DNA from: Niveispirillum irakense DSM 11586
Lineage (GTDB): Bacteria > Pseudomonadota > Alphaproteobacteria > Azospirillales > Azospirillaceae
Assembly: GCF_000429645.1 (NCBI RefSeq)
Contig: NZ_AUCG01000016.1
Span: 496,001-560,000 of the forward strand
Length of the DNA stretch: 64,000 bases
Direction of reading: 5' to 3'
Part shown: piece after piece, positions 1 to 64,000 of the stretch
Numbering within the stretch: position 1 is the first letter of the stretch
How the letters are laid out: each line of letters begins with the position of its first letter
Translations under genes and position numbers: made by a program
The notes under the pieces: generated by a model
The model's database searches: none
Told to the model about the DNA's origin: nothing
Seen by the model: only the letters and a program-made list of their open reading frames with translations

Positions 1-496
1 CCTTGGCCGCTGCCTGCCCGTACCAGTAAAGGGCGCGGCGCATATCCCCATCCGCCGGCGGGGTGCCGGAGGCAAAATGTTCGGCCAGCGCCATCTGCGC
101 TTCGACATCGCCCTGGCGGGCCTGTTGCTCCAGGTTGCGCACGCCCTGATCGGCATCGCGCGGCAGGGCCGGTGCTGCCAGGGTGCCCAGCGCCAGCCCC
201 GTGGCCGTCACCGCCGCCACCTGCCCCGCCACACTGGCCGGCGCAGAAGATTTGGGCGGCGCCACTTTTGATTTCGGCTTGGCTACCGGGGCGGGCTTCT
301 TCACCACCGGCTTCTTGACCGTGGGTTTCTGCACCACCGGTTTGGCCACGCTCGGCTTGGCCGGTGCTGTATTGGCCGCAGCCGGCAAAGTGGGCAACGG
401 CAGCGCCAGCAACAGGCTGGCAGCCAGAAGGGTGGCGCGGAAGCGGCGGGTGCCGGTGCCGGGCGAAGGGGACGGATTTATACGCTGCCGGCACAT
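1..496 (-). CDS. Sel1/TPR-like repeat protein, exported, 3' end outside window
   Basis: The reading frame starts at an ATG at 496 and runs off the left edge (165 codons visible). Residues about 17-40 form a hydrophobic, Ala/Leu-rich signal-like segment (RATLLAASLLLALPLPTLPA). A linker follows with repeated KPVV/KPTV/KKP units, then the start of a helical repeat (EQQARQGDVEAQMALAEHF...ALYWYGQAAAK), which fits a Sel1-like repeat. Sel1 proteins usually act as protein-protein interaction scaffolds, often periplasmic. I infer a periplasmic or envelope protein; partner and function cannot be told from this fragment. The gene points away from the tRNA and pheT. Confidence 0.75.
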   Translation of the reverse strand, partial: MCRQRINPSPSPGTGTRRFRATLLAASLLLALPLPTLPAAANTAPAKPSVAKPVVQKPTVKKPVVKKPAPVAKPKSKVAPPKSSAPASVAGQVAAVTATGLALGTLAAPALPRDADQGVRNLEQQARQGDVEAQMALAEHFASGTPPADGDMRRALYWYGQAAAK

Positions 497-612
497 CGCC
501 GGGCCTCCAACACAAGACCTTGGGGGTATATCGTCAGCCTAGCATGAAAGATTGTGGCGACCAGCCCCGGAAGCCCCCCATTCCCCGCATGATTTTTCCC
601 AATTCAGCACCA

Positions 613-641
613 TTGCAATGGCTGATCTTTTTGATTATGGT
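613..641 (+). promoter_or_regulatory. Candidate promoter of tRNA-Gln
   Basis: A -35-like TTGCAA (613-618) and a -10-like TATGGT (636-641) are separated by 17 bases and end 31 bases before the tRNA. The spacing is right but the hexamers are only partial matches, so this is tentative. Confidence 0.35.
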
Positions 642-672
642 GCGCGCCGCCCGCCAGTCGGGCCTATGATGC

Positions 673-747
673 TGGGGCGTCGCCAAGCGGTAAGGCAGCG
701 GTTTTTGGTACCGCCATGCGGAGGTTCGAATCCTCCCGCCCCAGCCA
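673..747 (+). tRNA. tRNA-Gln (anticodon UUG)
   Basis: The 75 bases fold as a complete cloverleaf with genomic CCA at 745-747. The acceptor arm TGGGGCG pairs with CGCCCCA. The anticodon stem GCGGT/ACCGC encloses the loop TTTTGGT, giving anticodon UUG, which reads CAA (glutamine). The T arm carries GGTTCGAATCC. The D arm GCCAAGCGGTAAGGC closely matches the tRNA-Gln of enterobacteria. It lies 190 bases upstream of pheT on the same strand, and no terminator is obvious between them. Confidence 0.97.
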
Positions 748-937
748 TCATCTCCCTCCCCTTCCAAAATCAACCTCCCTCTGCCACCCGTCCTTTCGCG
801 GGTGCTGGGCTGGCCTGCGTGTGTTTGCGCCGGGTCGGTCGTTGATCTGGCGGGATGATGCGGATATTGATGGCCCTCCGGCCGCCCGCGCTGGCTGGCC
901 GCGCCGCCCAAGATTCTAGAAAACGGTCTGCCTCCCC

Positions 938-3328
938 ATGAAGTTCACCCTCTCCTGGCTGAAGACGCATCTGGATACCGACGCCGATCTGGACCAGATC
1001 ACGGAAAAGCTGACCGCCCTTGGCCTGGAGGTTGAAGGGGTGGAAGACCGCGGCAAGGCGCTGGCACCCTTCCGCATCGCCCATGTCGTCTCGGCGGAAA
1101 AGCACCCCAATGCCGACAAGTTGCGCCTGTGCATGGTGGATACCGGTGCCGGCGAGCCGGTGCAGGTGGTCTGCGGCGCCCCCAATGCGCGCGCCGGCAT
1201 CAAGGTCGTGTTCGCCAGCCCCGGCGCGGTGATCCCGGTTTCCGGCGACACCCTGTCCATCGGCAGCATCCGCGGCGTGGAAAGCCGCGGCATGATGTGT
1301 TCGGAACGCGAATTGCTGTTGTCGGACGAACATAATGGCATCATCGAACTGCCGGACGATGCCCCCATTGGCGGTTCCTTCGCCGATTGGCGCGGCCTGT
1401 CCGACCCGGTGATCGAGATCGCCCTGACGCCCGACCGGGTGGATTGCGCCGGCGTGCACGGCATTGCCCGCGACCTGGCAGCCGCCGGCCTGGGCACGCT
1501 GAAGCCGCTGCCGGCCACGCCCGTCGCCCCCGGCTTCGATAGCCCGTTGACGGTGAACCTGTCCCACCCCGGCTGCCCGCAGATCGCCTTCCGCCTGATC
1601 CGCGGCGTGAAGAACGGCCCCAGCCCGAAATGGCTGGCCGACCGGCTGCTGTCCGTGGGCCTGCGCCCGATCAGCGCCCTGGTCGACATCACCAATTTCT
1701 TCAGCCTGGACCAGTGCCGGCCGCTGCATGTGTTCGACGCCGCCAAGCTGACCGGCGCCATCACCCTTAAGCCGACGGGTGAAGGCGATACGCTGCTGGC
1801 CCTGAACGGCAAGGAATATTCCACGCCCGCCGGCCTGATTGGCATCTATGACGATGCCGCCATGATCAGCCTGGCCGGCGTGATGGGCGGTGAGAAGACG
1901 GGCGCTGATGCCGACACCACGGATGTGGTGCTGGAAGTGGCGACCTTTGAGCCGGTGCGCATCGCCGAGGCTGGCCGCGCCCTGCAGATCGACAGCGATG
2001 CCCGCTACCGGTTTGAGCGCGGGGTGGACCCGGCCAACCTGACCGATAGCGTGGAACGCGCCACCGCCCTGATCCTGGAACTGTGCGGCGGCACCGCCGG
2101 CAGCATCACGCTGGCCGGGGCCGAGCCGGCATGGCAGCGCACCCTCACCCTGCGTCCGGCCCGCGTGGCCGCCTTGGGTGGGGTGGATGTGCCGGTTGCC
2201 GAACAGCGCCGCATCCTGGAAACCCTGGGCTTCACCGTCACGGAGGCCGACGGGCTGCTGTCCTGCACCGTGCCGTCCTGGCGCCGCGATGTAGAGGGCG
2301 AAGCCGATCTGGTGGAAGAGGTGCTGCGCGTCCATGGGTTCGACAAGATCCCGGCAACCTCCCTGCCGCGGGACGAGGGTATCACCAAGCCGGGCCTGAC
2401 CGCCGGGCAGCGCCGTGTCGGCATTGCCCGCCGCGCTGCCGCATCGCGCGGGCTGCTGGAAGCCGTCACCTGGTCCTTCATCGACCCCAAGGTCGCCGCC
2501 CTGTTCGATGGCGACAAGCCGGAACTGCGGCTGGTCAACCCGATCAGTGCCGATCTGGCCGTGATGCGCCCCAGCATCCTTTCCACCCTGGTCGCCGCCA
2601 TCGGGCGCAATGCCGCCAAGGGCTTCCCCGATGTCGCCCTGTTCGAGGCCGGGGCCGCCTTCCGCGATGGCAGCGAGAAGGGCCAGGACATGGTGCTGGC
2701 CGGCGTGCGCGCCGGGGCCGCCGTGCCGCGCAACTGGGCCAAGGGTGAACGCGCCGTCGATGCGTTCGACGCCAAGGCCGATGCCATCGCCATCCTGGAA
2801 GCCGCCGGCGCCCCGGTCACCAACCTGAGCGTCACCCGCGACGCACCCGGCTGGTACCATCCCGGTCGTTCCGGCGCCCTGCGCCTGGGCCCCACCGTGC
2901 TGGGCCGCTTCGGGGAACTGCACCCGTCGCTGCTGGAAGCGATGGATGTGGAAGGCCCGGTCGTGGCGTTTGAGCTGTTCCTGGATGCCATCCCGGCACC
3001 GAAGAAGAAGGGCGGCACCGCCAAGCCGCTGCTGGTCCTGTCGCCCCTGCAGCCGGTGCAGCGCGATTTCGCCTTCCTGGTGCCGTCCGCTACCGAGTCG
3101 GACAAGCTGGTCAAGGCCGCGAAGGGTGCGGACAAGGTGCTGATCACCGATGTCAGCCTGTTTGACATCTATGAAGGCAAGGGCGTGGAACCGGGCTTCA
3201 AATCCGTGGCGTTGACGGTCACCCTGCAGCCCCAGGACAAGACCCTGACCGACGCGGAGATCGAGGCTGTGGCCGCCAAGGTGGTGGCTGCCGTCGCCAA
3301 GGCAACCGGCGCATCCCTGCGCGGCTGA
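938..3328 (+). CDS. pheT: Phenylalanine--tRNA ligase beta subunit
   Basis: This 796-residue protein has the length and layout of bacterial PheT. The N-terminus is MKFTLSWLKTHL. A tRNA-binding (EMAP-like) domain spans about residues 40-150, a B3/B4 editing region about 210-365, and a B5 region about 400-470. The catalytic-core-like domain follows, and a C-terminal ferredoxin-fold anticodon-binding domain (PLQPVQRDFAFLVP...) covers about 700-796. PheT pairs with the catalytic alpha subunit PheS as an (alpha-beta)2 enzyme that charges tRNA-Phe. Usually pheS lies directly upstream; here the upstream neighbour is tRNA-Gln and no pheS is seen in the window, so the alpha subunit must be encoded elsewhere. 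The frame starts at ATG 938. A strong terminator follows at 3361. Confidence 0.97.
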   Translation: MKFTLSWLKTHLDTDADLDQITEKLTALGLEVEGVEDRGKALAPFRIAHVVSAEKHPNADKLRLCMVDTGAGEPVQVVCGAPNARAGIKVVFASPGAVIPVSGDTLSIGSIRGVESRGMMCSERELLLSDEHNGIIELPDDAPIGGSFADWRGLSDPVIEIALTPDRVDCAGVHGIARDLAAAGLGTLKPLPATPVAPGFDSPLTVNLSHPGCPQIAFRLIRGVKNGPSPKWLADRLLSVGLRPISALVDITNFFSLDQCRPLHVFDAAKLTGAITLKPTGEGDTLLALNGKEYSTPAGLIGIYDDAAMISLAGVMGGEKTGADADTTDVVLEVATFEPVRIAEAGRALQIDSDARYRFERGVDPANLTDSVERATALILELCGGTAGSITLAGAEPAWQRTLTLRPARVAALGGVDVPVAEQRRILETLGFTVTEADGLLSCTVPSWRRDVEGEADLVEEVLRVHGFDKIPATSLPRDEGITKPGLTAGQRRVGIARRAAASRGLLEAVTWSFIDPKVAALFDGDKPELRLVNPISADLAVMRPSILSTLVAAIGRNAAKGFPDVALFEAGAAFRDGSEKGQDMVLAGVRAGAAVPRNWAKGERAVDAFDAKADAIAILEAAGAPVTNLSVTRDAPGWYHPGRSGALRLGPTVLGRFGELHPSLLEAMDVEGPVVAFELFLDAIPAPKKKGGTAKPLLVLSPLQPVQRDFAFLVPSATESDKLVKAAKGADKVLITDVSLFDIYEGKGVEPGFKSVALTVTLQPQDKTLTDAEIEAVAAKVVAAVAKATGASLRG

Positions 3329-3360
3329 TCGCCTCTCCACACCAGTATCGCTGCTGATTG

Positions 3361-3393
3361 AAGGGCGCCTGCCAACCGGCAGGCGCCCTTTTT
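3361..3393 (+). terminator. Rho-independent terminator after pheT
   Basis: GGGCGCCTGCC, loop AACC, GGCAGGCGCCC followed by a T run. The 11-base-pair GC stem sits about 35 bases after the pheT stop codon. Confidence 0.9.
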
Positions 3394-3479
3394 CCGTATC
3401 CGGCGGTTGCCGCAGGCACCTGACGCAGTGGAAATCCTCACCTGCCCTGGACGGAAAGTAAGTGGAAATCCATTCATGC

Positions 3480-3718
3480 TGCGCGCGATGGATACTTATA
3501 ATTTCATTTGAAACAATTCTTCACTGTGATGATTTTCGTTTGATTGGCAATTGACCATCAACCATATCAAAATTCTTACTGATATTTTCAAGATCAACTA
3601 CGTAATATGGATAAGTATTCTTTAACAAATTCTCGGAAAAGACATATAAATATACCATCTTCTACATGTAACATGATTTCCACATACATAAATTTATTAA
3701 AAAATCCTCTTCAGCTCC
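3480..3718. other. AT-rich intergenic block upstream of the chemoreceptor
   Basis: About 240 bases are far richer in A and T than the surroundings, with no credible ORF. Short AT-rich hexamers are too numerous to pick a promoter. The block sits directly before the chemoreceptor gene and probably holds its promoter. It could also be a remnant of transferred DNA or a binding region for a nucleoid protein. Confidence 0.5.
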
Positions 3719-3818
3719 CTTGGCTCCCTTTGGAGAATCACGCAAGATAGCCTTCAAAAAGAAAGCGTGTTTCCAGTCCATGCGGGGCAAGGGAACGCCG
3801 GAGAACCGGGGAGGTGAA

Positions 3819-5504
3819 ATGCGCGCCTTGAAGAATCTGCCCATCGTCTGGAAGCTGGTGCTGCCTTTGCTGCTGATGGGACTGCTCACCATCGGCACTT
3901 CGCTTTACGCCCTGTCACAGATGCGCGGCGTCGGCAGCCATTTTCAAAACATGCTGGGCCGGTCGGAATCCAGCAAATCCATCCTGCGTGCCAGCGAAGC
4001 CGCCACCGATCTCGGCCGCCTGGGTTATATGATGGCGGCGGAAAGCGACAGCTTCATCCTGGAAAGCATGAAGGATGAGTTGGCGCTGAAACGTGAGCAG
4101 TTGCTGACCCATCTGGCTGAGGTGGAAAAACTGCTGCCGGAGCGCAAACCCGATATTGATCTGGCCCGCCAGGATACGGCCCGGATGATGGATATTGTGG
4201 AACAGGCCCGCCGGCTGGCGCTGGACGACAAGGGTGACCAGGCCGCCGCCGTGCTGGTTGATCGTTTCGATATCAAACTGACTGACCTGCTGGACCGGCT
4301 GGCCGTGACCACCGAGGATGTGCAGGAGGCCATGGATGCGGGCAAGCAGGAGGCGGAAGCCCAGTTTGACCGCGCCCTGGCCGTGACATTGGCCGGGGGC
4401 CTGTCCGGTACGCTGCTGGTCTTGGCCCTGGGGATCGCCATGGGCATGATGGGCATTTCCCGGCCGCTTCAACGCATTGTCGCCAGCATGACCCGGCTGG
4501 CCGATGGCGATCTGGATGTCGCCCTGCCCGCCGCTGACCGGCGGGACGAGATTGGCGCCACCGCCAAGGCCCTGGGCATCTTCCAGCGCAATATGCGCGA
4601 TGCCGCACGGATACAGGCCGAACAGGCGCAGATGGAAGAGCGGGTGGAAGCGGAAAAGCAGGCCCAGCTTGCCCGTCTGGCCGATGAGTTCCAGGCCGGG
4701 ATGCAGGCCGTGGTGGCCACTGTGGGCGGAGCGGCGGGCCGCATGCGGGGCACCGCCCAAGGGCTGGCCGGGGTAGCGGACCAGACCAACCGCCAGTCGG
4801 AGAAGGTGGCCAGTGCCGCCGAACAGGCGGCGGAGAATGTGGGCACCGTCGCCGCCGCCGCCGAGCAGCTTTCCGCCTCCATCAACGAAATCGGCCGCCG
4901 GGTGACGGAAAGTGCCGGGATTGCCGATGAGGCTGTTGCAGAGGCGGAACGATCCAATGCCACCGTGGCCGGGCTGGTCGACGCCGCCCAGCGTATTGGC
5001 GAGGTGGTTCGCATGATCAGCGATATTGCCAGCCAGACCAACCTTTTGGCCCTGAACGCCACGATTGAGGCGGCGCGCGCCGGAGAGGCCGGCAAGGGCT
5101 TTGCCGTTGTGGCATCGGAAGTGAAGGCGCTGGCGACCCAGACAGCCAAGGCGACAGAAGAAATCGGCAGCCAGATCGCCGCCATGCAGGCCGCCGCCGG
5201 CAGTGCGGCCCATGCGATCCACGGGGTCAGCGGCACCATCGGGCGCATCAACGGCATCGTCGCCACCATCGCCACGGCGGTAGAGCAGCAGGGGGCGGCC
5301 ACGCGGGAAATCGCCCATTCCGTCAGTCAGGCGGCAACAGGCACCCAGAATGTCAGCGCCACCATCACCGATGTCACCCGCGCTGCGGCCGAAACCGGGG
5401 TGATGGCCGAGGATGTTCTGTCCGCCGCCGATGAACTGGTGGGGGAATCAGACGCCCTGTCCCGTCAGGTGGAACAGTTCGTCGCCCGGGTCCGCACCGG
5501 CTGA
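3819..5504 (+). CDS. Methyl-accepting chemotaxis protein
   Basis: This 561-residue transducer has a first membrane helix at about residues 8-28, a periplasmic helical sensor region of about 160 residues, a second membrane helix near 190-212, and a HAMP domain ([21 protein letters not shown]). A long cytoplasmic signalling domain follows. Its hairpin tip [20 protein letters not shown]...[18 protein letters not shown] binds CheA and CheW. It would sense a ligand outside the membrane and control CheA; the ligand is unknown. The start at 3819 is chosen because GGGAGGTGAA precedes it; the frame is open upstream to 3720 but codes for no recognisable sequence. No che genes lie nearby, so it is an orphan receptor. 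Confidence 0.95.
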
Positions 5505-5512
5505 GGGCGAGG

Positions 5513-5540
5513 AAAAAAAGGGGGGCCGTCACCGCCCCCC
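5513..5540 (-). terminator. Terminator of the histidine operon
   Basis: Read on the minus strand, a G6 arm and a C6 arm enclose a short loop and are followed by TTTTTTT, just after the HIT gene. On the plus strand the chemoreceptor lacks a T run here. Confidence 0.8.
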
Positions 5541-5546
5541 GGCCTG

Positions 5547-5903
5547 TCAGGCCAGCAGCGGGCCCAGCGGGCGGCCGCCGCAGATATGGATATGGAAGTG
5601 CGGCACTTCCTGATGGCTGTCCGGGCCATGATTGGCCAGCAGCCGATAGCCGCTATCATCCAGCCCAGCCTGGCGTGCCACCAGACCGGCGGCGCGGATG
5701 AAGCCGACAATCTCGTTCTCTGTTGCCTGGGCGCTGAAATCGGCGAAAGAGACGAAAGGCCCCTTGGGGATCACCAGGATATGGGTCGGCGTCTTCGGGT
5801 CGATATCGTGGAAGGCCAGCGCATACTGGTCTTCATAGACCTTCTTGCACGGTATCTCCCCACGCAGGATACGGGCGAAGATATTGTTGCGATCATAGAT
5901 CAA
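5547..5903 (-). CDS. HIT family nucleotide-binding hydrolase
   Basis: This 118-residue protein has the full HIT fold. It opens with YDRNNIFARILRGEIPCKKVYED and carries the signature HFHIHICGG, where the histidine triad is the nucleotidyl-binding site. Such proteins hydrolyse adenosine phosphoramidates or related nucleotides. The start at 5903 is a TTG: it has AAGGA eight bases upstream and gives the family's usual N-terminus. A longer frame reaches 6065 but overlaps hisE with unrelated sequence. The gene closes the histidine operon, 59 bases after hisE. As I recall, a HIT protein lies downstream of hisE in Azospirillum as well, so the linkage is old. Its role in histidine metabolism is not established. 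Confidence 0.92.
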   Translation of the reverse strand: MIYDRNNIFARILRGEIPCKKVYEDQYALAFHDIDPKTPTHILVIPKGPFVSFADFSAQATENEIVGFIRAAGLVARQAGLDDSGYRLLANHGPDSHQEVPHFHIHICGGRPLGPLLA

Positions 5904-5962
5904 GGTGCCGTTCCTTCCGCTTGCTCGTTCCCCGCGCGCCCCGTGCCGGTGTTCAGTCCGGT

Positions 5963-6325
5963 TCAGTCCGGCTTGCGGCTTTTCTTCTCGGCGATGCCGC
6001 TGATGCCGCGCCGTCCTTCCAGGATGGCATAAACCTGCGCCGGGTCCAGCCCGGCATCGGCCCACAGCACCAGCAGATGGTACAGCAGATCGGCCGATTC
6101 GGCCGCCAGCTTATCCTTGTCGCCGGCCATGGCCTCGATGACGGTTTCCACCGCCTCCTCGCCCACCTTCTGCGCAATCTTGGCCCGCCCGCGGGAGAAA
6201 AGCCGCGCGGTGTGGGAGCTTTCCGGATCACCGCCCTTGCGCGACAGCACGGTGCGGTAAAGCTCGTCCAGCACATGCCCCGCTGCCGGGGGCGTAGGGG
6301 CCGTCTTGTCCTTCTTGTCCGCCAT
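5963..6325 (-). CDS. hisE: Phosphoribosyl-ATP pyrophosphatase
   Basis: This 120-residue cytosolic enzyme catalyses the second step of histidine synthesis, cleaving phosphoribosyl-ATP to phosphoribosyl-AMP and pyrophosphate. The MazG-like helical motif is visible: [40 protein letters not shown], with the Glu/Asp residues that bind magnesium. The N-terminal extension [16 protein letters not shown] is polar and probably disordered. It is a stand-alone HisE; HisI is not in the window. It starts 15 bases after the hisF stop codon. Confidence 0.95.
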
Positions 6326-6340
6326 GGACCTGCCTTTGCG

Positions 6341-7114
6341 TTAGAGCCTGACCGGGATGCCGGCGGCGGCCATATGTTCCTTGGCCTGACGGATGGAATA
6401 GGTGCCGAAATGGAAGATGCTGGCGGCCAGCACGGCAGAGGCATGGCCCTGGGTCACGCCTTCCACCAGATGATCAAGCGTGCCCACACCGCCGGATGCG
6501 ATGACGGGGATGGGCACGGCATCGGCCACGGCACGGGTCAGTTCCAGGTTGAAACCCTGTTTGGTCCCGTCACGGTCCATGGAGGTGAGCAGGATTTCCC
6601 CCGCCCCATATTCGGCCATGCGCCGCGCCCAGGCGACCGCATCCAGGCCGGTACGGTTACGCCCGCCATGGGTGAAGATTTCCCAGCGCTTGGCCCCGTC
6701 CGGACCCGGCTCCACTTCCTTGGCGTCGATGGCGACGACAATGCATTGGGAGCCAAATTTCTGCGCGCCCTCGCGCACGAATTCGGGGCGGTGGACGGCG
6801 GCGGTATTGATCGACACCTTGTCCGCACCCGCCAGCAGCAGCTTGCGGATATCTTCCACCACGCGCACCCCGCCGCCCACGGTCAGCGGCATAAAGACCT
6901 GTTCCGCCGTGCGGCGGACCACGTCATAGATCGTGTCGCGATTGTCGGAACTGGCGGTGATGTCCAGAAAGGTCAGTTCGTCGGCGCCGGCGGCATCATA
7001 AAGGCGGGCCTGTTCCACCGGATCACCGGCATCCACCAGCCCGACGAAATTCACGCCCTTGACGACGCGGCCGTCCTTCACGTCCAGGCAGGGGATGATG
7101 CGCGCCTTCAGCAT
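6341..7114 (-). CDS. hisF: Imidazole glycerol phosphate synthase, cyclase subunit
   Basis: This 257-residue (beta-alpha)8 barrel starts [20 protein letters not shown]. Catalytic aspartates correspond to the D in CLDVKDG and the D in [14 protein letters not shown]. HisF uses ammonia channelled from HisH to convert PRFAR into imidazole glycerol phosphate and AICAR. Length and sequence are canonical. It lies 5 bases after the hisA stop and belongs to the same transcript. Confidence 0.97.
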
Positions 7115-7119
7115 CCGCC

Positions 7120-7848
7120 TTACTCCCCGCGCAGCAGGGCCAGCGCCGCCGCCGGATCGATGCGCCCGTCATAGAGCGCGCGACCGGAAATCACGCCGAC
7201 GATGCCGGTATCTTCCACCTTCTTCAAGGCGGCCAGATCGGCAAGCGAGGACACACCGCCCGAGGCGATGACCGGGGTGGTCAGGTGGCTGGCCAGATCA
7301 GCCGTCGATTCCACATTCACGCCGCCCATGGCGCCATCACGGTTGATGTCGGTATAGATGATGGCGGCAACGCCGCAATCCTCGAACTTCAGCGCCAGAT
7401 CCAGGACACGCATATCGCTGCGCTCGGCCCAGCCTTCCACCGCGACATAACCGTCACGGGCATCAATGCCCACCACAACCTGATCGGGGAAGGCCTTGCA
7501 GGCCTCCTTCACCAGGGCCGGGTCCTTCAGGGCCACGGTGCCCAGGATGACGCGGGTGACGCCACGGGCCAGCCAGCCTTCAATCGTGGCCAGGTCACGG
7601 ATGCCGCCGCCAAGCTGCACCGGCAGCTTCACGCGCGACAGGATGGCATCCACCGCCTCGCCATTGACGGGGCGACCGGCGAAAGCGCCATTCAGATCGA
7701 CCAGATGCAGCCACTCATACCCCTGCGCGGCAAAGCTTTCCGCCTGGGCGGCCGGATCGGTATTGAAGATGGTCGCCTGTTCCATCTCACCGCGCAGCAG
7801 GCGCACGGCATTACCGTCCTTCAGGTCGATGGCAGGAAAAAGGATCAT
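7120..7848 (-). CDS. hisA: ProFAR isomerase (phosphoribosylformimino AICAR ribotide isomerase)
   Basis: This 242-residue half-barrel-duplicated isomerase starts [21 protein letters not shown], with the catalytic Asp in AIDLKDG and the second in [10 protein letters not shown]. It performs the Amadori rearrangement that makes PRFAR, the substrate of HisF-HisH. The true start is the ATG at 7848; the frame extends further upstream but that part overlaps the GNAT gene and is meaningless. HisA and HisF are paralogous barrels, and the two genes are adjacent as usual. Confidence 0.97.
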
Positions 7849-7852
7849 GGCG

Positions 7853-8428
7853 TCAGGCCCCCGCTTGCGGGGTGTCCTGCACCCCTTCTTCTTGCAAAAC
7901 TTTGTAATAAAAATGGCCGGCAATGCTGCGCCCGCGGGCGCGGGCATAATGGGGATGGGTGCCCCAGCGCACAAAGCCCATCCGCTCATACAGCCGGATG
8001 GCCGCGTGCTGGGTGTCGCGCACATCCAGGTTCAGAAGCTGGAACCCTTCTTTGCGCCCATGGTCGATCACCGCCTGGGTCAGCAACCGCGCCAACCCAT
8101 GGCCACGCGCCCAGGGCGCGACGAAAGAGGTGGTGAGGGTGCAGGCAAAGCTCTGCGCCTCATTATTGCGGGTCGGGCGCATCAGTTGCACGGAACCGGC
8201 GACGATCCCGTCCAGCCGGCCGATGAACAGCACCCGTTCCGGCACTGCCAGCACCCCGCCCCAATAACGCTCCATCACATCGCGGTCGGGCGGCGATACC
8301 CAGCCGAACCCGCCGCCATCCAGGATCGCCGCCTCTGTCGCGTCACACAGATCCAGCATGTCGATGCGGCGCAGTTCCGTCACCAACTCCACCGACGTTT
8401 CCGTCTTCGGGGGCAACAGCTCCGTCAT
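7853..8428 (-). CDS. GNAT family N-acetyltransferase inside the his operon
   Basis: This 191-residue protein shows the acetyl-CoA binding segment of GNAT enzymes ([28 protein letters not shown]) and the later [21 protein letters not shown]. The start at 8428 overlaps the hisH stop in an ATGA, so translation is probably coupled. Only 4 bases separate its stop from the hisA start. It has no known step in histidine synthesis; the substrate may be an amino acid, an aminated intermediate or a protein. I recall an uncharacterised ORF at the same place in the Azospirillum his cluster. Confidence 0.9.
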
Positions 8429-9075
8429 GGCCGCCACCGCAGGAAATTGGCGATCAGGCTCAATCCCGCCTGCTGGCTTTTTTCCGGGTGGAACTGGGTG
8501 CCGATCATGTTGTCACGACCAACAATGGCGGTGAACGGCCCGCCATAGTCACATTCCGCCAGCACCGCCGCCGGATCGGCCGGGCGCATGGCATAGGAAT
8601 GGACGAAATAGACATGCGAACCGTTACCCAGCCCGGCCAGCACCGGATGGTCCGGCGCGTTCAGCCGCAACTCGTTCCAGCCCATATGCGGGATTTTCAG
8701 CGACGGGTCAGTCGGCGTCAGCGGCGACACCTCTGCATCCAGCCAGCCCAGGCCCGGATGGTCGCCATGTTCCCGGCCCACCTTGGCCATGAGCTGCATA
8801 CCGACACAGATGCCCAGGAAGGGCCGGCGATGCACGATCACCGCCTCATAAAGCGCCGACACCATGCCTGGCACGGCATCCAGCCCGGCGCGGCAATCCG
8901 CGAAGGCCCCCACGCCCGGCAGCACCACCCGGTCGGCCTTGCCGACATTCGCCGGATCGGCGGTGACATGGATTTCCATATCCAGACCGGCATCCAGCGC
9001 GGCACGTTCCAAAGCCTTGGCAGCGGAACGCAGATTGCCGGAGCCGTAATCGATGAGGGCGACGGTTTGGGTCAT
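8425..9075 (-). CDS. hisH: Imidazole glycerol phosphate synthase, glutaminase subunit
   Basis: This 216-residue class I glutamine amidotransferase carries the nucleophile Cys in [13 protein letters not shown] and the catalytic His and Glu in TQFHPEKSQ. It hydrolyses glutamine and passes ammonia to HisF. The start is the ATG at 9075 ([17 protein letters not shown]), with GAAGG about nine bases upstream; a TTG at 9084 is less likely. Its stop overlaps the start of the GNAT gene. Confidence 0.96.
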
Positions 9076-9111
9076 GGCACGCAACCTTCGTCGAACGGGC
9101 AGAAGGGGAGG

Positions 9112-9744
9112 TTACAGCGAACCGCCCAGCACGCCCTTGGTGGAGGGCACGGCATCGGCCTTGCGCGGGTCGATCTCGATCGCGGCACGGAATGCGCGGG
9201 CCAGCGCCTTGTAGCAGCTCTCCACAATATGGTGATTATTCTCACCATAGAGGTTTTCGACATGCAGCGTGGCACCCGCCGCCTGGGCAAAGGCCTGGAA
9301 CCATTCCTTGAACAGTTCGGTATCCATGTCCCCCAGCTTGTCGCGGGTGAACTGGACCTTCCAGATCAGGTAGGGGCGGTTGGACATGTCGATGGCGACA
9401 CGGGTCAGCGTCTCGTCCATCGGGATCATCGCGTCGCCATAGCGCTGGATGCCGCGCCGGTCGCCCAGGGCCTTGGCCACCGCCTCGCCGATGGCAATGC
9501 CGCTATCTTCGGTCGTGTGGTGGAAATCGATATGCAGATCGCCTTCCGCCTCCACCTCCAGATCAATCAGGGAGTGGCGGGATAATTGTTCCAGCATATG
9601 GTCCAGGAAACCGACGCCGGTTGACACCTTGTAGATGCCGGTACCATCAAGGTTGACGGACACACGGATGCGGGTTTCCTTCGTCATGCGTTCCACAACG
9701 GCACGACGCGGGGCACGGGCGGGGGAGGCGGGATCGTTCGACAT
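9112..9744 (-). CDS. hisB: Imidazoleglycerol-phosphate dehydratase
   Basis: This 210-residue enzyme carries the two metal-binding signatures [12 protein letters not shown] and [19 protein letters not shown]. It dehydrates imidazole glycerol phosphate to imidazole acetol phosphate. It is the monofunctional form without the histidinol-phosphatase domain seen in enterobacteria, as usual for alphaproteobacteria. It is the first gene of the hisB-hisH-GNAT-hisA-hisF-hisE-HIT operon; its promoter must lie in the 152 bases shared with the divergent lipoprotein gene. I saw no his leader peptide there. Confidence 0.96.
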
Positions 9745-9896
9745 AGGGCTTTGGTATCAAGCACAAGCCCCGCTGTCACCAGACCTGATTGCAAGGCAGG
9801 ACAAAGGTTGGCGCGGCACGGGCTGGATTGCCACACCGATTTAATTGTATTTTGGCGCGATTGATCGCTTTACCAAACTGTCGGGGCGGGACTGAA

Positions 9897-11099
9897 TTGC
9901 GACCGAATCATGCGTGGCCGTTTCTGTTCGCCCTGTTGGCCGCTGGCTGTGGCCATGATCCGGCCCCCCCGGCGCTGCCCCCTGCCGCGGTCGCGGATGC
10001 AGGCACGGGGGTGCCGGGAATTTTCCTGAACACGGCACGGGTGGAATTGCCGCGCGGCGGCAAGATCGGCGGCTATGGGTTCGGTCTGCTCTGTGTACCG
10101 CCCTATAATGACATTGCCTGGAACCAGCCCCCTTCCTGGCCACGGGCGCTGACCGTGGGGATCGCCGACGGGCTGGCGGCCGCCGGGCTGGGCACGGCCG
10201 GGCAATCAGGCCGGACGGCACCACCCGCCGGGGCGGCGGTGCTGTCGGCCCGGGTGACGGGGCTGGATTACGACCTGTGCCGCAGGATCGACCTCTGGTT
10301 CGGCCGCCGTACCGGCGAAACCGGCAGCGCTGAGGTTACCGTGGCCTGGGAGATGCGGCGCGATGGCCGGCTGCTGTTCAAAGGGGAGACGGTGGGCACG
10401 GGCGGCAGTGACGATCCCGCCCTGACCGACAGCAAATTGCTGATCATGGCCAACGCCCTGGCCGATGCCGCCCGCGTGCTGGCACAAAGGCCGGATTTCC
10501 GCGACGCCCTGTCCGCCGGCGCCCTGGAGGGCACCGACACCATCGCATCCACAGCCCAGTCAGAGACCACGCCGCCAGAAACCCTGACGGAAGAAGCCGA
10601 TGCCGGGCCGACCCCGGCGGGCGGGCCCCTTGTCACCTTGCGCACCCCCCGCGCCCGGCTGACCGGTCTGGTTCTGGCCGATGGGATGCTGCTGGTCCGG
10701 GATGATCATCTGGCCCGACGCCTGCCGGACGGCGATACAGACCTGACCGCGGCCCTGCCGGATGGCCGTCAGGTAAAAGCGGTTCTGCGCTGGCGGGATG
10801 AGGGGCGCGGGCTGGCCCTGCTGGCCCTGGAAGGGTGCGCGTGTGAACCAGTACCGGTGCGTCCCCGCAGCCCAGCCCCCGGCACCCTGCTCTATGCCCC
10901 GGAAGGGGGACCGCCCGCCATGATGGCCGGACGGCGTACCACACCACAGGGCCGGAGACCTTGCTGCTGGTCGATCTGGCCGGTAACCGGCCCGCCCCGC
11001 CCTTTTTGCTGGACGGCAATGGACGGTTGGCGGCCATCGCCGCCGGACCTGTGCTACCGGGTGATCCCGCCCTCTACCATCTGCCCGGCCGGCTGTTGA
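9897..11099 (+). CDS. Putative lipoprotein, likely frameshifted near its C-terminus
   Basis: A TTG start at 9897 behind GGGGCGGGA gives a lipoprotein signal FLFALLAAGC whose Cys would be lipidated. The next 230 residues are of unknown type (VELPRGGKIGGYGFGLLCVPPYND...). A region at about 245-330 (GLVLADGMLLVRDDHLARRLPDGDTDL) loosely resembles the barrel half of trypsin-like proteins but shows no catalytic triad. After about residue 345 the frame reads Arg/Pro/Trp-rich sequence (RRPCCWSIWPVTG) to a stop at 11099. Shifting by -1 near 10950 restores smooth protein (LLLVDLAGNRPAPPFLLDGN...LLKGLGLLPAS) ending at 11128. I infer a one-base loss or a sequencing error. Function unknown. Confidence 0.6.
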   Translation: MRPNHAWPFLFALLAAGCGHDPAPPALPPAAVADAGTGVPGIFLNTARVELPRGGKIGGYGFGLLCVPPYNDIAWNQPPSWPRALTVGIADGLAAAGLGTAGQSGRTAPPAGAAVLSARVTGLDYDLCRRIDLWFGRRTGETGSAEVTVAWEMRRDGRLLFKGETVGTGGSDDPALTDSKLLIMANALADAARVLAQRPDFRDALSAGALEGTDTIASTAQSETTPPETLTEEADAGPTPAGGPLVTLRTPRARLTGLVLADGMLLVRDDHLARRLPDGDTDLTAALPDGRQVKAVLRWRDEGRGLALLALEGCACEPVPVRPRSPAPGTLLYAPEGGPPAMMAGRRTTPQGRRPCCWSIWPVTGPPRPFCWTAMDGWRPSPPDLCYRVIPPSTICPAGC

Positions 11100-11153
11100 A
11101 GGGGCTGGGGCTGCTGCCTGCTTCCTGAAACAGTCAGCCCCTTCAGCCCGGTA

Positions 11154-11945
11154 TTACTTGGCCCAGTCGCGCAGGCCGTAACGGCCCAGGATTTCAGCCA
11201 GCTTGCCATTACCCCGCATTTCCAGCAGCTTGGCGGAAATCAGCTTGGCATAGGTAGCGCTGTTGGGATCCTTCGGGGAGAAGCCGATGGACACTTCTGA
11301 TTGCTCGCCCAAGGGCACATAGGCGAACAGATTGCGGTAGCCCTTGGATTCCAGCAGGTAATCGACAACGTTGCTGTCTTCGACCAGGGCGTCGATCTTG
11401 CCCTCGATCAGCATATTCACCAGGTCTTCGGTCACGTTATCGCCAGAGACCTGGACAAGGTTCGGGGCGTCCTTGTTGGCATCGATGAATTTGTTGATCC
11501 GCTCACCGTAATAATAATCCTTGATCAGGCCGAAGCGCAGTTGCTTCAGCCCGTCCAGCTTATCGGCACTCAGCCCCGTAATATTCTTGCTGCGGTTGAC
11601 CACCAGGGTCGGGCGGGACATGCCCAGTGGTAAGTCGGGATAGATCAGCGACGGCGCTTCATCGGCCACTGCCCCCACGGCAGCGGCGACCTTGCCGTTG
11701 GCGGTGCCTTCCAGCACCTGGGTCCAGGGCATCAGGGCATAATCAACCTTGTGCCCAGCCCCTTCCAGCGCGGCGGTGGCAAGTTCGATCAGGTAGCCAG
11801 GGTGATTGCCCGGCTCGCAATTATAAGGACACCAGGCATCGGCACGCAGGGTTACCTCTGTCGCAAATGCGGTACCAGCCGGCGCCAGAAGAAACAGCGT
11901 GGTGCAGAGCGCGGACGCAAAACGCGACATGACAGAAAAACGCAT
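11154..11945 (-). CDS. Periplasmic solute-binding protein, family 3
   Basis: This 263-residue protein has a signal peptide (residues about 1-28, ending ATAFATE-like) and the two-lobed fold of amino-acid-type binding proteins: VTLRADAWCPYNCEPGNHPGYLIELATAAL and FGLIKDYYYGERINKF...LVEDSNVVDYLLESKG. Two Cys close together (WCPYNC) are unusual. It could serve an ABC transporter or act alone as a sensor input, since no permease or ATPase lies next to it. The ligand is unknown. The start ATG at 11945 precedes the signal peptide directly. Confidence 0.85.
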   Translation of the reverse strand: MRFSVMSRFASALCTTLFLLAPAGTAFATEVTLRADAWCPYNCEPGNHPGYLIELATAALEGAGHKVDYALMPWTQVLEGTANGKVAAAVGAVADEAPSLIYPDLPLGMSRPTLVVNRSKNITGLSADKLDGLKQLRFGLIKDYYYGERINKFIDANKDAPNLVQVSGDNVTEDLVNMLIEGKIDALVEDSNVVDYLLESKGYRNLFAYVPLGEQSEVSIGFSPKDPNSATYAKLISAKLLEMRGNGKLAEILGRYGLRDWAK

Positions 11946-12057
11946 AAACCTGCCCCCTGAATTGATTCAGCAGGAGGTAAATCAAAAGATGTGGAAAGCT
12001 GTCAATGTTTCCAAGGGATAGAATGGCCTCTTCAAGGCCGTCAATTCCGCCCTGATA

Positions 12058-12744
12058 TTAGAAACGGTAGAGCATCCCCAATTTGACGGCAGGGTAAAAA
12101 GCGAGATTTTTCAACTCTTTTACCAGACGGCGCTCTTCCATTTCGATCACCGGCTGGAAACGGGGATCGTCCGTCACCGGACCGTCCGCGGACAGGCGTA
12201 CCCGCGGCTTTCCCTGATAGAGCAGCCCGATATCCAGGACTGACAGCCATCCTTCATTGCCGACCGGCCCCGTAAAACCAATACCGGCATAAGGGGCGGC
12301 GCGTGGGAACCATGCCCTGCCCTTCACCAGGCCCAGTTCTTCCGGGGTCAGGGCAATCTGGCCAACGCGCACCAGTTCCCGCGCCCGGCCTTTGGCCCGC
12401 AATTCCGTGAAATTGGCGCGGCCGCCAACACTGACCCGCCACCCCCGGTCGTCCCAGGGGAAATAATCCACCGTGCCCCCGACGGAGGTCAGGCGGGCAT
12501 CGCCATTATACTGGACCCCGGCAATGCCGAATTTGCGATCCAGATAGAAAAAGGCAGTGTCGGCGCGCAACGCCCACCGGGCGGATGGCCACCATGCCAG
12601 TTCCGGACCGATGCCACTGGTGGAGACGATTACGCCAGCCGCCACATCGCCAGCCGTCCGGGTGACGACAGGCTCTCCCGCTTCAGCCATGGGTGAATGC
12701 AGCAGCATGAAAGTGACAGCAAGAAAAACTGCATTCAAACGCAT
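12058..12744 (-). CDS. Small outer-membrane beta-barrel protein, unknown
   Basis: This 228-residue protein has a signal peptide (RLNAVFLAVTFMLLHSPMAEAGE). Alternating hydrophobic/polar stretches rich in Gly, Trp and Tyr follow, and the protein ends in LGMLYRF; a C-terminal aromatic residue is a mark of outer-membrane barrels. Internal segments such as GGTVDYFPWDDRGWRVSVGGRANF resemble strands. I chose the ATG at 12744, which gives a clean signal peptide, over in-frame codons up to 12807. No specific family recognised. Confidence 0.7.
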   Translation of the reverse strand: MRLNAVFLAVTFMLLHSPMAEAGEPVVTRTAGDVAAGVIVSTSGIGPELAWWPSARWALRADTAFFYLDRKFGIAGVQYNGDARLTSVGGTVDYFPWDDRGWRVSVGGRANFTELRAKGRARELVRVGQIALTPEELGLVKGRAWFPRAAPYAGIGFTGPVGNEGWLSVLDIGLLYQGKPRVRLSADGPVTDDPRFQPVIEMEERRLVKELKNLAFYPAVKLGMLYRF

Positions 12745-12919
12745 GAATATTCCGACACAGATAATAAGCGGTGCCGAGTGTTTAGCAGCCCCTTGAACGC
12801 CCGGCAAGCGCGCCCACCCGGCCTATGCACCCTGGCAGGGATACCGGGCTGAAGAACAGGTGGACGCGCGAGGGGCAGCACACCACCTTATCAGCGTGGT
12901 TGCAGAGGCGGGGTCGCGG

Positions 12920-13600
12920 ATGGAATGGGTGCATTTGTCAGTCTGCATGTCGCTGGACGGTCATATCGACGCCGCCAATGGCGACCGGCTTGTCCTGTCC
13001 AGCGAAGAAGACTGCCACGACATGCACCGGCTTCGGGCAGAATGTGATGCGATCCTGGTCGGGGCGGGCACGGTGCGGCGGGATGAACCGCGCCTGACCG
13101 TGCGCTATCCCGAGTTGGTGGCGGCCCGGCGTGCGCGGGGCCAGCCCGACCAGCCGACCAAGGTGACCCTGACGCGATCCGGCCTTCTGGACCCGACGTC
13201 CGGCTTTTTTGCCCAGGGGGGCGACCGGATCGTGCTGTGCGAAGAAGCACTGTTGCCAGAGTTGCGGCAGCAACTGGGTGGGGTGGCCCATCTGGCGGCC
13301 CTGTCATCCCCGGGCCCGACCGGCATCCTGGAGGCGCTTTCCCGGCTGGGTGTCCGGCGCCTGATGGTGGAGGGCGGCTGCCAGATCCTGACCCAATTCC
13401 TGGCTGCCGGGGCTTTCCATCGGCTGCGGCTGGCCGTGGCCCCCTTCCTGCTGGGGCAACCGCAAGCCCCCCGTATCACAGGGCCCGCCGATTTTCTGCA
13501 CGGGCCGGACCGGCGCCTGCGCATCCTGGGCACACGCACCCTGGGCAATGTCGCCGTGATCGATATGGAGAATGAAACGCCGCGCTTCGCCCCGGATTGA
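12920..13600 (+). CDS. RibD C-terminal / dihydrofolate-reductase-like reductase
   Basis: This 226-residue protein matches the reductase half of RibD: VHLSVCMSLDGHID at the N-terminus, AILVGAGTVRRDEPRLTVR, and EGGCQILTQFLAAGAFHRLRLAVAPFLLG. The deaminase half is absent. RibD reductase reduces the ribosyl group of the pyrimidine intermediate of riboflavin synthesis with NADPH; stand-alone versions also include other NADPH reductases. ribA is about 49 kb away in this window, so there is no operon evidence for riboflavin. The ATG at 12920 is chosen because the sequence before it is not conserved in character. Confidence 0.85.
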   Translation: MEWVHLSVCMSLDGHIDAANGDRLVLSSEEDCHDMHRLRAECDAILVGAGTVRRDEPRLTVRYPELVAARRARGQPDQPTKVTLTRSGLLDPTSGFFAQGGDRIVLCEEALLPELRQQLGGVAHLAALSSPGPTGILEALSRLGVRRLMVEGGCQILTQFLAAGAFHRLRLAVAPFLLGQPQAPRITGPADFLHGPDRRLRILGTRTLGNVAVIDMENETPRFAPD

Positions 13601-13618
13601 CGGCCCTGTGGGGAGACC

Positions 13619-14215
13619 TTACCCCGCCGCCAGACGGAAACAGCCGGCCGGCTGCCAGGGGGACAGGTTTGGCGCCTTGCTGCGCAAGGGCAAGCTGCAC
13701 CCGCCCAGGGCCAGCCCCGTGGCCACCGCCAGCAAGGCGGGGCGCAGATCCCGGCGGATGGCCGGGGTGGTCAGGCGTGCCAACAGCAAATCACCGGACG
13801 CGGCACGGGGATGCTGCAAGGTGGCCAGCACCGTCAACAGGGCCCGTTCATCACCGGAAAGCGCCGTCATGCAGCCATTCCCGATATCGGGACGTGTGGT
13901 GGGATAGGCGTGCAGCACTTCCAGCGCCTCTTCCCAGGCCAGCAGAATATCGGCCCAACCCTCTGGCAGCAGGCGGCGATATTCCGCCTCCACCTGATCC
14001 CAGCGATACCGGCCATGGCGCCAGCGCCGGGCGGACCAGAGCAGTAATTGTTCGGGCCGGGACAAGGTGAAGACCGTCATCCCGTCCATCTCCCCGGCCA
14101 GGGCGCGGGCGCGCGCTTCATGGCTGGCCCTGTCCCCTTCCCCGGGGCGAGGGTTGCTGCCGACGGTCGGCGCGGTCGCAACCAGATCGGGCCACCAGGG
14201 CGCGTGTTCACTCAT
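13619..14215 (-). CDS. Unknown protein with iron-type box upstream
   Basis: This 198-residue protein is soluble-looking in its first 140 residues (PEQLLLWSARRWRHGRYRWDQVEAEYRRLLP). Near its C-terminus is a short hydrophobic stretch with Cys (LLAVATGLALGGCSLPL). I recognise no family. The ATG at 14215 is preferred because GGGAG lies nine bases upstream; an ATG at 14236 has no ribosome-binding site. The GGGAG lies inside a 10-base-pair inverted repeat, and a Fur-like box lies just beyond (14258-14274), so iron control is plausible. It converges with the RibD-like gene. Confidence 0.65.
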   Translation of the reverse strand: MSEHAPWWPDLVATAPTVGSNPRPGEGDRASHEARARALAGEMDGMTVFTLSRPEQLLLWSARRWRHGRYRWDQVEAEYRRLLPEGWADILLAWEEALEVLHAYPTTRPDIGNGCMTALSGDERALLTVLATLQHPRAASGDLLLARLTTPAIRRDLRPALLAVATGLALGGCSLPLRSKAPNLSPWQPAGCFRLAAG

Positions 14216-14223
14216 CCTCGCCA

Positions 14224-14252
14224 TCTCCCTATCCATCGGGTTGATAGGGAGA
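14224..14252. promoter_or_regulatory. Inverted repeat covering a ribosome-binding site
   Basis: TCTCCCTATC (14224-14233) and GATAGGGAGA (14243-14252) are perfect inverse complements around a 9-base loop. In the minus-strand mRNA the second arm contains GGGAG, the likely Shine-Dalgarno of the gene starting at 14215. It could be an operator or an RNA hairpin that hides the site. Confidence 0.6.
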
Positions 14253-14257
14253 GAATA

Positions 14258-14274
14258 TTGCGAATCATTCTTAA
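14258..14274. promoter_or_regulatory. Candidate Fur-type box, site 1
   Basis: TTGCGA-ATCAT-TCTTAA: the left half matches the two other boxes in this window exactly, the right half only partly. It lies 43 bases before the start codon at 14215 on the minus strand. This is the weakest of the three sites. Confidence 0.5.
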
Positions 14275-14323
14275 TTACAATGGGACAAATGGGAGACGGG
14301 AGTGTTTCTTGAAGCCGGTCGGG

Positions 14324-15451
14324 CTATTCCCCGGCCGGCTCCGGCGTCTTTTCCGGTGACGGGGCATCCGATGCCGGCGGCTTGCAGATCGCCTGTAACG
14401 CTTTCCATTCCGTCTCAGTCAAAGCCGGGGTCGGGTTTGCCGGCGCGGGATAGGCGGCAAGGGTGGCTACCCGTTCGGAGATTTGCGGATGGGAGCCCAG
14501 CCATTTTTCAAGCCGGCCTTCCTTGAGCTTCAATTCCTGCTTCAGCGCATCGAACAAACCGCCCAGCGCCGCCGGTGAATAGCCGCCATCCAGCAGGCGA
14601 TCGGCGGCATAGGCGTCGGCCTCCCGCTCCTCATCCTGGCTGAAGCCGGATTCGCTCATCTGTGTGACGCCGACGGCCAGAACGCCACCCCCGACATCCC
14701 CCACCAGCATGGAGACCAGGGTGGAGGCCAGGCTGTAACGAATCACCCGCTCCATCGAATGGCCATGGACGATGTGCCCCACCTCATGCGCGATGACGCC
14801 CAGGGCCGCTTCCGGCGTGGGAGAAAGGCGCAGGATGCTGTCCGTCACCACCACATGCCCCGGCAGGGCAAAGGCATTGGGGATTTTGGACTGGATGACG
14901 CGCAGGCGGAAGGGTGGCACCTCCGCCCGGGGCAGGCGCCCCACAAGCCGGTCCAGCGCAGCCTGCCCGGCAGGGGCCTGGCAATTTGCGTCCCCACCTT
15001 CGTCTGTCAGGATCGTGACCAGAAGGCTGGAAACCTGATCACCGATCCGGCGCTGCCAGCGATCCGGCACCATGGGCGCCAGAATGGTAGCCAGCATCGG
15101 CATGATGACGAACAGCAGCAGCAGAACAGAAACCGTCGCCCCGCCGATCCAGACCAGCAGGGGCAACTCGAAAATCTTGCCATGGCGCTTCCGGGCGGTG
15201 CCCTGCGGCGCCATGGCATGGAAAAGGGCGACATCCTGCACGACAAGCGCCGCATGGGCATCAGCCGCCAGGCCATACCGCGCGGCCCCGTCGGGGAAAT
15301 CGCCCTCCACCTGCGCCACAGCCCGCCACGGCCAGCGGTCCAACTCCCGCCCATCGGCACGGGTGATGACCAACTGGTCGCCCTGGCTGGACAGGCGCAC
15401 GGGCACGCGCACGCCCCGTGGCTTGTCCTCATAAATGGCGTCAATTTTCAT
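14324..15451 (-). CDS. M48 family zinc metallopeptidase, membrane anchored
   Basis: The 375-residue protein has a central membrane helix near residues 95-120 (LPLLVWIGGATVSVLLLLFVIMPML). A peptidase domain follows with the zinc motif HEVGH at AALGVIAHEVGHIVHGHSMERV and the third ligand in DEEREADAYAADRLL. M48 peptidases such as HtpX and BepA degrade misfolded envelope proteins. Residues 1-90 are a separate globular part, and a Pro-rich tail ends the protein. Its start lies three bases after the stop of the DUF898 gene, so the two are cotranscribed; the pairing suggests the peptidase works with that membrane protein. Confidence 0.9.
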   Translation of the reverse strand: MKIDAIYEDKPRGVRVPVRLSSQGDQLVITRADGRELDRWPWRAVAQVEGDFPDGAARYGLAADAHAALVVQDVALFHAMAPQGTARKRHGKIFELPLLVWIGGATVSVLLLLFVIMPMLATILAPMVPDRWQRRIGDQVSSLLVTILTDEGGDANCQAPAGQAALDRLVGRLPRAEVPPFRLRVIQSKIPNAFALPGHVVVTDSILRLSPTPEAALGVIAHEVGHIVHGHSMERVIRYSLASTLVSMLVGDVGGGVLAVGVTQMSESGFSQDEEREADAYAADRLLDGGYSPAALGGLFDALKQELKLKEGRLEKWLGSHPQISERVATLAAYPAPANPTPALTETEWKALQAICKPPASDAPSPEKTPEPAGE

Positions 15452-15454
15452 GGA

Positions 15455-16729
15455 TCAGATACCGATATCGCCCAGGGCATCGGCCATCCCCTCACCCCGG
15501 CGCGGGGCGGGTCGGCCGCGATTGAAGATATCGGACACGGCATCGATATTGTCGATCCGCAGATAGCGCCCCACCGCCTTCATCATCTCCACCATCACCC
15601 AGGCGACGGAGACCAAGTTGAGACCGACAAACAACATGAAGGTCACGGCCACAATAACAAGGAAGGCCGTGAACCCCTGCGCCGGATCGCCCGAATCAAC
15701 ACCGGCAGTGAACCCGGCAAAAGCCGCCACCATAATGCCGATCAGGACGGCCAACACCACCAGCGTGACAATGGGAATGTAGAGAAGGCGGGCCGTCGGC
15801 AGCGACAGCCGGAAGCTGATCGCCCCCAGCCGGCTGCTGGTGATGAACTGGCTCCACATCCGGCAATTATAATGGAAAAAGACCAACGCCGCCGGTACCA
15901 GCAGGGCGAAGTAGCCAAAAGCCCCCATACCGCCCATCGCCGGCATGATGTCATCGGGCAGCGGAGGCAACGGGTCCCCCGCTTCCTGCGCCGCCTGCAT
16001 CTGCATGGAATAGATAAAAAGCGGCCAGAAGGAGGAGACGAACCCGATATAGGCCGCAGCCACCAGCCCCCAGGCCAGCAGATAAGGGCCCCACAGCCCT
16101 GCCGGCTTGGCGTCGGCGCTGAACTGCTCCGTCCCGAAATAGGTGATGCCGGCGCGGTAATTGTGAACCTTCGCCTGCGACCAGGGCAGCATCAGACCCA
16201 GGGTCAGCACGCTGGGCAGATAGAATTTCAGATGCGTCCCGATAAACTGGGTAAAGCTGCCCGTCTGGCCGGCATGGATGCCGCGCCATGCCGTCCGGCT
16301 CAACAGATAGCGCCGGGCGAAATAGATGGCCATCAACCCCAGGAAGGAGAAGAAAACCAGCGTTCCGAGATTGACGATCAGATGCGTCAGCGTATTGGGC
16401 GGGGTCATGGCGGAGATGACACCGAACACACCCATGACCGGAACCAGAATGATCAGCGCCAGCAGAAAGCCGATCAGCAGCTCCTTGGCCCGACCGGTAT
16501 AGGCCAGCGGTTCCCCCTGGATCGACACAGAAGACCAGAGGCGGCGACGGACATTGGTCCGCGCCCAGAAACGGTAAATGCCCAGCGTCAGGATGGTCAG
16601 CACCAGATTTTTCAGCAGCAGGCCGATCAGGGCACCGCGTGCCACATTGACCTCTACCCTTGTGCCGTCACCCGGCCCGCCCTGCGCCGGAACCGGTATT
16701 TCCCCTGACATTGCTAACTCACTGGTCAT
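15455..16729 (-). CDS. DUF898 (YjgN family) multi-pass membrane protein
   Basis: This 424-residue protein is almost wholly hydrophobic with about nine membrane helices. The family signature LTLGIYRFWARTNVRRRLWS lies near residue 50 and a related LGLMLPWSQAKVHNYRAGIT further on. E. coli YjgN belongs to the same family, whose function is unknown. The start at 16729 follows GGGGGG; the ATG at 16739-16741 has no ribosome-binding site. It is the first gene of a two-gene unit with the M48 peptidase. Confidence 0.88.
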   Translation of the reverse strand: MTSELAMSGEIPVPAQGGPGDGTRVEVNVARGALIGLLLKNLVLTILTLGIYRFWARTNVRRRLWSSVSIQGEPLAYTGRAKELLIGFLLALIILVPVMGVFGVISAMTPPNTLTHLIVNLGTLVFFSFLGLMAIYFARRYLLSRTAWRGIHAGQTGSFTQFIGTHLKFYLPSVLTLGLMLPWSQAKVHNYRAGITYFGTEQFSADAKPAGLWGPYLLAWGLVAAAYIGFVSSFWPLFIYSMQMQAAQEAGDPLPPLPDDIMPAMGGMGAFGYFALLVPAALVFFHYNCRMWSQFITSSRLGAISFRLSLPTARLLYIPIVTLVVLAVLIGIMVAAFAGFTAGVDSGDPAQGFTAFLVIVAVTFMLFVGLNLVSVAWVMVEMMKAVGRYLRIDNIDAVSDIFNRGRPAPRRGEGMADALGDIGI

Positions 16730-16862
16730 TCGACCCCCCATTTCATCTTTTTGATGTAGGGCACTATGAATGGCTTAAAGGGGCCCTGTCCAGCCACACA
16801 GGCAGACAATCTTAATTTTTTCAAAGACATACATCCATGTGAGGTAGGCAGGCAAAAAGTAT

Positions 16863-16879
16863 TTGCGAATCGCTCGCAC
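16863..16879. promoter_or_regulatory. Candidate Fur-type box, site 2 (fbpA-like gene)
   Basis: TTGCGA-ATCGC-TCGCAC is a 17-base inverted repeat with one mismatch. It is nearly identical to the box before fbpB at 45829 (two differences, at positions 8 and 17). A -35-like TTGACA follows at 16888-16893, so a repressor bound here would overlap or abut the promoter of the iron-binding protein gene. Confidence 0.65.
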
Positions 16880-16951
16880 CGGAGGGGTTGACATAAGCCC
16901 CCCCGGACCCCGACATAACGGCAACCCTCATAAATCAATGGCAGGAGTTGG

Positions 16952-18028
16952 ATGATGGTTTTCCCCACGCGGCGCGCATTTACCAAACTGGTCGGCGGGA
17001 TGATGATGGGCACGGCCCTTCTGACCCTGGCCGCGTGTGGCGAGAAAAAGGAAGAACAGGCCGCCGCCCCGGCACCCCAAGAGGTGAACATCTATTCCTC
17101 CCGCCATTATGATGCGGACAAGCTGCTGTTCGCCGCGTTTGAGGAAAAGACCGGCATCCTGGTCAATGTCATTGAAGGCAAGGATGACGAATTGATCGAG
17201 CGGCTGCGCGCGGAAGGGCAGAACAGCCCGGCCGACCTGCTGCTGGCCGTGGATGCCGGCCGCCTGTGGCGCGCCCAGGATGCCGGCGTGCTGCAGCCGG
17301 TGCGCAGCGACGTGCTGGAGAAAAAGGTACCGGCGGCATATCGGGAGCCGGAAGGCCATTGGTTCGGCCTGTCGGCCCGCGCCCGCATCATCATCTATAA
17401 TAAGGAGAAGGTGCAGCCGACGGATCTGGCCCGGTACGAGGATCTGGCCGATCCGAAATGGCAGGGCCGGCTGCTGATCCGCAGCTCCACCAATATCTAT
17501 AACCAGTCGCTGGTCGGCTCCATCGTCGCGGCCGACGGTCCGGAACAGGCGGAAGCCTGGGCGCAGGGCGTGGTGAAGAATTTCGCCCGCCCGCCGCAGG
17601 GCGGCGATATCGACCAGATCAAGGCGGTGGCCGCCGGTGAAGGGGATATCGCCGTGTCCAACACCTATTATCTGGCCCGTCTGCTGAATTCCAGCAACGA
17701 CGCGGAAAAGGCCGAGGCCGAAAAGGTCGGGGTGATCTTCCCCAACCAGGGCGACCGGGGCGCGCATGTGAATATATCCGGCGCCGGGGTCACCAAACAT
17801 GCCCCGCACAAGGACGCCGCCATCAAGTTCCTGGAATTCCTGACCACGGCAGAAGCGCAGCAGATCTTTGCTGAAGCCAATTACGAATTCCCCGTGGTGG
17901 ACGGTATTCCCGCCCATCCCGTCGTCGCCGCCTGGGGTGACTTCAAGCGCGACAGCCTGAATGCCGCCGTCTATGGCCGCAATAATGCCGAAGCGCTGAA
18001 GATCATGGACCGCGCCGGCTGGAAATAA
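16952..18028 (+). CDS. fbpA: Ferric-iron ABC transporter substrate-binding lipoprotein
   Basis: The 358-residue protein resembles the FbpA/FutA/IdiA family. A signal ending LTLAACG gives a lipid-anchored Cys, followed by VNIYSSRHYDADKLLFAAFEEKTGILVNVIEGKDDELIERL and IRSSTNIYNQSLVGSIV. The adjacent residues S-N-T-Y-Y (AVSNTYYLARLL) match the tyrosine pair that binds iron in this family. It delivers periplasmic ferric iron to an inner-membrane permease. No permease or ATPase gene is adjacent, but fbpB lies 26 kb away with a very similar operator. Start: AGGAG precedes ATG 16952 (an ATG at 16955 is equally possible). Confidence 0.92.
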   Translation: MMVFPTRRAFTKLVGGMMMGTALLTLAACGEKKEEQAAAPAPQEVNIYSSRHYDADKLLFAAFEEKTGILVNVIEGKDDELIERLRAEGQNSPADLLLAVDAGRLWRAQDAGVLQPVRSDVLEKKVPAAYREPEGHWFGLSARARIIIYNKEKVQPTDLARYEDLADPKWQGRLLIRSSTNIYNQSLVGSIVAADGPEQAEAWAQGVVKNFARPPQGGDIDQIKAVAAGEGDIAVSNTYYLARLLNSSNDAEKAEAEKVGVIFPNQGDRGAHVNISGAGVTKHAPHKDAAIKFLEFLTTAEAQQIFAEANYEFPVVDGIPAHPVVAAWGDFKRDSLNAAVYGRNNAEALKIMDRAGWK

Positions 18029-18049
18029 GCCGTACCGGGCGGAGAATTA

Positions 18050-18085
18050 AAAAGGGGCGGCCCCGCACGGTGCCGCCCCTTCTGT
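18050..18085. terminator. Bidirectional terminator between fbpA and the DegQ-like gene
   Basis: GGGGCGGC (18054-18061) pairs with GCCGCCCC (18072-18079), with AAAAA on the left and TTCTGTTT on the right, so it can serve both converging genes. Confidence 0.85.
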
Positions 18086-18108
18086 TTGTCCGCTTTCCGG
18101 CTGCGGCC

Positions 18109-19521
18109 TCAGCCGCCGACCGTTGTGGTCAGCGTCTGATCACCCCGGCGAACGCTGATGGTCCAGCGGCGGGCCTGATCCTTCACGGCAGCGGCAAGCT
18201 CCCGCACGCTGGCAATGGCCCGGTCATTGACCCGCAGCACCAGATCGCCGGGACGCAGGCCCAGCGCAGCCGCCGCGGAGCCGCGCGTCACTTCCAGCAC
18301 GACAACCCCTTCCGCCGCACCGTCAAAGCGGATTTCCTCCGCCAGGGCCGGCGACAGGTTGGCAACCTTGGCCCCGACCAGCGGATGGCGACCGGACAGA
18401 ACAGTCTCCTCCCGGGGCGGGTCTTCCGGCGCGCCGATCAGCTTCAGCCGCAATTCCTGTTCCCGCCCCTGGCGCAGCACCTTCAGGCTGGTTGAGCCGC
18501 CGACGGCCAGGGTTGCCACGCGGAAGCGCATCGAGTCGGGATCGTCCACGGCACGGCCATTCACGGCGACAACCACATCGCCCACGCGCAGGCCTGCCTG
18601 TTCCGCCGGCCCGCCTTTGCGCACCTGATTGATCAGCACGCCGGCGGGCCGGGGCAGGCCCAGGCTGGCAGCGATATCCGCCGTCACCGCCTGTCCACCA
18701 GCCCCGATCCAGGGCCGCACCAGCTTGCCGCCCGTGCGCACCGCATCCACCACCGTGCGCACCATATTGGCCGGGATGGCGAAGCCGATACCAATCGACC
18801 CGCCGGAGCGGCTGAAGATGGCCGTGTTGATCCCGACCAGCTTGCCATCCATGGAAATCAGGGCGCCGCCGGAATTACCCGGATTGATGGCCGCATCGGT
18901 CTGGATGAAAAAATTATAGTCGGAAATGCCGACCGCCGTGCGCGCCACTGCGGAGACAATGCCACTGGTCACTGTCTGGCCGACGCCGAACGGATTGCCG
19001 ATGGCCAGGACCAGATCGCCGACCTCCAGATCGTCACTGTCATGCATGGCCAGGACGGGCAGTTTCTCCGTGCCAGGATCAATGCGCAGCACGGCCAGAT
19101 CGACCTGTTCGTCAGCCGTGACCAGCTTGGCCGGGAATTCCCGCCGGTCGGCCAGCACCACGGTGATCTCGTCGCTGCCCTGGATGACATGGGCATTGGT
19201 GACGATCAGGCCATCGGCCTCCAGAATCACGCCCGACCCCAGGGAGCTTTCCACCCGCTCACGCGGGATGCCGCGAAACGCCTCCCCGAAGAAGCGCTGG
19301 AATAGGGGGTCCTGCAACAAGGGCGACACCTGGGTCTGCACCCGCCGCTTGGTATAGATATTGACGACCGCCGGCCCGGCCTGGCGCACCAGGGGCGCGA
19401 AGGACAGGGTGATGGCGCCCCGGTCAGCCGGCACCGCCCGCTCCTGGGCCGGGGCGGCAACGGGCAGGGACAACAAAGCAGCCGCCAGCAGGGCCGGCAG
19501 GGTGAAACGGTTTTTCTTCAT
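18109..19521 (-). CDS. Do/DegQ-like periplasmic serine protease
   Basis: This 470-residue HtrA-type protease has a signal peptide (LPALLAAALLSLPVAAPAQE) and a trypsin-like domain with His (VTNAHVI), Asp (VDLAVLRI) and Ser (NPGNSGGALIS). Two PDZ domains follow (about residues 270-360 and 385-465). It would degrade or chaperone unfolded periplasmic proteins. The ATG at 19521 is chosen over a TTG two codons upstream. Its closeness to the small lipoprotein and histidine kinase genes suggests an envelope cluster, but spacing is not tight enough to prove an operon. Confidence 0.95.
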   Translation of the reverse strand: MKKNRFTLPALLAAALLSLPVAAPAQERAVPADRGAITLSFAPLVRQAGPAVVNIYTKRRVQTQVSPLLQDPLFQRFFGEAFRGIPRERVESSLGSGVILEADGLIVTNAHVIQGSDEITVVLADRREFPAKLVTADEQVDLAVLRIDPGTEKLPVLAMHDSDDLEVGDLVLAIGNPFGVGQTVTSGIVSAVARTAVGISDYNFFIQTDAAINPGNSGGALISMDGKLVGINTAIFSRSGGSIGIGFAIPANMVRTVVDAVRTGGKLVRPWIGAGGQAVTADIAASLGLPRPAGVLINQVRKGGPAEQAGLRVGDVVVAVNGRAVDDPDSMRFRVATLAVGGSTSLKVLRQGREQELRLKLIGAPEDPPREETVLSGRHPLVGAKVANLSPALAEEIRFDGAAEGVVVLEVTRGSAAAALGLRPGDLVLRVNDRAIASVRELAAAVKDQARRWTISVRRGDQTLTTTVGG

Positions 19522-19544
19522 TGCCAAAAGTCCATGACAGGGGA

Positions 19545-19787
19545 TCAGCAGCGGGCGAGGCAGCTTTCCAGCTCGATCCGGCAGGTGGCGCCCATGCCAT
19601 AGGTGCTGTTGCCGCCCTGGGCCGATTGCTGGTCCATGCAGACATTATTATCGCGATTGCACTGGGCCATGCAGGCCCGGCGCGGGTCCATGCCGCCACT
19701 GGCTTCGCGCTGCGCGGGGGCCGCCATGCAGCCGGCCAGCATCAGCAGGGCCATAAAGCCAGCGGTTCGCGAAAGGGACTTCGTCAT
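19545..19787 (-). CDS. Small Cys-rich lipoprotein
   Basis: This 80-residue protein has a lipobox MLAGC and then five or six further Cys in a short mature part (RRACMAQCNRDNNVCMDQQ...ATCRIELESCLARC). The spacing C-x3-C and C-x6-C-x3-C suggests disulfide pairing in the periplasm or a metal site. The start at 19787 gives a clean signal. It lies just upstream of the DegQ-like protease (23-base gap) and may be cotranscribed. I recognise no named family. Confidence 0.75.
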   Translation of the reverse strand: MTKSLSRTAGFMALLMLAGCMAAPAQREASGGMDPRRACMAQCNRDNNVCMDQQSAQGGNSTYGMGATCRIELESCLARC

Positions 19788-19889
19788 GACGGTCGGTTCC
19801 AGGCAGGGGATGAAAAACATCCCGCATCCTATGCCCTTGGTCGCCAAGCGCAACGGGCTTCGCATACCCGATCCCGCAGAAGGGCCGGA

Positions 19890-21587
19890 TCAGCGCCGCG
19901 TCAGCAGCATCGGCCCCGCCACCGGCAGGCGCAATGTGACAATGGTGCCCTGGCCCGGCGTGCTGTCGATCAGCAATTTGCCCCCATGCAGTTCCACCAG
20001 CCCCCGGGCCACGGGCAGGCCCAGGCCGGTCCCTTCCCGGTTGCGGCTCAGATGGCTATGGACCTGACGGAAAGGCTCCAGCGCCGTCGCGATCTCCGTC
20101 GCATTCATGCCGCGGCCCGTATCTGAAACCTGGATTTCCAGCCAGCCACCATCGATCGCACGGGCAGAAACATGCACCTGCCCACCTGCCGGGGTGTGTG
20201 CCACGGCATTGTTCATCAGGTTCAGCAGCACCTGTTTCAACTTCAGCGGATCGGCCTTCAAGGCCGGGGACGGGCGGGACACATCCCCGGCAAGGGCAAC
20301 CCGGCCCTTGCCGGCCCGCCCCTGCAGCATGCGGACACAATCATTCACCAGGGCAGCCAGATCGACCGGCTCCACCATCAGATCCATCCGCCCGGCCTCA
20401 ATCTTGGACAGGTCCAGGATATCGTTGATCAAGGCCAGCAGATGCAGGCCGCTGCTTCGGATATCCCCAGCATATTCCATATATTTGGGACTGCCGAGCG
20501 GGCCGTGGATCTGCACCTCCATCACCTCGGCAAAGCCGATAATCGCGTTCAGCGGTGTGCGCAACTCATGGCTGGCCACGGCCAGGAACTGCGATTTCAC
20601 TGCAGAGGCATGTTCAGCCTCGATCCGGGCGGCCCGGGCCGCTGCCTCGCTGGATTGCAGCCGCAGAACATAGACATTCACCAGCAGGCCCAGGGACAGA
20701 ACCAGGACCGTGCCGGCAGCCCCCTGCAACAGCATCTGGTTGCGCATCTGGCGATGGCTGCGCAGCACCGTTTCCATATCCTGGCCGATGGCCACGATCA
20801 GGTTGGCACCTTCCAGCTTCTCATAGCTGGAGATGCGGCGCACCCCATCCACGCCGCTATAGCCGACCACGACGCCGCGGGGCTCTTTCCGGGCGGCATC
20901 GACCACACCCAGATTGCGGAAGGTCTGGCCGACAACGCTGGGGTTTTCGCCGCTGCGGGCATAGATGGTGCCATCGGTATCGACCAACGTGGCCACCCCG
21001 CCGACATCCAGATCCATCACCCCGAACAGGCCGGCAAAATATTCAGACAGCACGTCCCCGACCACCACGGCCTTCAGGCGCCCCTGCCCATCCTGCACCC
21101 GCACCCAGAAAGGGATGGAGGACATCAACGGCGTGCGGCCGATGATCGGCTTGCCAAACCCATAGGGGGGCGCCCCCGGCGCCGTGGCACGGCGGTAATA
21201 ATCACTGTCGGCGAAATCTTCCCCCAGCGCGCCGGGCCGGGTGGAATAGATCACCCGGCCATCGGCATCCAGGATGCCAAGGAATTTCGACACCCGGTCC
21301 AGGCCCGGCACCCGCCGGCGCATCAGGTCCAGATCAACCGGATATCCAGCCTCCACCCGGTCGGACACTTCCAGCAGTAATTGCTGCACCTGGCTCAGGG
21401 TGCGGCTGACATGCTGGGCGAAGGCACGGGTCAGATTGCCGGTATCACGACCGGCATCCGCCTGGGCATCCCGGTAAGAGGTCTGGATCTGCCAGCCGAT
21501 CAGCAGCCACAGGCCAAGCAGCACCATGGCCGATAAGATGTTGATCCCGCTACGGCCAAGCAGCAGCAGGGGATTTCGCAAAGGCAT
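19890..21587 (-). CDS. Membrane sensor histidine kinase
   Basis: This 565-residue kinase has a membrane helix near 8-30 and a large periplasmic double-Cache-like sensor (FLGILDADGRVIYSTRPGALGEDFADSDYYRRA...GKPIIGRTPLMSSIPFWVRV). A second helix lies near 280-300. The HisKA domain has the phosphorylated His in AVASHELRTPLNAIIGF, and the ATPase domain has LLNLMNNAVAH, VSDTGRGM and GTGLGLPVARGLVELHGG. It senses an unknown small molecule outside and phosphorylates an unknown partner; no response regulator gene is adjacent, so it is an orphan kinase. Start at ATG 21587 (PLRNPLLLLGRSG). Confidence 0.93.
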   Translation of the reverse strand: MPLRNPLLLLGRSGINILSAMVLLGLWLLIGWQIQTSYRDAQADAGRDTGNLTRAFAQHVSRTLSQVQQLLLEVSDRVEAGYPVDLDLMRRRVPGLDRVSKFLGILDADGRVIYSTRPGALGEDFADSDYYRRATAPGAPPYGFGKPIIGRTPLMSSIPFWVRVQDGQGRLKAVVVGDVLSEYFAGLFGVMDLDVGGVATLVDTDGTIYARSGENPSVVGQTFRNLGVVDAARKEPRGVVVGYSGVDGVRRISSYEKLEGANLIVAIGQDMETVLRSHRQMRNQMLLQGAAGTVLVLSLGLLVNVYVLRLQSSEAAARAARIEAEHASAVKSQFLAVASHELRTPLNAIIGFAEVMEVQIHGPLGSPKYMEYAGDIRSSGLHLLALINDILDLSKIEAGRMDLMVEPVDLAALVNDCVRMLQGRAGKGRVALAGDVSRPSPALKADPLKLKQVLLNLMNNAVAHTPAGGQVHVSARAIDGGWLEIQVSDTGRGMNATEIATALEPFRQVHSHLSRNREGTGLGLPVARGLVELHGGKLLIDSTPGQGTIVTLRLPVAGPMLLTRR

Positions 21588-21677
21588 GGGACAGGTGCCG
21601 GGTTGTGGAAGGCAGGCATCCCACATCTATCATGCCCGCACGCCAGCGTCACCGCGCTCTATGGCGTATGACAGGCC

Positions 21678-22427
21678 TCAGACCAAACTCTCCGCCAGTT
21701 GGAGCATCAAGGCGATATCCTGCGGGCGGGACAGGCGATGGTCGCCATCCTTCACCAGGGTGATACGCACATCATCCGCCGAAAGCGCCTCAGCCAGATC
21801 CAGGCTGGTCCGCCAGGGGATGTCGGCATCGCGCTGACCATGCAGCAGCCGCACGGGACAATGCAGCGGGATCGGCCCTGGCAGTAGCAGATGGTCACGC
21901 GCCTCCTCCAGCAGGTGCCGGGTGATCGGGTAGCCTTCCGGGTCATAGGCCGACGGCGCGATGAAACGGCCCTCGCGGGCCAAGGCGTCGATCTCCCGCG
22001 GGCTCAGCCGGGGGCGGATCATCCGTTCGGTGAAATCCGGCGCGGGCGCAATCCCCAGCAGCCCCGCCACCCGATCGGGCCGGGCCAGCGCCGCCAGCAG
22101 CGCGATCCAGCCCCCCATGGAGGAGCCGACCAGCACCTGCGGCCCTTCCGTCAACTGATCCAGCACAGCCAGCGCATCATCGCGCCAGCGGCCGATCGAC
22201 CCGTCCGCCCACTCCCCGCCCGACGCGCCATGTCCTTGATAATCAAAGCGGATAAAGGCCCGCCCCTGGTCCCGCGCCCAGCGCTCCAGGCTGGTGGCCT
22301 TGATGCCGGTCATATCGGACCGGAACCCGCCCAGGAAGACCAGCCCCGGGCCGCCCCCTGCACTGCGCCGATAAGCTATGGCCGTACCATCCCGTTTAAG
22401 GCTATGTATCGGCGATTCGTTATCCAT
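21678..22427 (-). CDS. Alpha/beta hydrolase
   Basis: This 249-residue protein has the alpha/beta-hydrolase triad: nucleophile Ser in VGSSMGGWIALL, Asp in GQRDADIPW and His in DGDHRLS. The oxyanion region is GLVFLGGFRSDM. The sequence resembles the ABHD10-like serine hydrolases (small thioesterases or esterases). The substrate is unknown. Its start codon (22427) and that of the divergent glycosyltransferase (22442) are only 14 bases apart. Confidence 0.88.
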   Translation of the reverse strand: MDNESPIHSLKRDGTAIAYRRSAGGGPGLVFLGGFRSDMTGIKATSLERWARDQGRAFIRFDYQGHGASGGEWADGSIGRWRDDALAVLDQLTEGPQVLVGSSMGGWIALLAALARPDRVAGLLGIAPAPDFTERMIRPRLSPREIDALAREGRFIAPSAYDPEGYPITRHLLEEARDHLLLPGPIPLHCPVRLLHGQRDADIPWRTSLDLAEALSADDVRITLVKDGDHRLSRPQDIALMLQLAESLV

Positions 22428-22441
22428 TGCTTTCCTGTCCC

Positions 22442-23656
22442 ATGCCGAACCATGACAGCGCCGGCAGCCTAGCCAGCCCCGACCAACCGGTAAACCCGGA
22501 ACCGGAAGCCTTTTTCGGCAATGGCAAGCCCGTCATCCTGCAAGTGATCCCCACGCTGGTCACCGGCGGGGCGGAACGTGGCTGCATTGATATGGCCGCG
22601 GCCATCCAGCGCGCCGGCGGCACCGCCATAGTCGTGTCCGCCGGCGGCCCCATGGCGCGGGAACTGGAACGGTATGGCGCACGGCACATCACCCTGCCCG
22701 TCCAGTCCAAAAACCCGATTACCATCCGCCGCAACGCCAACCGGCTGGTCGAGATCATCCGGGAATATCGGGTGAACCTTATCCATGCCCGGTCCCGCGC
22801 CCCGGCCTGGAGCGCGATGTGGGCGGCGCGGCGCACGGGCATCCCCTTCGTCACCACCTTCCACGCGCCCTATAATTTCAAGTCGCGGCTGAAGCGCTGG
22901 TACAATTCAGTCATGGCCCAGGGCGACCGGATCATCTGCGTTTCCGGCTTCGTCTATGACCATGTCGCCAGCACCTATGGGGTCGGGCCCGACCGGCTGC
23001 GCCTGATCCACCGCGGGGTGGATGTGGAAAACATGGCCCCGGACAAGGTGACCCAGGCCCGCATGGCGCAACTGATCCAGCAATGGCGTTTGCCGGAGGA
23101 TCAACGCATCGTGCTGCTGCCGGGCCGCCTGACCCGCTGGAAGGGCCAGACGGTGGTGATTGATGCCATCGCCCGGCTGGGCCGCAAGGATGTGCGCGCC
23201 GTGCTGGTGGGCGGCGACCAGGGCCGAACCGATTACCGGGCCGAGCTGGAAAACCAGATAAGGCTGTCCGGGCTGGAAGGTCAGGTCAGCATCGTCGGCC
23301 ACTGCAACGACATGGCCGCCGCCTATATGCTGTCCGATGTTGTGGTCAGCGCGTCGATTGAACCGGAAGCCTTCGGGCGCATCATCGCGGAGGCCCAGGC
23401 CATGGGCCGCCCCGTCATCGTGTCCAATCTGGGTGCGGTGAAGGAGACAGTGATCGACGGCACCACCGGTCTGGTCGTCCCCCCCAATGATCCCGACGCG
23501 CTGGCCAAGGCCATCCAGGTGGTGCTGGACCTGGACCCGCTGCAGCGTCAGGCGGTGGGCATGGACGGGATGCAGCATGTCCGCGCCAATTTCACCAAGG
23601 CCGGCATGTGCCACGCCACCTTGTCGGTTTATGTGGAATTGCTGGCGAAGGGATAA
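22442..23656 (+). CDS. Glycosyltransferase family 4
   Basis: This 404-residue GT-B enzyme has an N-terminal glycine-rich acceptor-side motif (IPTLVTGGAERGCIDMAAAIQ). Its C-terminal nucleotide-sugar half is marked by LLPGRLTRWKGQTVVIDAI and the Glu-x7-Glu motif EPEAFGRIIAEAQAMGRPVI. It probably adds a sugar to a polysaccharide or lipid on the cytoplasmic face. No other polysaccharide gene is adjacent. An ATG at 22442 is chosen; no clear ribosome-binding site precedes it and the mRNA leader must be very short. Confidence 0.9.
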   Translation: MPNHDSAGSLASPDQPVNPEPEAFFGNGKPVILQVIPTLVTGGAERGCIDMAAAIQRAGGTAIVVSAGGPMARELERYGARHITLPVQSKNPITIRRNANRLVEIIREYRVNLIHARSRAPAWSAMWAARRTGIPFVTTFHAPYNFKSRLKRWYNSVMAQGDRIICVSGFVYDHVASTYGVGPDRLRLIHRGVDVENMAPDKVTQARMAQLIQQWRLPEDQRIVLLPGRLTRWKGQTVVIDAIARLGRKDVRAVLVGGDQGRTDYRAELENQIRLSGLEGQVSIVGHCNDMAAAYMLSDVVVSASIEPEAFGRIIAEAQAMGRPVIVSNLGAVKETVIDGTTGLVVPPNDPDALAKAIQVVLDLDPLQRQAVGMDGMQHVRANFTKAGMCHATLSVYVELLAKG

Positions 23657-23671
23657 ATCAGGGCTGGAGCG

Positions 23672-24079
23672 TCAGCGGCGCTTCAGTTCCAGCAAATCCC
23701 ACTTGTTGCCATACAGGTCGGCAAACACGGCGACACTGCCATAGGCTTCATGCCGGGGCGCTTCCAGGAAGCGCACACCGGCTGTCTGCATGGCGGCATG
23801 GTCGCGGGCAAAATCATCTGTATGCAGAAACAGGAAGACACGGCCCCCGGCCTGCTGGCCGATGGCGGCCTCCTGTTCCGGCCCCACCGCACGGGCCAGC
23901 AGCAGGCAGGTCTGCCCCCTTGCCGGATCGCTACCGGGCGGTGCCATAAGCACCCAGCGTTTGCCCCCGCCCAGATCGGTATCTTCCAGCAGGATGAAAC
24001 CCAGCTTGTCGCGATACCAGCCGATAGCCTCGTCATAATCGCGGACCAGCAGGGACAATGCGCCCAGATGCGCGGCCAT
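23672..24079 (-). CDS. VOC family (glyoxalase-like) protein
   Basis: This 135-residue protein has the paired beta-alpha-beta-beta-beta halves of the vicinal-oxygen-chelate fold: LGALSLLVRDYDEAIGWYRDKLGF and GGRVFLFLHTDDFARDHAAMQTAGVRF...FADLYGNKWDLLEL. Such proteins are glyoxalases, ring-cleavage dioxygenases or drug-binding proteins; the reaction here is unknown. Start 24079 has GGAG nine bases upstream. It follows the DUF4175 gene by 37 bases and could be in its operon. Confidence 0.85.
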   Translation of the reverse strand: MAAHLGALSLLVRDYDEAIGWYRDKLGFILLEDTDLGGGKRWVLMAPPGSDPARGQTCLLLARAVGPEQEAAIGQQAGGRVFLFLHTDDFARDHAAMQTAGVRFLEAPRHEAYGSVAVFADLYGNKWDLLELKRR

Positions 24080-24116
24080 GGCGGGAACTCCGTAAGAGAA
24101 AAAAGAAAATGGGCGG

Positions 24117-26792
24117 TCAGGGCCGGTGGAACCGGTCCAGCAGCCGGTCGATATAATCGCGTTCCAGCTTGGGTCGGCCCGGTTCCCCGGCGCGGCGGCG
24201 CAATTCTTCCAGGATTTCGCGGGCACGCTGCATCTCGCCTTCAGCAGGGATTTTCACTTCCTCCCCATTCAGGCTGCCATTGCCCGGCAGGGGGCGGCCC
24301 AGCGGGTCACGACCGGGCTGGCGACCCGCCTGACTGCGCTGGCCACCAGCCTGCCCCTGCTGACGGGCCATCTGCTGCTGCATGTTCTGCAGGCTCTGCT
24401 GCAACTGTTCCAAAGCCTCCCCCTGCGCCGCCAGCGCCTGACGGGAAGAACCCTGTTCCAGCGCCTGCTGCGCGTCACGCATGGCGCGTTCGGCATTGCC
24501 CAGGGGGCGGGGGATATCGCCGCCCAACTCCCCCAACTGGCGCATCAGGTCGCCCAACTGGCGGCGCAGCGCATCCTGCCGCTCCGCCGTGGCCGCCATG
24601 CCGTTGGGGTCATCCCCCTGGCCCTGACCGGGCTGGGATTGCTGGCCGGGCTGCGGCTGCCCCTGCTGGCCCTGGCCCTGCTGCTGGCCATCGGGCCGGC
24701 GGTTCTGCCGGTTGGGCAGGCCGAAGCCGGGCATCTGGTTATTCTCCAGCAACTCCTCCAGCGACGGGTTATCGCGGTGGGACTGCTGGAATGTCTCATC
24801 CATCAATTGCTGCTGCTGGCGCTGCACGTCCTGAAGCTGCTGACCCAACTGGCGCATTGCTTCCTGGCGGGCGGCATCCTCCGCCGTCTGCGGCGGCGGG
24901 GGAGCGCCATTCTGCAGGTTTTCCATCATCTGCTGAAGCTGGGACAGCATCTGGCGCGCGGCGTCCCGGCCACCGGCCTGGGCCATTTCCCGCATCTGCT
25001 GCACCATCCGCTCCACATCCTCCCGGCTCATCACCTGGGTGTTGGGATCGGCGGGGCCTTCCGGCGGCGCGCCCTGCTGCCCCTGCTCCATGGCCTGCCG
25101 CTCCAGCGCATCCATGAATTGCTGCATCGCCTGTTCCAGACGCTGCATGGCCTGCTCCACCTCCGCATCGGGGGCGTCGCGGTCCAGCGCGTCCATCAGT
25201 TCCTGCTGCGCGGTGCGCAGGTCACGCTCTGCCAAAGACAGGCCGCCATCCTCAATCCGCAGCGCCACATCCCACAGCATCGCCACCGTGCTGGGGATGC
25301 TGTCCGGCTCCCGGTTCAGTGCCAGCCGGCCCACGGCACTGCGCAGCGCCAGGAAGGCGGCAGGGTCACCATTATAGCTGCCGGGCCGGGCGGAAATCTC
25401 GTTCAGTTCACGGGCGGCCGGCTCACGCGCCGGTTCCCCGATCAGCAGCAGCGCCTTGCGTTGGGCGATGATGGCGCGGGCCACCGGATGGTGAAATTCC
25501 CGCTCCGGCAGGGTGAAACCACGCTCCCCGCTTTCCCCCTTCTGGCCGGCCCCATCCTCTGCGATCAGGCGGATCTTGACCGGCAGGCCGGCCCAGGGAT
25601 GGGGGGTCAGATCATGGAAGCCGGTGCCATTGACCGTCTGGCGCGCGCCCCGCCCCGGCACGGGCAGGTCCAGTTCCACCGGCGTCGTATCAATCGTCTC
25701 CGGCACCTCGATCCCCAGTGTCAGGATCGCCTTGGCGGACTTGATGCCGTAATCATCGCCGGCGGTGTAATCAATGCGCAGGGCTTGGCGTTCCGTGGCG
25801 CTGGGCGCCGTGCGGAAGGCGATGCCCGGCGGCACGTCCGGCACGATCTGCACCTCCCAGCCGGCCAGTTCCCGCCCGCCCTGGCGAATCGCCACCCGGT
25901 CGCCTTCCCGCAAGGCCAGTTCCATCTGCCAGCCGCCGCCATCGACGGGCTGGAACGGCTGCTCCCCGTCATTGGCGATCAGCTTGGGCGTGCCATAGCC
26001 GCCATTCAGCCGCGCGGTCAGGGTGCTGCCATGGGGGATGGCAACACGTGCCGGCTCCGCGCCCTCTGCCGGGGCCGGCAGCCTTGTCAGGAAAATCGGT
26101 GCCTGACCGGTATAATCCGGCGGCGTCACCCAGGCTTCCACGCTGGAAGGGGCCACCACGCCCCCCATGCCCAGGGACGGGAACAAGGCCGCCCCCAGCC
26201 GCCCGCCCAGATCACCCCAGCCGACCGTGACGCCCACCGCCAGCAGCAGCACGGCGATGGAGCGCAGGGCCCAGGGGTCGCGGGCGGCAATGCCGGGCTG
26301 CGGCCCGTCCAGGCGCAGATGGCCCAGTTGCCGGCGGGCACGGGCCTGCGCCTCCCGCCACAAGGCATGGGCCAGCGGGTCGCCAGCACCGCCGGCAATA
26401 CCATCCTGAAGCTGGGACAAGGGCCGGTGGGCCAGACGGCTATCGGTTTCCAGCCGGCGGCGCGCGGCTTCCACCGTGGCCGGACGGAAAGTACGCAGGC
26501 CCCGCCAAGCCGTGTAACCAACGCCGCCGAGAAAGCCCAGCAGCAGCGGCACATGCAGCCAGGGCGACAGCAGGGCGAACAGCCCGATCCAGGCCAGTGC
26601 CAGGAACAGCAGCACCAGCGCCGCCGGCTGCCACAGCGCCCGCCACAGCCCCTCAAAATCCAGCACCAGCCGCGCCAGCCGCAGCTTCACCGCCTCCCCC
26701 GTTACCCCCCAGCGGGGCCGGCGAAGGGGCGCGCGGCGGCGACCCCCGGCGGGGGGCTGTTCACGCGGCGGGGCGGCGGGGCGTTGATCCAT
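24117..26792 (-). CDS. DUF4175 (TIGR02302 family) membrane protein
   Basis: The 891-residue protein has two closely spaced membrane helices near residues 52-90 and a third near 180-200. A large extracytoplasmic region follows (GMGGVVAPSSVEAWVTPPDYTGQAP...), and the C-terminal third is very rich in Gln and Met (repeated QQ and MRQLGQQLQ) and probably coiled-coil. It matches my memory of the alphaproteobacterial TIGR02302 family, function unknown. It lies downstream of lysA as in many relatives, which is the best context clue. Low-complexity Gln repeats make frame errors possible, but none is seen. Confidence 0.85.
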   Translation of the reverse strand: MDQRPAAPPREQPPAGGRRRAPLRRPRWGVTGEAVKLRLARLVLDFEGLWRALWQPAALVLLFLALAWIGLFALLSPWLHVPLLLGFLGGVGYTAWRGLRTFRPATVEAARRRLETDSRLAHRPLSQLQDGIAGGAGDPLAHALWREAQARARRQLGHLRLDGPQPGIAARDPWALRSIAVLLLAVGVTVGWGDLGGRLGAALFPSLGMGGVVAPSSVEAWVTPPDYTGQAPIFLTRLPAPAEGAEPARVAIPHGSTLTARLNGGYGTPKLIANDGEQPFQPVDGGGWQMELALREGDRVAIRQGGRELAGWEVQIVPDVPPGIAFRTAPSATERQALRIDYTAGDDYGIKSAKAILTLGIEVPETIDTTPVELDLPVPGRGARQTVNGTGFHDLTPHPWAGLPVKIRLIAEDGAGQKGESGERGFTLPEREFHHPVARAIIAQRKALLLIGEPAREPAARELNEISARPGSYNGDPAAFLALRSAVGRLALNREPDSIPSTVAMLWDVALRIEDGGLSLAERDLRTAQQELMDALDRDAPDAEVEQAMQRLEQAMQQFMDALERQAMEQGQQGAPPEGPADPNTQVMSREDVERMVQQMREMAQAGGRDAARQMLSQLQQMMENLQNGAPPPPQTAEDAARQEAMRQLGQQLQDVQRQQQQLMDETFQQSHRDNPSLEELLENNQMPGFGLPNRQNRRPDGQQQGQGQQGQPQPGQQSQPGQGQGDDPNGMAATAERQDALRRQLGDLMRQLGELGGDIPRPLGNAERAMRDAQQALEQGSSRQALAAQGEALEQLQQSLQNMQQQMARQQGQAGGQRSQAGRQPGRDPLGRPLPGNGSLNGEEVKIPAEGEMQRAREILEELRRRAGEPGRPKLERDYIDRLLDRFHRP

Positions 26793-26846
26793 GGGGCTCC
26801 GGTTATGCTTTCCCGAAATAAAGACCTTAACAGCCTAGTGCATCGG

Positions 26847-28136
26847 TCACCCGGCAGGCGAGAACCATTGCGGCATGGCCTCCAATGCCAGGCTTTCCTC
26901 AAAGCTGGGACGGCGGCGCACCACCGCATAATCCCCGCCGGAGACCAGCACTTCGGCCACCAGTGGACGGGAATTATATGTCGAAGACATGGCAGCGCCA
27001 TAGGCCCCGGCAGTTAAAAATGCCAGTAAGTCGCCCGGTGCCACCGGCGGCATCGGCCGCTGGCGGGCGAACGTGTCACCCGTCTCGCAGATCGGGCCGA
27101 CAATATCCACCTCATTCAGGGCGGCATCAGCGGCGGGCTGGGCCACCGGCACCACCGTATGCCATGCCTCATACATGGCCGGGCGGATCAGGTCGTTCAT
27201 GGCACCGTCCACCACCAGGAAGCGGCGATGCAGCCCTTCCTTGACATGGATGGTGCGGACCAGCAGCAGCCCGGCAGCGGCCACCAGGGACCGGCCCGGT
27301 TCCAGCGTCACCCGGCAGCCCAGATCGCCCACCGTATCGGCGATGGCCTGGGCATAGGCCGGGTAATCCGGCGTGGCATCTTCGGGCTTGTAGGGCACGC
27401 CCAGGCCGCCACCCAGATCAATGCGGGACAGCGGCACGCCCTGGGCCTGCAGCTCCCGCACCAGCCCGGCCAGCTTGCCGAACGCCTTGCGGAACGGCGT
27501 GGTCTTCAGCAATTGGGAGCCGATATGCACGGCAATGCCCACCGGCTTCAGCCCCGGCAGGGCCATGGCCTTGGCATAGGCAGCCGACGCATGGCCGTAG
27601 TCGATGCCGAACTTGTCTTCCTTGCGGCCCGTGGCGATCTTGCCATGGGTTTCGGCATCCACATCCGGGTTGATGCGGATGGCGATGGGGGCATCAATCC
27701 CCAGTTCCACCGCCACGGAGGACAGCATGTCCAACTCGGGCAGGCTTTCCACATTGATCTGGTGGATGCCGGCCTTCAGCGCGTCGGCCAACTCATCCCG
27801 CGTCTTGCCGACGCCGGAAAAGACGATCTTGTCCGCCGGGATGCCGGCGGCCAGCGCGCGGCGCATCTCCCCCACCGACACCACATCACCGCCGGCCCCC
27901 AACTGGGCCAGGGTGCGCACGACGGCGAGGTTGGAATTGGCTTTCAGCGCGTAGCAGATATCCACATCCTGCCCGGCAAAGGCATCGGCATAGGCGCGCC
28001 ACGCCGCTTTCAACCCTTCGGTCGTATAGACATAGGTGGGCGTGCCGATCTCCGCCGCGATGCGGGAAAGGGCCACGCCCTCCGCATGCAGGACACCGTC
28101 GACATAATGGAAGCCGGGGGTAGGAAAGCAGGTCAT
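26847..28136 (-). CDS. lysA: Diaminopimelate decarboxylase
   Basis: This 429-residue fold-III PLP enzyme makes lysine from meso-diaminopimelate. The PLP lysine lies in YALKANSNLAVV, the phosphate-binding Gly-rich loop in DLGGGLGVPY, the EPGRSLVA motif follows, and the substrate-side Cys is in CETGDTFA. Full length. Its ATG overlaps the lptM stop (ATGA), so argH-lptM-lysA is probably one transcript. Confidence 0.97.
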   Translation of the reverse strand: MTCFPTPGFHYVDGVLHAEGVALSRIAAEIGTPTYVYTTEGLKAAWRAYADAFAGQDVDICYALKANSNLAVVRTLAQLGAGGDVVSVGEMRRALAAGIPADKIVFSGVGKTRDELADALKAGIHQINVESLPELDMLSSVAVELGIDAPIAIRINPDVDAETHGKIATGRKEDKFGIDYGHASAAYAKAMALPGLKPVGIAVHIGSQLLKTTPFRKAFGKLAGLVRELQAQGVPLSRIDLGGGLGVPYKPEDATPDYPAYAQAIADTVGDLGCRVTLEPGRSLVAAAGLLLVRTIHVKEGLHRRFLVVDGAMNDLIRPAMYEAWHTVVPVAQPAADAALNEVDIVGPICETGDTFARQRPMPPVAPGDLLAFLTAGAYGAAMSSTYNSRPLVAEVLVSGGDYAVVRRRPSFEESLALEAMPQWFSPAG

Positions 28137-28315
28137 TGCGGTTGGGTCTCGGTCGGCTTGGACGGGTTGGTCGGGCTTTGGGCCGGCTTGGGGTCGGTGG
28201 CCGGATCAGGGTAGGTGCGCGGCGGCGGGCTGCCGGCCGGGGCTTTCGGGAAGGTGGGTTTCATGCCGCAACCGGCCAGCGCCAGCAGGGCGACGAGGAT
28301 AAGGGTGGTGCGCAT
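28133..28315 (-). CDS. lptM: LptM-like small lipoprotein
   Basis: This 60-residue lipoprotein has the signal LILVALLALAGC and a short Pro-rich tail (PAGSPPPRTYPDP...). LptM (YifL in E. coli) helps the LptD/LptE translocon mature; the family is found by its short lipobox-GCG start and its linkage to lysine/dap genes. Here it overlaps lysA by four bases. A small Pro-rich lipoprotein of another kind is the alternative. Start 28315. Confidence 0.75.
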   Translation of the reverse strand: MRTTLILVALLALAGCGMKPTFPKAPAGSPPPRTYPDPATDPKPAQSPTNPSKPTETQPQ

Positions 28316-28368
28316 GGGCGGGTGTCCTGGTTGGGGGGGTGTCTTTTGGCTAAAACAGAACCCATCTT

Positions 28369-28458
28369 TGCCTCCCCCGCGAAAGCGGGGGTCCAGGGTC
28401 ACAGGAACAACGCTTCAGTGCCCTTGGCCCCTGGACCCCCGCTTTCGCGGGGGAGGCA
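28369..28458. repeat. Palindromic repeat, family member C
   Basis: A perfect 30-base inverted repeat (28369-28398 and 28429-28458) encloses a 30-base loop. The core CCCCCGCGAAAGCGGGGG is itself palindromic and is followed by TCCAGG. It resembles the core of the repeat at 43904-43993. It lies between argH and lptM, inside the presumed operon, and could form a strong RNA hairpin there. Confidence 0.85.
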
Positions 28459-28504
28459 GAGAGAGATGAAGGCGGAGGGGCGGAGACGAAACCCGCCCAC
28501 CCCC

Positions 28505-29923
28505 TCACAAAAACCGCGCCCGCGCCATCGCCACGGCGGCCTTCACCCGTTCCGGCGCGGTGCCGCCAAAGCTGGTGCGGCTATTGACCGAGGCTTCCAG
28601 GGTCAGCACGGCGTAAACGCCCTCATTGATGTCCGGATGCACCGCCTGCATCTTGTCCAAGGGCAGATCGGCCAGACCGCAGCCGGCCTCCTCCGCCAGC
28701 TTCACGATGCGGCCAGTGACATGGTGGGCATCACGGAAGGGAATGCCGAGGCTGCGCACCAGCCAGTCGGCCAGATCGGTCGCGGTGGGGAAGCCCGCCT
28801 CCACCGCGCGGCGCATGGAGGCAGGGTCCGCCACCATGTCGCGGATCATGCCGGTGGTGGCGGCCAGACACAAAGCCAGGGTCTCATCGGCCATGAAGAC
28901 CGGTTCCTTGTCTTCCTGCATGTCCTTGGAATAGGCCAGCGGCAGGCCCTTCATCACGATCAGCAACCCGTTCAGCGCACCGATGACACGGCCCACCTTG
29001 GCGCGCACCAGTTCCGCCGCATCCGGGTTGCGCTTCTGCGGCATGATGGAGCTGCCGGTGGTGAACGCATCGGACAGGCGGATGAAGCGGAACTGCGTCG
29101 TACACCAGATGACAATCTCTTCCGCCAAGCGCGACAGATGCGTGCCGGCGATGGACGCGATGGACAGATATTCCAGCGCGAAATCACGGTCGGACACGGC
29201 ATCCAGCGAATTGGCGGTCGGGCCGGTGAAGCCCAGCAGCCCCGCCGTCATCTCCCGGTCAATCGGATAGGGGGTGCCGGCGAGCGCCGCACTGCCGAGC
29301 GGGCATTCATTCAGGCGGGCGCGGGCATCGCGGGCACGGGACCGGTCACGGCCCAGCATTTCCACATAGGCCAGCAGATGGTGGCCGAAGGTCACCGGCT
29401 GGGCCGTCTGCAAATGGGTGAAGCCGGGCATGATCGTGTCGACATACTGTTCGGCCCGATCGATCAGCGCTTCCTGCAGCGCCTTCAGGTCGCCATCCAG
29501 CCGGTCCAGCGCGTCGCGCACCCACAGCTTGAAATCGGTCGCCACCTGATCATTGCGCGAACGCGCCGTATGCAGCCGGCCCGCCGGTTCGCCAATGATC
29601 TCCTTCAGGCGGGATTCCACATTCATGTGGATATCCTCATGCTCCACCGTGAAGGTGAAGGTGCCGGCTTCGATCTCGCCCGCCACCTGATCCAGCCCGG
29701 CCAGGATGGCATCGCGGTCGGCCCCGCTGATGATGCCGCGCGCGGCCAGCATGGTGGCATGGGCCTTGGACCCGGCAATATCCTGCGCCCACAGCTTCTG
29801 GTCAAAGCCGATGGAGGCGTTGATCTGCTGCATGATGGCGGCGGGGCCGCTGGCGAAACGCCCGCCCCACAGCGCGTTGGCATCGGCGGCAGACGGGGCG
29901 GTGGTTGCTTTGGGCTCGGTCAT
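28505..29923 (-). CDS. argH: Argininosuccinate lyase
   Basis: This 472-residue fumarase-superfamily lyase performs the last step of arginine synthesis, releasing fumarate. The signature [12 protein letters not shown] is present, along with [12 protein letters not shown] and GYTHLQ-like [16 protein letters not shown]. Length is normal. It starts the argH-lptM-lysA-DUF4175 block and is divergent to tlpA (105 bases between). Confidence 0.97.
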
Positions 29924-30028
29924 CTTCAGCTTGCGTCGGTTTGTCAGGGTTGACGGCGGTCGCCTGGGGTACGAACTGTTTGTCGGCTATGGCAACCCGG
30001 TAACGGGTATAAGACAACAGAGGGCAGA

Positions 30029-30613
30029 ATGGCTATTTTCGGGCGTATCGCAACAATCGTGGCCGTGGGTACAGCAATTCTTTTTGCGGGTGGCTGCGGC
30101 GAGAAGACAGAAAATGGCGCGGCGACCGGCCCGATGCCGGCTTTCCAGGGCGAAAGCCGGCCCTTCGTGCCCGACCCGTCACGCCCCGCCCTGCCCGACC
30201 TGGCGGTGAAGGATCGCGATGGCCAGCCGGTGGCGCTGGCCGATCTGAAGGGCAAGGTGCTGCTGATCAATCTCTGGGCCACCTGGTGCGCGCCTTGCGT
30301 GCGGGAGATGCCGGCCCTGGACCGGCTGCAGGCCGATCTGGGCGGCGACAAATTCCAGGTCGTGGCCATTTCCGTGGATCGCGGCGGGCTGAACGAGGTG
30401 CAGCCCTTCTTTGAAAAGGCCGGCGTACAGCATCTGCCGATCTATCTGGACCAGAAAATGGCCTCCATGAAGGCCTTCCCGCTGAAGGAAGGCCTGCCCT
30501 TGTCGATCCTGGTGGATGCGCAGGGGCGTGAAGTTGGCCGGCTTGCCGGTGCCGCCCATTGGGATGGGGAAGAGGCCAAGGCCCTGATCCGCCATGTGAT
30601 GGCAGAAAAGTGA
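30029..30613 (+). CDS. tlpA: TlpA-type thioredoxin-like protein
   Basis: This 194-residue protein has a lipoprotein-like signal (VGTAILFAGGCG) and a thioredoxin fold with the redox motif WCAPC (LLINLWATWCAPCVREMPAL). A family cis-Pro segment is GLPLSILVDAQG. TlpA proteins reduce periplasmic disulfides, for example for cytochrome-oxidase assembly. A tlpA gene facing argH is common in alphaproteobacteria. AGAGG precedes the ATG. A -10-like TATAAG and a -35-like TTGACG lie upstream, but with long spacing. Confidence 0.9.
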   Translation: MAIFGRIATIVAVGTAILFAGGCGEKTENGAATGPMPAFQGESRPFVPDPSRPALPDLAVKDRDGQPVALADLKGKVLLINLWATWCAPCVREMPALDRLQADLGGDKFQVVAISVDRGGLNEVQPFFEKAGVQHLPIYLDQKMASMKAFPLKEGLPLSILVDAQGREVGRLAGAAHWDGEEAKALIRHVMAEK

Positions 30614-30618
30614 GAGCA

Positions 30619-30657
30619 TAAAAAACCCCCACCGGATTGCGCCGGCGGGGGTTTTTG
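30619..30657 (+). terminator. Terminator after tlpA
   Basis: CCCCCACCGG, loop ATTGCG, CCGGCGGGGG, then TTTTT. Both the A run before and the T run after suit bidirectional use. Confidence 0.88.
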
Positions 30658-30660
30658 TCG

Positions 30661-30771
30661 TTAGGGCTTATCCGGTTTAGGTTCGATAAACCTGCACCGT
30701 CACCCCGGCCTACGCCGGGGTGACGGTCGTGAGAACCATCCGATCCGACTTAAACCTGGCAACCTCTATCA
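30661..30771. repeat. Palindromic repeat, family member A
   Basis: A perfect 14-base-pair core stem (30696-30709 with 30714-30727; ACCGTCACCCCGGC) is flanked by imperfect outer arms: GGTTTAGGTTCGAT on the left and the inverse of GGTTTAAGTCGGAT on the right. Left arm and core align closely with member B at 43871. It lies between the converging tlpA and purB genes. Confidence 0.8.
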
Positions 30772-30782
30772 CTCAGCCCCGA

Positions 30783-32078
30783 TCACTCGCCAAAGACGCG
30801 GCGGAAAATCGTGTCGGCATGCTTGGTGTGATAGCCCAGATCGAACACATCATCGATCTGCGCTTCGCCCAGATGCTGCACCACATCGGCGTCGGATTTC
30901 AGCATGGTGCGGAAATCCTTGCCTTCCAGCCAGACCGGCATGGCGTTGCGCTGCACGGCGCGATAGGCGTCCTCGCGGCTCATCCCCGCCTGGGTCAAAG
31001 CCAGCAGCACGCGCTGGGAATTGTGCAGGCCGCCCAGCATATCCAGGTTCTTCTGGAGATTCTCCGGGTACACCACCAGCTTTTCCACCAGACCGGTGGC
31101 GCGGGCGAGCGCGAAATCCAGCGTCACGGTGGCGTCGGGGCCGATCATACGTTCGACGGAGGAGTGGGAGATATCCCGCTCATGCCACAGGGTCACATTC
31201 TCCAAAGCCGGGGTGACATAGCCGCGCACAATGCGGCTCAGGCCGGACAGGTTTTCCGACAGAACCGGGTTGCGCTTATGCGGCATGGCGCTGGAGCCCT
31301 TCTGGCCGGGGGAGAAATATTCCTCCGCCTCGCGCACTTCGGACCGCTGCAAATGGCGGACTTCGGTGGCCAGATTGTCCAGCGACGCGGCGATAACGCC
31401 CAGCGTGGCGAAGAACATGGCGTGGCGATCGCGCGGGATCACCTGGGTGGAATGCGGTTCCACCGCCAGCCCCAGCTTTTCCGCCACATATTCTTCCACG
31501 AACGGGTCGATATTGGCAAAGGTGCCGACGGCGCCGGAAATGGCGCAGGTGGCGATTTCGGCGCGGGCGGCTTCCAGGCGCTTGCGGTTACGGGCAAAGG
31601 CCGCGTAATGGCCGGCCAGCTTCACGCCAAAGGTCGTCGGCTCGGCATGGATGCCGTGGCTGCGGCCGATGGTGGGCGTGTATTTATGTTCCAGCGACCG
31701 GCGCTTCAGCGCGTCCAGCAGCTTGTCCAGATCGGCCAGCAGCAGGTCCGCGGCCTGGGTCAACTGCACGGCCAGACAGGTATCCAGCACGTCAGAGCTG
31801 GTCATGCCCTGATGGACGAAGCGCGCTTCCGGCCCGACATGTTCGGCCAGATTAGTCAAAAACGCGATGACGTCGTGCTTGGTCTCCCGCTCGATCTCGT
31901 CGATCCGGTCGATCTCCCAGGCCCCGCGCTCCCACACGGCCTTGGCGGCCTCGGCGGGGATCACCCCCAGCTTGGCCTGCGCATCGCAGGCATGGGCCTC
32001 GATCTCGAACCAGATGCGGAACCGGTTTTCCGGTTCCCAGATACGGGTCATTTCGGGGCGGGAATAGCGGGGGATCAT
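30783..32078 (-). CDS. purB: Adenylosuccinate lyase
   Basis: This 431-residue enzyme acts twice in purine synthesis, releasing fumarate from SAICAR and adenylosuccinate. The signature GSSAMPHKRNPVLSE is clear, as are TSSDVLDT and RSHGIHAEPTTFG. It is of the short bacterial type. Start ATG 32078 gives MIPRYSRPEMTRIW, the normal N-terminus. Confidence 0.97.
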   Translation of the reverse strand: MIPRYSRPEMTRIWEPENRFRIWFEIEAHACDAQAKLGVIPAEAAKAVWERGAWEIDRIDEIERETKHDVIAFLTNLAEHVGPEARFVHQGMTSSDVLDTCLAVQLTQAADLLLADLDKLLDALKRRSLEHKYTPTIGRSHGIHAEPTTFGVKLAGHYAAFARNRKRLEAARAEIATCAISGAVGTFANIDPFVEEYVAEKLGLAVEPHSTQVIPRDRHAMFFATLGVIAASLDNLATEVRHLQRSEVREAEEYFSPGQKGSSAMPHKRNPVLSENLSGLSRIVRGYVTPALENVTLWHERDISHSSVERMIGPDATVTLDFALARATGLVEKLVVYPENLQKNLDMLGGLHNSQRVLLALTQAGMSREDAYRAVQRNAMPVWLEGKDFRTMLKSDADVVQHLGEAQIDDVFDLGYHTKHADTIFRRVFGE

Positions 32079-32192
32079 GGTCGTCGGCCCTGCGCAAAGG
32101 ATGTGGCGGGAAAGGCGGGGCGGACCATAAGGGCAAGTCCCCGCCCTGACCAGTGCGGGACCGGACGGGGTGCCATGCCCTGCTTTCCCGGA

Positions 32193-32630
32193 TCAGGCCG
32201 GAGCCTGCCAGGGATCATAAGTGCCGAAATGCCAGAGATGGCCTTCCGGGTCCTTGATGGTGAAGCAGCGAGAGCCGTAATCGGTCTCAATCACCCCGCC
32301 CTCCAGCGCCGCTACGCCCGCCGCCATGACCTTTGCGTAAAGATCGTCAATCCGGCTGATCAGGAAACAGCACATCGCGGCGCCGGTCCCATCCGGATGG
32401 GGGGCACGGAAGCCATACTGATCTTCCCGGTCGGAGGAGAGCATCACCAGGCCGGCCCCCAGCGTCAGTTGGGCATGGGCGATGCCGCCTTGGCCATCCG
32501 GCACCACAAGCTGCTGTTCAAAGCCGACAACCCGGCACAGCCAGTCAATCGCGGCGACCGCATCGCTATAACGCAGACAGGGGCAGACCTTGCCTTCCCC
32601 GGCACCAGTCCCCGGTTGGATTTCCGTCAT
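32193..32630 (-). CDS. VOC family protein, PhnB-like
   Basis: This 145-residue protein has the motifs of the glyoxalase/PhnB group (VCPCLRYSDAVAAIDWLCRVVGF, YGSRCFTIKDPEGHLWHFGTY). The metal-binding Glu/His positions are not certain by eye. Enzymatic role unknown. ATG 32630 is chosen; an in-frame codon at 32654 gives an unlikely extension. It lies 114 bases upstream of purB on the same strand. Confidence 0.85.
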   Translation of the reverse strand: MTEIQPGTGAGEGKVCPCLRYSDAVAAIDWLCRVVGFEQQLVVPDGQGGIAHAQLTLGAGLVMLSSDREDQYGFRAPHPDGTGAAMCCFLISRIDDLYAKVMAAGVAALEGGVIETDYGSRCFTIKDPEGHLWHFGTYDPWQAPA

Positions 32631-32803
32631 TGGCTTTCCCCCAGATGTTCGCACGCCGAAATATGCACCTTCCGTTACGTCATCATATTGTGACCAAGCG
32701 GGCCACCCCCTCTTTCGCTCCGATATCTTTTCCTATATGCACGCTCATGGATTAAGCGGCGGCCGGCGGGCCGGTGCGCGCATAGGTGGGTTTGGAGGAT
32801 AAG

Positions 32804-34201
32804 GTGAAGGCGCTTCAGCCTCTGGTGATGTCCGGCAAGGAAGTTCTGCCCGTGATCGAGGGTGGCAAGGGCATCGCCGTTTCCAATGGTCAAAGCTCGG
32901 GCGCCTGGGCGGCGGCCGGTGGGATCGGCACCTTTTCCGGCGTGAACGCCGATAGCTATGATGCGGATGGCAATGTCCTTCCCCAGGTCTATCGCGGCAA
33001 GACCCGCCGGGAACGGCATGAGGAGCTGGTGGCCTATGGCATCAGCGGCGGCATCACCCAGGCCCGCATCGCGCATGAAATGTCCAACGGCCAGGGCCGT
33101 CTGCATGTCAATGTGCTGTGGGAAATGGGTGCGGCAGAACGTATCCTGGAAGGCATCCTGGAAGGGGCCCCCGGCCTGGTGCATGGCGTGACCTGTGGTG
33201 CTGGCATGCCTTATCGGGTGGCGGAGATCGCCGCCAAGCACAATATCCATTACTACCCGATCGTCAGTTCTGCCCGCGCCTTCCGCGCTTTGTGGCTGCG
33301 CGCCTATCACAAGTTCCCCAACCTGCTGGGCGGCGTGGTCTATGAGGACCCGTGGCGGGCCGGCGGCCACAATGGCCTGTCCAACAGCGAAGACCCGCAG
33401 GTGCCGGAAGATCCCTATCCGCGCGTCGCGGCCCTGCGCCAGATGATGAACAGCTTCGGCCTGCAGAATGTCCCGGTCGTCATGGCCGGCGGCGTCTGGT
33501 GGCTGTCGGAATGGGAACACTGGCTGGACAATCCGGAAATCGGCCCGGTTGCCTTCCAGTTCGGCACCCGCCCGCTGCTGACCAAGGAAAGCCCGATCTC
33601 CGACGCCTGGAAGCAGCGCCTGCTGACACTGAAAGAAGGCGATGTCTATCTGAACAAGTTCTCCCCCACCGGCTTCTATTCGTCCGCCGTGCGCAACCCC
33701 TTCCTGGAGGATCTGCGCCTGCGGTCGGAACGGCAGGTGGCGTTCGCCACCGAGCCGGTGGGCGAACTGACGGAAGAATTCGCCATCGGTCCGCGCGGCC
33801 GCCCGGTCTATCTGACCAAGGCCGACAAGGACCATGCCCAGGGCTGGCTGTCGCAGGGCTTCACCACCGCGCTGAAGACCCCGGACACGACCCTGATCTT
33901 CGTGACGCCGGAAGATAGCCGCACCATCCTGAAGGATCAGGTGGATTGCATGGGCTGCCTGTCGGCCTGCGCCTTCTCCAACTGGTCGCAGAATGAGGAA
34001 GGCACCACCGGCCGCCGCGCCGACCCGCGCTCCTTCTGCATTCAGAAGACCTTGCAGAACATCTCCCATTCCGAGGATGTGGAGAACCAGTTGATGTTCG
34101 CGGGCCACAATGCCTATCGCTTCGCCAACGACCCCTGGTACCAGGGCGGCTTCGTGCCCACGGTCAAGCAGTTGGTAGAACGGATCGCCAGCGGGCAGTA
34201 A
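32804..34201 (+). CDS. Nitronate monooxygenase-like flavin protein
   Basis: The 465-residue protein belongs to the 2-nitropropane dioxygenase/nitronate monooxygenase class of FMN barrels: IAVSNGQSSGAWAAAGGIGTFSGV, VPVVMAGGVWWLSEWEHWL, VAFQFGTRPLLT. It is longer than the usual 320-360 residues. A C-terminal extension carries a Cys cluster (DCMGCLSACAFS), which could bind metal. The natural substrate is unknown. A GTG start at 32804 is chosen because GGAGG lies six bases before it. A strong terminator follows. Confidence 0.85.
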   Translation: MKALQPLVMSGKEVLPVIEGGKGIAVSNGQSSGAWAAAGGIGTFSGVNADSYDADGNVLPQVYRGKTRRERHEELVAYGISGGITQARIAHEMSNGQGRLHVNVLWEMGAAERILEGILEGAPGLVHGVTCGAGMPYRVAEIAAKHNIHYYPIVSSARAFRALWLRAYHKFPNLLGGVVYEDPWRAGGHNGLSNSEDPQVPEDPYPRVAALRQMMNSFGLQNVPVVMAGGVWWLSEWEHWLDNPEIGPVAFQFGTRPLLTKESPISDAWKQRLLTLKEGDVYLNKFSPTGFYSSAVRNPFLEDLRLRSERQVAFATEPVGELTEEFAIGPRGRPVYLTKADKDHAQGWLSQGFTTALKTPDTTLIFVTPEDSRTILKDQVDCMGCLSACAFSNWSQNEEGTTGRRADPRSFCIQKTLQNISHSEDVENQLMFAGHNAYRFANDPWYQGGFVPTVKQLVERIASGQ

Positions 34202-34231
34202 CAACCCGGCACATCATTCCGTACCCGAAAA

Positions 34232-34268
34232 GAAAGGCCCCGCCGGTCCAACCGGTGGGGCCTTTTTA
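34232..34268 (+). terminator. Terminator after the nitronate monooxygenase-like gene
   Basis: GGCCCCGCCGGT, loop CCA, ACCGGTGGGGCC, then TTTTT. One G-U pair in a 12-pair stem. Confidence 0.9.
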
Positions 34269-34643
34269 GTTACGAGAAGGAAAACACCCTTTCAGGGAAA
34301 GGGGGTGATGCAGGGTGGAGACGGGGACCGCACCGCCGACAGCCGGATGGAAGGGGCGATCCCATCCAGACCATCATGGCGGCGGCACGGTCCCGGCCGG
34401 CACCCGTGGTGACCGCCACAAGGGGAGGGGGGCGGGTCACCGTCAGATCCCGTCCGGCCTGGGCCGGCATATCGGGGTCTGATATGGCTTATACGCAACA
34501 GGCAAAAGAAACCTTCGCCCTTTGCCGACTTTTTTTCGGCCCATCGACACGATAGCATTCCGCGACAGCCGGGACCGGGATGGTCCGTGCAAGGGGACAT
34601 CCGGCCTTCCCAACCGTCGGCAACAGACCGACAGGGACACCGG
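34269..34643. other. Intergenic region before the ECF sigma operon
   Basis: About 375 bases without a credible gene. ORFs on the minus strand are short or Arg/Pro-rich and lack ribosome-binding sites. The promoter of the sigma operon must lie here, possibly one read by the sigma factor itself, but I cannot pick the motif without a second target promoter. Confidence 0.4.
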
Positions 34644-35279
34644 ATGGTGACAGAACGGACCGAAGGCAGGGGAATGGAACTAGCCGTGGCAAGCCGTATG
34701 GACGAGGTGGAATCCTTGGCCGACGACGATACCCTGCTGGCGCGTGTCGCCCGTGGGGACCGTGGCGCCTTTGCCATCCTGGCAAACCGGCACAGCGCGC
34801 GTGCGCTGTCCGTGGCCCAGCGCATATTGGGCAGTGCCGGAGAGGCGGATGAGGTGGTGCAGGAGGCCTGGGTGCGGGTCTGGACCCGCGCCGGGCAATG
34901 GGATGCGGGCGGCAGCGCGCGCTTTTCCACCTGGCTGCACCGGGTTGTGGTCAATCTGTGCATCGACCGGCGGCGGCGACCGGGTTTCGCGCCCATGGAA
35001 GAAGCACCGGAAATGGTCGATCCGTCCCCGGAAGCCGGCGTGCTGATCGCGCGGCGGCAGATGGCGGAAACCATGGCGACAGTCATGGCCGAACTGCCGG
35101 AACGGCAGAAGGCCGCCGTCGCGCTTTGTTACTATGAGGAAATGAGTGCCGCCGAAGCGGGACGGGTGATGGAATTATCCGTCCCGGCGGTGGAATCCCT
35201 GTTGGCACGGGCCCGCCGTACGTTGCGGACCCGGTTGACAGCCCTGGGCATCAAAAGCGTCGGGGATGGTACGGAATGA
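34644..35279 (+). CDS. ECF (sigma-70 family) RNA polymerase sigma factor
   Basis: The 211-residue protein has sigma region 2 (ANRHSARALSVAQRILGSAGEADEVVQEAWVRVWTRAGQW...FSTWLHRVVVNLCIDRRRR) and region 4 (MAELPERQKAAVALCYYEEMSAAEAGRVMELSVPAVESLLARARRTLRTRL). It lacks region 3, so it is extracytoplasmic-function type. Start is uncertain: ATG 34644 follows AGGGA, while ATG 34674 (MELAV) follows GAAGG. Its stop overlaps the next gene in ATGA. With a putative membrane anti-sigma and a metal-sensor-like gene behind it, it probably responds to an envelope or metal signal. Confidence 0.93.
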   Translation: MVTERTEGRGMELAVASRMDEVESLADDDTLLARVARGDRGAFAILANRHSARALSVAQRILGSAGEADEVVQEAWVRVWTRAGQWDAGGSARFSTWLHRVVVNLCIDRRRRPGFAPMEEAPEMVDPSPEAGVLIARRQMAETMATVMAELPERQKAAVALCYYEEMSAAEAGRVMELSVPAVESLLARARRTLRTRLTALGIKSVGDGTE

Positions 35280-35809
35280 AAAAAGAAAGTTCGGAGCCGA
35301 GTAAGATGATGAAACTGGCCGCCTTCGAGGCGATGCTGGGCACCTACGGCGCTGCCATGCGCCGATGGCCGCCCGACCGGCGGGCAGCGGCGCAAGCCCT
35401 GCTCGCCCATTCTCCACAAGCACGGGATATGTTGCGCGAGGCGGCATTGCTGGATGCCGCCCTGGATGCGGCCGACCCGGCACCGGTGATTGATGACGCC
35501 CGGCTGGGCGCTGTCATTGCCGGGGCTCTGGCCGCCCTTCCCGCCGGTACGCCCGCGCCGGCCCGGCGTTCCTTCCGCCCTTTTGCGGCGCTGGAGCGAC
35601 AGCATTGGTCGCGGGGCATGCCGGCGGCATGGGCCCGTGCCAGCGGGCTGGCCGCCTGCACGGCCGCCGGCATCCTGGTCGGGCTGGTGTCCCCCCTGCC
35701 CGATCAAACCGGCAGCGAAGGGACAAAAGTCGAGACCGCTGAGGGGGCGGGTACCGATCTGGCAACCGCCTTCGTCTCCCACTCTGCTGTGGAGAGCCTG
35801 TTCCAATGA
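35276..35809 (+). CDS. Putative anti-sigma factor, single membrane helix
   Basis: This 177-residue protein has a cytoplasmic helical N-terminal part (AAFEAMLGTYGAAMRRWPPDRRAAAQALLAHSPQARDMLREAALLDAALD), one membrane helix near residues 124-143 (ASGLAACTAAGILVGLVSPL) and a short periplasmic tail. Size, topology and ATGA overlaps with both the sigma gene and the next gene make it the likely inhibitor of the sigma factor. I do not see the HxxxCxxC zinc motif. The call rests on context rather than sequence. Confidence 0.65.
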   Translation: MKKESSEPSKMMKLAAFEAMLGTYGAAMRRWPPDRRAAAQALLAHSPQARDMLREAALLDAALDAADPAPVIDDARLGAVIAGALAALPAGTPAPARRSFRPFAALERQHWSRGMPAAWARASGLAACTAAGILVGLVSPLPDQTGSEGTKVETAEGAGTDLATAFVSHSAVESLFQ

Positions 35810-36423
35810 GCAATAGCCGCATTCTGCAGACAGTCCTTCTGGCCTCGGTCGGGCTGAACCTGTTTCTTCTGGGCGTCATGGTGCCCGGCTGGCTGGGTCA
35901 TCGTGGCGGACCGCCGCCAATGGACCGGAATGGCCCTGGCGGCCCTGTCCATGGCGGCATGCCGGGTCCTGGACCGGGGCCGATGGGATCTGCCTTCATG
36001 CTGTTTCATCAGGCGGCTGAGCGACTGCCCCCGGCCGATGCCGCGCTGCTGCGCGATCATCTGGAAAAGGTCCCCGATCAGATGCGTGAGCGCATCGACC
36101 AGATGGGCAGCCATATCGAGAAGGTCCGCCAGTTGATGCAGGCCGACCCGTTTGATGCCGACGCGCTGACGGCCGCCCTGACGGAAATGGCCGATTGGCG
36201 GGCCGCCGAGGATAAGGAACAGATGGCCGGCCTGTCCGCCATTATGGCCCAAATGTCCCCGGAAGGCCGGCGCATCCTGGCGGAAATCCGCATGCCGCCC
36301 CTGCGGAGTGAAGCCCGGCGCGGCGCAATCCCCTTTGATCGGGAACGGGGGCCGATGGCCGGACCGCCGCCAGCCGGGCCGCCACCGGAAAAAGGGCCCG
36401 GTCCAGGGCCGGATGCCAACTGA
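35806..36423 (+). CDS. Periplasmic metal-sensor-like protein (CnrR/Spy-type helical)
   Basis: This 205-residue protein has an N-terminal membrane helix (residues 6-28) and a Gly/Pro/Met-rich stretch with His. A helical region follows (AAERLPPADAALLRDHLEKVPDQMRERIDQMGSHIEKVRQLMQADPFDADAL), resembling the metal-resistance/CpxP-like family, and the tail is Pro-rich. CnrR-type sensors regulate the CnrH ECF sigma through an anti-sigma factor, so a similar three-part relay is possible here. The ATGA overlap with the upstream gene supports cotranscription. Metal binding is not shown. Confidence 0.75.
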   Translation: MSNSRILQTVLLASVGLNLFLLGVMVPGWLGHRGGPPPMDRNGPGGPVHGGMPGPGPGPMGSAFMLFHQAAERLPPADAALLRDHLEKVPDQMRERIDQMGSHIEKVRQLMQADPFDADALTAALTEMADWRAAEDKEQMAGLSAIMAQMSPEGRRILAEIRMPPLRSEARRGAIPFDRERGPMAGPPPAGPPPEKGPGPGPDAN

Positions 36424-36425
36424 CA

Positions 36426-36462
36426 GCAAAAAACGGGATCGGCCCTGCCGGTCCCGTTTGCA
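36426..36462 (+). terminator. Terminator after the sigma operon
   Basis: AAACGGGA...GGC, loop, GCC...TCCCGTTT is a hairpin with internal bulges and a short T run. Bidirectional use with the bactofilin gene is likely. Confidence 0.7.
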
Positions 36463-36480
36463 TTTACGGCTACTGTTTTC

Positions 36481-37176
36481 TCACCCTGCCTTGGCAGTGC
36501 GGGCCGGCTTTTCCTCTTCCACCGCGGCTTTCGCCTCCTCTTCCGCCTTTGCCTCATCGGCGGTCGCGTCCGGCGCGTCGTTCGCAATATCGGGGGCCGC
36601 GTCGGGCACAGATTTTACCGTCACCGCGTCCGAACTGACGGTTTCCGCAGCAGGCACCGACGCTTCCTTGGCCGGTTCCGCAGATCCGGCGGGTTCAGCC
36701 TTCTCCGCCTCCGGCACCGGGGGCGCCAGCATGGCGGGCCGGCTGGCGGGCTTTGGCGGGCGCTCGGCCCCGGCCACGCGGCGGCGCACAGCCCCTTCAA
36801 AAGCGGCGCCGGGCGCGACTTCCAACACCATCTGCACAATGTCACCCTGCACGGTCGACCCGTTCAGCAGATAGACCTCATCCGCGTCAATCTCCCCTTC
36901 CACCCGGCCATGGACCCGGACCGTGCCGGCCTCCACCAGACCATGGACGGCACCGGTCGCGCCGATGATCAGCTTGGCACAGCGCACATCCCCATGGATG
37001 GTGCCTTCCACATGCACCTCCCCCGGCGTGGCGAGATCACCGGTGACCACCATGTCCCGGCTGATGATGGAAGGCATGGTGCGGTCCGCAGCCCCCGCCG
37101 CCGAAGCGCCGCCGCCGGCATGGCTGCCGCCGGACCGGGAGGCACTGTCCTTACGCTCTTTAACCTTCGCAAACAT
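36481..37176 (-). CDS. Bactofilin
   Basis: This 231-residue protein has a bactofilin core of about 100 residues (SIISRDMVVTGDLATPGEVHVEGTIHGDV...GATGAVHGLVEAGTVRVHGRVEGEIDADEVYLL). This right-handed beta-helix polymerises without nucleotides. A long acidic, Ala/Pro/Glu-rich tail follows and is probably disordered. Bactofilins organise cell-shape or stalk machinery and often sit beside M23 peptidases, as here: its start overlaps the end of the M23 gene by 17 bases. Confidence 0.94.
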   Translation of the reverse strand: MFAKVKERKDSASRSGGSHAGGGASAAGAADRTMPSIISRDMVVTGDLATPGEVHVEGTIHGDVRCAKLIIGATGAVHGLVEAGTVRVHGRVEGEIDADEVYLLNGSTVQGDIVQMVLEVAPGAAFEGAVRRRVAGAERPPKPASRPAMLAPPVPEAEKAEPAGSAEPAKEASVPAAETVSSDAVTVKSVPDAAPDIANDAPDATADEAKAEEEAKAAVEEEKPARTAKAG

Positions 37177-38596
37177 GACGGCTTTTCTCCATGAAGCGCA
37201 GGGGGTCGACGGGCCGGCCCTCCAACAGGACTTCGTAATGCAGGTGCGGACCGGAGCTGCGACCGCTATTGCCCAACAGGCCGATCGTGTTGCCCGGTTC
37301 CAGCTTCTCGCCCGGCTTCACCATGGCCTTGGCCAGATGGGCATAGCGGGTGCGGATGCCGAAACCGTGATCCACCTCCACCATCCGACCATACCCCTCA
37401 TCATAGGTGACATCCACCACCGTTCCAGCCGCGGGAAGGGTAATGGGTGATCCTTCCCGCGCCACCAGATCCAGCCCGGTATGGCTGGCCCAGCCATTGG
37501 TGAACGGATCGCGCCGGCTGCCGAAGCCGCTGGATACATAGAAATTATCCACCGGCGGGGTCAGCGGCAGGTAATTGTTCAAGGCACGCAGCCGGGCCTG
37601 ACGCTCCAGCAGCGACTCCAGTTGCGTCAGCGCCGCCACGGCTTCCGGCGGCAGGCCCCCCTGGGGCAGTTCCGGCAGATCGACCAGCGGCCCGCCCACG
37701 CTCCGGCGGGCATCCGCCACCTGACGCAGGGCCTTGTCCAGATCAATGCCGGTGCTTTTCAACTCATCCTCAATGGCGCCGATGCGCAGGCCCGCATGCT
37801 GGGACAGGCGGCTGAGCAGCGCCACCTGACCAGCGGCAACATCCGTCATGCGCTGTTCGGCGGCGGCCATGCGCGCGGCATAATCATCCCGTTCACGCTG
37901 GGCCGCATCGGCCAGCGCGGCCTTCCGCGCGGCCTCAGCCTGCGCCTCGGCCAGGGCCTGACCCAGCCCATCGGTGGCCAGCATCAGCCTGGGCAGGGAG
38001 GCGGGGTCGGTGTCACTATCCAGTTCGGTCGCGACCATCGCCAGGGCAGCGGCGGCAGCCTGGGCGCGGCGGGCGGCGAACTCCTGGCTCATTTCCGTCA
38101 CGGACACCAGGGACTGTTCGGCGGCACGCAGATGGCTGCCCCCTTCATCCATACCGATCTTCAGCGGCAGCAATTCCGTCCGCGCGGCGGCCAGAATTTG
38201 GCGCAAGGGCTTGGCGCCGGGCTTCTCCGCCTCCGCCAGCACGGCCAGGGCGGCATCCAGGCGGGCCTGGGTTTCCTCCTCCTCCGCCAGGGCGGTGGCC
38301 AGCGTGCTGCGCGCCTGCTCCAACTCTGCGGCGACGCGGGAAAGCTGCTCCCGGCTTTCGTCCAGTTGCTGGGCCAGCGGCTGGGTCCCCTGTTCAACAG
38401 CAGCGATGGACTGGCTTTTATCCGACAGGTTGACTGCGGTCACAGCCCAGCCGACACAGGCCAGAACCATACCGCACAGGGCAAGGCCGACATAAAGTTT
38501 GGGGCGCAAACGCTCACCCGGACCGATCGTGACGGCACGGACACAATCATCATCAACAATGATGACCCGTTCGCTTCGCGTGAAGAAACCGCGCAA
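37160..38596 (-). CDS. M23 family peptidase with coiled coil
   Basis: This 478-residue protein has a cytoplasmic N-terminus and a membrane helix near 35-55 (YVGLALCGMVLACVGWAV). Long helical coiled-coil segments lie at about 65-280. A C-terminal LytM/M23 domain has the zinc residues in HTGLDLVA and HLHYEVLL. It would cut peptidoglycan cross-links in the periplasm. The start at 38596 is a TTG behind GGAGGGGGAAAG. The partner is the overlapping bactofilin. Confidence 0.93.
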   Translation of the reverse strand: MRGFFTRSERVIIVDDDCVRAVTIGPGERLRPKLYVGLALCGMVLACVGWAVTAVNLSDKSQSIAAVEQGTQPLAQQLDESREQLSRVAAELEQARSTLATALAEEEETQARLDAALAVLAEAEKPGAKPLRQILAAARTELLPLKIGMDEGGSHLRAAEQSLVSVTEMSQEFAARRAQAAAAALAMVATELDSDTDPASLPRLMLATDGLGQALAEAQAEAARKAALADAAQRERDDYAARMAAAEQRMTDVAAGQVALLSRLSQHAGLRIGAIEDELKSTGIDLDKALRQVADARRSVGGPLVDLPELPQGGLPPEAVAALTQLESLLERQARLRALNNYLPLTPPVDNFYVSSGFGSRRDPFTNGWASHTGLDLVAREGSPITLPAAGTVVDVTYDEGYGRMVEVDHGFGIRTRYAHLAKAMVKPGEKLEPGNTIGLLGNSGRSSGPHLHYEVLLEGRPVDPLRFMEKSRHVCEG

Positions 38597-38849
38597 CTTT
38601 CCCCCTCCCCATCAGCACCGATACCACGCCGCCGGATATCGCATGTCCAGGACGCCCGGACGTGCGACAAACGAGGGGGCGGCGGGATCCGCTTATACTG
38701 TCCAGCCCTTCGGCCTTGCCGACGGAGTAACCCGTCAGAAAATCGACCTTAAATGGAAGAAGGGGGGTGGGGCAAGGCGCGATTCGCCCTTTGTCTACCA
38801 CTAATGGCCAGGATCGACCGTATGGGCCGCCACCTTCGGTAGGTGTGCT

Positions 38850-39515
38850 TCAATCAAGGGCCGCCCGCAGGGCTGCGGCCGTCCCCAGCGGTGCCAGCGT
38901 CGCCGCCCCCGCCAGAAGCCCGCCCAGTAACAGCAGATGCGGCCGGGCACTATGTCCCATCAGGGCCGAATCGATGGCAGCGGCGGCAAAAATCAGGGCC
39001 GGCACATACAAAGGCATGACTAGCAGCGGCAATAATACCCCACCCCGCCGCGCCCCCAGGGTCAGCGCCGACCCCACCCCACCGATCAGGGACAGGAGGG
39101 GGGTGGTGAGGGCGAGCGTGAGCAGCAGGATGGGAAAACCATCCGCCGGCAGATTGAGGAACAGGGCCAGCAACGGCGCGGCCAGGATCAGCGGCAGGCC
39201 GGTGACCAGCCAATGGGCCACCAGCTTGGCGGCGGCCACCGCCTCCAGCCCCAGGGGGGACAGGGACAGCAGTTCCAGGCTGCCATCCTCGTAATCGGCC
39301 TGGAACAGCCGGTCCAGCGACAGAAGCGAGGCCAGAAGCGCCGCGACCAGGATTACGCCCGGCGCGATACGCGCCAGCACATTGGGTTCCGGCCCGATGC
39401 CGAAGGGGAACATCACAACGCACAGCACGAAGAACAGCACGGCCATGGCGGCATCCGCCCCCTGGCGCAGGGCCAGCCGCAATTCCCGGCGCAGCAGTCG
39501 CAGCCAGCGGGTCAT
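38850..39515 (-). CDS. ccmB: Heme exporter membrane protein CcmB
   Basis: This 221-residue protein has six membrane helices. Family-like segments are LRRELRLALRQGADAAMAVLFFVLCVVMFPFGIGPEP and DYEDGSLELLSLSPLGLEAVAAAKLVAHW. With CcmA it forms the ABC module of cytochrome c maturation that provides heme to CcmC/CcmE. Its ATG overlaps the ccmA stop by four bases. ccmC is not seen downstream; the next gene downstream is the M23 peptidase gene. Confidence 0.94.
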   Translation of the reverse strand: MTRWLRLLRRELRLALRQGADAAMAVLFFVLCVVMFPFGIGPEPNVLARIAPGVILVAALLASLLSLDRLFQADYEDGSLELLSLSPLGLEAVAAAKLVAHWLVTGLPLILAAPLLALFLNLPADGFPILLLTLALTTPLLSLIGGVGSALTLGARRGGVLLPLLVMPLYVPALIFAAAAIDSALMGHSARPHLLLLGGLLAGAATLAPLGTAAALRAALD

Positions 39516-40312
39516 GGTGTCACATCCCCGGCGCCGGGGGCGCCTTCATCCTCGTCCAGCCCGTCGGTTTCATCCTCATCCGCCACCACGCTGAAGCGGG
39601 ACACGTCCAGCGTCTGCGCCCCCGGCAGATCCAGCGCGCTGTGGGTGGACAGCACGACCATGCCGCCCTCCGCCCGGTGGCGGGCGATCAGCAGCGCCAG
39701 ACGGGCCACCGAGTCGCGATCCAGCGCCGTCGCCGGTTCATCCAGCAGCCAGAGGGGCGCCGCCACCGCCGGCACAAGCGCCAGACGCGCCAGATTGACC
39801 CGTTTTTTCTGTCCGGCGGAAAGATACCGGCCGGGCAGATCGGCGACATGGGACAGGTCCACCGCCGCCAGGGCCCCGCGCGCGCGCGGTTCCGGATCGG
39901 GCAATCCGTCCAACCCGGCCCAGACGGACAGGTTCTCCACCGCCGTCAGCGCCGGTTTGACCGCATCCTGATGGCCGACATAGCGCAGCCGGATGCGGTG
40001 GGCATCAGGATCATCGGCAAGCGGGACGCCGTCCCAGGACAGCAGGCCGGAAAAGGGGCGCGAGAGACCGGCAAGCAGGCGCAGCAGGCTGGATTTACCG
40101 CTGCCATTATGGCCGACCAGCACCAGCGCCCCGCCGGGCGGCAGATGGAAATGCAAACCGGCAAACACCAGACGCGGCCCGCGCAGACAGACAAGATCGC
40201 GCGCAGCAAGGCCGGCGCTGGCCGGGGCAGGTGCTGCGGATATGCCGGAACCGTCGGGAAACAAGATGGAAGCCCACTCCGAAAGGCAGAAAATCGTCAG
40301 GCCTGCCGCCAC
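39512..40312 (-). CDS. ccmA: Heme exporter ATP-binding protein CcmA
   Basis: Walker A is GHNGSGKSSLLRLLAG, the signature LSAGQKKRVNLARL, and Walker B LWLLDEPATALD. The C-terminal acidic tail (ADEDETDGLDEDEGAPG) is longer than in most CcmA. The start is uncertain: no ATG is in frame. GTG 40312 gives 266 residues, while a TTG at 40264 (FPDGSGISAAP) is closer to the domain and has GGAG about 12 bases upstream. It powers the CcmAB module. Confidence 0.92.
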   Translation of the reverse strand: MAAGLTIFCLSEWASILFPDGSGISAAPAPASAGLAARDLVCLRGPRLVFAGLHFHLPPGGALVLVGHNGSGKSSLLRLLAGLSRPFSGLLSWDGVPLADDPDAHRIRLRYVGHQDAVKPALTAVENLSVWAGLDGLPDPEPRARGALAAVDLSHVADLPGRYLSAGQKKRVNLARLALVPAVAAPLWLLDEPATALDRDSVARLALLIARHRAEGGMVVLSTHSALDLPGAQTLDVSRFSVVADEDETDGLDEDEGAPGAGDVTP

Positions 40313-40405
40313 CAGGGACTGGCAGGGCCGGCACGATGCCAGAAATCACCCGGCAGAGGGGCAAAAAACAGGAGGGGCGTAAAGGCGCATAGCACCAAAG
40401 AAAAC

Positions 40406-40437
40406 GGCCACCGCGGGGGGCAAAGTGCGGTGGCCGT
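40406..40437 (-). terminator. Hairpin with T-rich end on the minus strand
   Basis: ACGGCCACCGC and GCGGTGGCCGT form an 11-pair stem. On the minus strand it is followed by TTTTCTTT, so it would stop transcription coming from the right towards ccmA. No minus-strand gene is visible to its right up to 41 kb, so it may protect ccmA from read-through or end an antisense RNA of the leader region. Confidence 0.5.
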
Positions 40438-40693
40438 AAAATTGTACCGATCCGGGGCGCGGACCGGCTGACAGAGGACGATCAGAGGATCGGGCTCCAC
40501 AAGGACCATCAGTGCCGGGGCAAGGGTGTCTCAATCCGCACCCGGCGATCCAAACCCGATTCTGTCACGCCCGTGATTGATAATTTGGGCCTGGAAAGTG
40601 GCAAAAATTTGATTTGATCCGGGCGCGTGGCAGATGCGCAAAGTTTCATCAAACGGATACAAAAAATCTCTTTCACGGATGGGGCTTCGGCCC

Positions 40694-41080
40694 TATATAG
40701 CGCTCATTCGCAGCGCACGTGCCTATGGCCCCCACACCTGTCCCCCCGGCATTTTCCGCCCCGGACAGAGCCGTCGACCCGGTGGGGTTATGCAACGACG
40801 TAACGCGTATCCTCGTCCGTCCCTTAAGCAAGGCGGCGAATTGGAGGCTACGATGGTACTTGTTGTTGTTGGTGGGCCCGCCGTGCCTGCCCTTCTCCGA
40901 CTTTTCTCGCAGCTCCCCGCCTATGGGAGCGATGCTGCTGGACGCATGTCCAGTATCTGACCCGCTTGGGCCGGCTGCTGCGTCGGCACGCCTGAGCGGA
41001 ACCGGGCCCTGAGGGGGCCCGGCATATTACTATTGCCTTCACCTGACATCGCTGACCTTGTTGCCTCGGAGTCTTTCGCA
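40694..41080 (+). ncRNA. speF-type leader RNA of ornithine decarboxylase
   Basis: About 375 bases of gene-free, structured sequence lie between a -10-like TATATA (40694-40699) and the decarboxylase start. The speF motif (Rfam speF) is known as a long conserved leader upstream of ornithine decarboxylase genes in alphaproteobacteria; position, length and gene context fit, but I could not run a covariance search. Visible parts are a leader ORF at 40853 and a GC hairpin CCGGGCCC/GGGCCCGG at 41002-41022 with no T run. It probably controls decarboxylase expression in response to polyamines or ornithine. Confidence 0.6.
40853..40960 (+). CDS. Leader peptide within the ornithine decarboxylase leader
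   Basis: A 35-codon ORF starts at ATG 40853 with GGAGG six bases upstream, a better site than that of the decarboxylase itself. It begins MVLVVVGGPAVPALLRLF and ends GRMSSI. It stops at 40960, 120 bases before the decarboxylase. Run-on codons for Val and the Pro residues could stall ribosomes. E. coli speF is controlled by an unrelated 34-residue peptide, SpeFL, that traps ribosomes with ornithine; a similar principle here is inference only. Confidence 0.55.
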   Translation: MVLVVVGGPAVPALLRLFSQLPAYGSDAAGRMSSI

Positions 41081-42208
41081 ATGACCGAGAAGATCGCCCG
41101 TTTTTTTGCCGAACAGACGCCCGCCACGCCCTGCCTGGTGGTCGATCTCGACGTCGTTGCTGAAAACTATGCCAAGCTGAACGGCGCCATGCCCGATGCC
41201 CGCATTTTCTATGCGGTGAAGGCCAATCCCGCGCCGGAAATCCTGCGCCTGCTGGTTCAGGCCGGTTCCTGCTTCGACACCGCATCGGTGCCGGAAATCG
41301 AATATTGCCTGGAAGCCGGTGCCACCACCGACCGGATCAGCTTCGGCAACACGATCAAGAAGGCCGCTGACATCCGCACGGCCCACAAGCTGGGTGTGGA
41401 TCTGTTCGCCTTCGACAGCATCGAAGAGCTGGAAAAGATCGCCGAGAACGCCCCCGGCGCGCGTGTCTTCTGCCGTATCCTGACCTCCGGTGAAGGCGCC
41501 GACTGGCCGCTGTCCCGCAAGTTCGGCTGCGAGCCCGCCATGGCCAAGGAACTGCTGATCAAGGCCGCCAGCATGAATGTGGTGCCCTATGGCGTGTCCT
41601 TCCATGTCGGCAGCCAGCAGCGCGACCTGACCCAGTGGGATATCGCGCTGGCGACCTGCGGCGACATTTTCCGCACCTGCGAGGAAAAGGGCGTTCTGCT
41701 GAAGATGGTCAATATGGGCGGCGGCTTCCCCACCCGTTACCTGAAGGATGTCCCGACCAGCCAGGCCTATGGCGAGGCGATCAACGAGAGCCTGCGCCGC
41801 CATTTCGGCAACCGCATCCCGGAAACCATCATCGAGCCGGGCCGCGGCATGGTGGGCAATGCCGGCATCATCCAGTCGGAAGTGGTGCTGATCTCCCGCA
41901 AGTCGGCCAATGATGACAAGCGCTGGGTCTATCTGGATATCGGCAAGTTCGGCGGTCTGGCTGAAACCATGGACGAAGCCATCCAATACCCGATCCAGAC
42001 CGAGCGTGACGGCCCGGCTGAACCGGTGATCCTGGCCGGCCCGACCTGCGACAGCGCCGATGTGCTGTATGAAAAGGCTGATTACCGCCTGCCCAATTCC
42101 CTGCGCATCGGTGACAAGGTGACGATCATGGCGACGGGCGCCTATACGACCACCTATTCCGCCGTCAATTTCAACGGGTTCTCCCCGCTGAAGGCCTATT
42201 ACATCTGA
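41081..42208 (+). CDS. speF: Ornithine/lysine decarboxylase, fold III
   Basis: This 375-residue eukaryote-like PLP decarboxylase has the PLP lysine in IFYAVKANPAPEIL, MVNMGGGFPTRY, IIEPGRGMVGNAG and the catalytic Cys region GPTCDSADVLYEKADY. It makes putrescine from ornithine (some members also accept lysine or diaminopimelate). ATG 41081 follows CGGAG; the frame is open to 41033. It is monocistronic with a strong terminator, and the long leader suggests post-transcriptional control. Symbol follows usage for this RNA family. Confidence 0.93.
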   Translation: MTEKIARFFAEQTPATPCLVVDLDVVAENYAKLNGAMPDARIFYAVKANPAPEILRLLVQAGSCFDTASVPEIEYCLEAGATTDRISFGNTIKKAADIRTAHKLGVDLFAFDSIEELEKIAENAPGARVFCRILTSGEGADWPLSRKFGCEPAMAKELLIKAASMNVVPYGVSFHVGSQQRDLTQWDIALATCGDIFRTCEEKGVLLKMVNMGGGFPTRYLKDVPTSQAYGEAINESLRRHFGNRIPETIIEPGRGMVGNAGIIQSEVVLISRKSANDDKRWVYLDIGKFGGLAETMDEAIQYPIQTERDGPAEPVILAGPTCDSADVLYEKADYRLPNSLRIGDKVTIMATGAYTTTYSAVNFNGFSPLKAYYI

Positions 42209-42238
42209 TCTAGTCGGCGGCGTCTTTCGCGTCGCATC

Positions 42239-42268
42239 AAGGCCGCCCCTCACCGGGCGGCCTTTTTT
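42239..42268 (+). terminator. Terminator after the decarboxylase
   Basis: AAGGCCGCCC, loop CTCACC, GGGCGGCC and TTTTTT. Confidence 0.92.
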
Positions 42269-42322
42269 ATGACCATTTTTGGTCAAATTTTAGGCAACCC
42301 AACAGCAACTGCGTATTTATTT

Positions 42323-42355
42323 TGCAACAGTGCGGCGGAATGTTGCACAGCAACA
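42323..42355. promoter_or_regulatory. Half-site cluster, candidate activator site
   Basis: TGCAACA (42323-42329) and TGTTGCA (42341-42347) are inverse complements 11 bases apart, and TGTTGC-ACA-GCAACA (42341-42355) is a second overlapping inverted repeat. They lie about 95-125 bases before the expected sigma-54 start site, where enhancer-binding proteins bind. It is not a clean NtrC or NifA site. Confidence 0.5.
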
Positions 42356-42422
42356 ATGCTCGTTCTAGGCGCAAACTATAGAAAACCGCATAATCCTTGA
42401 CTGTGTGTATCCGCCCGACAGG

Positions 42423-42440
42423 TTGGCATCGCTTTTGCTA
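42423..42440 (+). promoter_or_regulatory. Sigma-54 (RpoN) promoter of the porin gene
   Basis: TTGGCA...TTTTGCT has the invariant GG at 42425-42426 and GC at 42437-42438 exactly ten bases apart. The porin start codon follows 48 bases later. Confidence 0.65.
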
Positions 42441-42487
42441 ATTCAGTCGCGGACCCTAAACCATAAATGCCTCATAAGGAGTGGTTC

Positions 42488-43186
42488 ATGCGTTTCTCCC
42501 GGTTGCTCGCCTCCACGGCCATCGCTGGCCTGATGCTCGCCGGCGCCTCCGCCGCTCAGGCCGAATCGCCGTTCTCTTTCTCCGGCACGGCCGCCATCAC
42601 CTCGGATTATGTCTTCCGCGGCTACAGCCAGACCGGTGAAGACCCTGCCTTCCAGGCCGGCCTGACCGCCAGCCATGAAAGCGGCTTCTTCGCCGGCGTC
42701 TGGGGTTCCAACGTCGATTTCGGCACCGGCAGCGACGCCGATGTGGAAGTGGACCTGTTCGCCGGTTACACCAACACCGTCAACGACCTGACCTATACGG
42801 TCACGGCGCTCTACTACACCTATCCCGGTGCCTCCAGCGATTTGGAGTATGATTATTTCGAAGCCGGTCTGGATCTGGTCTATTCCATCGGCGATGTCTC
42901 GATTTCCGGTAAGGTCTACTACTCGCCGAAATTCTTCGGCACCGCCGGCGGCGACGCCTGGTACCTGTCGCCGGGCTTCAGCTACGCCCTGACCGACATG
43001 ATCACCATCAATTACGCTGTCGGCTTCAACGAGCTGGAAAATGGCGCCGACTACAAGGACTGGAATGCCGGCGTGGCATTGAAATTCGAGCCGTTTGTTG
43101 TCGACCTGAAATATTACGATACCGACGTGTCGGGCGTGAAGGAAGCCGATTCGCGCTTCGTCGCTTCCCTGACCTACGCGTTCTGA
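42488..43186 (+). CDS. TorF family putative porin
   Basis: This 232-residue outer-membrane protein has a signal peptide (LLASTAIAGLMLAGASAAQAE). Its family opening is FSFSGTAAITSDYVFRGYSQTGEDPAFQAGL, and repeated beta-strand sequence ends in SLTYAF. AAGGAG lies seven bases before ATG 42488. TorF-type porins often accompany ammonium-uptake genes, which would fit a sigma-54 promoter; no amt/glnK gene is in the window. Specific substrate unknown. Confidence 0.9.
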   Translation: MRFSRLLASTAIAGLMLAGASAAQAESPFSFSGTAAITSDYVFRGYSQTGEDPAFQAGLTASHESGFFAGVWGSNVDFGTGSDADVEVDLFAGYTNTVNDLTYTVTALYYTYPGASSDLEYDYFEAGLDLVYSIGDVSISGKVYYSPKFFGTAGGDAWYLSPGFSYALTDMITINYAVGFNELENGADYKDWNAGVALKFEPFVVDLKYYDTDVSGVKEADSRFVASLTYAF

Positions 43187-43232
43187 TCGGTTGCGCCGGG
43201 GGATGCCCCCCGGCCTGCCTCATCGTTCGGCA

Positions 43233-43267
43233 ACGGCCGGCCTCCTCGAGGGCCGGCCGTTTGCTTT
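43233..43267 (+). terminator. Terminator after the porin gene
   Basis: ACGGCCGGCC, loop, GGCCGGCCGT then TTTGCTT. Confidence 0.75.
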
Positions 43268-43372
43268 CCGACCGGCTTTTGCCACCCGGCTTCTTGAATA
43301 CCGGACCCTTTGCATAGTTGCCCCGGACCCGCCTGCGGCGGATAATCGGGATGAGAAAAGGAACGGTCCGCC

Positions 43373-43810
43373 ATGTCCGCGATCACCACCGGCACCACCA
43401 GCATCGCCCTGTCCGGCGCGCTTGCCCAGACGCAGCGCTTGGCCGCATCGGCGAATAATGTCGCCAATGCCGGCAGCATCGGTGCCATTCCCGGTGCTGA
43501 TGGTGCCGTGGCCGCCGGACAAAGCCCCGCCTATGCCCCCACCAGTTCCAGCCAGACGAGTGTGGCCGGTGCCAATGGCCAGGGCCAGGGCACACAGGCG
43601 GTTTTCCGCCCCAAGACCCCGGCCTATCTGCCGGAATACCAGCCCGACAGCGCCCAGGCCGATGCCGATGGCATGGTCGCCCGGCCCAATGTCGATCTGG
43701 CAGCAGAACGGGTGGACCAGATCGGGCAGCTCCGCGCCTATCAGGCCAATCTCGCCGTTCTGCGCACTGAAGATGAGATGCAGCGCAGCGCCATCAACAG
43801 CCTGGCCTAG
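43373..43810 (+). CDS. Flagellar rod FlgC-like short protein
   Basis: This 145-residue protein has the rod-protein N-terminal pattern (IALSGALAQTQRLAASANNVANAGS) and C-terminal helix (ERVDQIGQLRAYQANLAVLRTEDEMQRSAINSLA). These are the two halves that pack into a coiled coil in axial proteins; the middle is low-complexity Ala/Gly/Ser/Gln. It is isolated from any flagellar operon. It may be an extra or degenerate paralogue rather than the structural rod protein. Confidence 0.75.
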   Translation: MSAITTGTTSIALSGALAQTQRLAASANNVANAGSIGAIPGADGAVAAGQSPAYAPTSSSQTSVAGANGQGQGTQAVFRPKTPAYLPEYQPDSAQADADGMVARPNVDLAAERVDQIGQLRAYQANLAVLRTEDEMQRSAINSLA

Positions 43811-43870
43811 AGCGGATCGCGCAAAAGCCGAATCGCTTTGGAGCGTGAATCCAGATCGCTGAACAAGGAC

Positions 43871-44036
43871 TTAGAGTTTGCCAGATTTAGGTTGGATCAA
43901 CCTCCACCGTCACCCCGGCGAAGGCCGGGGTCCAGTTTCGTAGAGCGAGGAGCCCCTGATTCTGGACCCCGGCCTTCGCCGGGGTGACGGTGGTAAGAAT
44001 CATGTCTGATTCCATTTAAACCTGACGAACTCTAAA
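43871..44036. repeat. Palindromic repeat, family member B
   Basis: A perfect 32-base inverted repeat (43904-43935 and 43962-43993) has a 26-base loop. Outer arms about 30 bases long are imperfect inverse copies (left TTAGAGTTTGCCAGATTTAG, right ending TTTAAACCTGACGAACTCTAA). Total 166 bases. The left part aligns with member A over about 49 bases with roughly 39 identities by eye. It lies between the FlgC-like gene and fbpB, which converge. The form is MITE-like. Confidence 0.85.
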
Positions 44037-44075
44037 GCCGGGTGCGTTTCCGGTTAAACGCGCCCGGCTCTGGCC

Positions 44076-45809
44076 TTATTGGTCATTGCTGCTGCCGGGC
44101 CGGCTTTTGGTGATGGCGCGCGACAGCATCACCACGGGGATGATCCCGACCAGCACAATGGCAATCGCCGAGGTGCTGGCCTCTGTCAGTCTTTCATCAC
44201 TGGCCAGCGTATAGACGCGCACGGCCAGCGTGTCGAAATTGAACGGCCGGACAATCATGGTCGCCGGCAGTTCTTTCATCACATCAACAAAAACCAGCAG
44301 GCCCGCCGTCAGCAGGCTGCCTTTCATGATCGGCACATGCACCTTTGCCAGGGTGCGCCCCGCCGTCTGGCCCAGGATACGGGCGGCATGGTCCATGGTT
44401 GGCCTGATCTTGGACAGGCTGGCCTCCACCGTGTTGAAGGAGACGGCCAGGAAACGCACCAGATAGGCATAGACAATGGCGGCGATGGTGCCGGACAGCA
44501 GCAAACCGGTGGAGACACCGAACTGCGCCCGCATGAAACCATCCACCGCATTATCGAAGCGGGCGGCCGGGATCAGGATGCCCACCGCAATGACGCTGCC
44601 CGGCACGGCATAGCCCATGGCCGCCACACGCGCCGCGCCGCGTAGAAGCGGGGTCGGGCGCAGGCGCAGCCCATAGGCGACCAGACAGGCAAGCCCCACC
44701 GCCAGCAGCGCGGTGATGCCCGCCAGGGTGAAGCTGTTGCGGGCCAGACGCAGGAATGTGTCACCAAACAGCGCATCACCGCCGCCCCATGCCAGGTGGA
44801 ACAGGATGGCCAGCGGGATCAGAAAGCCCAGCGCCAGCGGCAGCAGGCAGGCCACCAGGGCTGAAAAAGCCCTGAAGCCCGTCAAGCGATAGGAGGGTAG
44901 GACGCGGTAGCGACCGGTAGCATGGAAATAGCGCGCACGCCCGCGGCTATAGCGCTCCATCACCACCAACCCGGTGACGAACAGCAATAGAACCGAGGCA
45001 AGTTGCGCCGCCGCCACCGGTTCCCCCAGGGCAAACCACGTGCGGTAGATACCGGTCGTGAACGTATCGACGGCGAAATATTGCACGGTGCCGAAATCGG
45101 CCAGCACCTCCATCATCGCCAGCGCCAGACCGGCAGCAATGGCGGGGCGGGCCAGCGGCAGGGCGACACGGATGAAGCTGCGCCAAGCGCCCGCCCCCAA
45201 GGTGCGGGCCACTTCCAGCGCACAGACCGACTGTTCCAGAAAGGCCGCCCGCGCGAGCAGATAGACGTAGGGGTACAGCACGAAGGTCAGCACCGCCACC
45301 GCACCTCCCAGCGACCGGATATTCGGGAACCAGTAATCATCCCTCGTCCAGCCGAAAAAGGCGCGCAACCCGCTTTGCAGCGGGCCGACATATTGCAGCA
45401 GATCGGTATAGGTATAGGCCATCACATAGGCTGGCATCGCCATGGGCAGCAAAAGCGCCCATTCCAGCCAGCGCTGGCCGGGAAAACGGCACATGGTCAC
45501 CAGCCACGCCGTGCCCACCCCGACAACCAGCACCCCCATAGCAACCCCACCGGCCAGCATCAGGGTGTTGGTGATGTAGGTCGGCAGGACCGTTGCCGCC
45601 AGATGATCCCAGACCCCATTGCTGGGCACCAGGACGCGGCTGGCCACGATCAAAACCGGAAGGGCCACCATCAGCGCAATGGCCAACAGCAACAGGGTCC
45701 AGCCGGAGGGCAGAGCCGACCGCCATCGCGCGCCCAGAGCGGGACCGACAGGCGAAGGTAATGGCGTGGCCACGGGCGGAACGGGGCTATGCAGCGGTTG
45801 GTCGGTCAT
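44076..45809 (-). CDS. fbpB: Ferric-iron ABC transporter permease
   Basis: This 577-residue protein is a fused double permease with about 12 membrane helices, typical of FbpB/SfuB/HitB. The two coupling-loop motifs are EVARTLGAGAWRSFIRVALPLARPAIAAG and DHAARILGQTAGRTLAKVHVPIMKGSLL. With a periplasmic FbpA and an FbpC ATPase it imports ferric iron. ATG 45809 is chosen; a TTG at 45845 would place the N-terminus over the operator. No ATPase gene is adjacent. A perfect iron-type box lies 20 bases upstream. Confidence 0.92.
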   Translation of the reverse strand: MTDQPLHSPVPPVATPLPSPVGPALGARWRSALPSGWTLLLLAIALMVALPVLIVASRVLVPSNGVWDHLAATVLPTYITNTLMLAGGVAMGVLVVGVGTAWLVTMCRFPGQRWLEWALLLPMAMPAYVMAYTYTDLLQYVGPLQSGLRAFFGWTRDDYWFPNIRSLGGAVAVLTFVLYPYVYLLARAAFLEQSVCALEVARTLGAGAWRSFIRVALPLARPAIAAGLALAMMEVLADFGTVQYFAVDTFTTGIYRTWFALGEPVAAAQLASVLLLFVTGLVVMERYSRGRARYFHATGRYRVLPSYRLTGFRAFSALVACLLPLALGFLIPLAILFHLAWGGGDALFGDTFLRLARNSFTLAGITALLAVGLACLVAYGLRLRPTPLLRGAARVAAMGYAVPGSVIAVGILIPAARFDNAVDGFMRAQFGVSTGLLLSGTIAAIVYAYLVRFLAVSFNTVEASLSKIRPTMDHAARILGQTAGRTLAKVHVPIMKGSLLTAGLLVFVDVMKELPATMIVRPFNFDTLAVRVYTLASDERLTEASTSAIAIVLVGIIPVVMLSRAITKSRPGSSNDQ

Positions 45810-45828
45810 GACCAGACTTGTCCCACCC

Positions 45829-45845
45829 TTGCGAACCGCTCGCAA
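45829..45845. promoter_or_regulatory. Candidate Fur-type box, site 3 (fbpB)
   Basis: TTGCGAACCGCTCGCAA is a perfect 6-5-6 inverted repeat 20 bases before the fbpB start codon. It matches the box at fbpA (16863) in 15 of 17 positions. It is the best of the three copies. Confidence 0.7.
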
Positions 45846-45941
45846 TCGAATTCAGCCACAAGGCTTCTTTGGGCTGCCCGTACCGGCCCGCATGATCATC
45901 CATCTTGAAAGAAACGCGGGATCGTCCCACAGGCCGCGCCA

Positions 45942-46310
45942 TCATTCCCCAGGACCAGGGCCCAGCGGCTCACGCCCCCGTGTGGCCTGGGGCATCAGTT
46001 CCACGATGGTGAGACCCAGCCTTCCATCCACGACCACGAGTTCCCCCCGCGCCACCATACGGTCATTAACGAACACGTCCACCGGCTCGCCGACCGCGCG
46101 CTCCAGGTCCACAATATCACCGGGGCCCAACCGCAGAAGCTGGCTGATCCGCAGCCGGCGTCGGCCGAGACGCACCGACACCTGCACCGGCACCTGCAGC
46201 ACGCTGGTGCGATCAAGATCATCGCCGGCAAGCAGGTCTGTCATCGGGCCGAACCATCCGCGCTGGAAAATACGATCAAGCCGGGCGCGAGGCCCCTGCC
46301 ATCCATCCAT
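45942..46310 (-). CDS. FliN-like SpoA-domain protein
   Basis: This 122-residue protein has the SpoA domain of flagellar switch and type III export C-ring proteins: VPVQVSVRLGRRRLRISQLLRLGPGDIVDLERAVGEPVDVFVNDRMVARGELVVVDGRLGLTIVEL. The N-terminal part is short. Start uncertain: ATG 46310 (MDGWQGP) or 46244 (MTDLL). It lies alone, downstream of a terminator, so it has its own promoter. It may be the true FliN or a paralogue. Confidence 0.85.
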   Translation of the reverse strand: MDGWQGPRARLDRIFQRGWFGPMTDLLAGDDLDRTSVLQVPVQVSVRLGRRRLRISQLLRLGPGDIVDLERAVGEPVDVFVNDRMVARGELVVVDGRLGLTIVELMPQATRGREPLGPGPGE

Positions 46311-46365
46311 TATAGCGGCATCCGCCCGGCCAGGGAAAGCGTGGCGGCAAAGCCAAACCGGATAT

Positions 46366-46400
46366 GAAAAAGGCTTGGCCCGCATCCGCAGGCCAAGCCT
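46366..46400 (-). terminator. Terminator of the small secreted protein gene
   Basis: On the minus strand AGGCTTGGCC, loop TGCGGATGCG, GGCCAAGCCT then TTTTT. Confidence 0.85.
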
Positions 46401-46423
46401 TTATTCAAGCCATCGCGATGGGC

Positions 46424-46732
46424 TTACTGCGTTGCGGTCGCGGTGGAAGTGGATGTGGAGGTAGAGGTGGTGGGCGGGCCGCCGCCTTCCTCATCATCCC
46501 CGCCGGCAGCGGCGACGGCGATGATCCCGGCTGCCGCAACCACACCGACGGCGGCCAAGGGCACCAACGACCCGGCCGCAGCACCAACGGCGCCACCGCC
46601 CGCCGCACCGCCCGTCACGGTGGGCTGCGGCGCGGCATCCGGGGGCTGTGTCGCCCCTTGTTGCGCAAAAGCCGGCAGCGCAGTGCCGGCGGCGAGCATG
46701 ACCGCCAAAGCGGCAGAAACGGAACGGCGCAT
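46424..46732 (-). CDS. Small secreted protein with Gly/Ala helix and Thr/Ser tail
   Basis: This 102-residue protein has a signal peptide (RRSVSAALAVMLAAGTALPAFAQ). A Pro/Gln stretch and a Gly/Ala-rich hydrophobic helix (SLVPLAAVGVVAAAGIIAVAAAGG) follow, then an acidic patch and a TSTSTSTSTATATQ tail. ATG 46732 follows GGGGA. No family recognised. The repeated Thr-Ser codons are a possible slippage site. Confidence 0.65.
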   Translation of the reverse strand: MRRSVSAALAVMLAAGTALPAFAQQGATQPPDAAPQPTVTGGAAGGGAVGAAAGSLVPLAAVGVVAAAGIIAVAAAGGDDEEGGGPPTTSTSTSTSTATATQ

Positions 46733-47047
46733 GATATTCCCCATCCGATGTGAATGTCGGCCTTTGATCCCGAAAGGTGCCACAGGATAACGCGCAGGAC
46801 CTGTGATCGGACGGGGACAACGCCGTGTCATCGTGCTTAACACCATGGAAAAGCGGGCATTCCTCCAGACGGGCAAACCTACCGCTAATGCGCCGATCAC
46901 ACCGGACCTCTTCACCTATCCATCGTATTTGACATTAATCTGGTCTGTTTTTCTGCCTACCAATGCAGAGGCGGGCTGGTTGCACCGGCCCGGCGGGGTT
47001 GTTAAGACTGGGGTCGGGAACAGGCTTGGCTCAGCCGGCGGGGGACC
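46733..47047. other. Intergenic region between divergent genes
   Basis: About 315 bases hold the promoters of the small secreted protein and rodZ. A -35-like TTGACA lies at 46929-46934 on the plus strand, with no good -10 at the right distance. Nothing else stands out. Confidence 0.4.
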
Positions 47048-48235
47048 ATGGCAGATCATCACGGGCACCATCACGATATGCGCGACAGGATCGCAAAGGC
47101 GGGCGGCGGAGATCACCCTCCGCAGGTAACACCCGACGGGCCCCGCCATGTCGGCGAATTGCTGCGCCAGCAGCGCGAGGCGCTGGGCTATCCACTGCCA
47201 GCCCTGGCAACCAACCTGCGCATCCGCCAATCCTATCTTGAAGCGATTGAACAGGGCCGCTGGACCGATCTGCCGGGTGCTGCCTACAGCACCGGCTTTT
47301 TGCGGTCCTATGCGCAGATCGTGGGGCTGGACCCGTCCGACGTGCTTGCCCGCTACAAGCTGGAATCGGCCGGTTACAAGGCGGACCCCGAGCTTTACTT
47401 CCCCGAACCGGTGAATGAAAGCCGGGTGCCGGGCGGGGCTATCCTGCTGATCGCCGGCCTGCTGGCTGTGCTGGTCTATGGCGGCTGGTATGTTCTGTCC
47501 GCGTCCGACCGGTCAGTGGGCGACACGGTGGCCGATCTGCCGGACCGGCTGTCCAAGCTGATTTATGGCGACCAGATCACCGAGCCGGAACCGCCGCCCA
47601 TCCGCGTGCTGGACCCGGCACAGGTGGAGGCCCTCTCCACCCCGCAGACGGCAACCCCGGCCCCGCCACCGCCCGATACGGTTGACAAGGCGGTCGATAA
47701 AGCCGCCATCGCGGCCGATACGGCACCAAGCGATGCGCCGCCGCCCGCCACCGACACATCCCGTCCCAACGGGGAAGAAGAAAGCGAAGTGCCGCAACTG
47801 CCCGATCTGGGCCAGGGGGCGGCACCGGTGGCTGAGCCCGCGACACCGGAAGCCGAACCCGTGGTGCGTCCGGAAGGCACACCACCCCCGCCGCCACCCT
47901 CCGGTGAAGATGCGCCCCCGCCCCTGCGATCCGCCGACATCCCCCCCAGCGGGCGGGTGTTTGGTGTCGCCGAAGGACCGGTGCGGGTAACCTTGCGCGC
48001 CTCGGAAGATAGCTGGGTGGAGGTGAGGGATGGCAAGGGTACGCTGTGGGCATCGCGCGTCCTGCGCCGGGGTGATCTGTTCCGCGCGCCCGACGTGCCG
48101 GGGCTGGTGCTGAATACAGGCAATGCCGGCGGTCTGCTGGTGACCCTGGATGGGCGCGACATGGCACCGCTGGGGGCAAAATCCCAGGTGCTGCGCAGTA
48201 TCGACATCACGCCCGATGCCCTGGCTGCGCGCTGA
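47048..48235 (+). CDS. rodZ: RodZ-like membrane helix-turn-helix protein
   Basis: The 395-residue protein starts with a His-rich segment (HHGHHH) and a helix-turn-helix domain of the RodZ type (VGELLRQQREALGYPLPALATNLRIRQSYLEAIEQGRWTDLPGAAYSTGFLRSYAQIVGLDP). One membrane helix follows (GGAILLIAGLLAVLVYGGWYVL), then a long Pro/Ala/Asp-rich periplasmic linker and a C-terminal DUF4115 beta domain (RASEDSWVEVRDGKGTLWASRVLRRGD). RodZ links MreB to the cell-wall elongation machine. It precedes ispG as in many relatives. Confidence 0.92.
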   Translation: MADHHGHHHDMRDRIAKAGGGDHPPQVTPDGPRHVGELLRQQREALGYPLPALATNLRIRQSYLEAIEQGRWTDLPGAAYSTGFLRSYAQIVGLDPSDVLARYKLESAGYKADPELYFPEPVNESRVPGGAILLIAGLLAVLVYGGWYVLSASDRSVGDTVADLPDRLSKLIYGDQITEPEPPPIRVLDPAQVEALSTPQTATPAPPPPDTVDKAVDKAAIAADTAPSDAPPPATDTSRPNGEEESEVPQLPDLGQGAAPVAEPATPEAEPVVRPEGTPPPPPPSGEDAPPPLRSADIPPSGRVFGVAEGPVRVTLRASEDSWVEVRDGKGTLWASRVLRRGDLFRAPDVPGLVLNTGNAGGLLVTLDGRDMAPLGAKSQVLRSIDITPDALAAR

Positions 48236-48320
48236 GACGCCCTGATCCGATAAGGGCGGCCCCGTAAAACCTGCCTTGTGCTATAGAAGGGGGGCGGGCC
48301 TGCGCGGCCTGCCTCTTGCC

Positions 48321-48336
48321 TTATCGGCGCCGATAA
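48321..48336. promoter_or_regulatory. Perfect palindrome before ispG
   Basis: TTATCGGCGCCGATAA is a perfect 16-base palindrome 40 bases before the ispG start codon. A half-site CCGATAA also lies at 48247-48253. It could be a repressor site in the ispG leader. I do not recognise the regulator. Confidence 0.5.
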
Positions 48337-48376
48337 CCGATCTGGTCACTGAACCATCCCGTACAGGCTTGCCATC

Positions 48377-49510
48377 ATGACTGCCGACCCCGCCGCCCAT
48401 CGCCCCTGGCGCCAGATTCTGCGCCGCCCCTCCCGTCAGATCCGGGTTGGATCGGTGCTGGTGGGTGGCGATGCGCCGATCACCGTGCAGACCATGACCA
48501 ATACGGTCACCGCCGATGCCAAGGCCACGATCGAACAGATTCGCCGGGCGGAAGAAGCCGGGGCCGATATTGTCCGCGTCTCCTGCCCGGATGAGGAAAG
48601 CACGGCGGCGCTGAAGGAGATTGTCGCTGCTGCCCGCGTGCCCATCGTGGCCGATATCCATTTCCATTACCGCCGCGCCATCGAGGCGGCGGAGGCGGGT
48701 GCCGCCTGCCTGCGCATCAATCCCGGCAATATCGGCAGCCATGAGCGGGTGCGCGAGGTTGTCCAGGCCGCCAAGGACCATGGCTGCTCCATGCGCATCG
48801 GCGTCAATGCCGGCAGCCTGGAGCGGGAATTGCTGGAACGCTATGGCGAGCCCTGCCCCGACGCGCTGGTGGAAAGCGCCCTGACCCACGCCAAAATCCT
48901 GGAAGATCATGATTTCCGGGAGTTCAAGATTTCCGTGAAAGCATCGGAAGTCTTCATGGCGGTCGCCGCCTATCAGGGGCTGGCAGAGGCCTGCGACTAT
49001 CCTTTGCATATCGGCATCACCGAAGCGGGCGGCCTGCGCGCCGGCACGGTGAAAAGCTCCATCGGGCTGGGCATGCTGCTCTGGTCCGGGATCGGCGACA
49101 CGATCCGCGTCTCGCTTTCTGCCGATCCGGTGGAAGAGGTGAAGGTCGGGTACGAGATGCTGAAAAGCCTGGGCATGCGCCGCCGGGGTGTCACCGTCAT
49201 CTCCTGCCCCTCCTGCGCGCGCCAGCAGTTCGATGTCATCAAGACAGTGGAAGTGCTGGAGGAGCGGCTGGCCCATATCACCACGCCGCTGACCGTATCG
49301 GTCATCGGCTGTGTGGTGAACGGGCCGGGGGAAGCCACCATGACCGATATCGGCCTGACCGGTGGCGGCAAAAATACCCATCAGATTTACCTGGGGGGTG
49401 TTTCAGCCCATCGCCTGAAAGACCAGGGTATCGTCGATCATCTGGTGGAACTGGTGGAAGCCAAGGTGGCGGAAATCGAATCGGCCAAGGCTGCGACCGC
49501 GGCTGAATGA
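48377..49510 (+). CDS. ispG: 4-hydroxy-3-methylbut-2-enyl diphosphate synthase
   Basis: This 377-residue iron-sulfur enzyme (GcpE) of the non-mevalonate isoprenoid pathway reduces MEcPP to HMBPP. The 4Fe-4S ligands are the Cys in [12 protein letters not shown] and in [13 protein letters not shown]. The N-terminal barrel is marked by [19 protein letters not shown] and [18 protein letters not shown]. Full length. As in other alphaproteobacteria it follows rodZ, with a 141-base gap. Confidence 0.97.
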
Positions 49511-49514
49511 TATT

Positions 49515-49532
49515 GGTCCCCCCGGGGGGACC
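49515..49532. terminator. Perfect palindrome after ispG
   Basis: GGTCCCCCC-GGGGGGACC, an 18-base perfect palindrome right after the ispG stop. It lacks a T run, so termination is uncertain. Confidence 0.4.
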
Positions 49533-49578
49533 TGTGGGGCCTGGGGATGTGCAGGCGGTGGTGAAGCGTCGCCGCCTG

Positions 49579-50031
49579 TCAGCTCACCAGCAGGGAGAGG
49601 ATCAACGCCTCCTCCACCAGCGGCTCCCCAATCGCGACATTGGCAATCTCGACCAGCCGTTGCTTCAGATTTTCCACCTGCTCCGGGCCTGACCGGTAAT
49701 TGACCAGATCTTCCTGGGGCAGCATCTCTGTCACCAAGCCGACGATACGCGGGCGGTAAGCGTTTACCGACTCGACCTCCGCCACCACCTTTTCCGACGC
49801 GCGGACCACCAGATCGACCTGCAGCCTGACATAGGAATAGGGGCGCCGCCCCGGCAGGGTCATCACGGGTAACTTAACGAAACGGATTTTCGGATCTTCT
49901 GGATTGCCACCGCCCGCAGCGCGGGACGGGAGAGCATGACCCAGCGCAGCCAGCGTCAGGCCGCCAGTCAGCAGGCGCAGAAAGCCGCGGCGATTCTCTC
50001 CGCCAACCGGCATTTCCCAACTGTCGCTCAT
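49579..50031 (-). CDS. FliL-like protein with Tat-type signal
   Basis: This 150-residue protein has an N-terminal twin-arginine signal (ENRRGFLRLLTGGLTLAALGHALPSRAAG). A FliL-type domain follows (IRFVKLPVMTLPGRRPYSYVRLQVDLVVRASEKVVAEVESVNAYRPRIVGLVTEML). FliL supports the flagellar stator; canonical FliL keeps a membrane helix, whereas here the helix looks like a Tat signal, so the mature protein may be soluble. Isolated from flagellar operons. Confidence 0.75.
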   Translation of the reverse strand: MSDSWEMPVGGENRRGFLRLLTGGLTLAALGHALPSRAAGGGNPEDPKIRFVKLPVMTLPGRRPYSYVRLQVDLVVRASEKVVAEVESVNAYRPRIVGLVTEMLPQEDLVNYRSGPEQVENLKQRLVEIANVAIGEPLVEEALILSLLVS

Positions 50032-50222
50032 GGCCTGCTTCCCACATCTGTATGACGCAGCCTGTTTTATGTACCAGACAATCCTAATGATTGGTTGCTG
50101 AACCGATCAGCTCCCCACTTTTTTCCATGCAATAGCGGCATGGCAGCCCAGGGCATTTCCATACGGATCAGTCCAGTTATTCCCATTGACGGGTTCGCGT
50201 ACCCGGCGCAGTTTTGCCACAA

Positions 50223-50239
50223 AACTGGACCGTCCAGTT
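50223..50239. promoter_or_regulatory. TetR-type operator of the efflux operon
   Basis: AACTGGACCGTCCAGTT is a perfect palindrome (8-1-8) 26 bases before the emrA start codon. An extra half-site GTCCAGTT lies at 50171-50178. Candidate hexamers TTGACG (50186) and TAATAT (50243) flank it, so a repressor bound here would block the promoter region. Confidence 0.7.
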
Positions 50240-50264
50240 CCGTAATATCATTCTGGGGTGTGTC

Positions 50265-51353
50265 ATGACCAAGAAAAGGCTGGGGCTTCTGCTGGCCATT
50301 CCCCTGCTGGCCGGGGCCGCCTATGGCGGGTGGAACTGGTGGCAGGTCGGACGCTTCATCGAGAGCACGGACAATGCCTATGTCGAGGCCGACATCATCC
50401 TGTTGAGCCCGCGCGTTGATGGGCATATCGCCCAGTTGCTGGCGGTGGAAAACCAAGTGGTGGCGGAGGGTGATGTGGTCGCCCGGCTGGATGACACCGA
50501 CTACAAGGCCAAGCGCGATCAGGCTTATGCCCGTCGTGATGCTGCCAGCGCCGCCATTGCCAATATCGACAGCCGGCTGGCGCTGGAAGAAACGCTGATC
50601 GCCCGTGCCGCCGCCAACGTCGCCTCGGCAGAAGCCGAACAGCAGCGCGCCGGGGCTGATGCCAAACGCTATGTGGCCCTGGCCGACCGTGATTTCGCCA
50701 GCCAGCAGAAACTGTCCACCACGAAGGCTGATGCCGCCAAGGCCGGTGCCGCGTTAAGGGCGGCCCAGGCCGCGCTGACGGCAGAACGCGAACAGGTGGA
50801 TGTGCTGCGCACCGAACGGGTCAGCGCCCAGGCCAATCTGGCCGAAGCTGAAGCCGCCCTGGCTTTGGCGGAGAACGAGTTGGAAAAGACCGTGCTGCGG
50901 GCCCCCCGGGCCGGGGTGATCGGCCGTAACAATGCCCGCGTCGGCCAGTATGTCCGCGCCGGCACGCAATTGATGGCGCTGGTCCCGGTACAGGACGCCT
51001 ATATCACCGCCAATTTCAAGGAAACCCAGATCAACCGGCTGCGCATCGGCCAGCCGGTGACCATCCATGTCGATGCCTATCCCGGCCTGGAAGTCACAGG
51101 TCGGGTGGCCAGCCTCTCGCCGGCATCGGGCGCCCAGTTCAGCCTGCTGCCACCGGAAAACGCGACCGGCAATTTCACCAAGATCGTGCAGCGCGTGCCC
51201 GTGCGCATCGCCCTGCCCGCCAAGGGCCCGATGGCCGGTCGGCTGCGGCCGGGCCTGTCGGTGGAAGCCCGTGTCGATACACGCCATGACGGCCAGGATC
51301 TGATCGGCATTGCCGGCCCCGGCGCCAACGACCCGCAGGTCGCGGAGCGCTGA
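50265..51353 (+). CDS. emrA: EmrA-like membrane fusion protein
   Basis: This 362-residue HlyD/EmrA-type adaptor has one membrane helix (RLGLLLAIPLLAGAAYGGWNWW). The biotinyl-lipoyl half-motif is STDNAYVEADIILLSPRVDGHIAQLLAVENQVVAEGDVVARLD. A long helical hairpin is followed by VLRAPRAGVIGRNNARVGQYVRAGTQLMALV and TANFKETQINRLRIGQPVTIHVDAYP. It joins the EmrB transporter to an outer-membrane channel. ATG 50265; the next gene follows three bases after its stop. Confidence 0.93.
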   Translation: MTKKRLGLLLAIPLLAGAAYGGWNWWQVGRFIESTDNAYVEADIILLSPRVDGHIAQLLAVENQVVAEGDVVARLDDTDYKAKRDQAYARRDAASAAIANIDSRLALEETLIARAAANVASAEAEQQRAGADAKRYVALADRDFASQQKLSTTKADAAKAGAALRAAQAALTAEREQVDVLRTERVSAQANLAEAEAALALAENELEKTVLRAPRAGVIGRNNARVGQYVRAGTQLMALVPVQDAYITANFKETQINRLRIGQPVTIHVDAYPGLEVTGRVASLSPASGAQFSLLPPENATGNFTKIVQRVPVRIALPAKGPMAGRLRPGLSVEARVDTRHDGQDLIGIAGPGANDPQVAER

Positions 51354-51356
51354 TCC

Positions 51357-52946
51357 ATGTCCACCGCCGCCCCGACCCTGGACGCCCCTGCCACGCCCCT
51401 GCCTGCCCCGGCCACCGACCGCCGCACGGTGATCGGCTTCGTGGCCATGGTGTTCGGCATGTTCATGGCGATCCTGGATATCCAGATCGTCGCCTCCTCC
51501 CTGTCGCAGATCCAGGCCGGGGTGGCGGCCAGCGCGGATGAGATCGTCTGGGTCCAGACCAGCTATCTCATCGCCGAAGTGGTGATGATCCCGCTTTCGG
51601 GCTTCCTGTCCCGGCTTTTATCCACCCGTGTGCTGTTCACCCTGTCCGCACTGGGCTTCACCTTCATGAGCTTCCTGTGCGCCCAGTCGAACAGCATCGA
51701 GGAACTGGTGTTGTGGCGCACGCTGCAGGGCTTCATCGGCGGCGGCATGATCCCCACCGTATTCGCCACCAGCTTCACCGCCTTCTCGCCCGCCCGGCGT
51801 GCGGTGGTGACCGTGGTGGTCGGGCTGGTCGCCACGCTGGGACCCACCATCGGCCCCACCCTGGGCGGCTATCTGACCGAGCAGTTCAGTTGGCACTGGC
51901 TGTTCCTGATCAATCTGGTGCCCGGCCTGGTCGTGGCATCGGTGGTCTGGAACTGCATCGATATCGACAAGGGTGACCGTAGCCTGCTGAAGGGCGTTGA
52001 CCTGATCGGCATCGTCCTGATGGCCATCTTCCTGGGCAGCCTGGAATATGTGATCGAGGAAGGGGCGCGGAACCAGTGGTTCGAGGATGAAGAGATCGTC
52101 CGTTTCAGCATCCTGGCCGGGGTGGCCGGGCTGATGTTCTTCTGGCGGATGTTCACCTATGCCCAGCCCATCGTCGATCTGCGGGCACTGCGCGACCGTA
52201 ACTTTGCCATTGGCAGCCTCTACGGCTTTATCATCGGCATCGGGCTTTACGGGTCGGTCTATATGCTGCCCCTCTATCTGGGACAGGTCCGGGGACTGAA
52301 CGCGCAGCAGATCGGCGCCACCATGATCGTCACTGGCCTGTGCCAGTTCCTCTCCTCGCCCTTTGCCGGGCGGCTGTCGGCCAAGATCGATGTGCGCAAG
52401 GTGCTGGCCATCGGCTTTGCCCTGCTGGCCACCAGCTTCTATCTCTCCGTACCGGTCACGGCGGACTGGCAGTTCGATCAGTTGCTGATACCGCAGATGC
52501 TGCGCGGGGCCGGGCTGATGTTCTGCATCATCCCCATCACCAATCTGGCGCTCGGCACCCTGCCGCCGCAGGAGGTGAAGAATGCGTCCGGCCTGTTCAA
52601 CCTAATGCGCAATCTGGGCGGCGCCTTTGGTCTGGCGGGGATCAATACCGTGATCACAGAAAGGCTGGCCCATCACAGCCGCAGCCTGTACGACTGGATC
52701 GACCCGACCCGGCCGGCGGTGCAAAGCTGGCTGGACGGAATGGGCGCCCGCCTGACGGACAGCGTGGGATCGGATGCAGGCAGTCTGGCCATTCTGTCCC
52801 GCATGGTGCAGAAACAGGCGACTGTAATGACATTCTCCGACCTGTTCCTGGTGATGGCCGTGCTGTTCACGATCGCGCTTCTGACCCTGCCCTTCGTCCA
52901 GCGCCCCGTCTTGCGGGGGGCCGCCGCTGATACCGGGGCACATTGA
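51357..52946 (+). CDS. emrB: EmrB-like multidrug transporter (DHA2, 14 helices)
   Basis: This 529-residue major-facilitator protein of the 14-helix DHA2 class has MFGMFMAILDIQIVASSLSQIQAGVAASADEIVWVQTSYLIAEVVMIPLSGFLSRLLSTR and the later RTLQGFIGGGMIPT. A proton-driven drug exporter acting with EmrA. Spectrum unknown; the neighbouring tetR suggests induction by its substrate. Confidence 0.95.
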   Translation: MSTAAPTLDAPATPLPAPATDRRTVIGFVAMVFGMFMAILDIQIVASSLSQIQAGVAASADEIVWVQTSYLIAEVVMIPLSGFLSRLLSTRVLFTLSALGFTFMSFLCAQSNSIEELVLWRTLQGFIGGGMIPTVFATSFTAFSPARRAVVTVVVGLVATLGPTIGPTLGGYLTEQFSWHWLFLINLVPGLVVASVVWNCIDIDKGDRSLLKGVDLIGIVLMAIFLGSLEYVIEEGARNQWFEDEEIVRFSILAGVAGLMFFWRMFTYAQPIVDLRALRDRNFAIGSLYGFIIGIGLYGSVYMLPLYLGQVRGLNAQQIGATMIVTGLCQFLSSPFAGRLSAKIDVRKVLAIGFALLATSFYLSVPVTADWQFDQLLIPQMLRGAGLMFCIIPITNLALGTLPPQEVKNASGLFNLMRNLGGAFGLAGINTVITERLAHHSRSLYDWIDPTRPAVQSWLDGMGARLTDSVGSDAGSLAILSRMVQKQATVMTFSDLFLVMAVLFTIALLTLPFVQRPVLRGAAADTGAH

Positions 52947-52947
52947 G

Positions 52948-53580
52948 ATGACGGATACCATCGCCGCCCCCCGTCGCGCCGGCAGGCCGCTGGATCTGGC
53001 CAAGCGCGAGGCCATCCTGTCCGCCGCCGAGACTGTCTTCATGGATGAAGGCTATGGCGTCAGCATGGACCGGGTGGCCGAGGTGGCCGGCGTATCCAAG
53101 CAGACCATCTACAAGCATTTCGAATCGAAGGAAGCGTTGTTCGACGCCACCATCCGGCGACGGGTGGATCTGGTTACACAGCCCATTACCGCCGTGCCCC
53201 CGGATACCCCGCCGGAGATGGTGCTGCGCGCACAGGGGGAACGGTTCCTGGAGATGGTGATCCGGCCGCGCTATTCCTGCCTGCTGCGGGTGGTCATGAC
53301 CGTGCAGGGCGGCACCGATATCGGCCGGCATTTCTATGAGGAAGGCCCCCGCACCTCGCTGCGTCGGCTGGCCGACTACCTGTCCCGTCAGCATGAGCGG
53401 GGCAGGCTGCGGGTGCCGGACCCCTTGCTGGCGGCTGAACATTTTTTCGGCCTGCTGAACGGGCATTTGCAGATGCGCAGCCTGTTGAGCGGCCCGCTGG
53501 AACTCTCCCCGGACGAGATGGAAGCACGCGCCACCGCTGCCGTCCGGGTGTTCATGGCTGCTTACGGCCCGGAAAATTGA
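52948..53580 (+). CDS. TetR family repressor of the efflux operon
   Basis: This 210-residue regulator has an N-terminal TetR helix-turn-helix (REAILSAAETVFMDEGYGVSMDRVAEVAGVSKQTIYKHFESKEALFDATI) and a ligand domain with an AefR-like C-terminus. It starts one base after the emrB stop and so is cotranscribed; this and the palindrome at 50223 suggest that it represses its own operon. Inducer unknown. Confidence 0.93.
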   Translation: MTDTIAAPRRAGRPLDLAKREAILSAAETVFMDEGYGVSMDRVAEVAGVSKQTIYKHFESKEALFDATIRRRVDLVTQPITAVPPDTPPEMVLRAQGERFLEMVIRPRYSCLLRVVMTVQGGTDIGRHFYEEGPRTSLRRLADYLSRQHERGRLRVPDPLLAAEHFFGLLNGHLQMRSLLSGPLELSPDEMEARATAAVRVFMAAYGPEN

Positions 53581-53603
53581 CAATAGAGTCAAATTATTTG
53601 GCC

Positions 53604-53645
53604 AATTCAGGCTGAATTTCAGAAATTCCAGCCTGAATTTATTGG
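53604..53645. terminator. Bidirectional terminator between tetR and marR
   Basis: AATTCAGGCTG pairs with CAGCCTGAATT, the stem continuing inward through AATTTC/GAAATT with a single bulge. T-rich on the right and A-rich on the left, serving both converging operons. Confidence 0.8.
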
Positions 53646-53653
53646 GTCAAGCC

Positions 53654-54046
53654 TCAAGCGCTGCGCCGCAAGGGGGGGCGCTGCTCCGTCTGGATCAGGG
53701 CGGACAGCTCGGTTGCCAGCGCCCGGCCCTTATCGGTCAGGGTGATGATCTTGCGGCGGCGTTCGCGCGGGTCTTCTTCCGCCTGCACCAGATCATGGCC
53801 GGCCTTGCCGAAGCTGTGCCACTTCGACAAGGCGGCCACATTGCGCGACGCCGATGATTGGGCGATGCCCAGGCGTTCCGACAGGTCACGGATCGACAAG
53901 CCCTCGTTCTGCGCGATGGTCAGAAAAGACAGCGCATATTGGATGGGCAGATCCGGGTCCAGACGGCGCAGGGCTTCCAGGACGCGGACCAGCGGGTCCA
54001 GCGCGTCAGGATGCCAGTCGGCAATCTGTGGGGGATTGACGGTCAT
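53654..54046 (-). CDS. MarR family regulator
   Basis: This 130-residue winged-helix protein contains PIQYALSFLTIAQNEGLSIRDLSERLGIAQSSASRNVAALSKW and the wing ERRRKIITLTDKGRALATEL. It is at the end of a short operon of small ORFs (54006-54648). Two copies of a perfect palindrome upstream are likely its operators. Ligand unknown. Confidence 0.9.
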   Translation of the reverse strand: MTVNPPQIADWHPDALDPLVRVLEALRRLDPDLPIQYALSFLTIAQNEGLSIRDLSERLGIAQSSASRNVAALSKWHSFGKAGHDLVQAEEDPRERRRKIITLTDKGRALATELSALIQTEQRPPLRRSA

Positions 54047-54242
54047 TGGATGTGGGCCCCCTGGCTACCGGGCGCCATTGCGCCGGCGTATAAATCAGGT
54101 GGACGCGACCAAGCCAGATCAGCAGCTCGCCATTCTCGCGGCGCACATCACAGGCGCGCCCGTCCCGGCTGCTTTGATCGGCCCAACGCGCCAGTTCAAT
54201 GAATAATTTGGGGCCCCTGCCCAACGACATGAAGAGACTCAT
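54006..54242 (-). CDS. Small ORF, 78 residues, unknown
   Basis: An ATG at 54242 follows GAGGA at six bases. The protein begins SLFMSLGRGPKLFIELARWADQ and continues ENGELLIWLGRVHLIYTP. It overlaps the start of marR by 41 bases and the end of the 56-residue ORF, which is unusual; one of the two small ORFs may be false. No family recognised. Confidence 0.45.
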   Translation of the reverse strand: MSLFMSLGRGPKLFIELARWADQSSRDGRACDVRRENGELLIWLGRVHLIYTPAQWRPVARGPTSNDRQSPTDCRLAS

Positions 54243-54366
54243 GACAGTCCTCGAATGTTCGGAAGATTGTTTCTTGATTGATTGTTTGCTGCGGTCCGAT
54301 TTGTCGGTTTCCGGCCATACGGCGCGCCGCGCCGGTGGTACCGGTATTGGTAAATGACTTATCCAT
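54196..54366 (-). CDS. Small ORF, 56 residues, unknown
   Basis: ATG 54366 has a near-perfect ribosome-binding site AAGGAGG nine bases upstream. The product (MDKSFTNTGTTGAARRMAGN..., ending GQGPQIIH) is polar, Gln/Thr-rich and without a signal peptide. Position in front of marR suggests one transcript. No family recognised; the strong start signal is the main reason to list it. Confidence 0.5.
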   Translation of the reverse strand: MDKSFTNTGTTGAARRMAGNRQIGPQQTINQETIFRTFEDCHESLHVVGQGPQIIH

Positions 54367-54405
54367 GGAAAATGCCTCCTTGTGTTTGGGGTTTCGGGGA
54401 AGGGT

Positions 54406-54648
54406 TCAACCGAACCTATCGCCGATCTGCGGGAAGGTTGCAATAAACAATCTGTCCCGATATTCCGTGAGTTCCGATATCGGATGAATACGGAACGACA
54501 AAGGCGCCCGGCCGGTTCCCGCCCCCTGCTCGGTAAAGTGACGCCCCTCGGCATCAAACTCCCGCAACACCGCCACGGGCAGGTCATGCAGCCGGGGCTG
54601 GGGCAACAGCCCCGCCACCAGCCGCGACAGGATGTATGTGATGGTCAT
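54406..54648 (-). CDS. Small ORF, 80 residues, unknown
   Basis: First gene of the marR unit. It has a hydrophobic N-terminus (TITYILSRLVAGLLP), then VAVLREFDAEGRHFTEQG and SFRIHPISELTEYRDRLFIATFP. Codon third positions are GC-rich, as in real genes here. A palindromic operator copy (54473-54484) lies inside it. Function unknown. Confidence 0.55.
   Translation of the reverse strand: MTITYILSRLVAGLLPQPRLHDLPVAVLREFDAEGRHFTEQGAGTGRAPLSFRIHPISELTEYRDRLFIATFPQIGDRFG
54473..54484. promoter_or_regulatory. TCCGATATCGGA palindrome, copy 1
   Basis: Perfect 12-base palindrome inside the 80-residue ORF, identical to copy 2 at 54686. Possible second MarR operator. Confidence 0.5.
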
Positions 54649-54680
54649 GATCTCGATCCACAGATTAATGCATTGTCGAG

Positions 54681-54710
54681 ATATATCCGATATCGGATTA
54701 TTTACGTCAA
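54681..54710 (-). promoter_or_regulatory. Promoter of the marR unit with palindrome copy 2
   Basis: On the minus strand a -35 TTGACG (54710-54705) and a -10-like ATATAT/GATATA (about 54687-54681) are 17-18 bases apart. The palindrome TCCGATATCGGA (54686-54697) lies between them. This is a classic layout for a repressed promoter, with MarR as the obvious candidate. Confidence 0.65.
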
Positions 54711-54773
54711 GCGGGCAACCTTCCCACTGATCGAAGGGCCATCATGAGCCGGGCGCAGGCGCGTGACCCCGCA

Positions 54774-55160
54774 TCACCATTCCTGTTCAGTCGCCAGACC
54801 GCGCAGCAGAATATCAAGATGGGTGCGGATCAGGTGCGGGTCCGGGCGATGGCGGAAGGGGGCGAGGCAGAGATCAGCCACAATCAGGCTGTCATGGGGG
54901 CGGAAAAGCCCGGCCTCCACCCCGTCGCGGTGCAGATCGGCCAGCAGATCACGCAACGCAATGGTCACCGGATCACGCCCATCCATCAGCCGCATACGGA
55001 AATCCAGTGCCGCCGCATCATCGGCCAGCAGCAGGGAGGCTACCTGCCCCAAGACCCGCCGCAATCGGGCGGGGGCGGGCATCTCGCCCCCCCCCGCCGC
55101 CTTGCGCAGCTTTTCAGGGAGCGGGTCGGGGTGGGTGGGATAAAAAGAAGGAACTGTCAT
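54774..55160 (-). pseudogene. TetR-like C-terminal fragment
   Basis: The 128 residues (MTVPSFYPTHPDPLPEKLRK...) end in a part that looks like the ligand domain of TetR regulators: VTIALRDLLADLHRDGVEAGLFRPHDSLIVADLCLAPF...LIRTHLDILLRGL. No helix-turn-helix precedes it in any frame, and the upstream 100 bases belong to the higB promoter region. I infer a regulator that lost its DNA-binding end; a genuine small protein remains possible. Confidence 0.5.
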
Positions 55161-55227
55161 GATGGCTGTATCATAGCCGGAGGCCGCAGCGAAATCATGC
55201 TTGTCATGAGCCTTTGAAAGCATCATA

Positions 55228-55255
55228 TTCCCATAACGGGAACACCACTGGTTCC
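55228..55255. promoter_or_regulatory. Overlapping inverted repeats before higB
   Basis: TTCCC-N5-GGGAA (55228-55242) and GGAAC-N7-GTTCC (55239-55255) overlap and end three bases before the higB start codon. Toxin-antitoxin operons are usually repressed by the antitoxin at such sites. Confidence 0.5.
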
Positions 55256-55257
55256 GA

Positions 55258-55554
55258 ATGAATATCATCGCGAAGCGAACGCTCAAGCAGTTCTGGGAGA
55301 AACACCCCCAGGCGGAAGCGCCCTTGATGGTCTGGTTTGCCGCCGTTTCCCGCGCCCAATGGGATGGGCCGGGGGATGTGAAGGCAGCCTTTGGTGCCAA
55401 CGTGGATTTCGTGGCCGATAACCGGCTGATCTTCGACATTGGTGGCAACAAGTTCCGGCTGATCGTCAGGGTGGCCTACCGGCACCGTCAAGTGATGGTG
55501 AAATTCATCGGCACCCATGCCGAATATGATCGCGTGGACCCGGCGACAATTTAG
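55258..55554 (+). CDS. higB: HigB-like mRNA interferase toxin
   Basis: This 98-residue protein of the HigB/RelE fold shows MNIIAKRTLKQFWEKHPQAEAPLMVWFAAVSRAQWDGPGDVKAAFG and NKFRLIVRVAYRHRQVMVKFIGTHAEYDRVD. HigB cuts mRNA at the ribosome. The toxin gene comes first, as normal for higBA. Here, however, about 170 bases, largely repeat, separate it from the antitoxin gene. Just after the stop, TAGGAGACATTCC looks like the original antitoxin ribosome-binding site. Confidence 0.88.
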   Translation: MNIIAKRTLKQFWEKHPQAEAPLMVWFAAVSRAQWDGPGDVKAAFGANVDFVADNRLIFDIGGNKFRLIVRVAYRHRQVMVKFIGTHAEYDRVDPATI

Positions 55555-55580
55555 GAGACATTCCCCGCTTAAGCACTCAG

Positions 55581-55722
55581 GGCTTACTGAAGCAAAGACT
55601 TCTCTCTCCGGTCGAAAGGCCGGAGCCTCATTGAAGCCAGGACTTCTCTCCGGTCGAAAGGCCGGGGCCTCATTGAAGCCAAGGCTTCCATCCCCACCTG
55701 AAGGGCGGGGCCTTTGGAAAGC
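55581..55722. repeat. Tandem repeat of 42-44 bases between higB and higA
   Basis: About three units starting at 55581, 55625 and 55667, each beginning GCCTCATTGAAGCC or a variant. The first two contain the hairpin-like CTCCGGTCGAAAGGCCGGAG type sequence, the third a degenerate version. A fourth partial unit starts at 55710. The block is translatable through in both directions with repeated residues, which is a typical artefact of such repeats. Confidence 0.8.
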
Positions 55723-55723
55723 G

Positions 55724-56110
55724 ATGATCATGGATATGGATATCCGCCCCCTGCGCACCGAAGCGGATTACGAATGGGCCCTGGGTGAGATCGAGCCATA
55801 TTTCGATGAAGAGCCCGCCCTTGGCAGCCCGGAATCAAACCGGTTCCTGGTTCTGGCGGATCTGATTGCCGCCTATGAGGCGCGGCACTGGGCGATTGAT
55901 GCACCTGATCCCATCGCCGCCATCACCGCCGTCATGGCGCAAGGCGGCTATCGTCAGGCCGATCTGGCCCAGCTTTTGGGCTCCCGATCCCGGGCCAGTG
56001 AAATCCTGAACCGCAAACGCGCGCTGACCACCGATATGATATGGCGCCTGCATCAGGAATGGAAAATACCGGCTGAGTTGCTGATCCGTCCCTATCATCT
56101 GGCCGAATGA
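55724..56110 (+). CDS. higA: HigA-like antitoxin
   Basis: The 128-residue protein has an N-terminal acidic helical segment (IRPLRTEADYEWALGEIEPYFDEEPALGSPESNRF) and a C-terminal helix-turn-helix (QGGYRQADLAQLLGSRSRASEILNRKRALTTDMIWRLHQEWKIPAELLI). It neutralises HigB and represses the operon. ATG 55724 follows GGAAA; ATG 55730 is an alternative. The repeat block upstream may have changed its translation. Confidence 0.9.
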   Translation: MIMDMDIRPLRTEADYEWALGEIEPYFDEEPALGSPESNRFLVLADLIAAYEARHWAIDAPDPIAAITAVMAQGGYRQADLAQLLGSRSRASEILNRKRALTTDMIWRLHQEWKIPAELLIRPYHLAE

Positions 56111-56145
56111 AGAAAGGGCCGCCCGGATGGACGACCCTTTCCTCT
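56111..56145. terminator. Weak bidirectional terminator after higA
   Basis: AAAGGGCCG and CGACCCTTT-like arms form an imperfect stem with T-rich ends on both strands, between the converging higA and S9 genes. Confidence 0.45.
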
Positions 56146-56166
56146 ACCAGAACCTATACGGCCCGC

Positions 56167-58245
56167 TTACGGCTTGGCGGCCAGCGCTTCCGTCAGGCCG
56201 GGGACGAAATCGGCCCCCGCCGGCACCTGGATGGTGGCACCGGTGAAATCGCTGCCCACCGGCTCCTGCCGGCCGCCCAGGCAATGCGACAGGAAACCTT
56301 CCGCCACGGCATAGAAGCTGGTGCGGTTGGCCGGGCGGGCGAAACCATGGCCTTCATCCGGATACAGCACATAGGTGACCGGGATGTTCTTGGCCTTCAT
56401 CGCCTCGACAATCTGGTCCGATTCAGCCTGCTTCACACGCGGGTCATTGGCGCCCTGGGCGATCAGCAACGGCTTAGTGATCTTGTCCACATGGGTCAGG
56501 GGCGACCGCTCGGTCAGCAGCGCCTTGCCTTCCTCAGTCCGCGGGTCACCGACGCGGCGGGCCAACTGCTCGAAGAAGGCGGCCCAATATTCCGGTACGC
56601 TGGCCAGCAGCGTATTCAGGCTGGACGGGCCGACAATATCCACGCCGCAAGCGAACCGGTCCGGCGTGTTGGTCATGCCCCACAGCGTGGCGTAACCACC
56701 ATAGGAGCCGCCATAGATCGCCACCTTATCCTTGGGCGTGATGCCCTTATTGATCGCCCAATCGACGGCATCAATCAGGTCGTCATGCATGGTCCGGCCC
56801 CATTGCTTGTCGCCGGCATTGGTGAAGCCCTTGCCGAATCCCGTAGAGCCGCGGAAATTGACCGACAGCACGGCATAGCCGCGGTTGGCCAGCCATTGAT
56901 GCTCGCCATCATAACCGAAACTATCGCGCGCCCAGGGCCCGCCATGGACATTCAGCACCATGGGCAGCGGCTGGTCAGGCTTGCCATCGCCATCCTGATC
57001 GGCGCCGGGCGGCAGGGTCAGATAGCTGACCAGCGTCTTGCCATCGCGGGACGGGATCTCCAGCGCCTGCATGGGGGCCAGCGGCTTGCCTTCCAGGTTC
57101 GGGCGCACGGTGAACAGGATGGTCAGCTTCTTGGCCTTGCGGTCATAAAGATAATAGGCCGCCGGCTCCGTCACCCGGTCGATCACGATGGTCCAGAGAT
57201 TATCATCCTTGGACCGGCTGGTGACGCTCCACTGGCCCTTGGCCTGCTCGTTCAGGAAGCTGATGTCGGCCGCCACGGCGTCGCCCACCGGCGTCCATTC
57301 ATCCTTCAGATAATCGACATTGAAGGCTTCAACCGCGCCCGTCTCCGGGTTGGCCAGGATGCCGCCAATATCGGCCTGATCACTTTCCGCCAGCAGCACC
57401 TTCTCCCCGCTGGTCAGGTCCATTGTATAAAGCGCGGCCTTGTCGCGGTCAGCAGTGGAGAGCAGGTAGGCGACATTGCCTTCCGCCGGGATGCCCTCAA
57501 TCTCGGTGGAAAGGGCATCATCCGCGCCGATGGTCAGGATCGGCTTGCCAAGCTTGCCGTCGGCGCCGAAGGACTGCAATTCCATGCCGCCATCGGGCAG
57601 CGGCTTGGCGGCCAGACGCAGCTTCAGGTCCTTGTCAGCATTGAAGCCGGCATAGCCATCATTCTTGAACACCAGTTCCAGCTTGCCGGTCTTCAGGTCC
57701 AGACGATGAACATCATGCCAGCGCGGATCGCGGTTATTCAGCCCGACCAGGATGGCATCCGGCACCTGGCGCGATACGGCAACGATCTGGACCGTCGTCT
57801 TCTCGAACGGGGTCAGCGGCTTGGTTTCAGCGCTGGCAACATCCACACCATAAAGCAGGAAATCCTCATTCCCACCCTTATCCTGCAGATACAGGATCTG
57901 ATCCCCCGTCGGGGTCCAGAAGAAGCGGCGGATGGGGCGGTCCGTTTCGGCCGTCAGCGGCTTGGCCGCCTCGATATCGCCAATAGGCGCCACCCAGATA
58001 TTCATCACCCCGTCACGCGGCGCGAGAAAGGCGACCGACTGGCCATCCGGGCTGATGGTGGCAGCGCTGCGGCTGGGATTGCCGAACAGATCCTTGCGGG
58101 CAATCAGTTCCGGGGCTACCGGGGCCGCCGCTTCAGGGCGTGCCTGGGGCTGTGCCGGCTCTTCCTTGCCGCAGGCCGACAAGGCGGTTGCGAAACCCAG
58201 CGCCAAAATCGTGGAGCCGAGCAGCGGCGACAGCTTCTTCTTCAT
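56167..58245 (-). CDS. S9 family serine peptidase, lipoprotein
   Basis: This 692-residue prolyl-oligopeptidase-type enzyme has a lipobox LSACG and a seven-bladed beta-propeller (about residues 50-400). The alpha/beta-hydrolase domain has Ser in YGGSYGGYATLWG, Asp in QGANDPRVKQAE and His in DEGHGFARP. It would cut short peptides in the periplasm or outer-membrane face. The call follows the order SxDxH of S9. Length is typical. Confidence 0.93.
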   Translation of the reverse strand: MKKKLSPLLGSTILALGFATALSACGKEEPAQPQARPEAAAPVAPELIARKDLFGNPSRSAATISPDGQSVAFLAPRDGVMNIWVAPIGDIEAAKPLTAETDRPIRRFFWTPTGDQILYLQDKGGNEDFLLYGVDVASAETKPLTPFEKTTVQIVAVSRQVPDAILVGLNNRDPRWHDVHRLDLKTGKLELVFKNDGYAGFNADKDLKLRLAAKPLPDGGMELQSFGADGKLGKPILTIGADDALSTEIEGIPAEGNVAYLLSTADRDKAALYTMDLTSGEKVLLAESDQADIGGILANPETGAVEAFNVDYLKDEWTPVGDAVAADISFLNEQAKGQWSVTSRSKDDNLWTIVIDRVTEPAAYYLYDRKAKKLTILFTVRPNLEGKPLAPMQALEIPSRDGKTLVSYLTLPPGADQDGDGKPDQPLPMVLNVHGGPWARDSFGYDGEHQWLANRGYAVLSVNFRGSTGFGKGFTNAGDKQWGRTMHDDLIDAVDWAINKGITPKDKVAIYGGSYGGYATLWGMTNTPDRFACGVDIVGPSSLNTLLASVPEYWAAFFEQLARRVGDPRTEEGKALLTERSPLTHVDKITKPLLIAQGANDPRVKQAESDQIVEAMKAKNIPVTYVLYPDEGHGFARPANRTSFYAVAEGFLSHCLGGRQEPVGSDFTGATIQVPAGADFVPGLTEALAAKP

Positions 58246-58637
58246 TGGAGATGGTCATCCTTCATCTGGGGCGTGGGTCCCTCCCGGCATGTGCCGGGAA
58301 GCCCGGCGCCACTATCGCAATGGAAATAGGGCGACGGCAAGCCGCACACCCGATCTTGGCCCGCGCGTATTGGAAATCAATTGTGGCTATTCAAGAGGCT
58401 CCCTGCCTGAAAGGCGCAATGGCCTCATCGCACGGGCGCATGACTTGTGTGATGAACCGCACATGGAACAGCGTTCAATCTGGTCTATACCCAAATCGCA
58501 CCACGGAACGACGGCGATCGATCAAATGATCGGGCCGCATCCGTAAATAGAAACAGAAACAAACCTAGTCCCATAACGCGCAAATAATTTTGCGCCACAG
58601 GTTTTTACAACCTGAAGGGAAGCCACAGGAGTCTAAA
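58246..58637. other. Long intergenic region with hairpins
   Basis: About 390 bases with no credible ORF. Near the S9 gene lies TCCCGGCA...TGCCGGGA. Near the outer-membrane gene lie two hairpins in its leader: GCGCAAA-TAAT-TTTGCGC (58578-58595, perfect) and CAGGTT-N5-AACCTG (58598-58614). These would form in the mRNA before the AGGAG site and could stabilise the transcript. Confidence 0.5.
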
Positions 58638-59255
58638 ATGTCGCGCTTTGCTTATGCTCTGCTCGCTGGTGTCGCCCTGGTTGGTGCCGCTGCCGCGCCG
58701 TCACTGGCACAGTCCACCGCTTTCAATGGCCCGTATGTCGGCCTTTACACCGGCTATAACTTCTCTGACGCGGAAACCAAGACCACGGGTCTCAGCCAGG
58801 ATCTGAACCAGGATGGCTGGAGCTATGGTGGTTATCTCGGCTACGGCCAGACCTTCGACCGCATCTATGTTGGCGCGGAAGGTGAAATCGGCGGCAATGA
58901 TCTGAAGGGTTCCAAGACCCTGGCCGGCCGCGTCACCAGCCTGGATGCCAATGAAACCTATGGCCTGTCCGTCCGCGCCGGTTATCTCGTGACCGACAAT
59001 GCCCTGGTCTATGGCCGCGTGGGCTGGCAGCGGACCAATTACGAGATCAACTCCGGCAGCCTGTCGCGCCATACCGACCTTGACGGTGTGCGCTTCGGCG
59101 GCGGTGTCGAGGTGGCGATGACCGAGAATGTCGTGGCCCGCCTGGAGTACAATTACACCGACTATGACAAGCTGAACTACAATGTCGGCACCGCGAACTA
59201 CAGCGTGCAGCCGGATGGCGGCCAGCTCCGCCTGGGTGTTGGCTACCGCTTCTGA
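58638..59255 (+). CDS. Outer-membrane beta-barrel protein (Omp25/RopB-like)
   Basis: This 205-residue protein has a signal peptide (RFAYALLAGVALVGAAAAPSLAQ) and an 8-stranded barrel pattern: FNGPYVGLYTGYNF, WSYGGYLGYGQTFDRIYVGAEGEIGG, GVRFGGGVEVAMTENVVARLEYNYTDYDK. It ends in LRLGVGYRF. Such proteins are abundant surface proteins. AGGAG lies seven bases before ATG 58638. Confidence 0.92.
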   Translation: MSRFAYALLAGVALVGAAAAPSLAQSTAFNGPYVGLYTGYNFSDAETKTTGLSQDLNQDGWSYGGYLGYGQTFDRIYVGAEGEIGGNDLKGSKTLAGRVTSLDANETYGLSVRAGYLVTDNALVYGRVGWQRTNYEINSGSLSRHTDLDGVRFGGGVEVAMTENVVARLEYNYTDYDKLNYNVGTANYSVQPDGGQLRLGVGYRF

Positions 59256-59406
59256 TCCTGACGCCTATTGCTGGTCACGCGGAGGATGGCAAGTGGCGCC
59301 CCCGCCCTTGCCCGAAGCCTTCCCATGATCGGCATGACGACCGGATGGCGCCCTCGGCCTCCCCTCTCCCCTTCGGCCGAATCCCTCCCACAGCCATCCG
59401 GCCCAA

Positions 59407-59445
59407 CCCCCGGCATTCTCGCGAATGCCGGGGGTTTGTCTTTCT
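59407..59445 (+). terminator. Terminator after the outer-membrane gene
   Basis: CCCCCGGCATTC, loop TCGC, GAATGCCGGGGG then TTTGTCTTT. Confidence 0.88.
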
Positions 59446-60012
59446 ACGATTCATGCCTTTAGTATTACATGTACGAAATAAGTTTGATGCCCAACCTAAC
59501 CTTTAGGGTGAGGCATTTTAGTTACCACGCGAACATTTGAACGGGGTAACGCGCCTGCATCTCCAATAACTCTGCTGCATCGCACAAACACTAACGAGGT
59601 GAATCGGACGGGGACGGGATCAAAAGGGGCGATCGCTTCTGTTGCACAGGCGATGAGAGTCTTAGAAAAATTTCAAATCAAATTTGTTAATATTTTCAGC
59701 ACCATGAACTGGCGCTAACCCACGGAGATCACAGCGTTTCCGATGGAACGAAATTCATAATTTATCGCTGGCACACCGTCCGGAGCCGGCAGCATTCCCT
59801 ATCCGGAGCAGGACCAGTCACCATGTTGAGCAGGGAGCAGACCAGATCTCTGCAATGCGCGCGCGTGTCATGATCCCAAAATGGCTTGACAGTTTATGAT
59901 GCAACAGCGAAAAAAACGTCCCATGCGATGGCTGTTCAAACGCGCATGGCCTGAACTTGTAAGTAATTTTTCTAACTTCGAAATTTAGACAGCAAGTTCA
60001 ACAGGAGTAATT
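59446..60012. other. AT-rich leader region of the sugar transferase
   Basis: About 570 bases much richer in A and T than the window average, without a credible ORF. A -35-like TTGACA lies near 59885-59890 but has no good -10. AGGAG directly precedes the sugar transferase. Transferred DNA or regulator-binding DNA are both possible. Confidence 0.45.
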
Positions 60013-60699
60013 ATGAGTCAGCAAGAAAGCAATATGGTGCTTGGTGCCGACGATATTATAATTTCAGAAGATATTGCCAGTCCCGCCATGCGGACGAGCA
60101 GCGCGAAGCGGCTTCTTGATATTGTTGGCTCCGCAACCTTGATCATCTTGTTGTTGCCCGTGATGTTTATCGTGGCTTTTTTGATCAGCCGCGACGGGGG
60201 CAGCCCCATTTACCGCCAGCGTCGGGTTGGCCTGAATGGCAAGATGTTCGATTGTCTGAAATTCAGGTCGATGATTCTGAATTCTCAGGAAGTTCTGGAT
60301 AATCTGCTGAAGTCGAATCCCGAAGCACTCCAGGAATGGCGCGAAACCCAGAAACTGAGCAACGACCCGCGAATCACGCGGATCGGTAAGTTCATCCGCG
60401 CAACCTCGCTGGATGAGTTGCCCCAGCTCTGGAATGTGCTGAAGGGTGACATGAGCTTGGTCGGGCCGCGTCCGATTATCCGGGATGAGATCATCCGCTA
60501 TGGTTGCTATTTTGCGCATTATAAATCGGTTCGCCCAGGTCTGACTGGTCTGTGGCAGGTTTCCGGGCGCAGCAACACGAGCTATTCTCATCGTGTCGAG
60601 CTCGACACAAATTATGTGAATAACGTCTCCGTTTTAGGCGATATCCAGATCTTGCTGAAGACTGTAAAGGTCGTCCTGAAGCGCGAAGGCGCGCGCTGA
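60013..60699 (+). CDS. ExoY-like undecaprenyl-phosphate sugar transferase
   Basis: This 228-residue short-form bacterial sugar transferase has one membrane helix (GSATLIILLLPVMFIVAFL). The catalytic domain shows SPIYRQRRVGLNGKMFDCLKFRSM, NDPRITRIGKFIRATSLDELPQLWNVLKGDMSLVGPRPI and VRPGLTGLWQVSGRS. It moves a sugar phosphate onto the lipid carrier at the start of exopolysaccharide synthesis. Base composition is lower in GC than the neighbours and it stands alone, so it may have been acquired or be an extra initiating enzyme. Confidence 0.93.
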   Translation: MSQQESNMVLGADDIIISEDIASPAMRTSSAKRLLDIVGSATLIILLLPVMFIVAFLISRDGGSPIYRQRRVGLNGKMFDCLKFRSMILNSQEVLDNLLKSNPEALQEWRETQKLSNDPRITRIGKFIRATSLDELPQLWNVLKGDMSLVGPRPIIRDEIIRYGCYFAHYKSVRPGLTGLWQVSGRSNTSYSHRVELDTNYVNNVSVLGDIQILLKTVKVVLKREGAR

Positions 60700-60773
60700 A
60701 TCTTAGCAGCGCTGATGTTTAGACACCTTTATTGAGCCGTTGGGTTATACGGCGCGTGATGTGCAGGTGGGAG

Positions 60774-60816
60774 AAAGGCCCAGGATACCATTAGTGGATC
60801 CTGGGCCTTTTTGTTT
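60774..60816 (+). terminator. Terminator after the sugar transferase
   Basis: AAAGGCCCAGGAT pairs with ATCCTGGGCCTTT, then TTTT. Spacing of 75 bases after the stop. Confidence 0.9.
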
Positions 60817-60936
60817 GGCTCCGTCAGGGCAAAGCATCTTCTTATAGGGTCCGAGTCGACGACCTGCCCTTGATATGCCGCCTTATCCCGTGTCAGTCGG
60901 TGCGGATCCCAAGGTTAAGATTCATGGATCTTTGGA

Positions 60937-62127
60937 TTAGAATGCGCCAGGAGCGATAGCTGGCATGGCGGGAGTGGCGGCTGTTCCATTGTCGCTCCGC
61001 CGCTGCTGCGCCTGATACTTGCTCAGCCCTGCCATCATCATGTCGGCAAATTTATCCTGCGCCACCGGCTGGGGGGGAAGCGGGACAACAGAAGCCGGGG
61101 CCGGGGCGGCTCCAGCCTCTTCGCCGACCGGCTTACCAGAAGCAGTCGGCACCCGTGCCACGGTCGGCATGGCCTCGGCCTGCTGTTGCACCATCTGTAC
61201 AGCCGCATTCGGCAGAAGCGGCTTAGGCGCCATGCTGCCCCGGACAATGGCGTTGCTGCGATAATCAGCCAGGGTGCGGCCGGTGCCGGCATTGCGGTGA
61301 CCGGTTGATGCCTGATCCTGGGCCAGGGCGGCCACCATATCGCTTCCGCCCCCCTCCCCGGGTGCCGGCAGGCTGGCGACAGAGGCCCCCGCCCCCAACC
61401 CCGCAGCGGCCATCTTTGCGGCGGAAGCGCCCGGCACCGCCTGCCAGGACTTCAACTGCTGGGCATTACCAATACCGCCCAATGCCGCCGCAGAAGTGGA
61501 GCCAGCGGCGGCGGGCACCGCACCCGGTGCCGGCATGGCGCCACCCTGCTGCATCAGGCTTTCCAACAGTGCCGCCTGTCCGGTGGAAAGTTCGGGAACC
61601 TCCCTGTTCTCCACCGCAGACTTATGCCCTGTGGAAGAAGGCGCCCCATCGGGAAGCGGGGCTGCCTGGGCATGGCGAGGACGCGGCGCCGTCACGGTGA
61701 AGGGATCATCCTCCGCGGGCGGGATGACATTCTTACCCTCGCCGTTGCCGGTGAACAGACTCACGACATTATCGGCGATGTCCTTGCCCGTCTCATGCTC
61801 CACCACCGCATCAGCGGCGGCGATGGCCATGCCGATCGGCCCGAAGAACAGGGCACTGCCCGCCACCTTCGCCGGTGTTTTGATGGTATCGCCGGTAATG
61901 GCCTGGTAGATCTTGTTGACGACGGGAATGTGCTGCAGCGGGTTAACCACATCCAGCACATCCCAGAAGGACATGCCGCCTTCCCCCTCAGCCTTGCCCT
62001 CAGCACCGCCATCCTGCGGGACCGTTCCGTTCGTGGACAGGGAAGCCGGGGTCGCCGAGGCGCGCTCCTCCCGCATCATATGATGCGTGGCGCGGACATG
62101 ATCCATATGGATGCTGCTCGGCGGCAT
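60937..62127 (-). CDS. Ala/Pro-rich unknown protein
   Basis: This 396-residue protein contains a recognisable conserved-looking block (MSFWDVLDVVNPLQHIPVVNKIYQAITGDTIKTPAKVAGSALFFGPIGMAIAAADAVVEHETGKDIADNVVSLF) followed by Ala/Pro/Gly-rich low complexity. The block has a hydrophobic helix (SALFFGPIGMAIAAADAVV). There is no signal peptide. I recall similar blocks in other Rhodospirillales but no function. Start 62127 follows GGGAG. Confidence 0.65.
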   Translation of the reverse strand: MPPSSIHMDHVRATHHMMREERASATPASLSTNGTVPQDGGAEGKAEGEGGMSFWDVLDVVNPLQHIPVVNKIYQAITGDTIKTPAKVAGSALFFGPIGMAIAAADAVVEHETGKDIADNVVSLFTGNGEGKNVIPPAEDDPFTVTAPRPRHAQAAPLPDGAPSSTGHKSAVENREVPELSTGQAALLESLMQQGGAMPAPGAVPAAAGSTSAAALGGIGNAQQLKSWQAVPGASAAKMAAAGLGAGASVASLPAPGEGGGSDMVAALAQDQASTGHRNAGTGRTLADYRSNAIVRGSMAPKPLLPNAAVQMVQQQAEAMPTVARVPTASGKPVGEEAGAAPAPASVVPLPPQPVAQDKFADMMMAGLSKYQAQQRRSDNGTAATPAMPAIAPGAF

Positions 62128-62293
62128 GGTGGGCTCCCTTGTGACGGGATGCACCATGCAGAACCCATGCCAGATACGGGTCCATTAATAATGATACAGA
62201 ATCAACTATTTATAGCCCGACAGGACATATCCGCCGCCCCTGCTGATCCGGCAAGCGGCGGAATTTGCCGGGCGCGCGGCCCATCCTGCCGGG

Positions 62294-63457
62294 TCAGAAC
62301 AAATGGCCGGACCGTTCCGCCTTGGTGCGCAGATAGGCCTCGTTATGGCCATTGGCGGGGAAGATGTGCGGCACCCGCTCCACCACTTCCACCCCGCACC
62401 GGGCAAGCTGTTCCATCTTGTCCGGGTTGTTGGTCATCAGCCGGACCTGGGAGAAGCCAAGCTGCTTCAGCATATGGGCAGCCGGCAGATAGACACGCTC
62501 GTCAGCATCGAAGCCCAGAACGGTGTTGGCATCCACCGTATCCAGCCCGCCATCCTGCAGCTTATAGGCGCGCAGCTTGTTCATCAGGCCAATGCCGCGC
62601 CCTTCCTGGGCCAGATACAGCACGATGCCGCTGCCGGCGGTGGAAACCTCCCGGATGGCGCCGCGAAGCTGGGGGCCGCAATCACAGCGGAGCGAGCCCA
62701 GCAGATCACCGGTGAAACATTCCGAGTGCAGGCGGGCCAGCACCGGCTGCCCCGGCACCGGATCGCCAATGATGATGGCCAGATGCTCCGGCCCGCCATC
62801 ACTGGGGCGGAAAGCGACGATGCGCGTGCGCTCCGCATCCTCCAGCGGCACAGCGGCCTCTGCCACCCGTGTCAGCGACCGGGCAGAGCGGCGGCGATAA
62901 TCCACAATATCGGCGGCAGCCACCATCAGCAGGTCATGGCGGCGGGCGAAGACCCGCACTTCCCGATCCGCCGGCAGCGGCACCACCAGGGCTGCCGGCA
63001 GCAGGCGGGCGATCTTGGCCAGGATCGTGGCCGCCCCTTCCGCTGTCACGTCACCGGGCAGGGAAACCGCCCCCAGCCGCTCTGCCAGATCGGCACCGGT
63101 CAGGGATTTCAGCGGTCGGGTCGGGTCTGCCAGTTCCCGCACCAGTTCCAGCCCCAGGCCCTTGGGTGGGGACAGGCGCACCGGCTGATCGACCGGCATA
63201 TCCAGGCCCAGCGCTACCGCCCGCTGCCCGGTCACGATCAAAGACGGGGTTGCCCCGCCCAGCACGGTCAGATGGTCCAGCGATGCCGCCGTCACCGCCT
63301 CCGCCGCCAGGACCAGCAATGTGCCTTCCACCGCCGTGACCAGAACGGCCTCACCCCGGCGCAGATCGGCCAAGGCACGGTCTACGGCACGTTGGGCCGC
63401 CTGATCCGGCAGGGCATCGATATCAGCGGAGGCGTAATCCAGTGCCATATTATCCAT
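62294..63457 (-). CDS. ribA: GTP cyclohydrolase II with degenerate N-terminal domain
   Basis: This 387-residue protein carries complete GTP cyclohydrolase II signatures in the C-terminal half: HSECFTGDLLGSLRCDCGPQL (zinc Cys), AQEGRGIGLMNKL, and the tail NNPDKMEQLARCGVEVVERVPH. It opens the imidazole ring of GTP for riboflavin synthesis. The N-terminal 190 residues resemble the DHBP synthase domain of RibBA in outline, but the acidic metal-binding segment is replaced by TAVEGTLLVLAAEAV, so that activity is unlikely. ATG 63457 overlaps the upstream gene by eight bases; 63484 is an alternative. Confidence 0.92.
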   Translation of the reverse strand: MDNMALDYASADIDALPDQAAQRAVDRALADLRRGEAVLVTAVEGTLLVLAAEAVTAASLDHLTVLGGATPSLIVTGQRAVALGLDMPVDQPVRLSPPKGLGLELVRELADPTRPLKSLTGADLAERLGAVSLPGDVTAEGAATILAKIARLLPAALVVPLPADREVRVFARRHDLLMVAAADIVDYRRRSARSLTRVAEAAVPLEDAERTRIVAFRPSDGGPEHLAIIIGDPVPGQPVLARLHSECFTGDLLGSLRCDCGPQLRGAIREVSTAGSGIVLYLAQEGRGIGLMNKLRAYKLQDGGLDTVDANTVLGFDADERVYLPAAHMLKQLGFSQVRLMTNNPDKMEQLARCGVEVVERVPHIFPANGHNEAYLRTKAERSGHLF

Positions 63458-64000
63458 GTTCCGTTCCGTTGGCGCGGCCGCCATGGCGTATCAGCCAGAC
63501 GGTATCGGTGGTAAAGGAGAAAAGCAAAAGCGCAAGGGCTGCACCTGCCGCAACGCCGGTCAGCGGTGGTTCCATCCAGGGGCTGGCGCCGGCCGCCAGC
63601 ACGGCGACCTGCACAACGCAGATGGCCCGGCGCCGCTGGCTGAAGGGCAAGGGGCCGGCCAGCACCGGCCAGACCATCCCGGCCAGGATGAACAGGTGCC
63701 GCATGAGGCCCAAGCCCAGCACCCAAACCCCCGCTTCGCCCCACAGATAGAGCAGCAGCGAGAGAAGCAGGATCAGCAGCGCATCCAGTTCCATGTCGAA
63801 GCGCGCACCATAGGGGCTGCACATGCCCTGCCGCCGCGCGATCCAGCCATCCACCCCATCCAATGCCAGGGCCACCAGCGCGATAACGGCCAGCATCCAC
63901 GCCTGTTCCGCCGCCATGCCGGGGGCCAGCGGCAGGGCACCGCCCACCAGGGCGATCAGGCCGCCACGCAACAGGGTGATCCGGTTGGCCGTACCCCAGC
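63450..64000 (-). CDS. CDP-alcohol phosphatidyltransferase family protein, 5' end outside window
   Basis: About 182 residues are visible, the N-terminus being cut by the right edge (the frame continues through WGTANRITLLRGGLIAL). The family motif is DGVDGWIARRQGMCSPYGARFDMELDA (D-G-x2-A-R-x8-G-x3-D-x3-D type). Several membrane helices follow. It would join a CDP-activated head group to an alcohol, as in phospholipid synthesis; the substrate is not known. Its stop overlaps the ribA start. Confidence 0.88.
   Translation of the reverse strand, partial: WGTANRITLLRGGLIALVGGALPLAPGMAAEQAWMLAVIALVALALDGVDGWIARRQGMCSPYGARFDMELDALLILLLSLLLYLWGEAGVWVLGLGLMRHLFILAGMVWPVLAGPLPFSQRRRAICVVQVAVLAAGASPWMEPPLTGVAAGAALALLLFSFTTDTVWLIRHGGRANGTEHG

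Follow-up and report, generated by a model that had tools for sequence, protein, structure and literature searches.

A conserved leader open reading frame upstream of an alphaproteobacterial ornithine decarboxylase gene and its possible role in translation-based control

Background

Does the short open reading frame (upstream ORF, uORF) in the leader of an ornithine decarboxylase gene (odc) of Niveispirillum irakense DSM 11586 have a function, and if so, does it act through its peptide, through the ribosome that reads it or only as part of an RNA structure? The gene, whose product makes the polyamine precursor putrescine, lies in a stretch of 64,000 nucleotides (NCBI RefSeq assembly GCF_000429645.1, contig NZ_AUCG01000016.1, positions 496,001 to 560,000 of the forward strand), which is referred to here as the window. 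The speF leader RNA of alphaproteobacteria has been on record since 2005, with no ligand (Corbino et al. 2005, PMC1273637), and its function was still called unclear in 2020 (PMC7717549). The main text of the 2005 report contains the terms 'open reading frame' and 'uORF' 0 times and 'leader peptide' once, for another gene. The SpeFL leader peptide, encoded ahead of enterobacterial speF, senses ornithine (PMC8429421). If its leaders contain a conserved ORF that bears a signature at the codon level, this leader class would gain a concrete, testable mechanism, and such an ORF would represent an independent counterpart to SpeFL.

Methods

The class survey comprised 289 alphaproteobacterial genomes, drawn evenly, and an odc-like gene was detected in 96 of these with an E cut-off of 1e-80; out of 103 odc places 12 were left out, and 87 upstream regions were read (the L253 region being only 151 bases long). 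Loci of families f66 and f93 with no recognisable 5' domain were omitted (L286, L292, L306, L315, L318 and L319). Two models were used: R1, representing the start region of the uORF in the window's family, and R2, a covariance model generated from 37 alphaproteobacterial odc leaders chosen by hand, with the window's family and RF00518-type leaders excluded. Leaders in which the uORF is separate from odc numbered 134 (80 from the family and 54 others); past the uORF start, each of them was scanned in every frame for the pattern W-C-N-AGTAT. For the peptide test the duplicate L316 was omitted, L207 and L211 were unparsed, and uORFs of fewer than 20 codons (L251) were kept out of the shuffle test.

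Results and discussion

The odc locus

Sequence checks agree with the initial annotation of the window on the 35-codon ORF with its GGAGG, the gap of 120 nt between the uORF stop codon (TGA, 40958-40960) and the odc ATG, and the GC hairpin that lies in this gap (Table 1). The ribosome signal of odc itself, CGGAG at 41067-41071, is 9 nt from the ATG at 41081. Its predicted product gave a lysine/ornithine decarboxylase as the top PDB match (4e-59), the best diaminopimelate decarboxylase scoring 4.6e-26, and by sequence it is an ornithine/lysine decarboxylase-like enzyme; the gene downstream of the leader is of the COG0019 type.

Table 1. Features of the odc leader, with positions in the window
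Feature	Position	Strand	Remarks
Structured 5' domain of the odc leader and uORF start	40705-40864	+	Covariance model R2 match
Conserved block CACGTGCC of the 5' domain	40716-40723	+	Common to ar45/speF-type leaders
Conserved block GCAACGACG of the 5' domain	40792-40800	+	Shows complementarity, though no covariation, with uORF codons 4-6
Possible hairpin	40811-40847	+	GGAGG, the uORF Shine-Dalgarno, could be paired by CCTC (40811-40814); by eye in the window
uORF Shine-Dalgarno GGAGG	40843-40847	+	5 nt to ATG; present in 80/80 family leaders
uORF	40853-40960	+	35 codons; leader peptide MVLVVVGGPAVPALLRLFSQLPAYGSDAAGRMSSI
Hairpin over uORF codons 7-13	40871-40891	+	Arms GGTGGGC (40871-40877) and GCCTGCC (40885-40891); by eye
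End motif TCC AGT ATC (S-S-I)	40949-40957	+	Adjoins the stop codon
Hairpin 1 base past the uORF stop	40962-40999	+	Arms CCGCTTGGGC (40962-40971) and GCCTGAGCGG (40990-40999)
Second GC hairpin, CCGGGCCC-TGAGG-GGGCCCGG	41002-41022	+	No T run downstream
odc, ornithine decarboxylase-like enzyme	41081-42208	+	375 aa

The arms of the hairpin next to the uORF stop were read by eye, and the same locus (L021) was folded computationally. At the place of the possible hairpin that includes the Shine-Dalgarno sequence the stem is CCUUUUUGG/CCGAGAGGG in other lineages. The entire leader folds only moderately better than its shuffles (z -1.68), and a simple scan of 40500-41150 revealed neither an intrinsic terminator nor a sigma-70 promoter. 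Over 8 bases, two of the pairs being G-U, GCAACGAC at 40792-40799 is complementary to uORF codons 4-6 (40862-40869); both stretches vary too little for a covariation test. One fold placed the uORF Shine-Dalgarno region in a pairing with the odc ribosome site; judged by eye, the two stretches are complementary in some genera and not in Azospirillum or Skermanella, and the pairing is therefore not put forward here. Short DNA matches to the hairpin region elsewhere in the genus are, by eye, probably due to chance. The plasmid records searched gave no match. The upstream neighbours (38850-40312, opposite strand) we take, from the look of the ORF list, to be a CcmA/CcmB-type transporter pair, and the downstream neighbour (42467-43186) is presumably, by the same look, a secreted, outer-membrane-like protein.

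Relation of the leader to known RNA families

The initial annotation had placed the ORF inside an ornithine decarboxylase leader, which holds, and had linked this leader with the catalogued speF RNA, which could not be confirmed: the RF00518 model gave no match in 40550-41150 at E up to 10, nor in the own genome at E up to 0.001 (a search in which 14 control genomes were equally without a match). The ar45 model (RF02347) likewise had no match in 40550-41150, and neither of the two models matched the window at the Rfam cut-off. No other relevant RNA family came up at the site in the Rfam searches.

Model R2, built from leaders of other families, finds the window leader with 43.7 bits (E 1.4e-7 over 172,673 bases), and on 10 kb with filters off the E-value is 8e-9, the next best site scoring 8.4 bits. 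All 20 family loci given to the search matched along with the window at E 4.2e-6 or better, and the leader is present in 39/39 family genomes searched at E up to 0.001. This search covered 37 sources in all, 36 of which gave a match at E up to 1. Of the 87 class-level loci R2 picked up 36 with an E-value no higher than 0.01, including 21 training members. RF00518-type loci were found with lower scores: of 11 such loci (four being RF00518 by the Rfam model and the rest by resemblance, with L051 and L200 representing the same leader) seven matched at E 4.9e-5 to 8.2e-4, three (L220, L054 and L052) at about 0.1, and L245 gave no match. By this comparison the window leader is a member of a wider class to which RF00518-type leaders are related. 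Many, not all, of the 87 upstream regions are laid out alike: CACGTGCC ... GCAACGACG is often followed by GCGTCCTTTTTGG, after which come a hairpin, CCGAGAGGGAGG or a similar stretch, and the ATG.

The alphaproteobacterial genes that directly follow the RF00518 speF leader are, as for the window leader, ornithine decarboxylase genes of the COG0019 type, but the RF00518-type leaders examined have no ATG uORF at the homologous place. A UUG start in these leaders was considered by eye and dropped, as the frames close early in some of them.

With ar45 the 5' domain of the window leader shares the core CACGTGCC ... GCAACGACG, and the window leader differs from many other leaders in having no T run after this core. 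An ar45 match is present directly before the RF00518 match, ahead of odc, in 4/4 RF00518 loci (the back-to-back pairs span L051 1408-1654, L052 1501-1780, L053 1386-1628 and L054 1413-1623), which makes ar45 and RF00518 look like successive segments of the same leader; the leader ORF also suggests that they are two pieces of a single leader. For Bartonella, ar45 and the speF leader have been reported to be separate transcripts (PMC7717549). Perhaps ar45 is a prematurely ended product of the leader.

Conservation of the uORF in the family and beyond

Leader DNA is present in 11/11 genomes of the genus (split over two contigs in G009), and the odc protein in 80 of the 82 family genomes at the threshold used; our data suggest that Azospirillum, Nitrospirillum, Skermanella and Arenibaculum are among the genera of this family. 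The initial annotation had held that absence of a conserved ORF from related leaders would speak against its proposal, and one is found throughout: all 80 family odc leaders carry GGAGG and ATG at the homologous place, followed by a uORF of 28 to 56 codons that closes before odc, although many of the leaders counted here and below are close relatives and the counts are therefore not independent events. A random ORF at the G+C content of the window would be about 44 codons long (hand estimate); the length of the uORF alone is not remarkable, and the evidence lies in its conservation, its frame and its end motif. On this comparison, the ORF in the window is no accident.

Over the block that runs from GCAACGACG into the codons following the start, the leaders fall into 41 distinct versions; 43 columns of this block are invariant and column identity averages 83%, with one leader (L087) lacking the exact GCAACGACG. 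Within Azospirillum the hairpin over codons 7-12, which is the same helix as that in the window, is paired in 161/161 cells (23 distinct sequences) and shows slight covariation, with one compensatory change and a covariation score that is reached by 12/500 shuffles. The hairpin at the uORF end contains two pairs with compensatory changes; among 31 Azospirillum sequences, these occur in 4 for one pair and in 10 for the other. Outside the family, R1 matched seven genomes in two other families (12/385 class genomes in total), and in all seven the match lies before odc with the start kept.

For 14 loci in 13 genomes, all of other families, the frame from the uORF start reads into odc without a stop (L210, L216, L255, L264 and L317 together with nine f93 loci, L303-L305, L307-L310, L312 and L313; L216 and L305 belong to one genome). 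These read-through loci tie the uORF start to odc, and they suggest that the basic job of the RNA domain is to control initiation at that start. The fused frames would give an N-terminally extended enzyme. At another locus, L209, the uORF stop and the odc start overlap as ATGA, a layout typical of translational coupling.

The uORF end, its AGT codon and the adjoining hairpin

What the uORFs keep is their start region, their reading frame and their end, TCN/ACC-AGT-ATN ([S/T]-S-[I/M]), which adjoins a hairpin. The pattern W-C-N-AGTAT occurs once each in 100 of the 134 separate-uORF leaders, and in 100/100 of these it is in frame 0; it is absent from the other 34. The distance between the ATG and the motif varies, with 9 distinct values in the family and 13 outside, and the distance from the motif to odc falls into all three classes modulo 3 (48/32/20). 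Ahead of the uORFs we found 0 matches in 61,112 nt, and the pattern itself is no rarity, with 4 matches in the 64-kb window against 2.4 expected. When looser motifs are admitted (AGTAT, or else TGTATG or AGTACG), 71/71 family leaders having one keep it in the start-codon frame, at 13 distances, and it is still missing in 9/80, including all five of genus g13 (Skermanella); both the looser motifs and the fixed pattern, which was the one searched in all frames, were devised after inspecting the sequences.

At the peptide level, [ST]S[IM] is present among the last 12 residues in 62/80 family uORFs (shuffled mean 0.64, maximum 4) and in 38/53 other uORFs (shuffled mean 0.47, maximum 4), where approximately 30 of the 38 come from f66, represented by its best 30 loci of 58 genomes with odc, and where genome G146 is contained twice (L224 and L301). 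The 100 leaders with the nucleotide pattern are the same 100 that have [ST]S[IM], so that these are two views of one feature, and it was found in six families (f1, f43, f44, f66, f93 and f145).

The second serine codon of the end motif is AGT in 100/100 leaders, the window's own locus (L021) among them. An invariant rare codon of this kind is unusual: in the odc genes examined AGT accounts for 21 of 1,520 serine codons and AGC for 501/1,520. Given that AGC is a common synonym, the invariant AGT argues for a signal in the codon or the mRNA, beyond the residue itself. Moreover, in 70/80 distinct segments (again including L021) the 60 nt that follow AGTAT are better folded than their dinucleotide shuffles (p at most 0.05), compared with 18/80 for the 60 nt before it. 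By comparison of these leaders, the conserved uORF end points to an undescribed translation-based control of odc.

Coding signal

The synonymous excess that the initial annotation had proposed as a sign of coding fails to appear over the ORF in the most thoroughly sampled genus of the family, Azospirillum: by block, pN/pS ranges between 0.79 and 2.41 with no excess in the body, the first codons have a lower ratio in another frame than in the true one, and after codon 9 the three codon positions vary equally (55, 49 and 50; 45 uORFs). In the window's own genus pN/pS over codons 2-9 is 0.40 (7 distinct sequences), and it is 1.00 and 0.89 for the f66 g78 uORFs, which mostly end P-S-S-[I/M]-G. That the frame is kept while most residues drift indicates that within the family translation to the end matters more than the body of the peptide.

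In two other families the picture at the C-terminus is clear. Ten leaders of f66 and f93 share IGRKNPLSS[M/I/L] or a close variant, and over this IGRKNPLSSM block pS is 0.579 and pN 0.073 (pN/pS 0.126), with pS and pN of 0.037 and 0.234 in the +1 and 0.000 and 0.231 in the +2 control frames. The C-terminal residues of the uORF in these two families are thus, as judged from substitution patterns, under clear protein-level selection; two f122 leaders have FGRENPLSSQ. Overall, we take coding to be supported by frame conservation and the end motif, with synonymous excess confined to the C-terminal block of ten related leaders.

A candidate mechanism and its alternatives

The reading that we consider probable is that the uORF is translated and gates odc expression through the position at which a ribosome pauses beside the hairpin at its end. 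The element would be a cis-acting leader of odc, in which uORF initiation would be governed by a structured RNA domain at the 5' side. On reaching the rare serine codon AGU within the terminal S-S-I, next to the hairpin, a ribosome reading the uORF would pause, and its position and dwell time would set the amount of odc mRNA that is made or translated, the hairpin being held open or allowed to form, and Rho possibly being kept off the transcript. The signal would presumably be ornithine or a polyamine. A C-over-G stretch, as expected of a Rho site, is clear before odc in 72/80 family leaders, and the effect on odc could therefore run through Rho; since the stretch is weak in the window and present in only 6/53 others, Rho is kept only as a possibility.

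It may be that the peptide is itself the sensor, i.e. that the nascent chain, acting with ornithine or a polyamine, halts the ribosome at the uORF end and that the stall permits odc expression. This idea, which we rate as somewhat unlikely, is largely a special case of the preferred reading (the probabilities assigned to the different readings do not sum to one). It is consistent with the gene context, with the conserved end that adjoins a hairpin, with the C-terminal block selected at the protein level in f66 and f93, and with SpeFL, which stalls likewise in gammaproteobacteria (PMC8429421). The window's family, however, keeps only two to three end residues, a small number for an arrest peptide, and an AGT that never varies points to an mRNA or decoding step rather than to the peptide alone. 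In addition, the A. tumefaciens speF RNA alone, without ribosomes, bound neither ornithine, putrescine nor spermidine (PMC1273637), a result that counts against this idea but would be compatible with a ribosome-bound site.

Alternatively, any translation of the leader might keep Rho off or unfold downstream RNA, with peptide and codon irrelevant and the end motif an RNA element near the hairpin. Coupling or protection of this plain kind would fit the lack of amino-acid constraint in the middle of the Azospirillum uORF, a motif that, where present, is always in frame, the C-rich, G-poor stretch of the 72 family leaders and the ATGA overlap in one lineage; in Salmonella, translation of orf34 interferes with Rho termination and helps to unfold the RNA at the speF ribosome site (PMC6386406). 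It leaves unexplained why the uORF ends in S-S-[I/M], why the codon is AGT in every leader with the motif and why pN/pS is so low over IGRKNPLSSM, and we regard it as unlikely.

A purely RNA-based switch, in which the conserved stretch around the start codon of the uORF serves as RNA structure and a high G+C content leaves the ORF open by chance, appears very improbable. It could draw on the complementarity of GTTGTTGTC to the conserved GCAACGAC, on the pairing that keeps the codons 7-12 hairpin in Azospirillum and on random ORFs being, by the hand estimate, about as long; but the end motif is in frame in 100/100 leaders at many distances while its gap to odc is out of register, related leaders show protein-level selection, and in other lineages the frame reads into odc. 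Least credible of all is programmed frameshifting at the slow AGU codon by the hairpin, as in antizyme, that joins uORF and odc: a rare codon followed by structure would suit it, and a fungal antizyme shifts frame depending on nascent peptide and polyamine (PMC4505036), but with an AGTAT-to-odc distance that takes all values modulo 3 no single shift joins both frames across the relatives.

Returning to a ribosome that pauses at the uORF end, we put forward, tentatively, a broader version: alphaproteobacteria may have evolved a ribosome-based polyamine/ornithine sensor of their own, a widespread odc leader in which the RNA domain gates the uORF, an AGU-specific pause at the S-S-I/M end next to the hairpin decides on odc expression, and ar45 is the prematurely ended first part.

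Comparison with known leader peptides

Enterobacterial speF is preceded by a leader ORF of 34 codons (SpeFL / ORF34), compared with 35 codons in the window, and by analogy the window uORF probably also acts through the ribosome position on the leader. The comparison is one of function and not of descent. In line with the initial annotation, which had called SpeFL unrelated, we detected no relation: the SpeFL core HIRRT*HIMM (PMC6386406) is absent from the window peptide, which ends S-S-I with the AGT codon, the RNA leaders differ, and Pfam, including PF10940 (DUF2618), has no family for the window peptide nor for six of seven related peptides, the seventh having one below-cut-off match to ribosomal L32 (E 0.06). 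As in TnaC (PMC8429421) and other arresting leader peptides, the ORF precedes a metabolic gene and the residues near its end matter, but the window motif includes an invariant codon in addition to residues. Pfam and NCBIfam scans revealed no sequence relation to arresting leader peptides.

Among the literature matches listed there was no account of an alphaproteobacterial odc leader peptide, which does not prove that none exists. The main text of a S. meliloti ribosome-profiling paper (PMC10117765) does not mention ornithine or speF, and the text of PMC4117421 that was examined contains no mention of ornithine.

A second leader of the same class

The own genome contains a second R2 match, which scores better (87.6 bits; L321, C1:109100-109250), before a second ODC-like decarboxylase gene, the product of which is 33% identical to the first and has a lysine/ornithine decarboxylase as top PDB match (4.5e-51); its leader has a uORF of 12 codons. 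Two R2 leader matches are present in 34/39 family genomes searched, and all 30 loci of the second type that were fetched lie before a relative of the second decarboxylase gene. The uORFs of these leaders comprise 11 to 17 codons in 23 parsed loci (11 codons in 16/23, e.g. MLALHGRALRR) and 11 to 31 codons in six further loci, while that of L347 has, by eye, the same 12 codons as L345. W-C-N-AGTAT was found in 0/23 of the parsed loci; the uORF of L343 ends M-S-I, encoded by AGT ATC before the TGA at the second and third of these residues.
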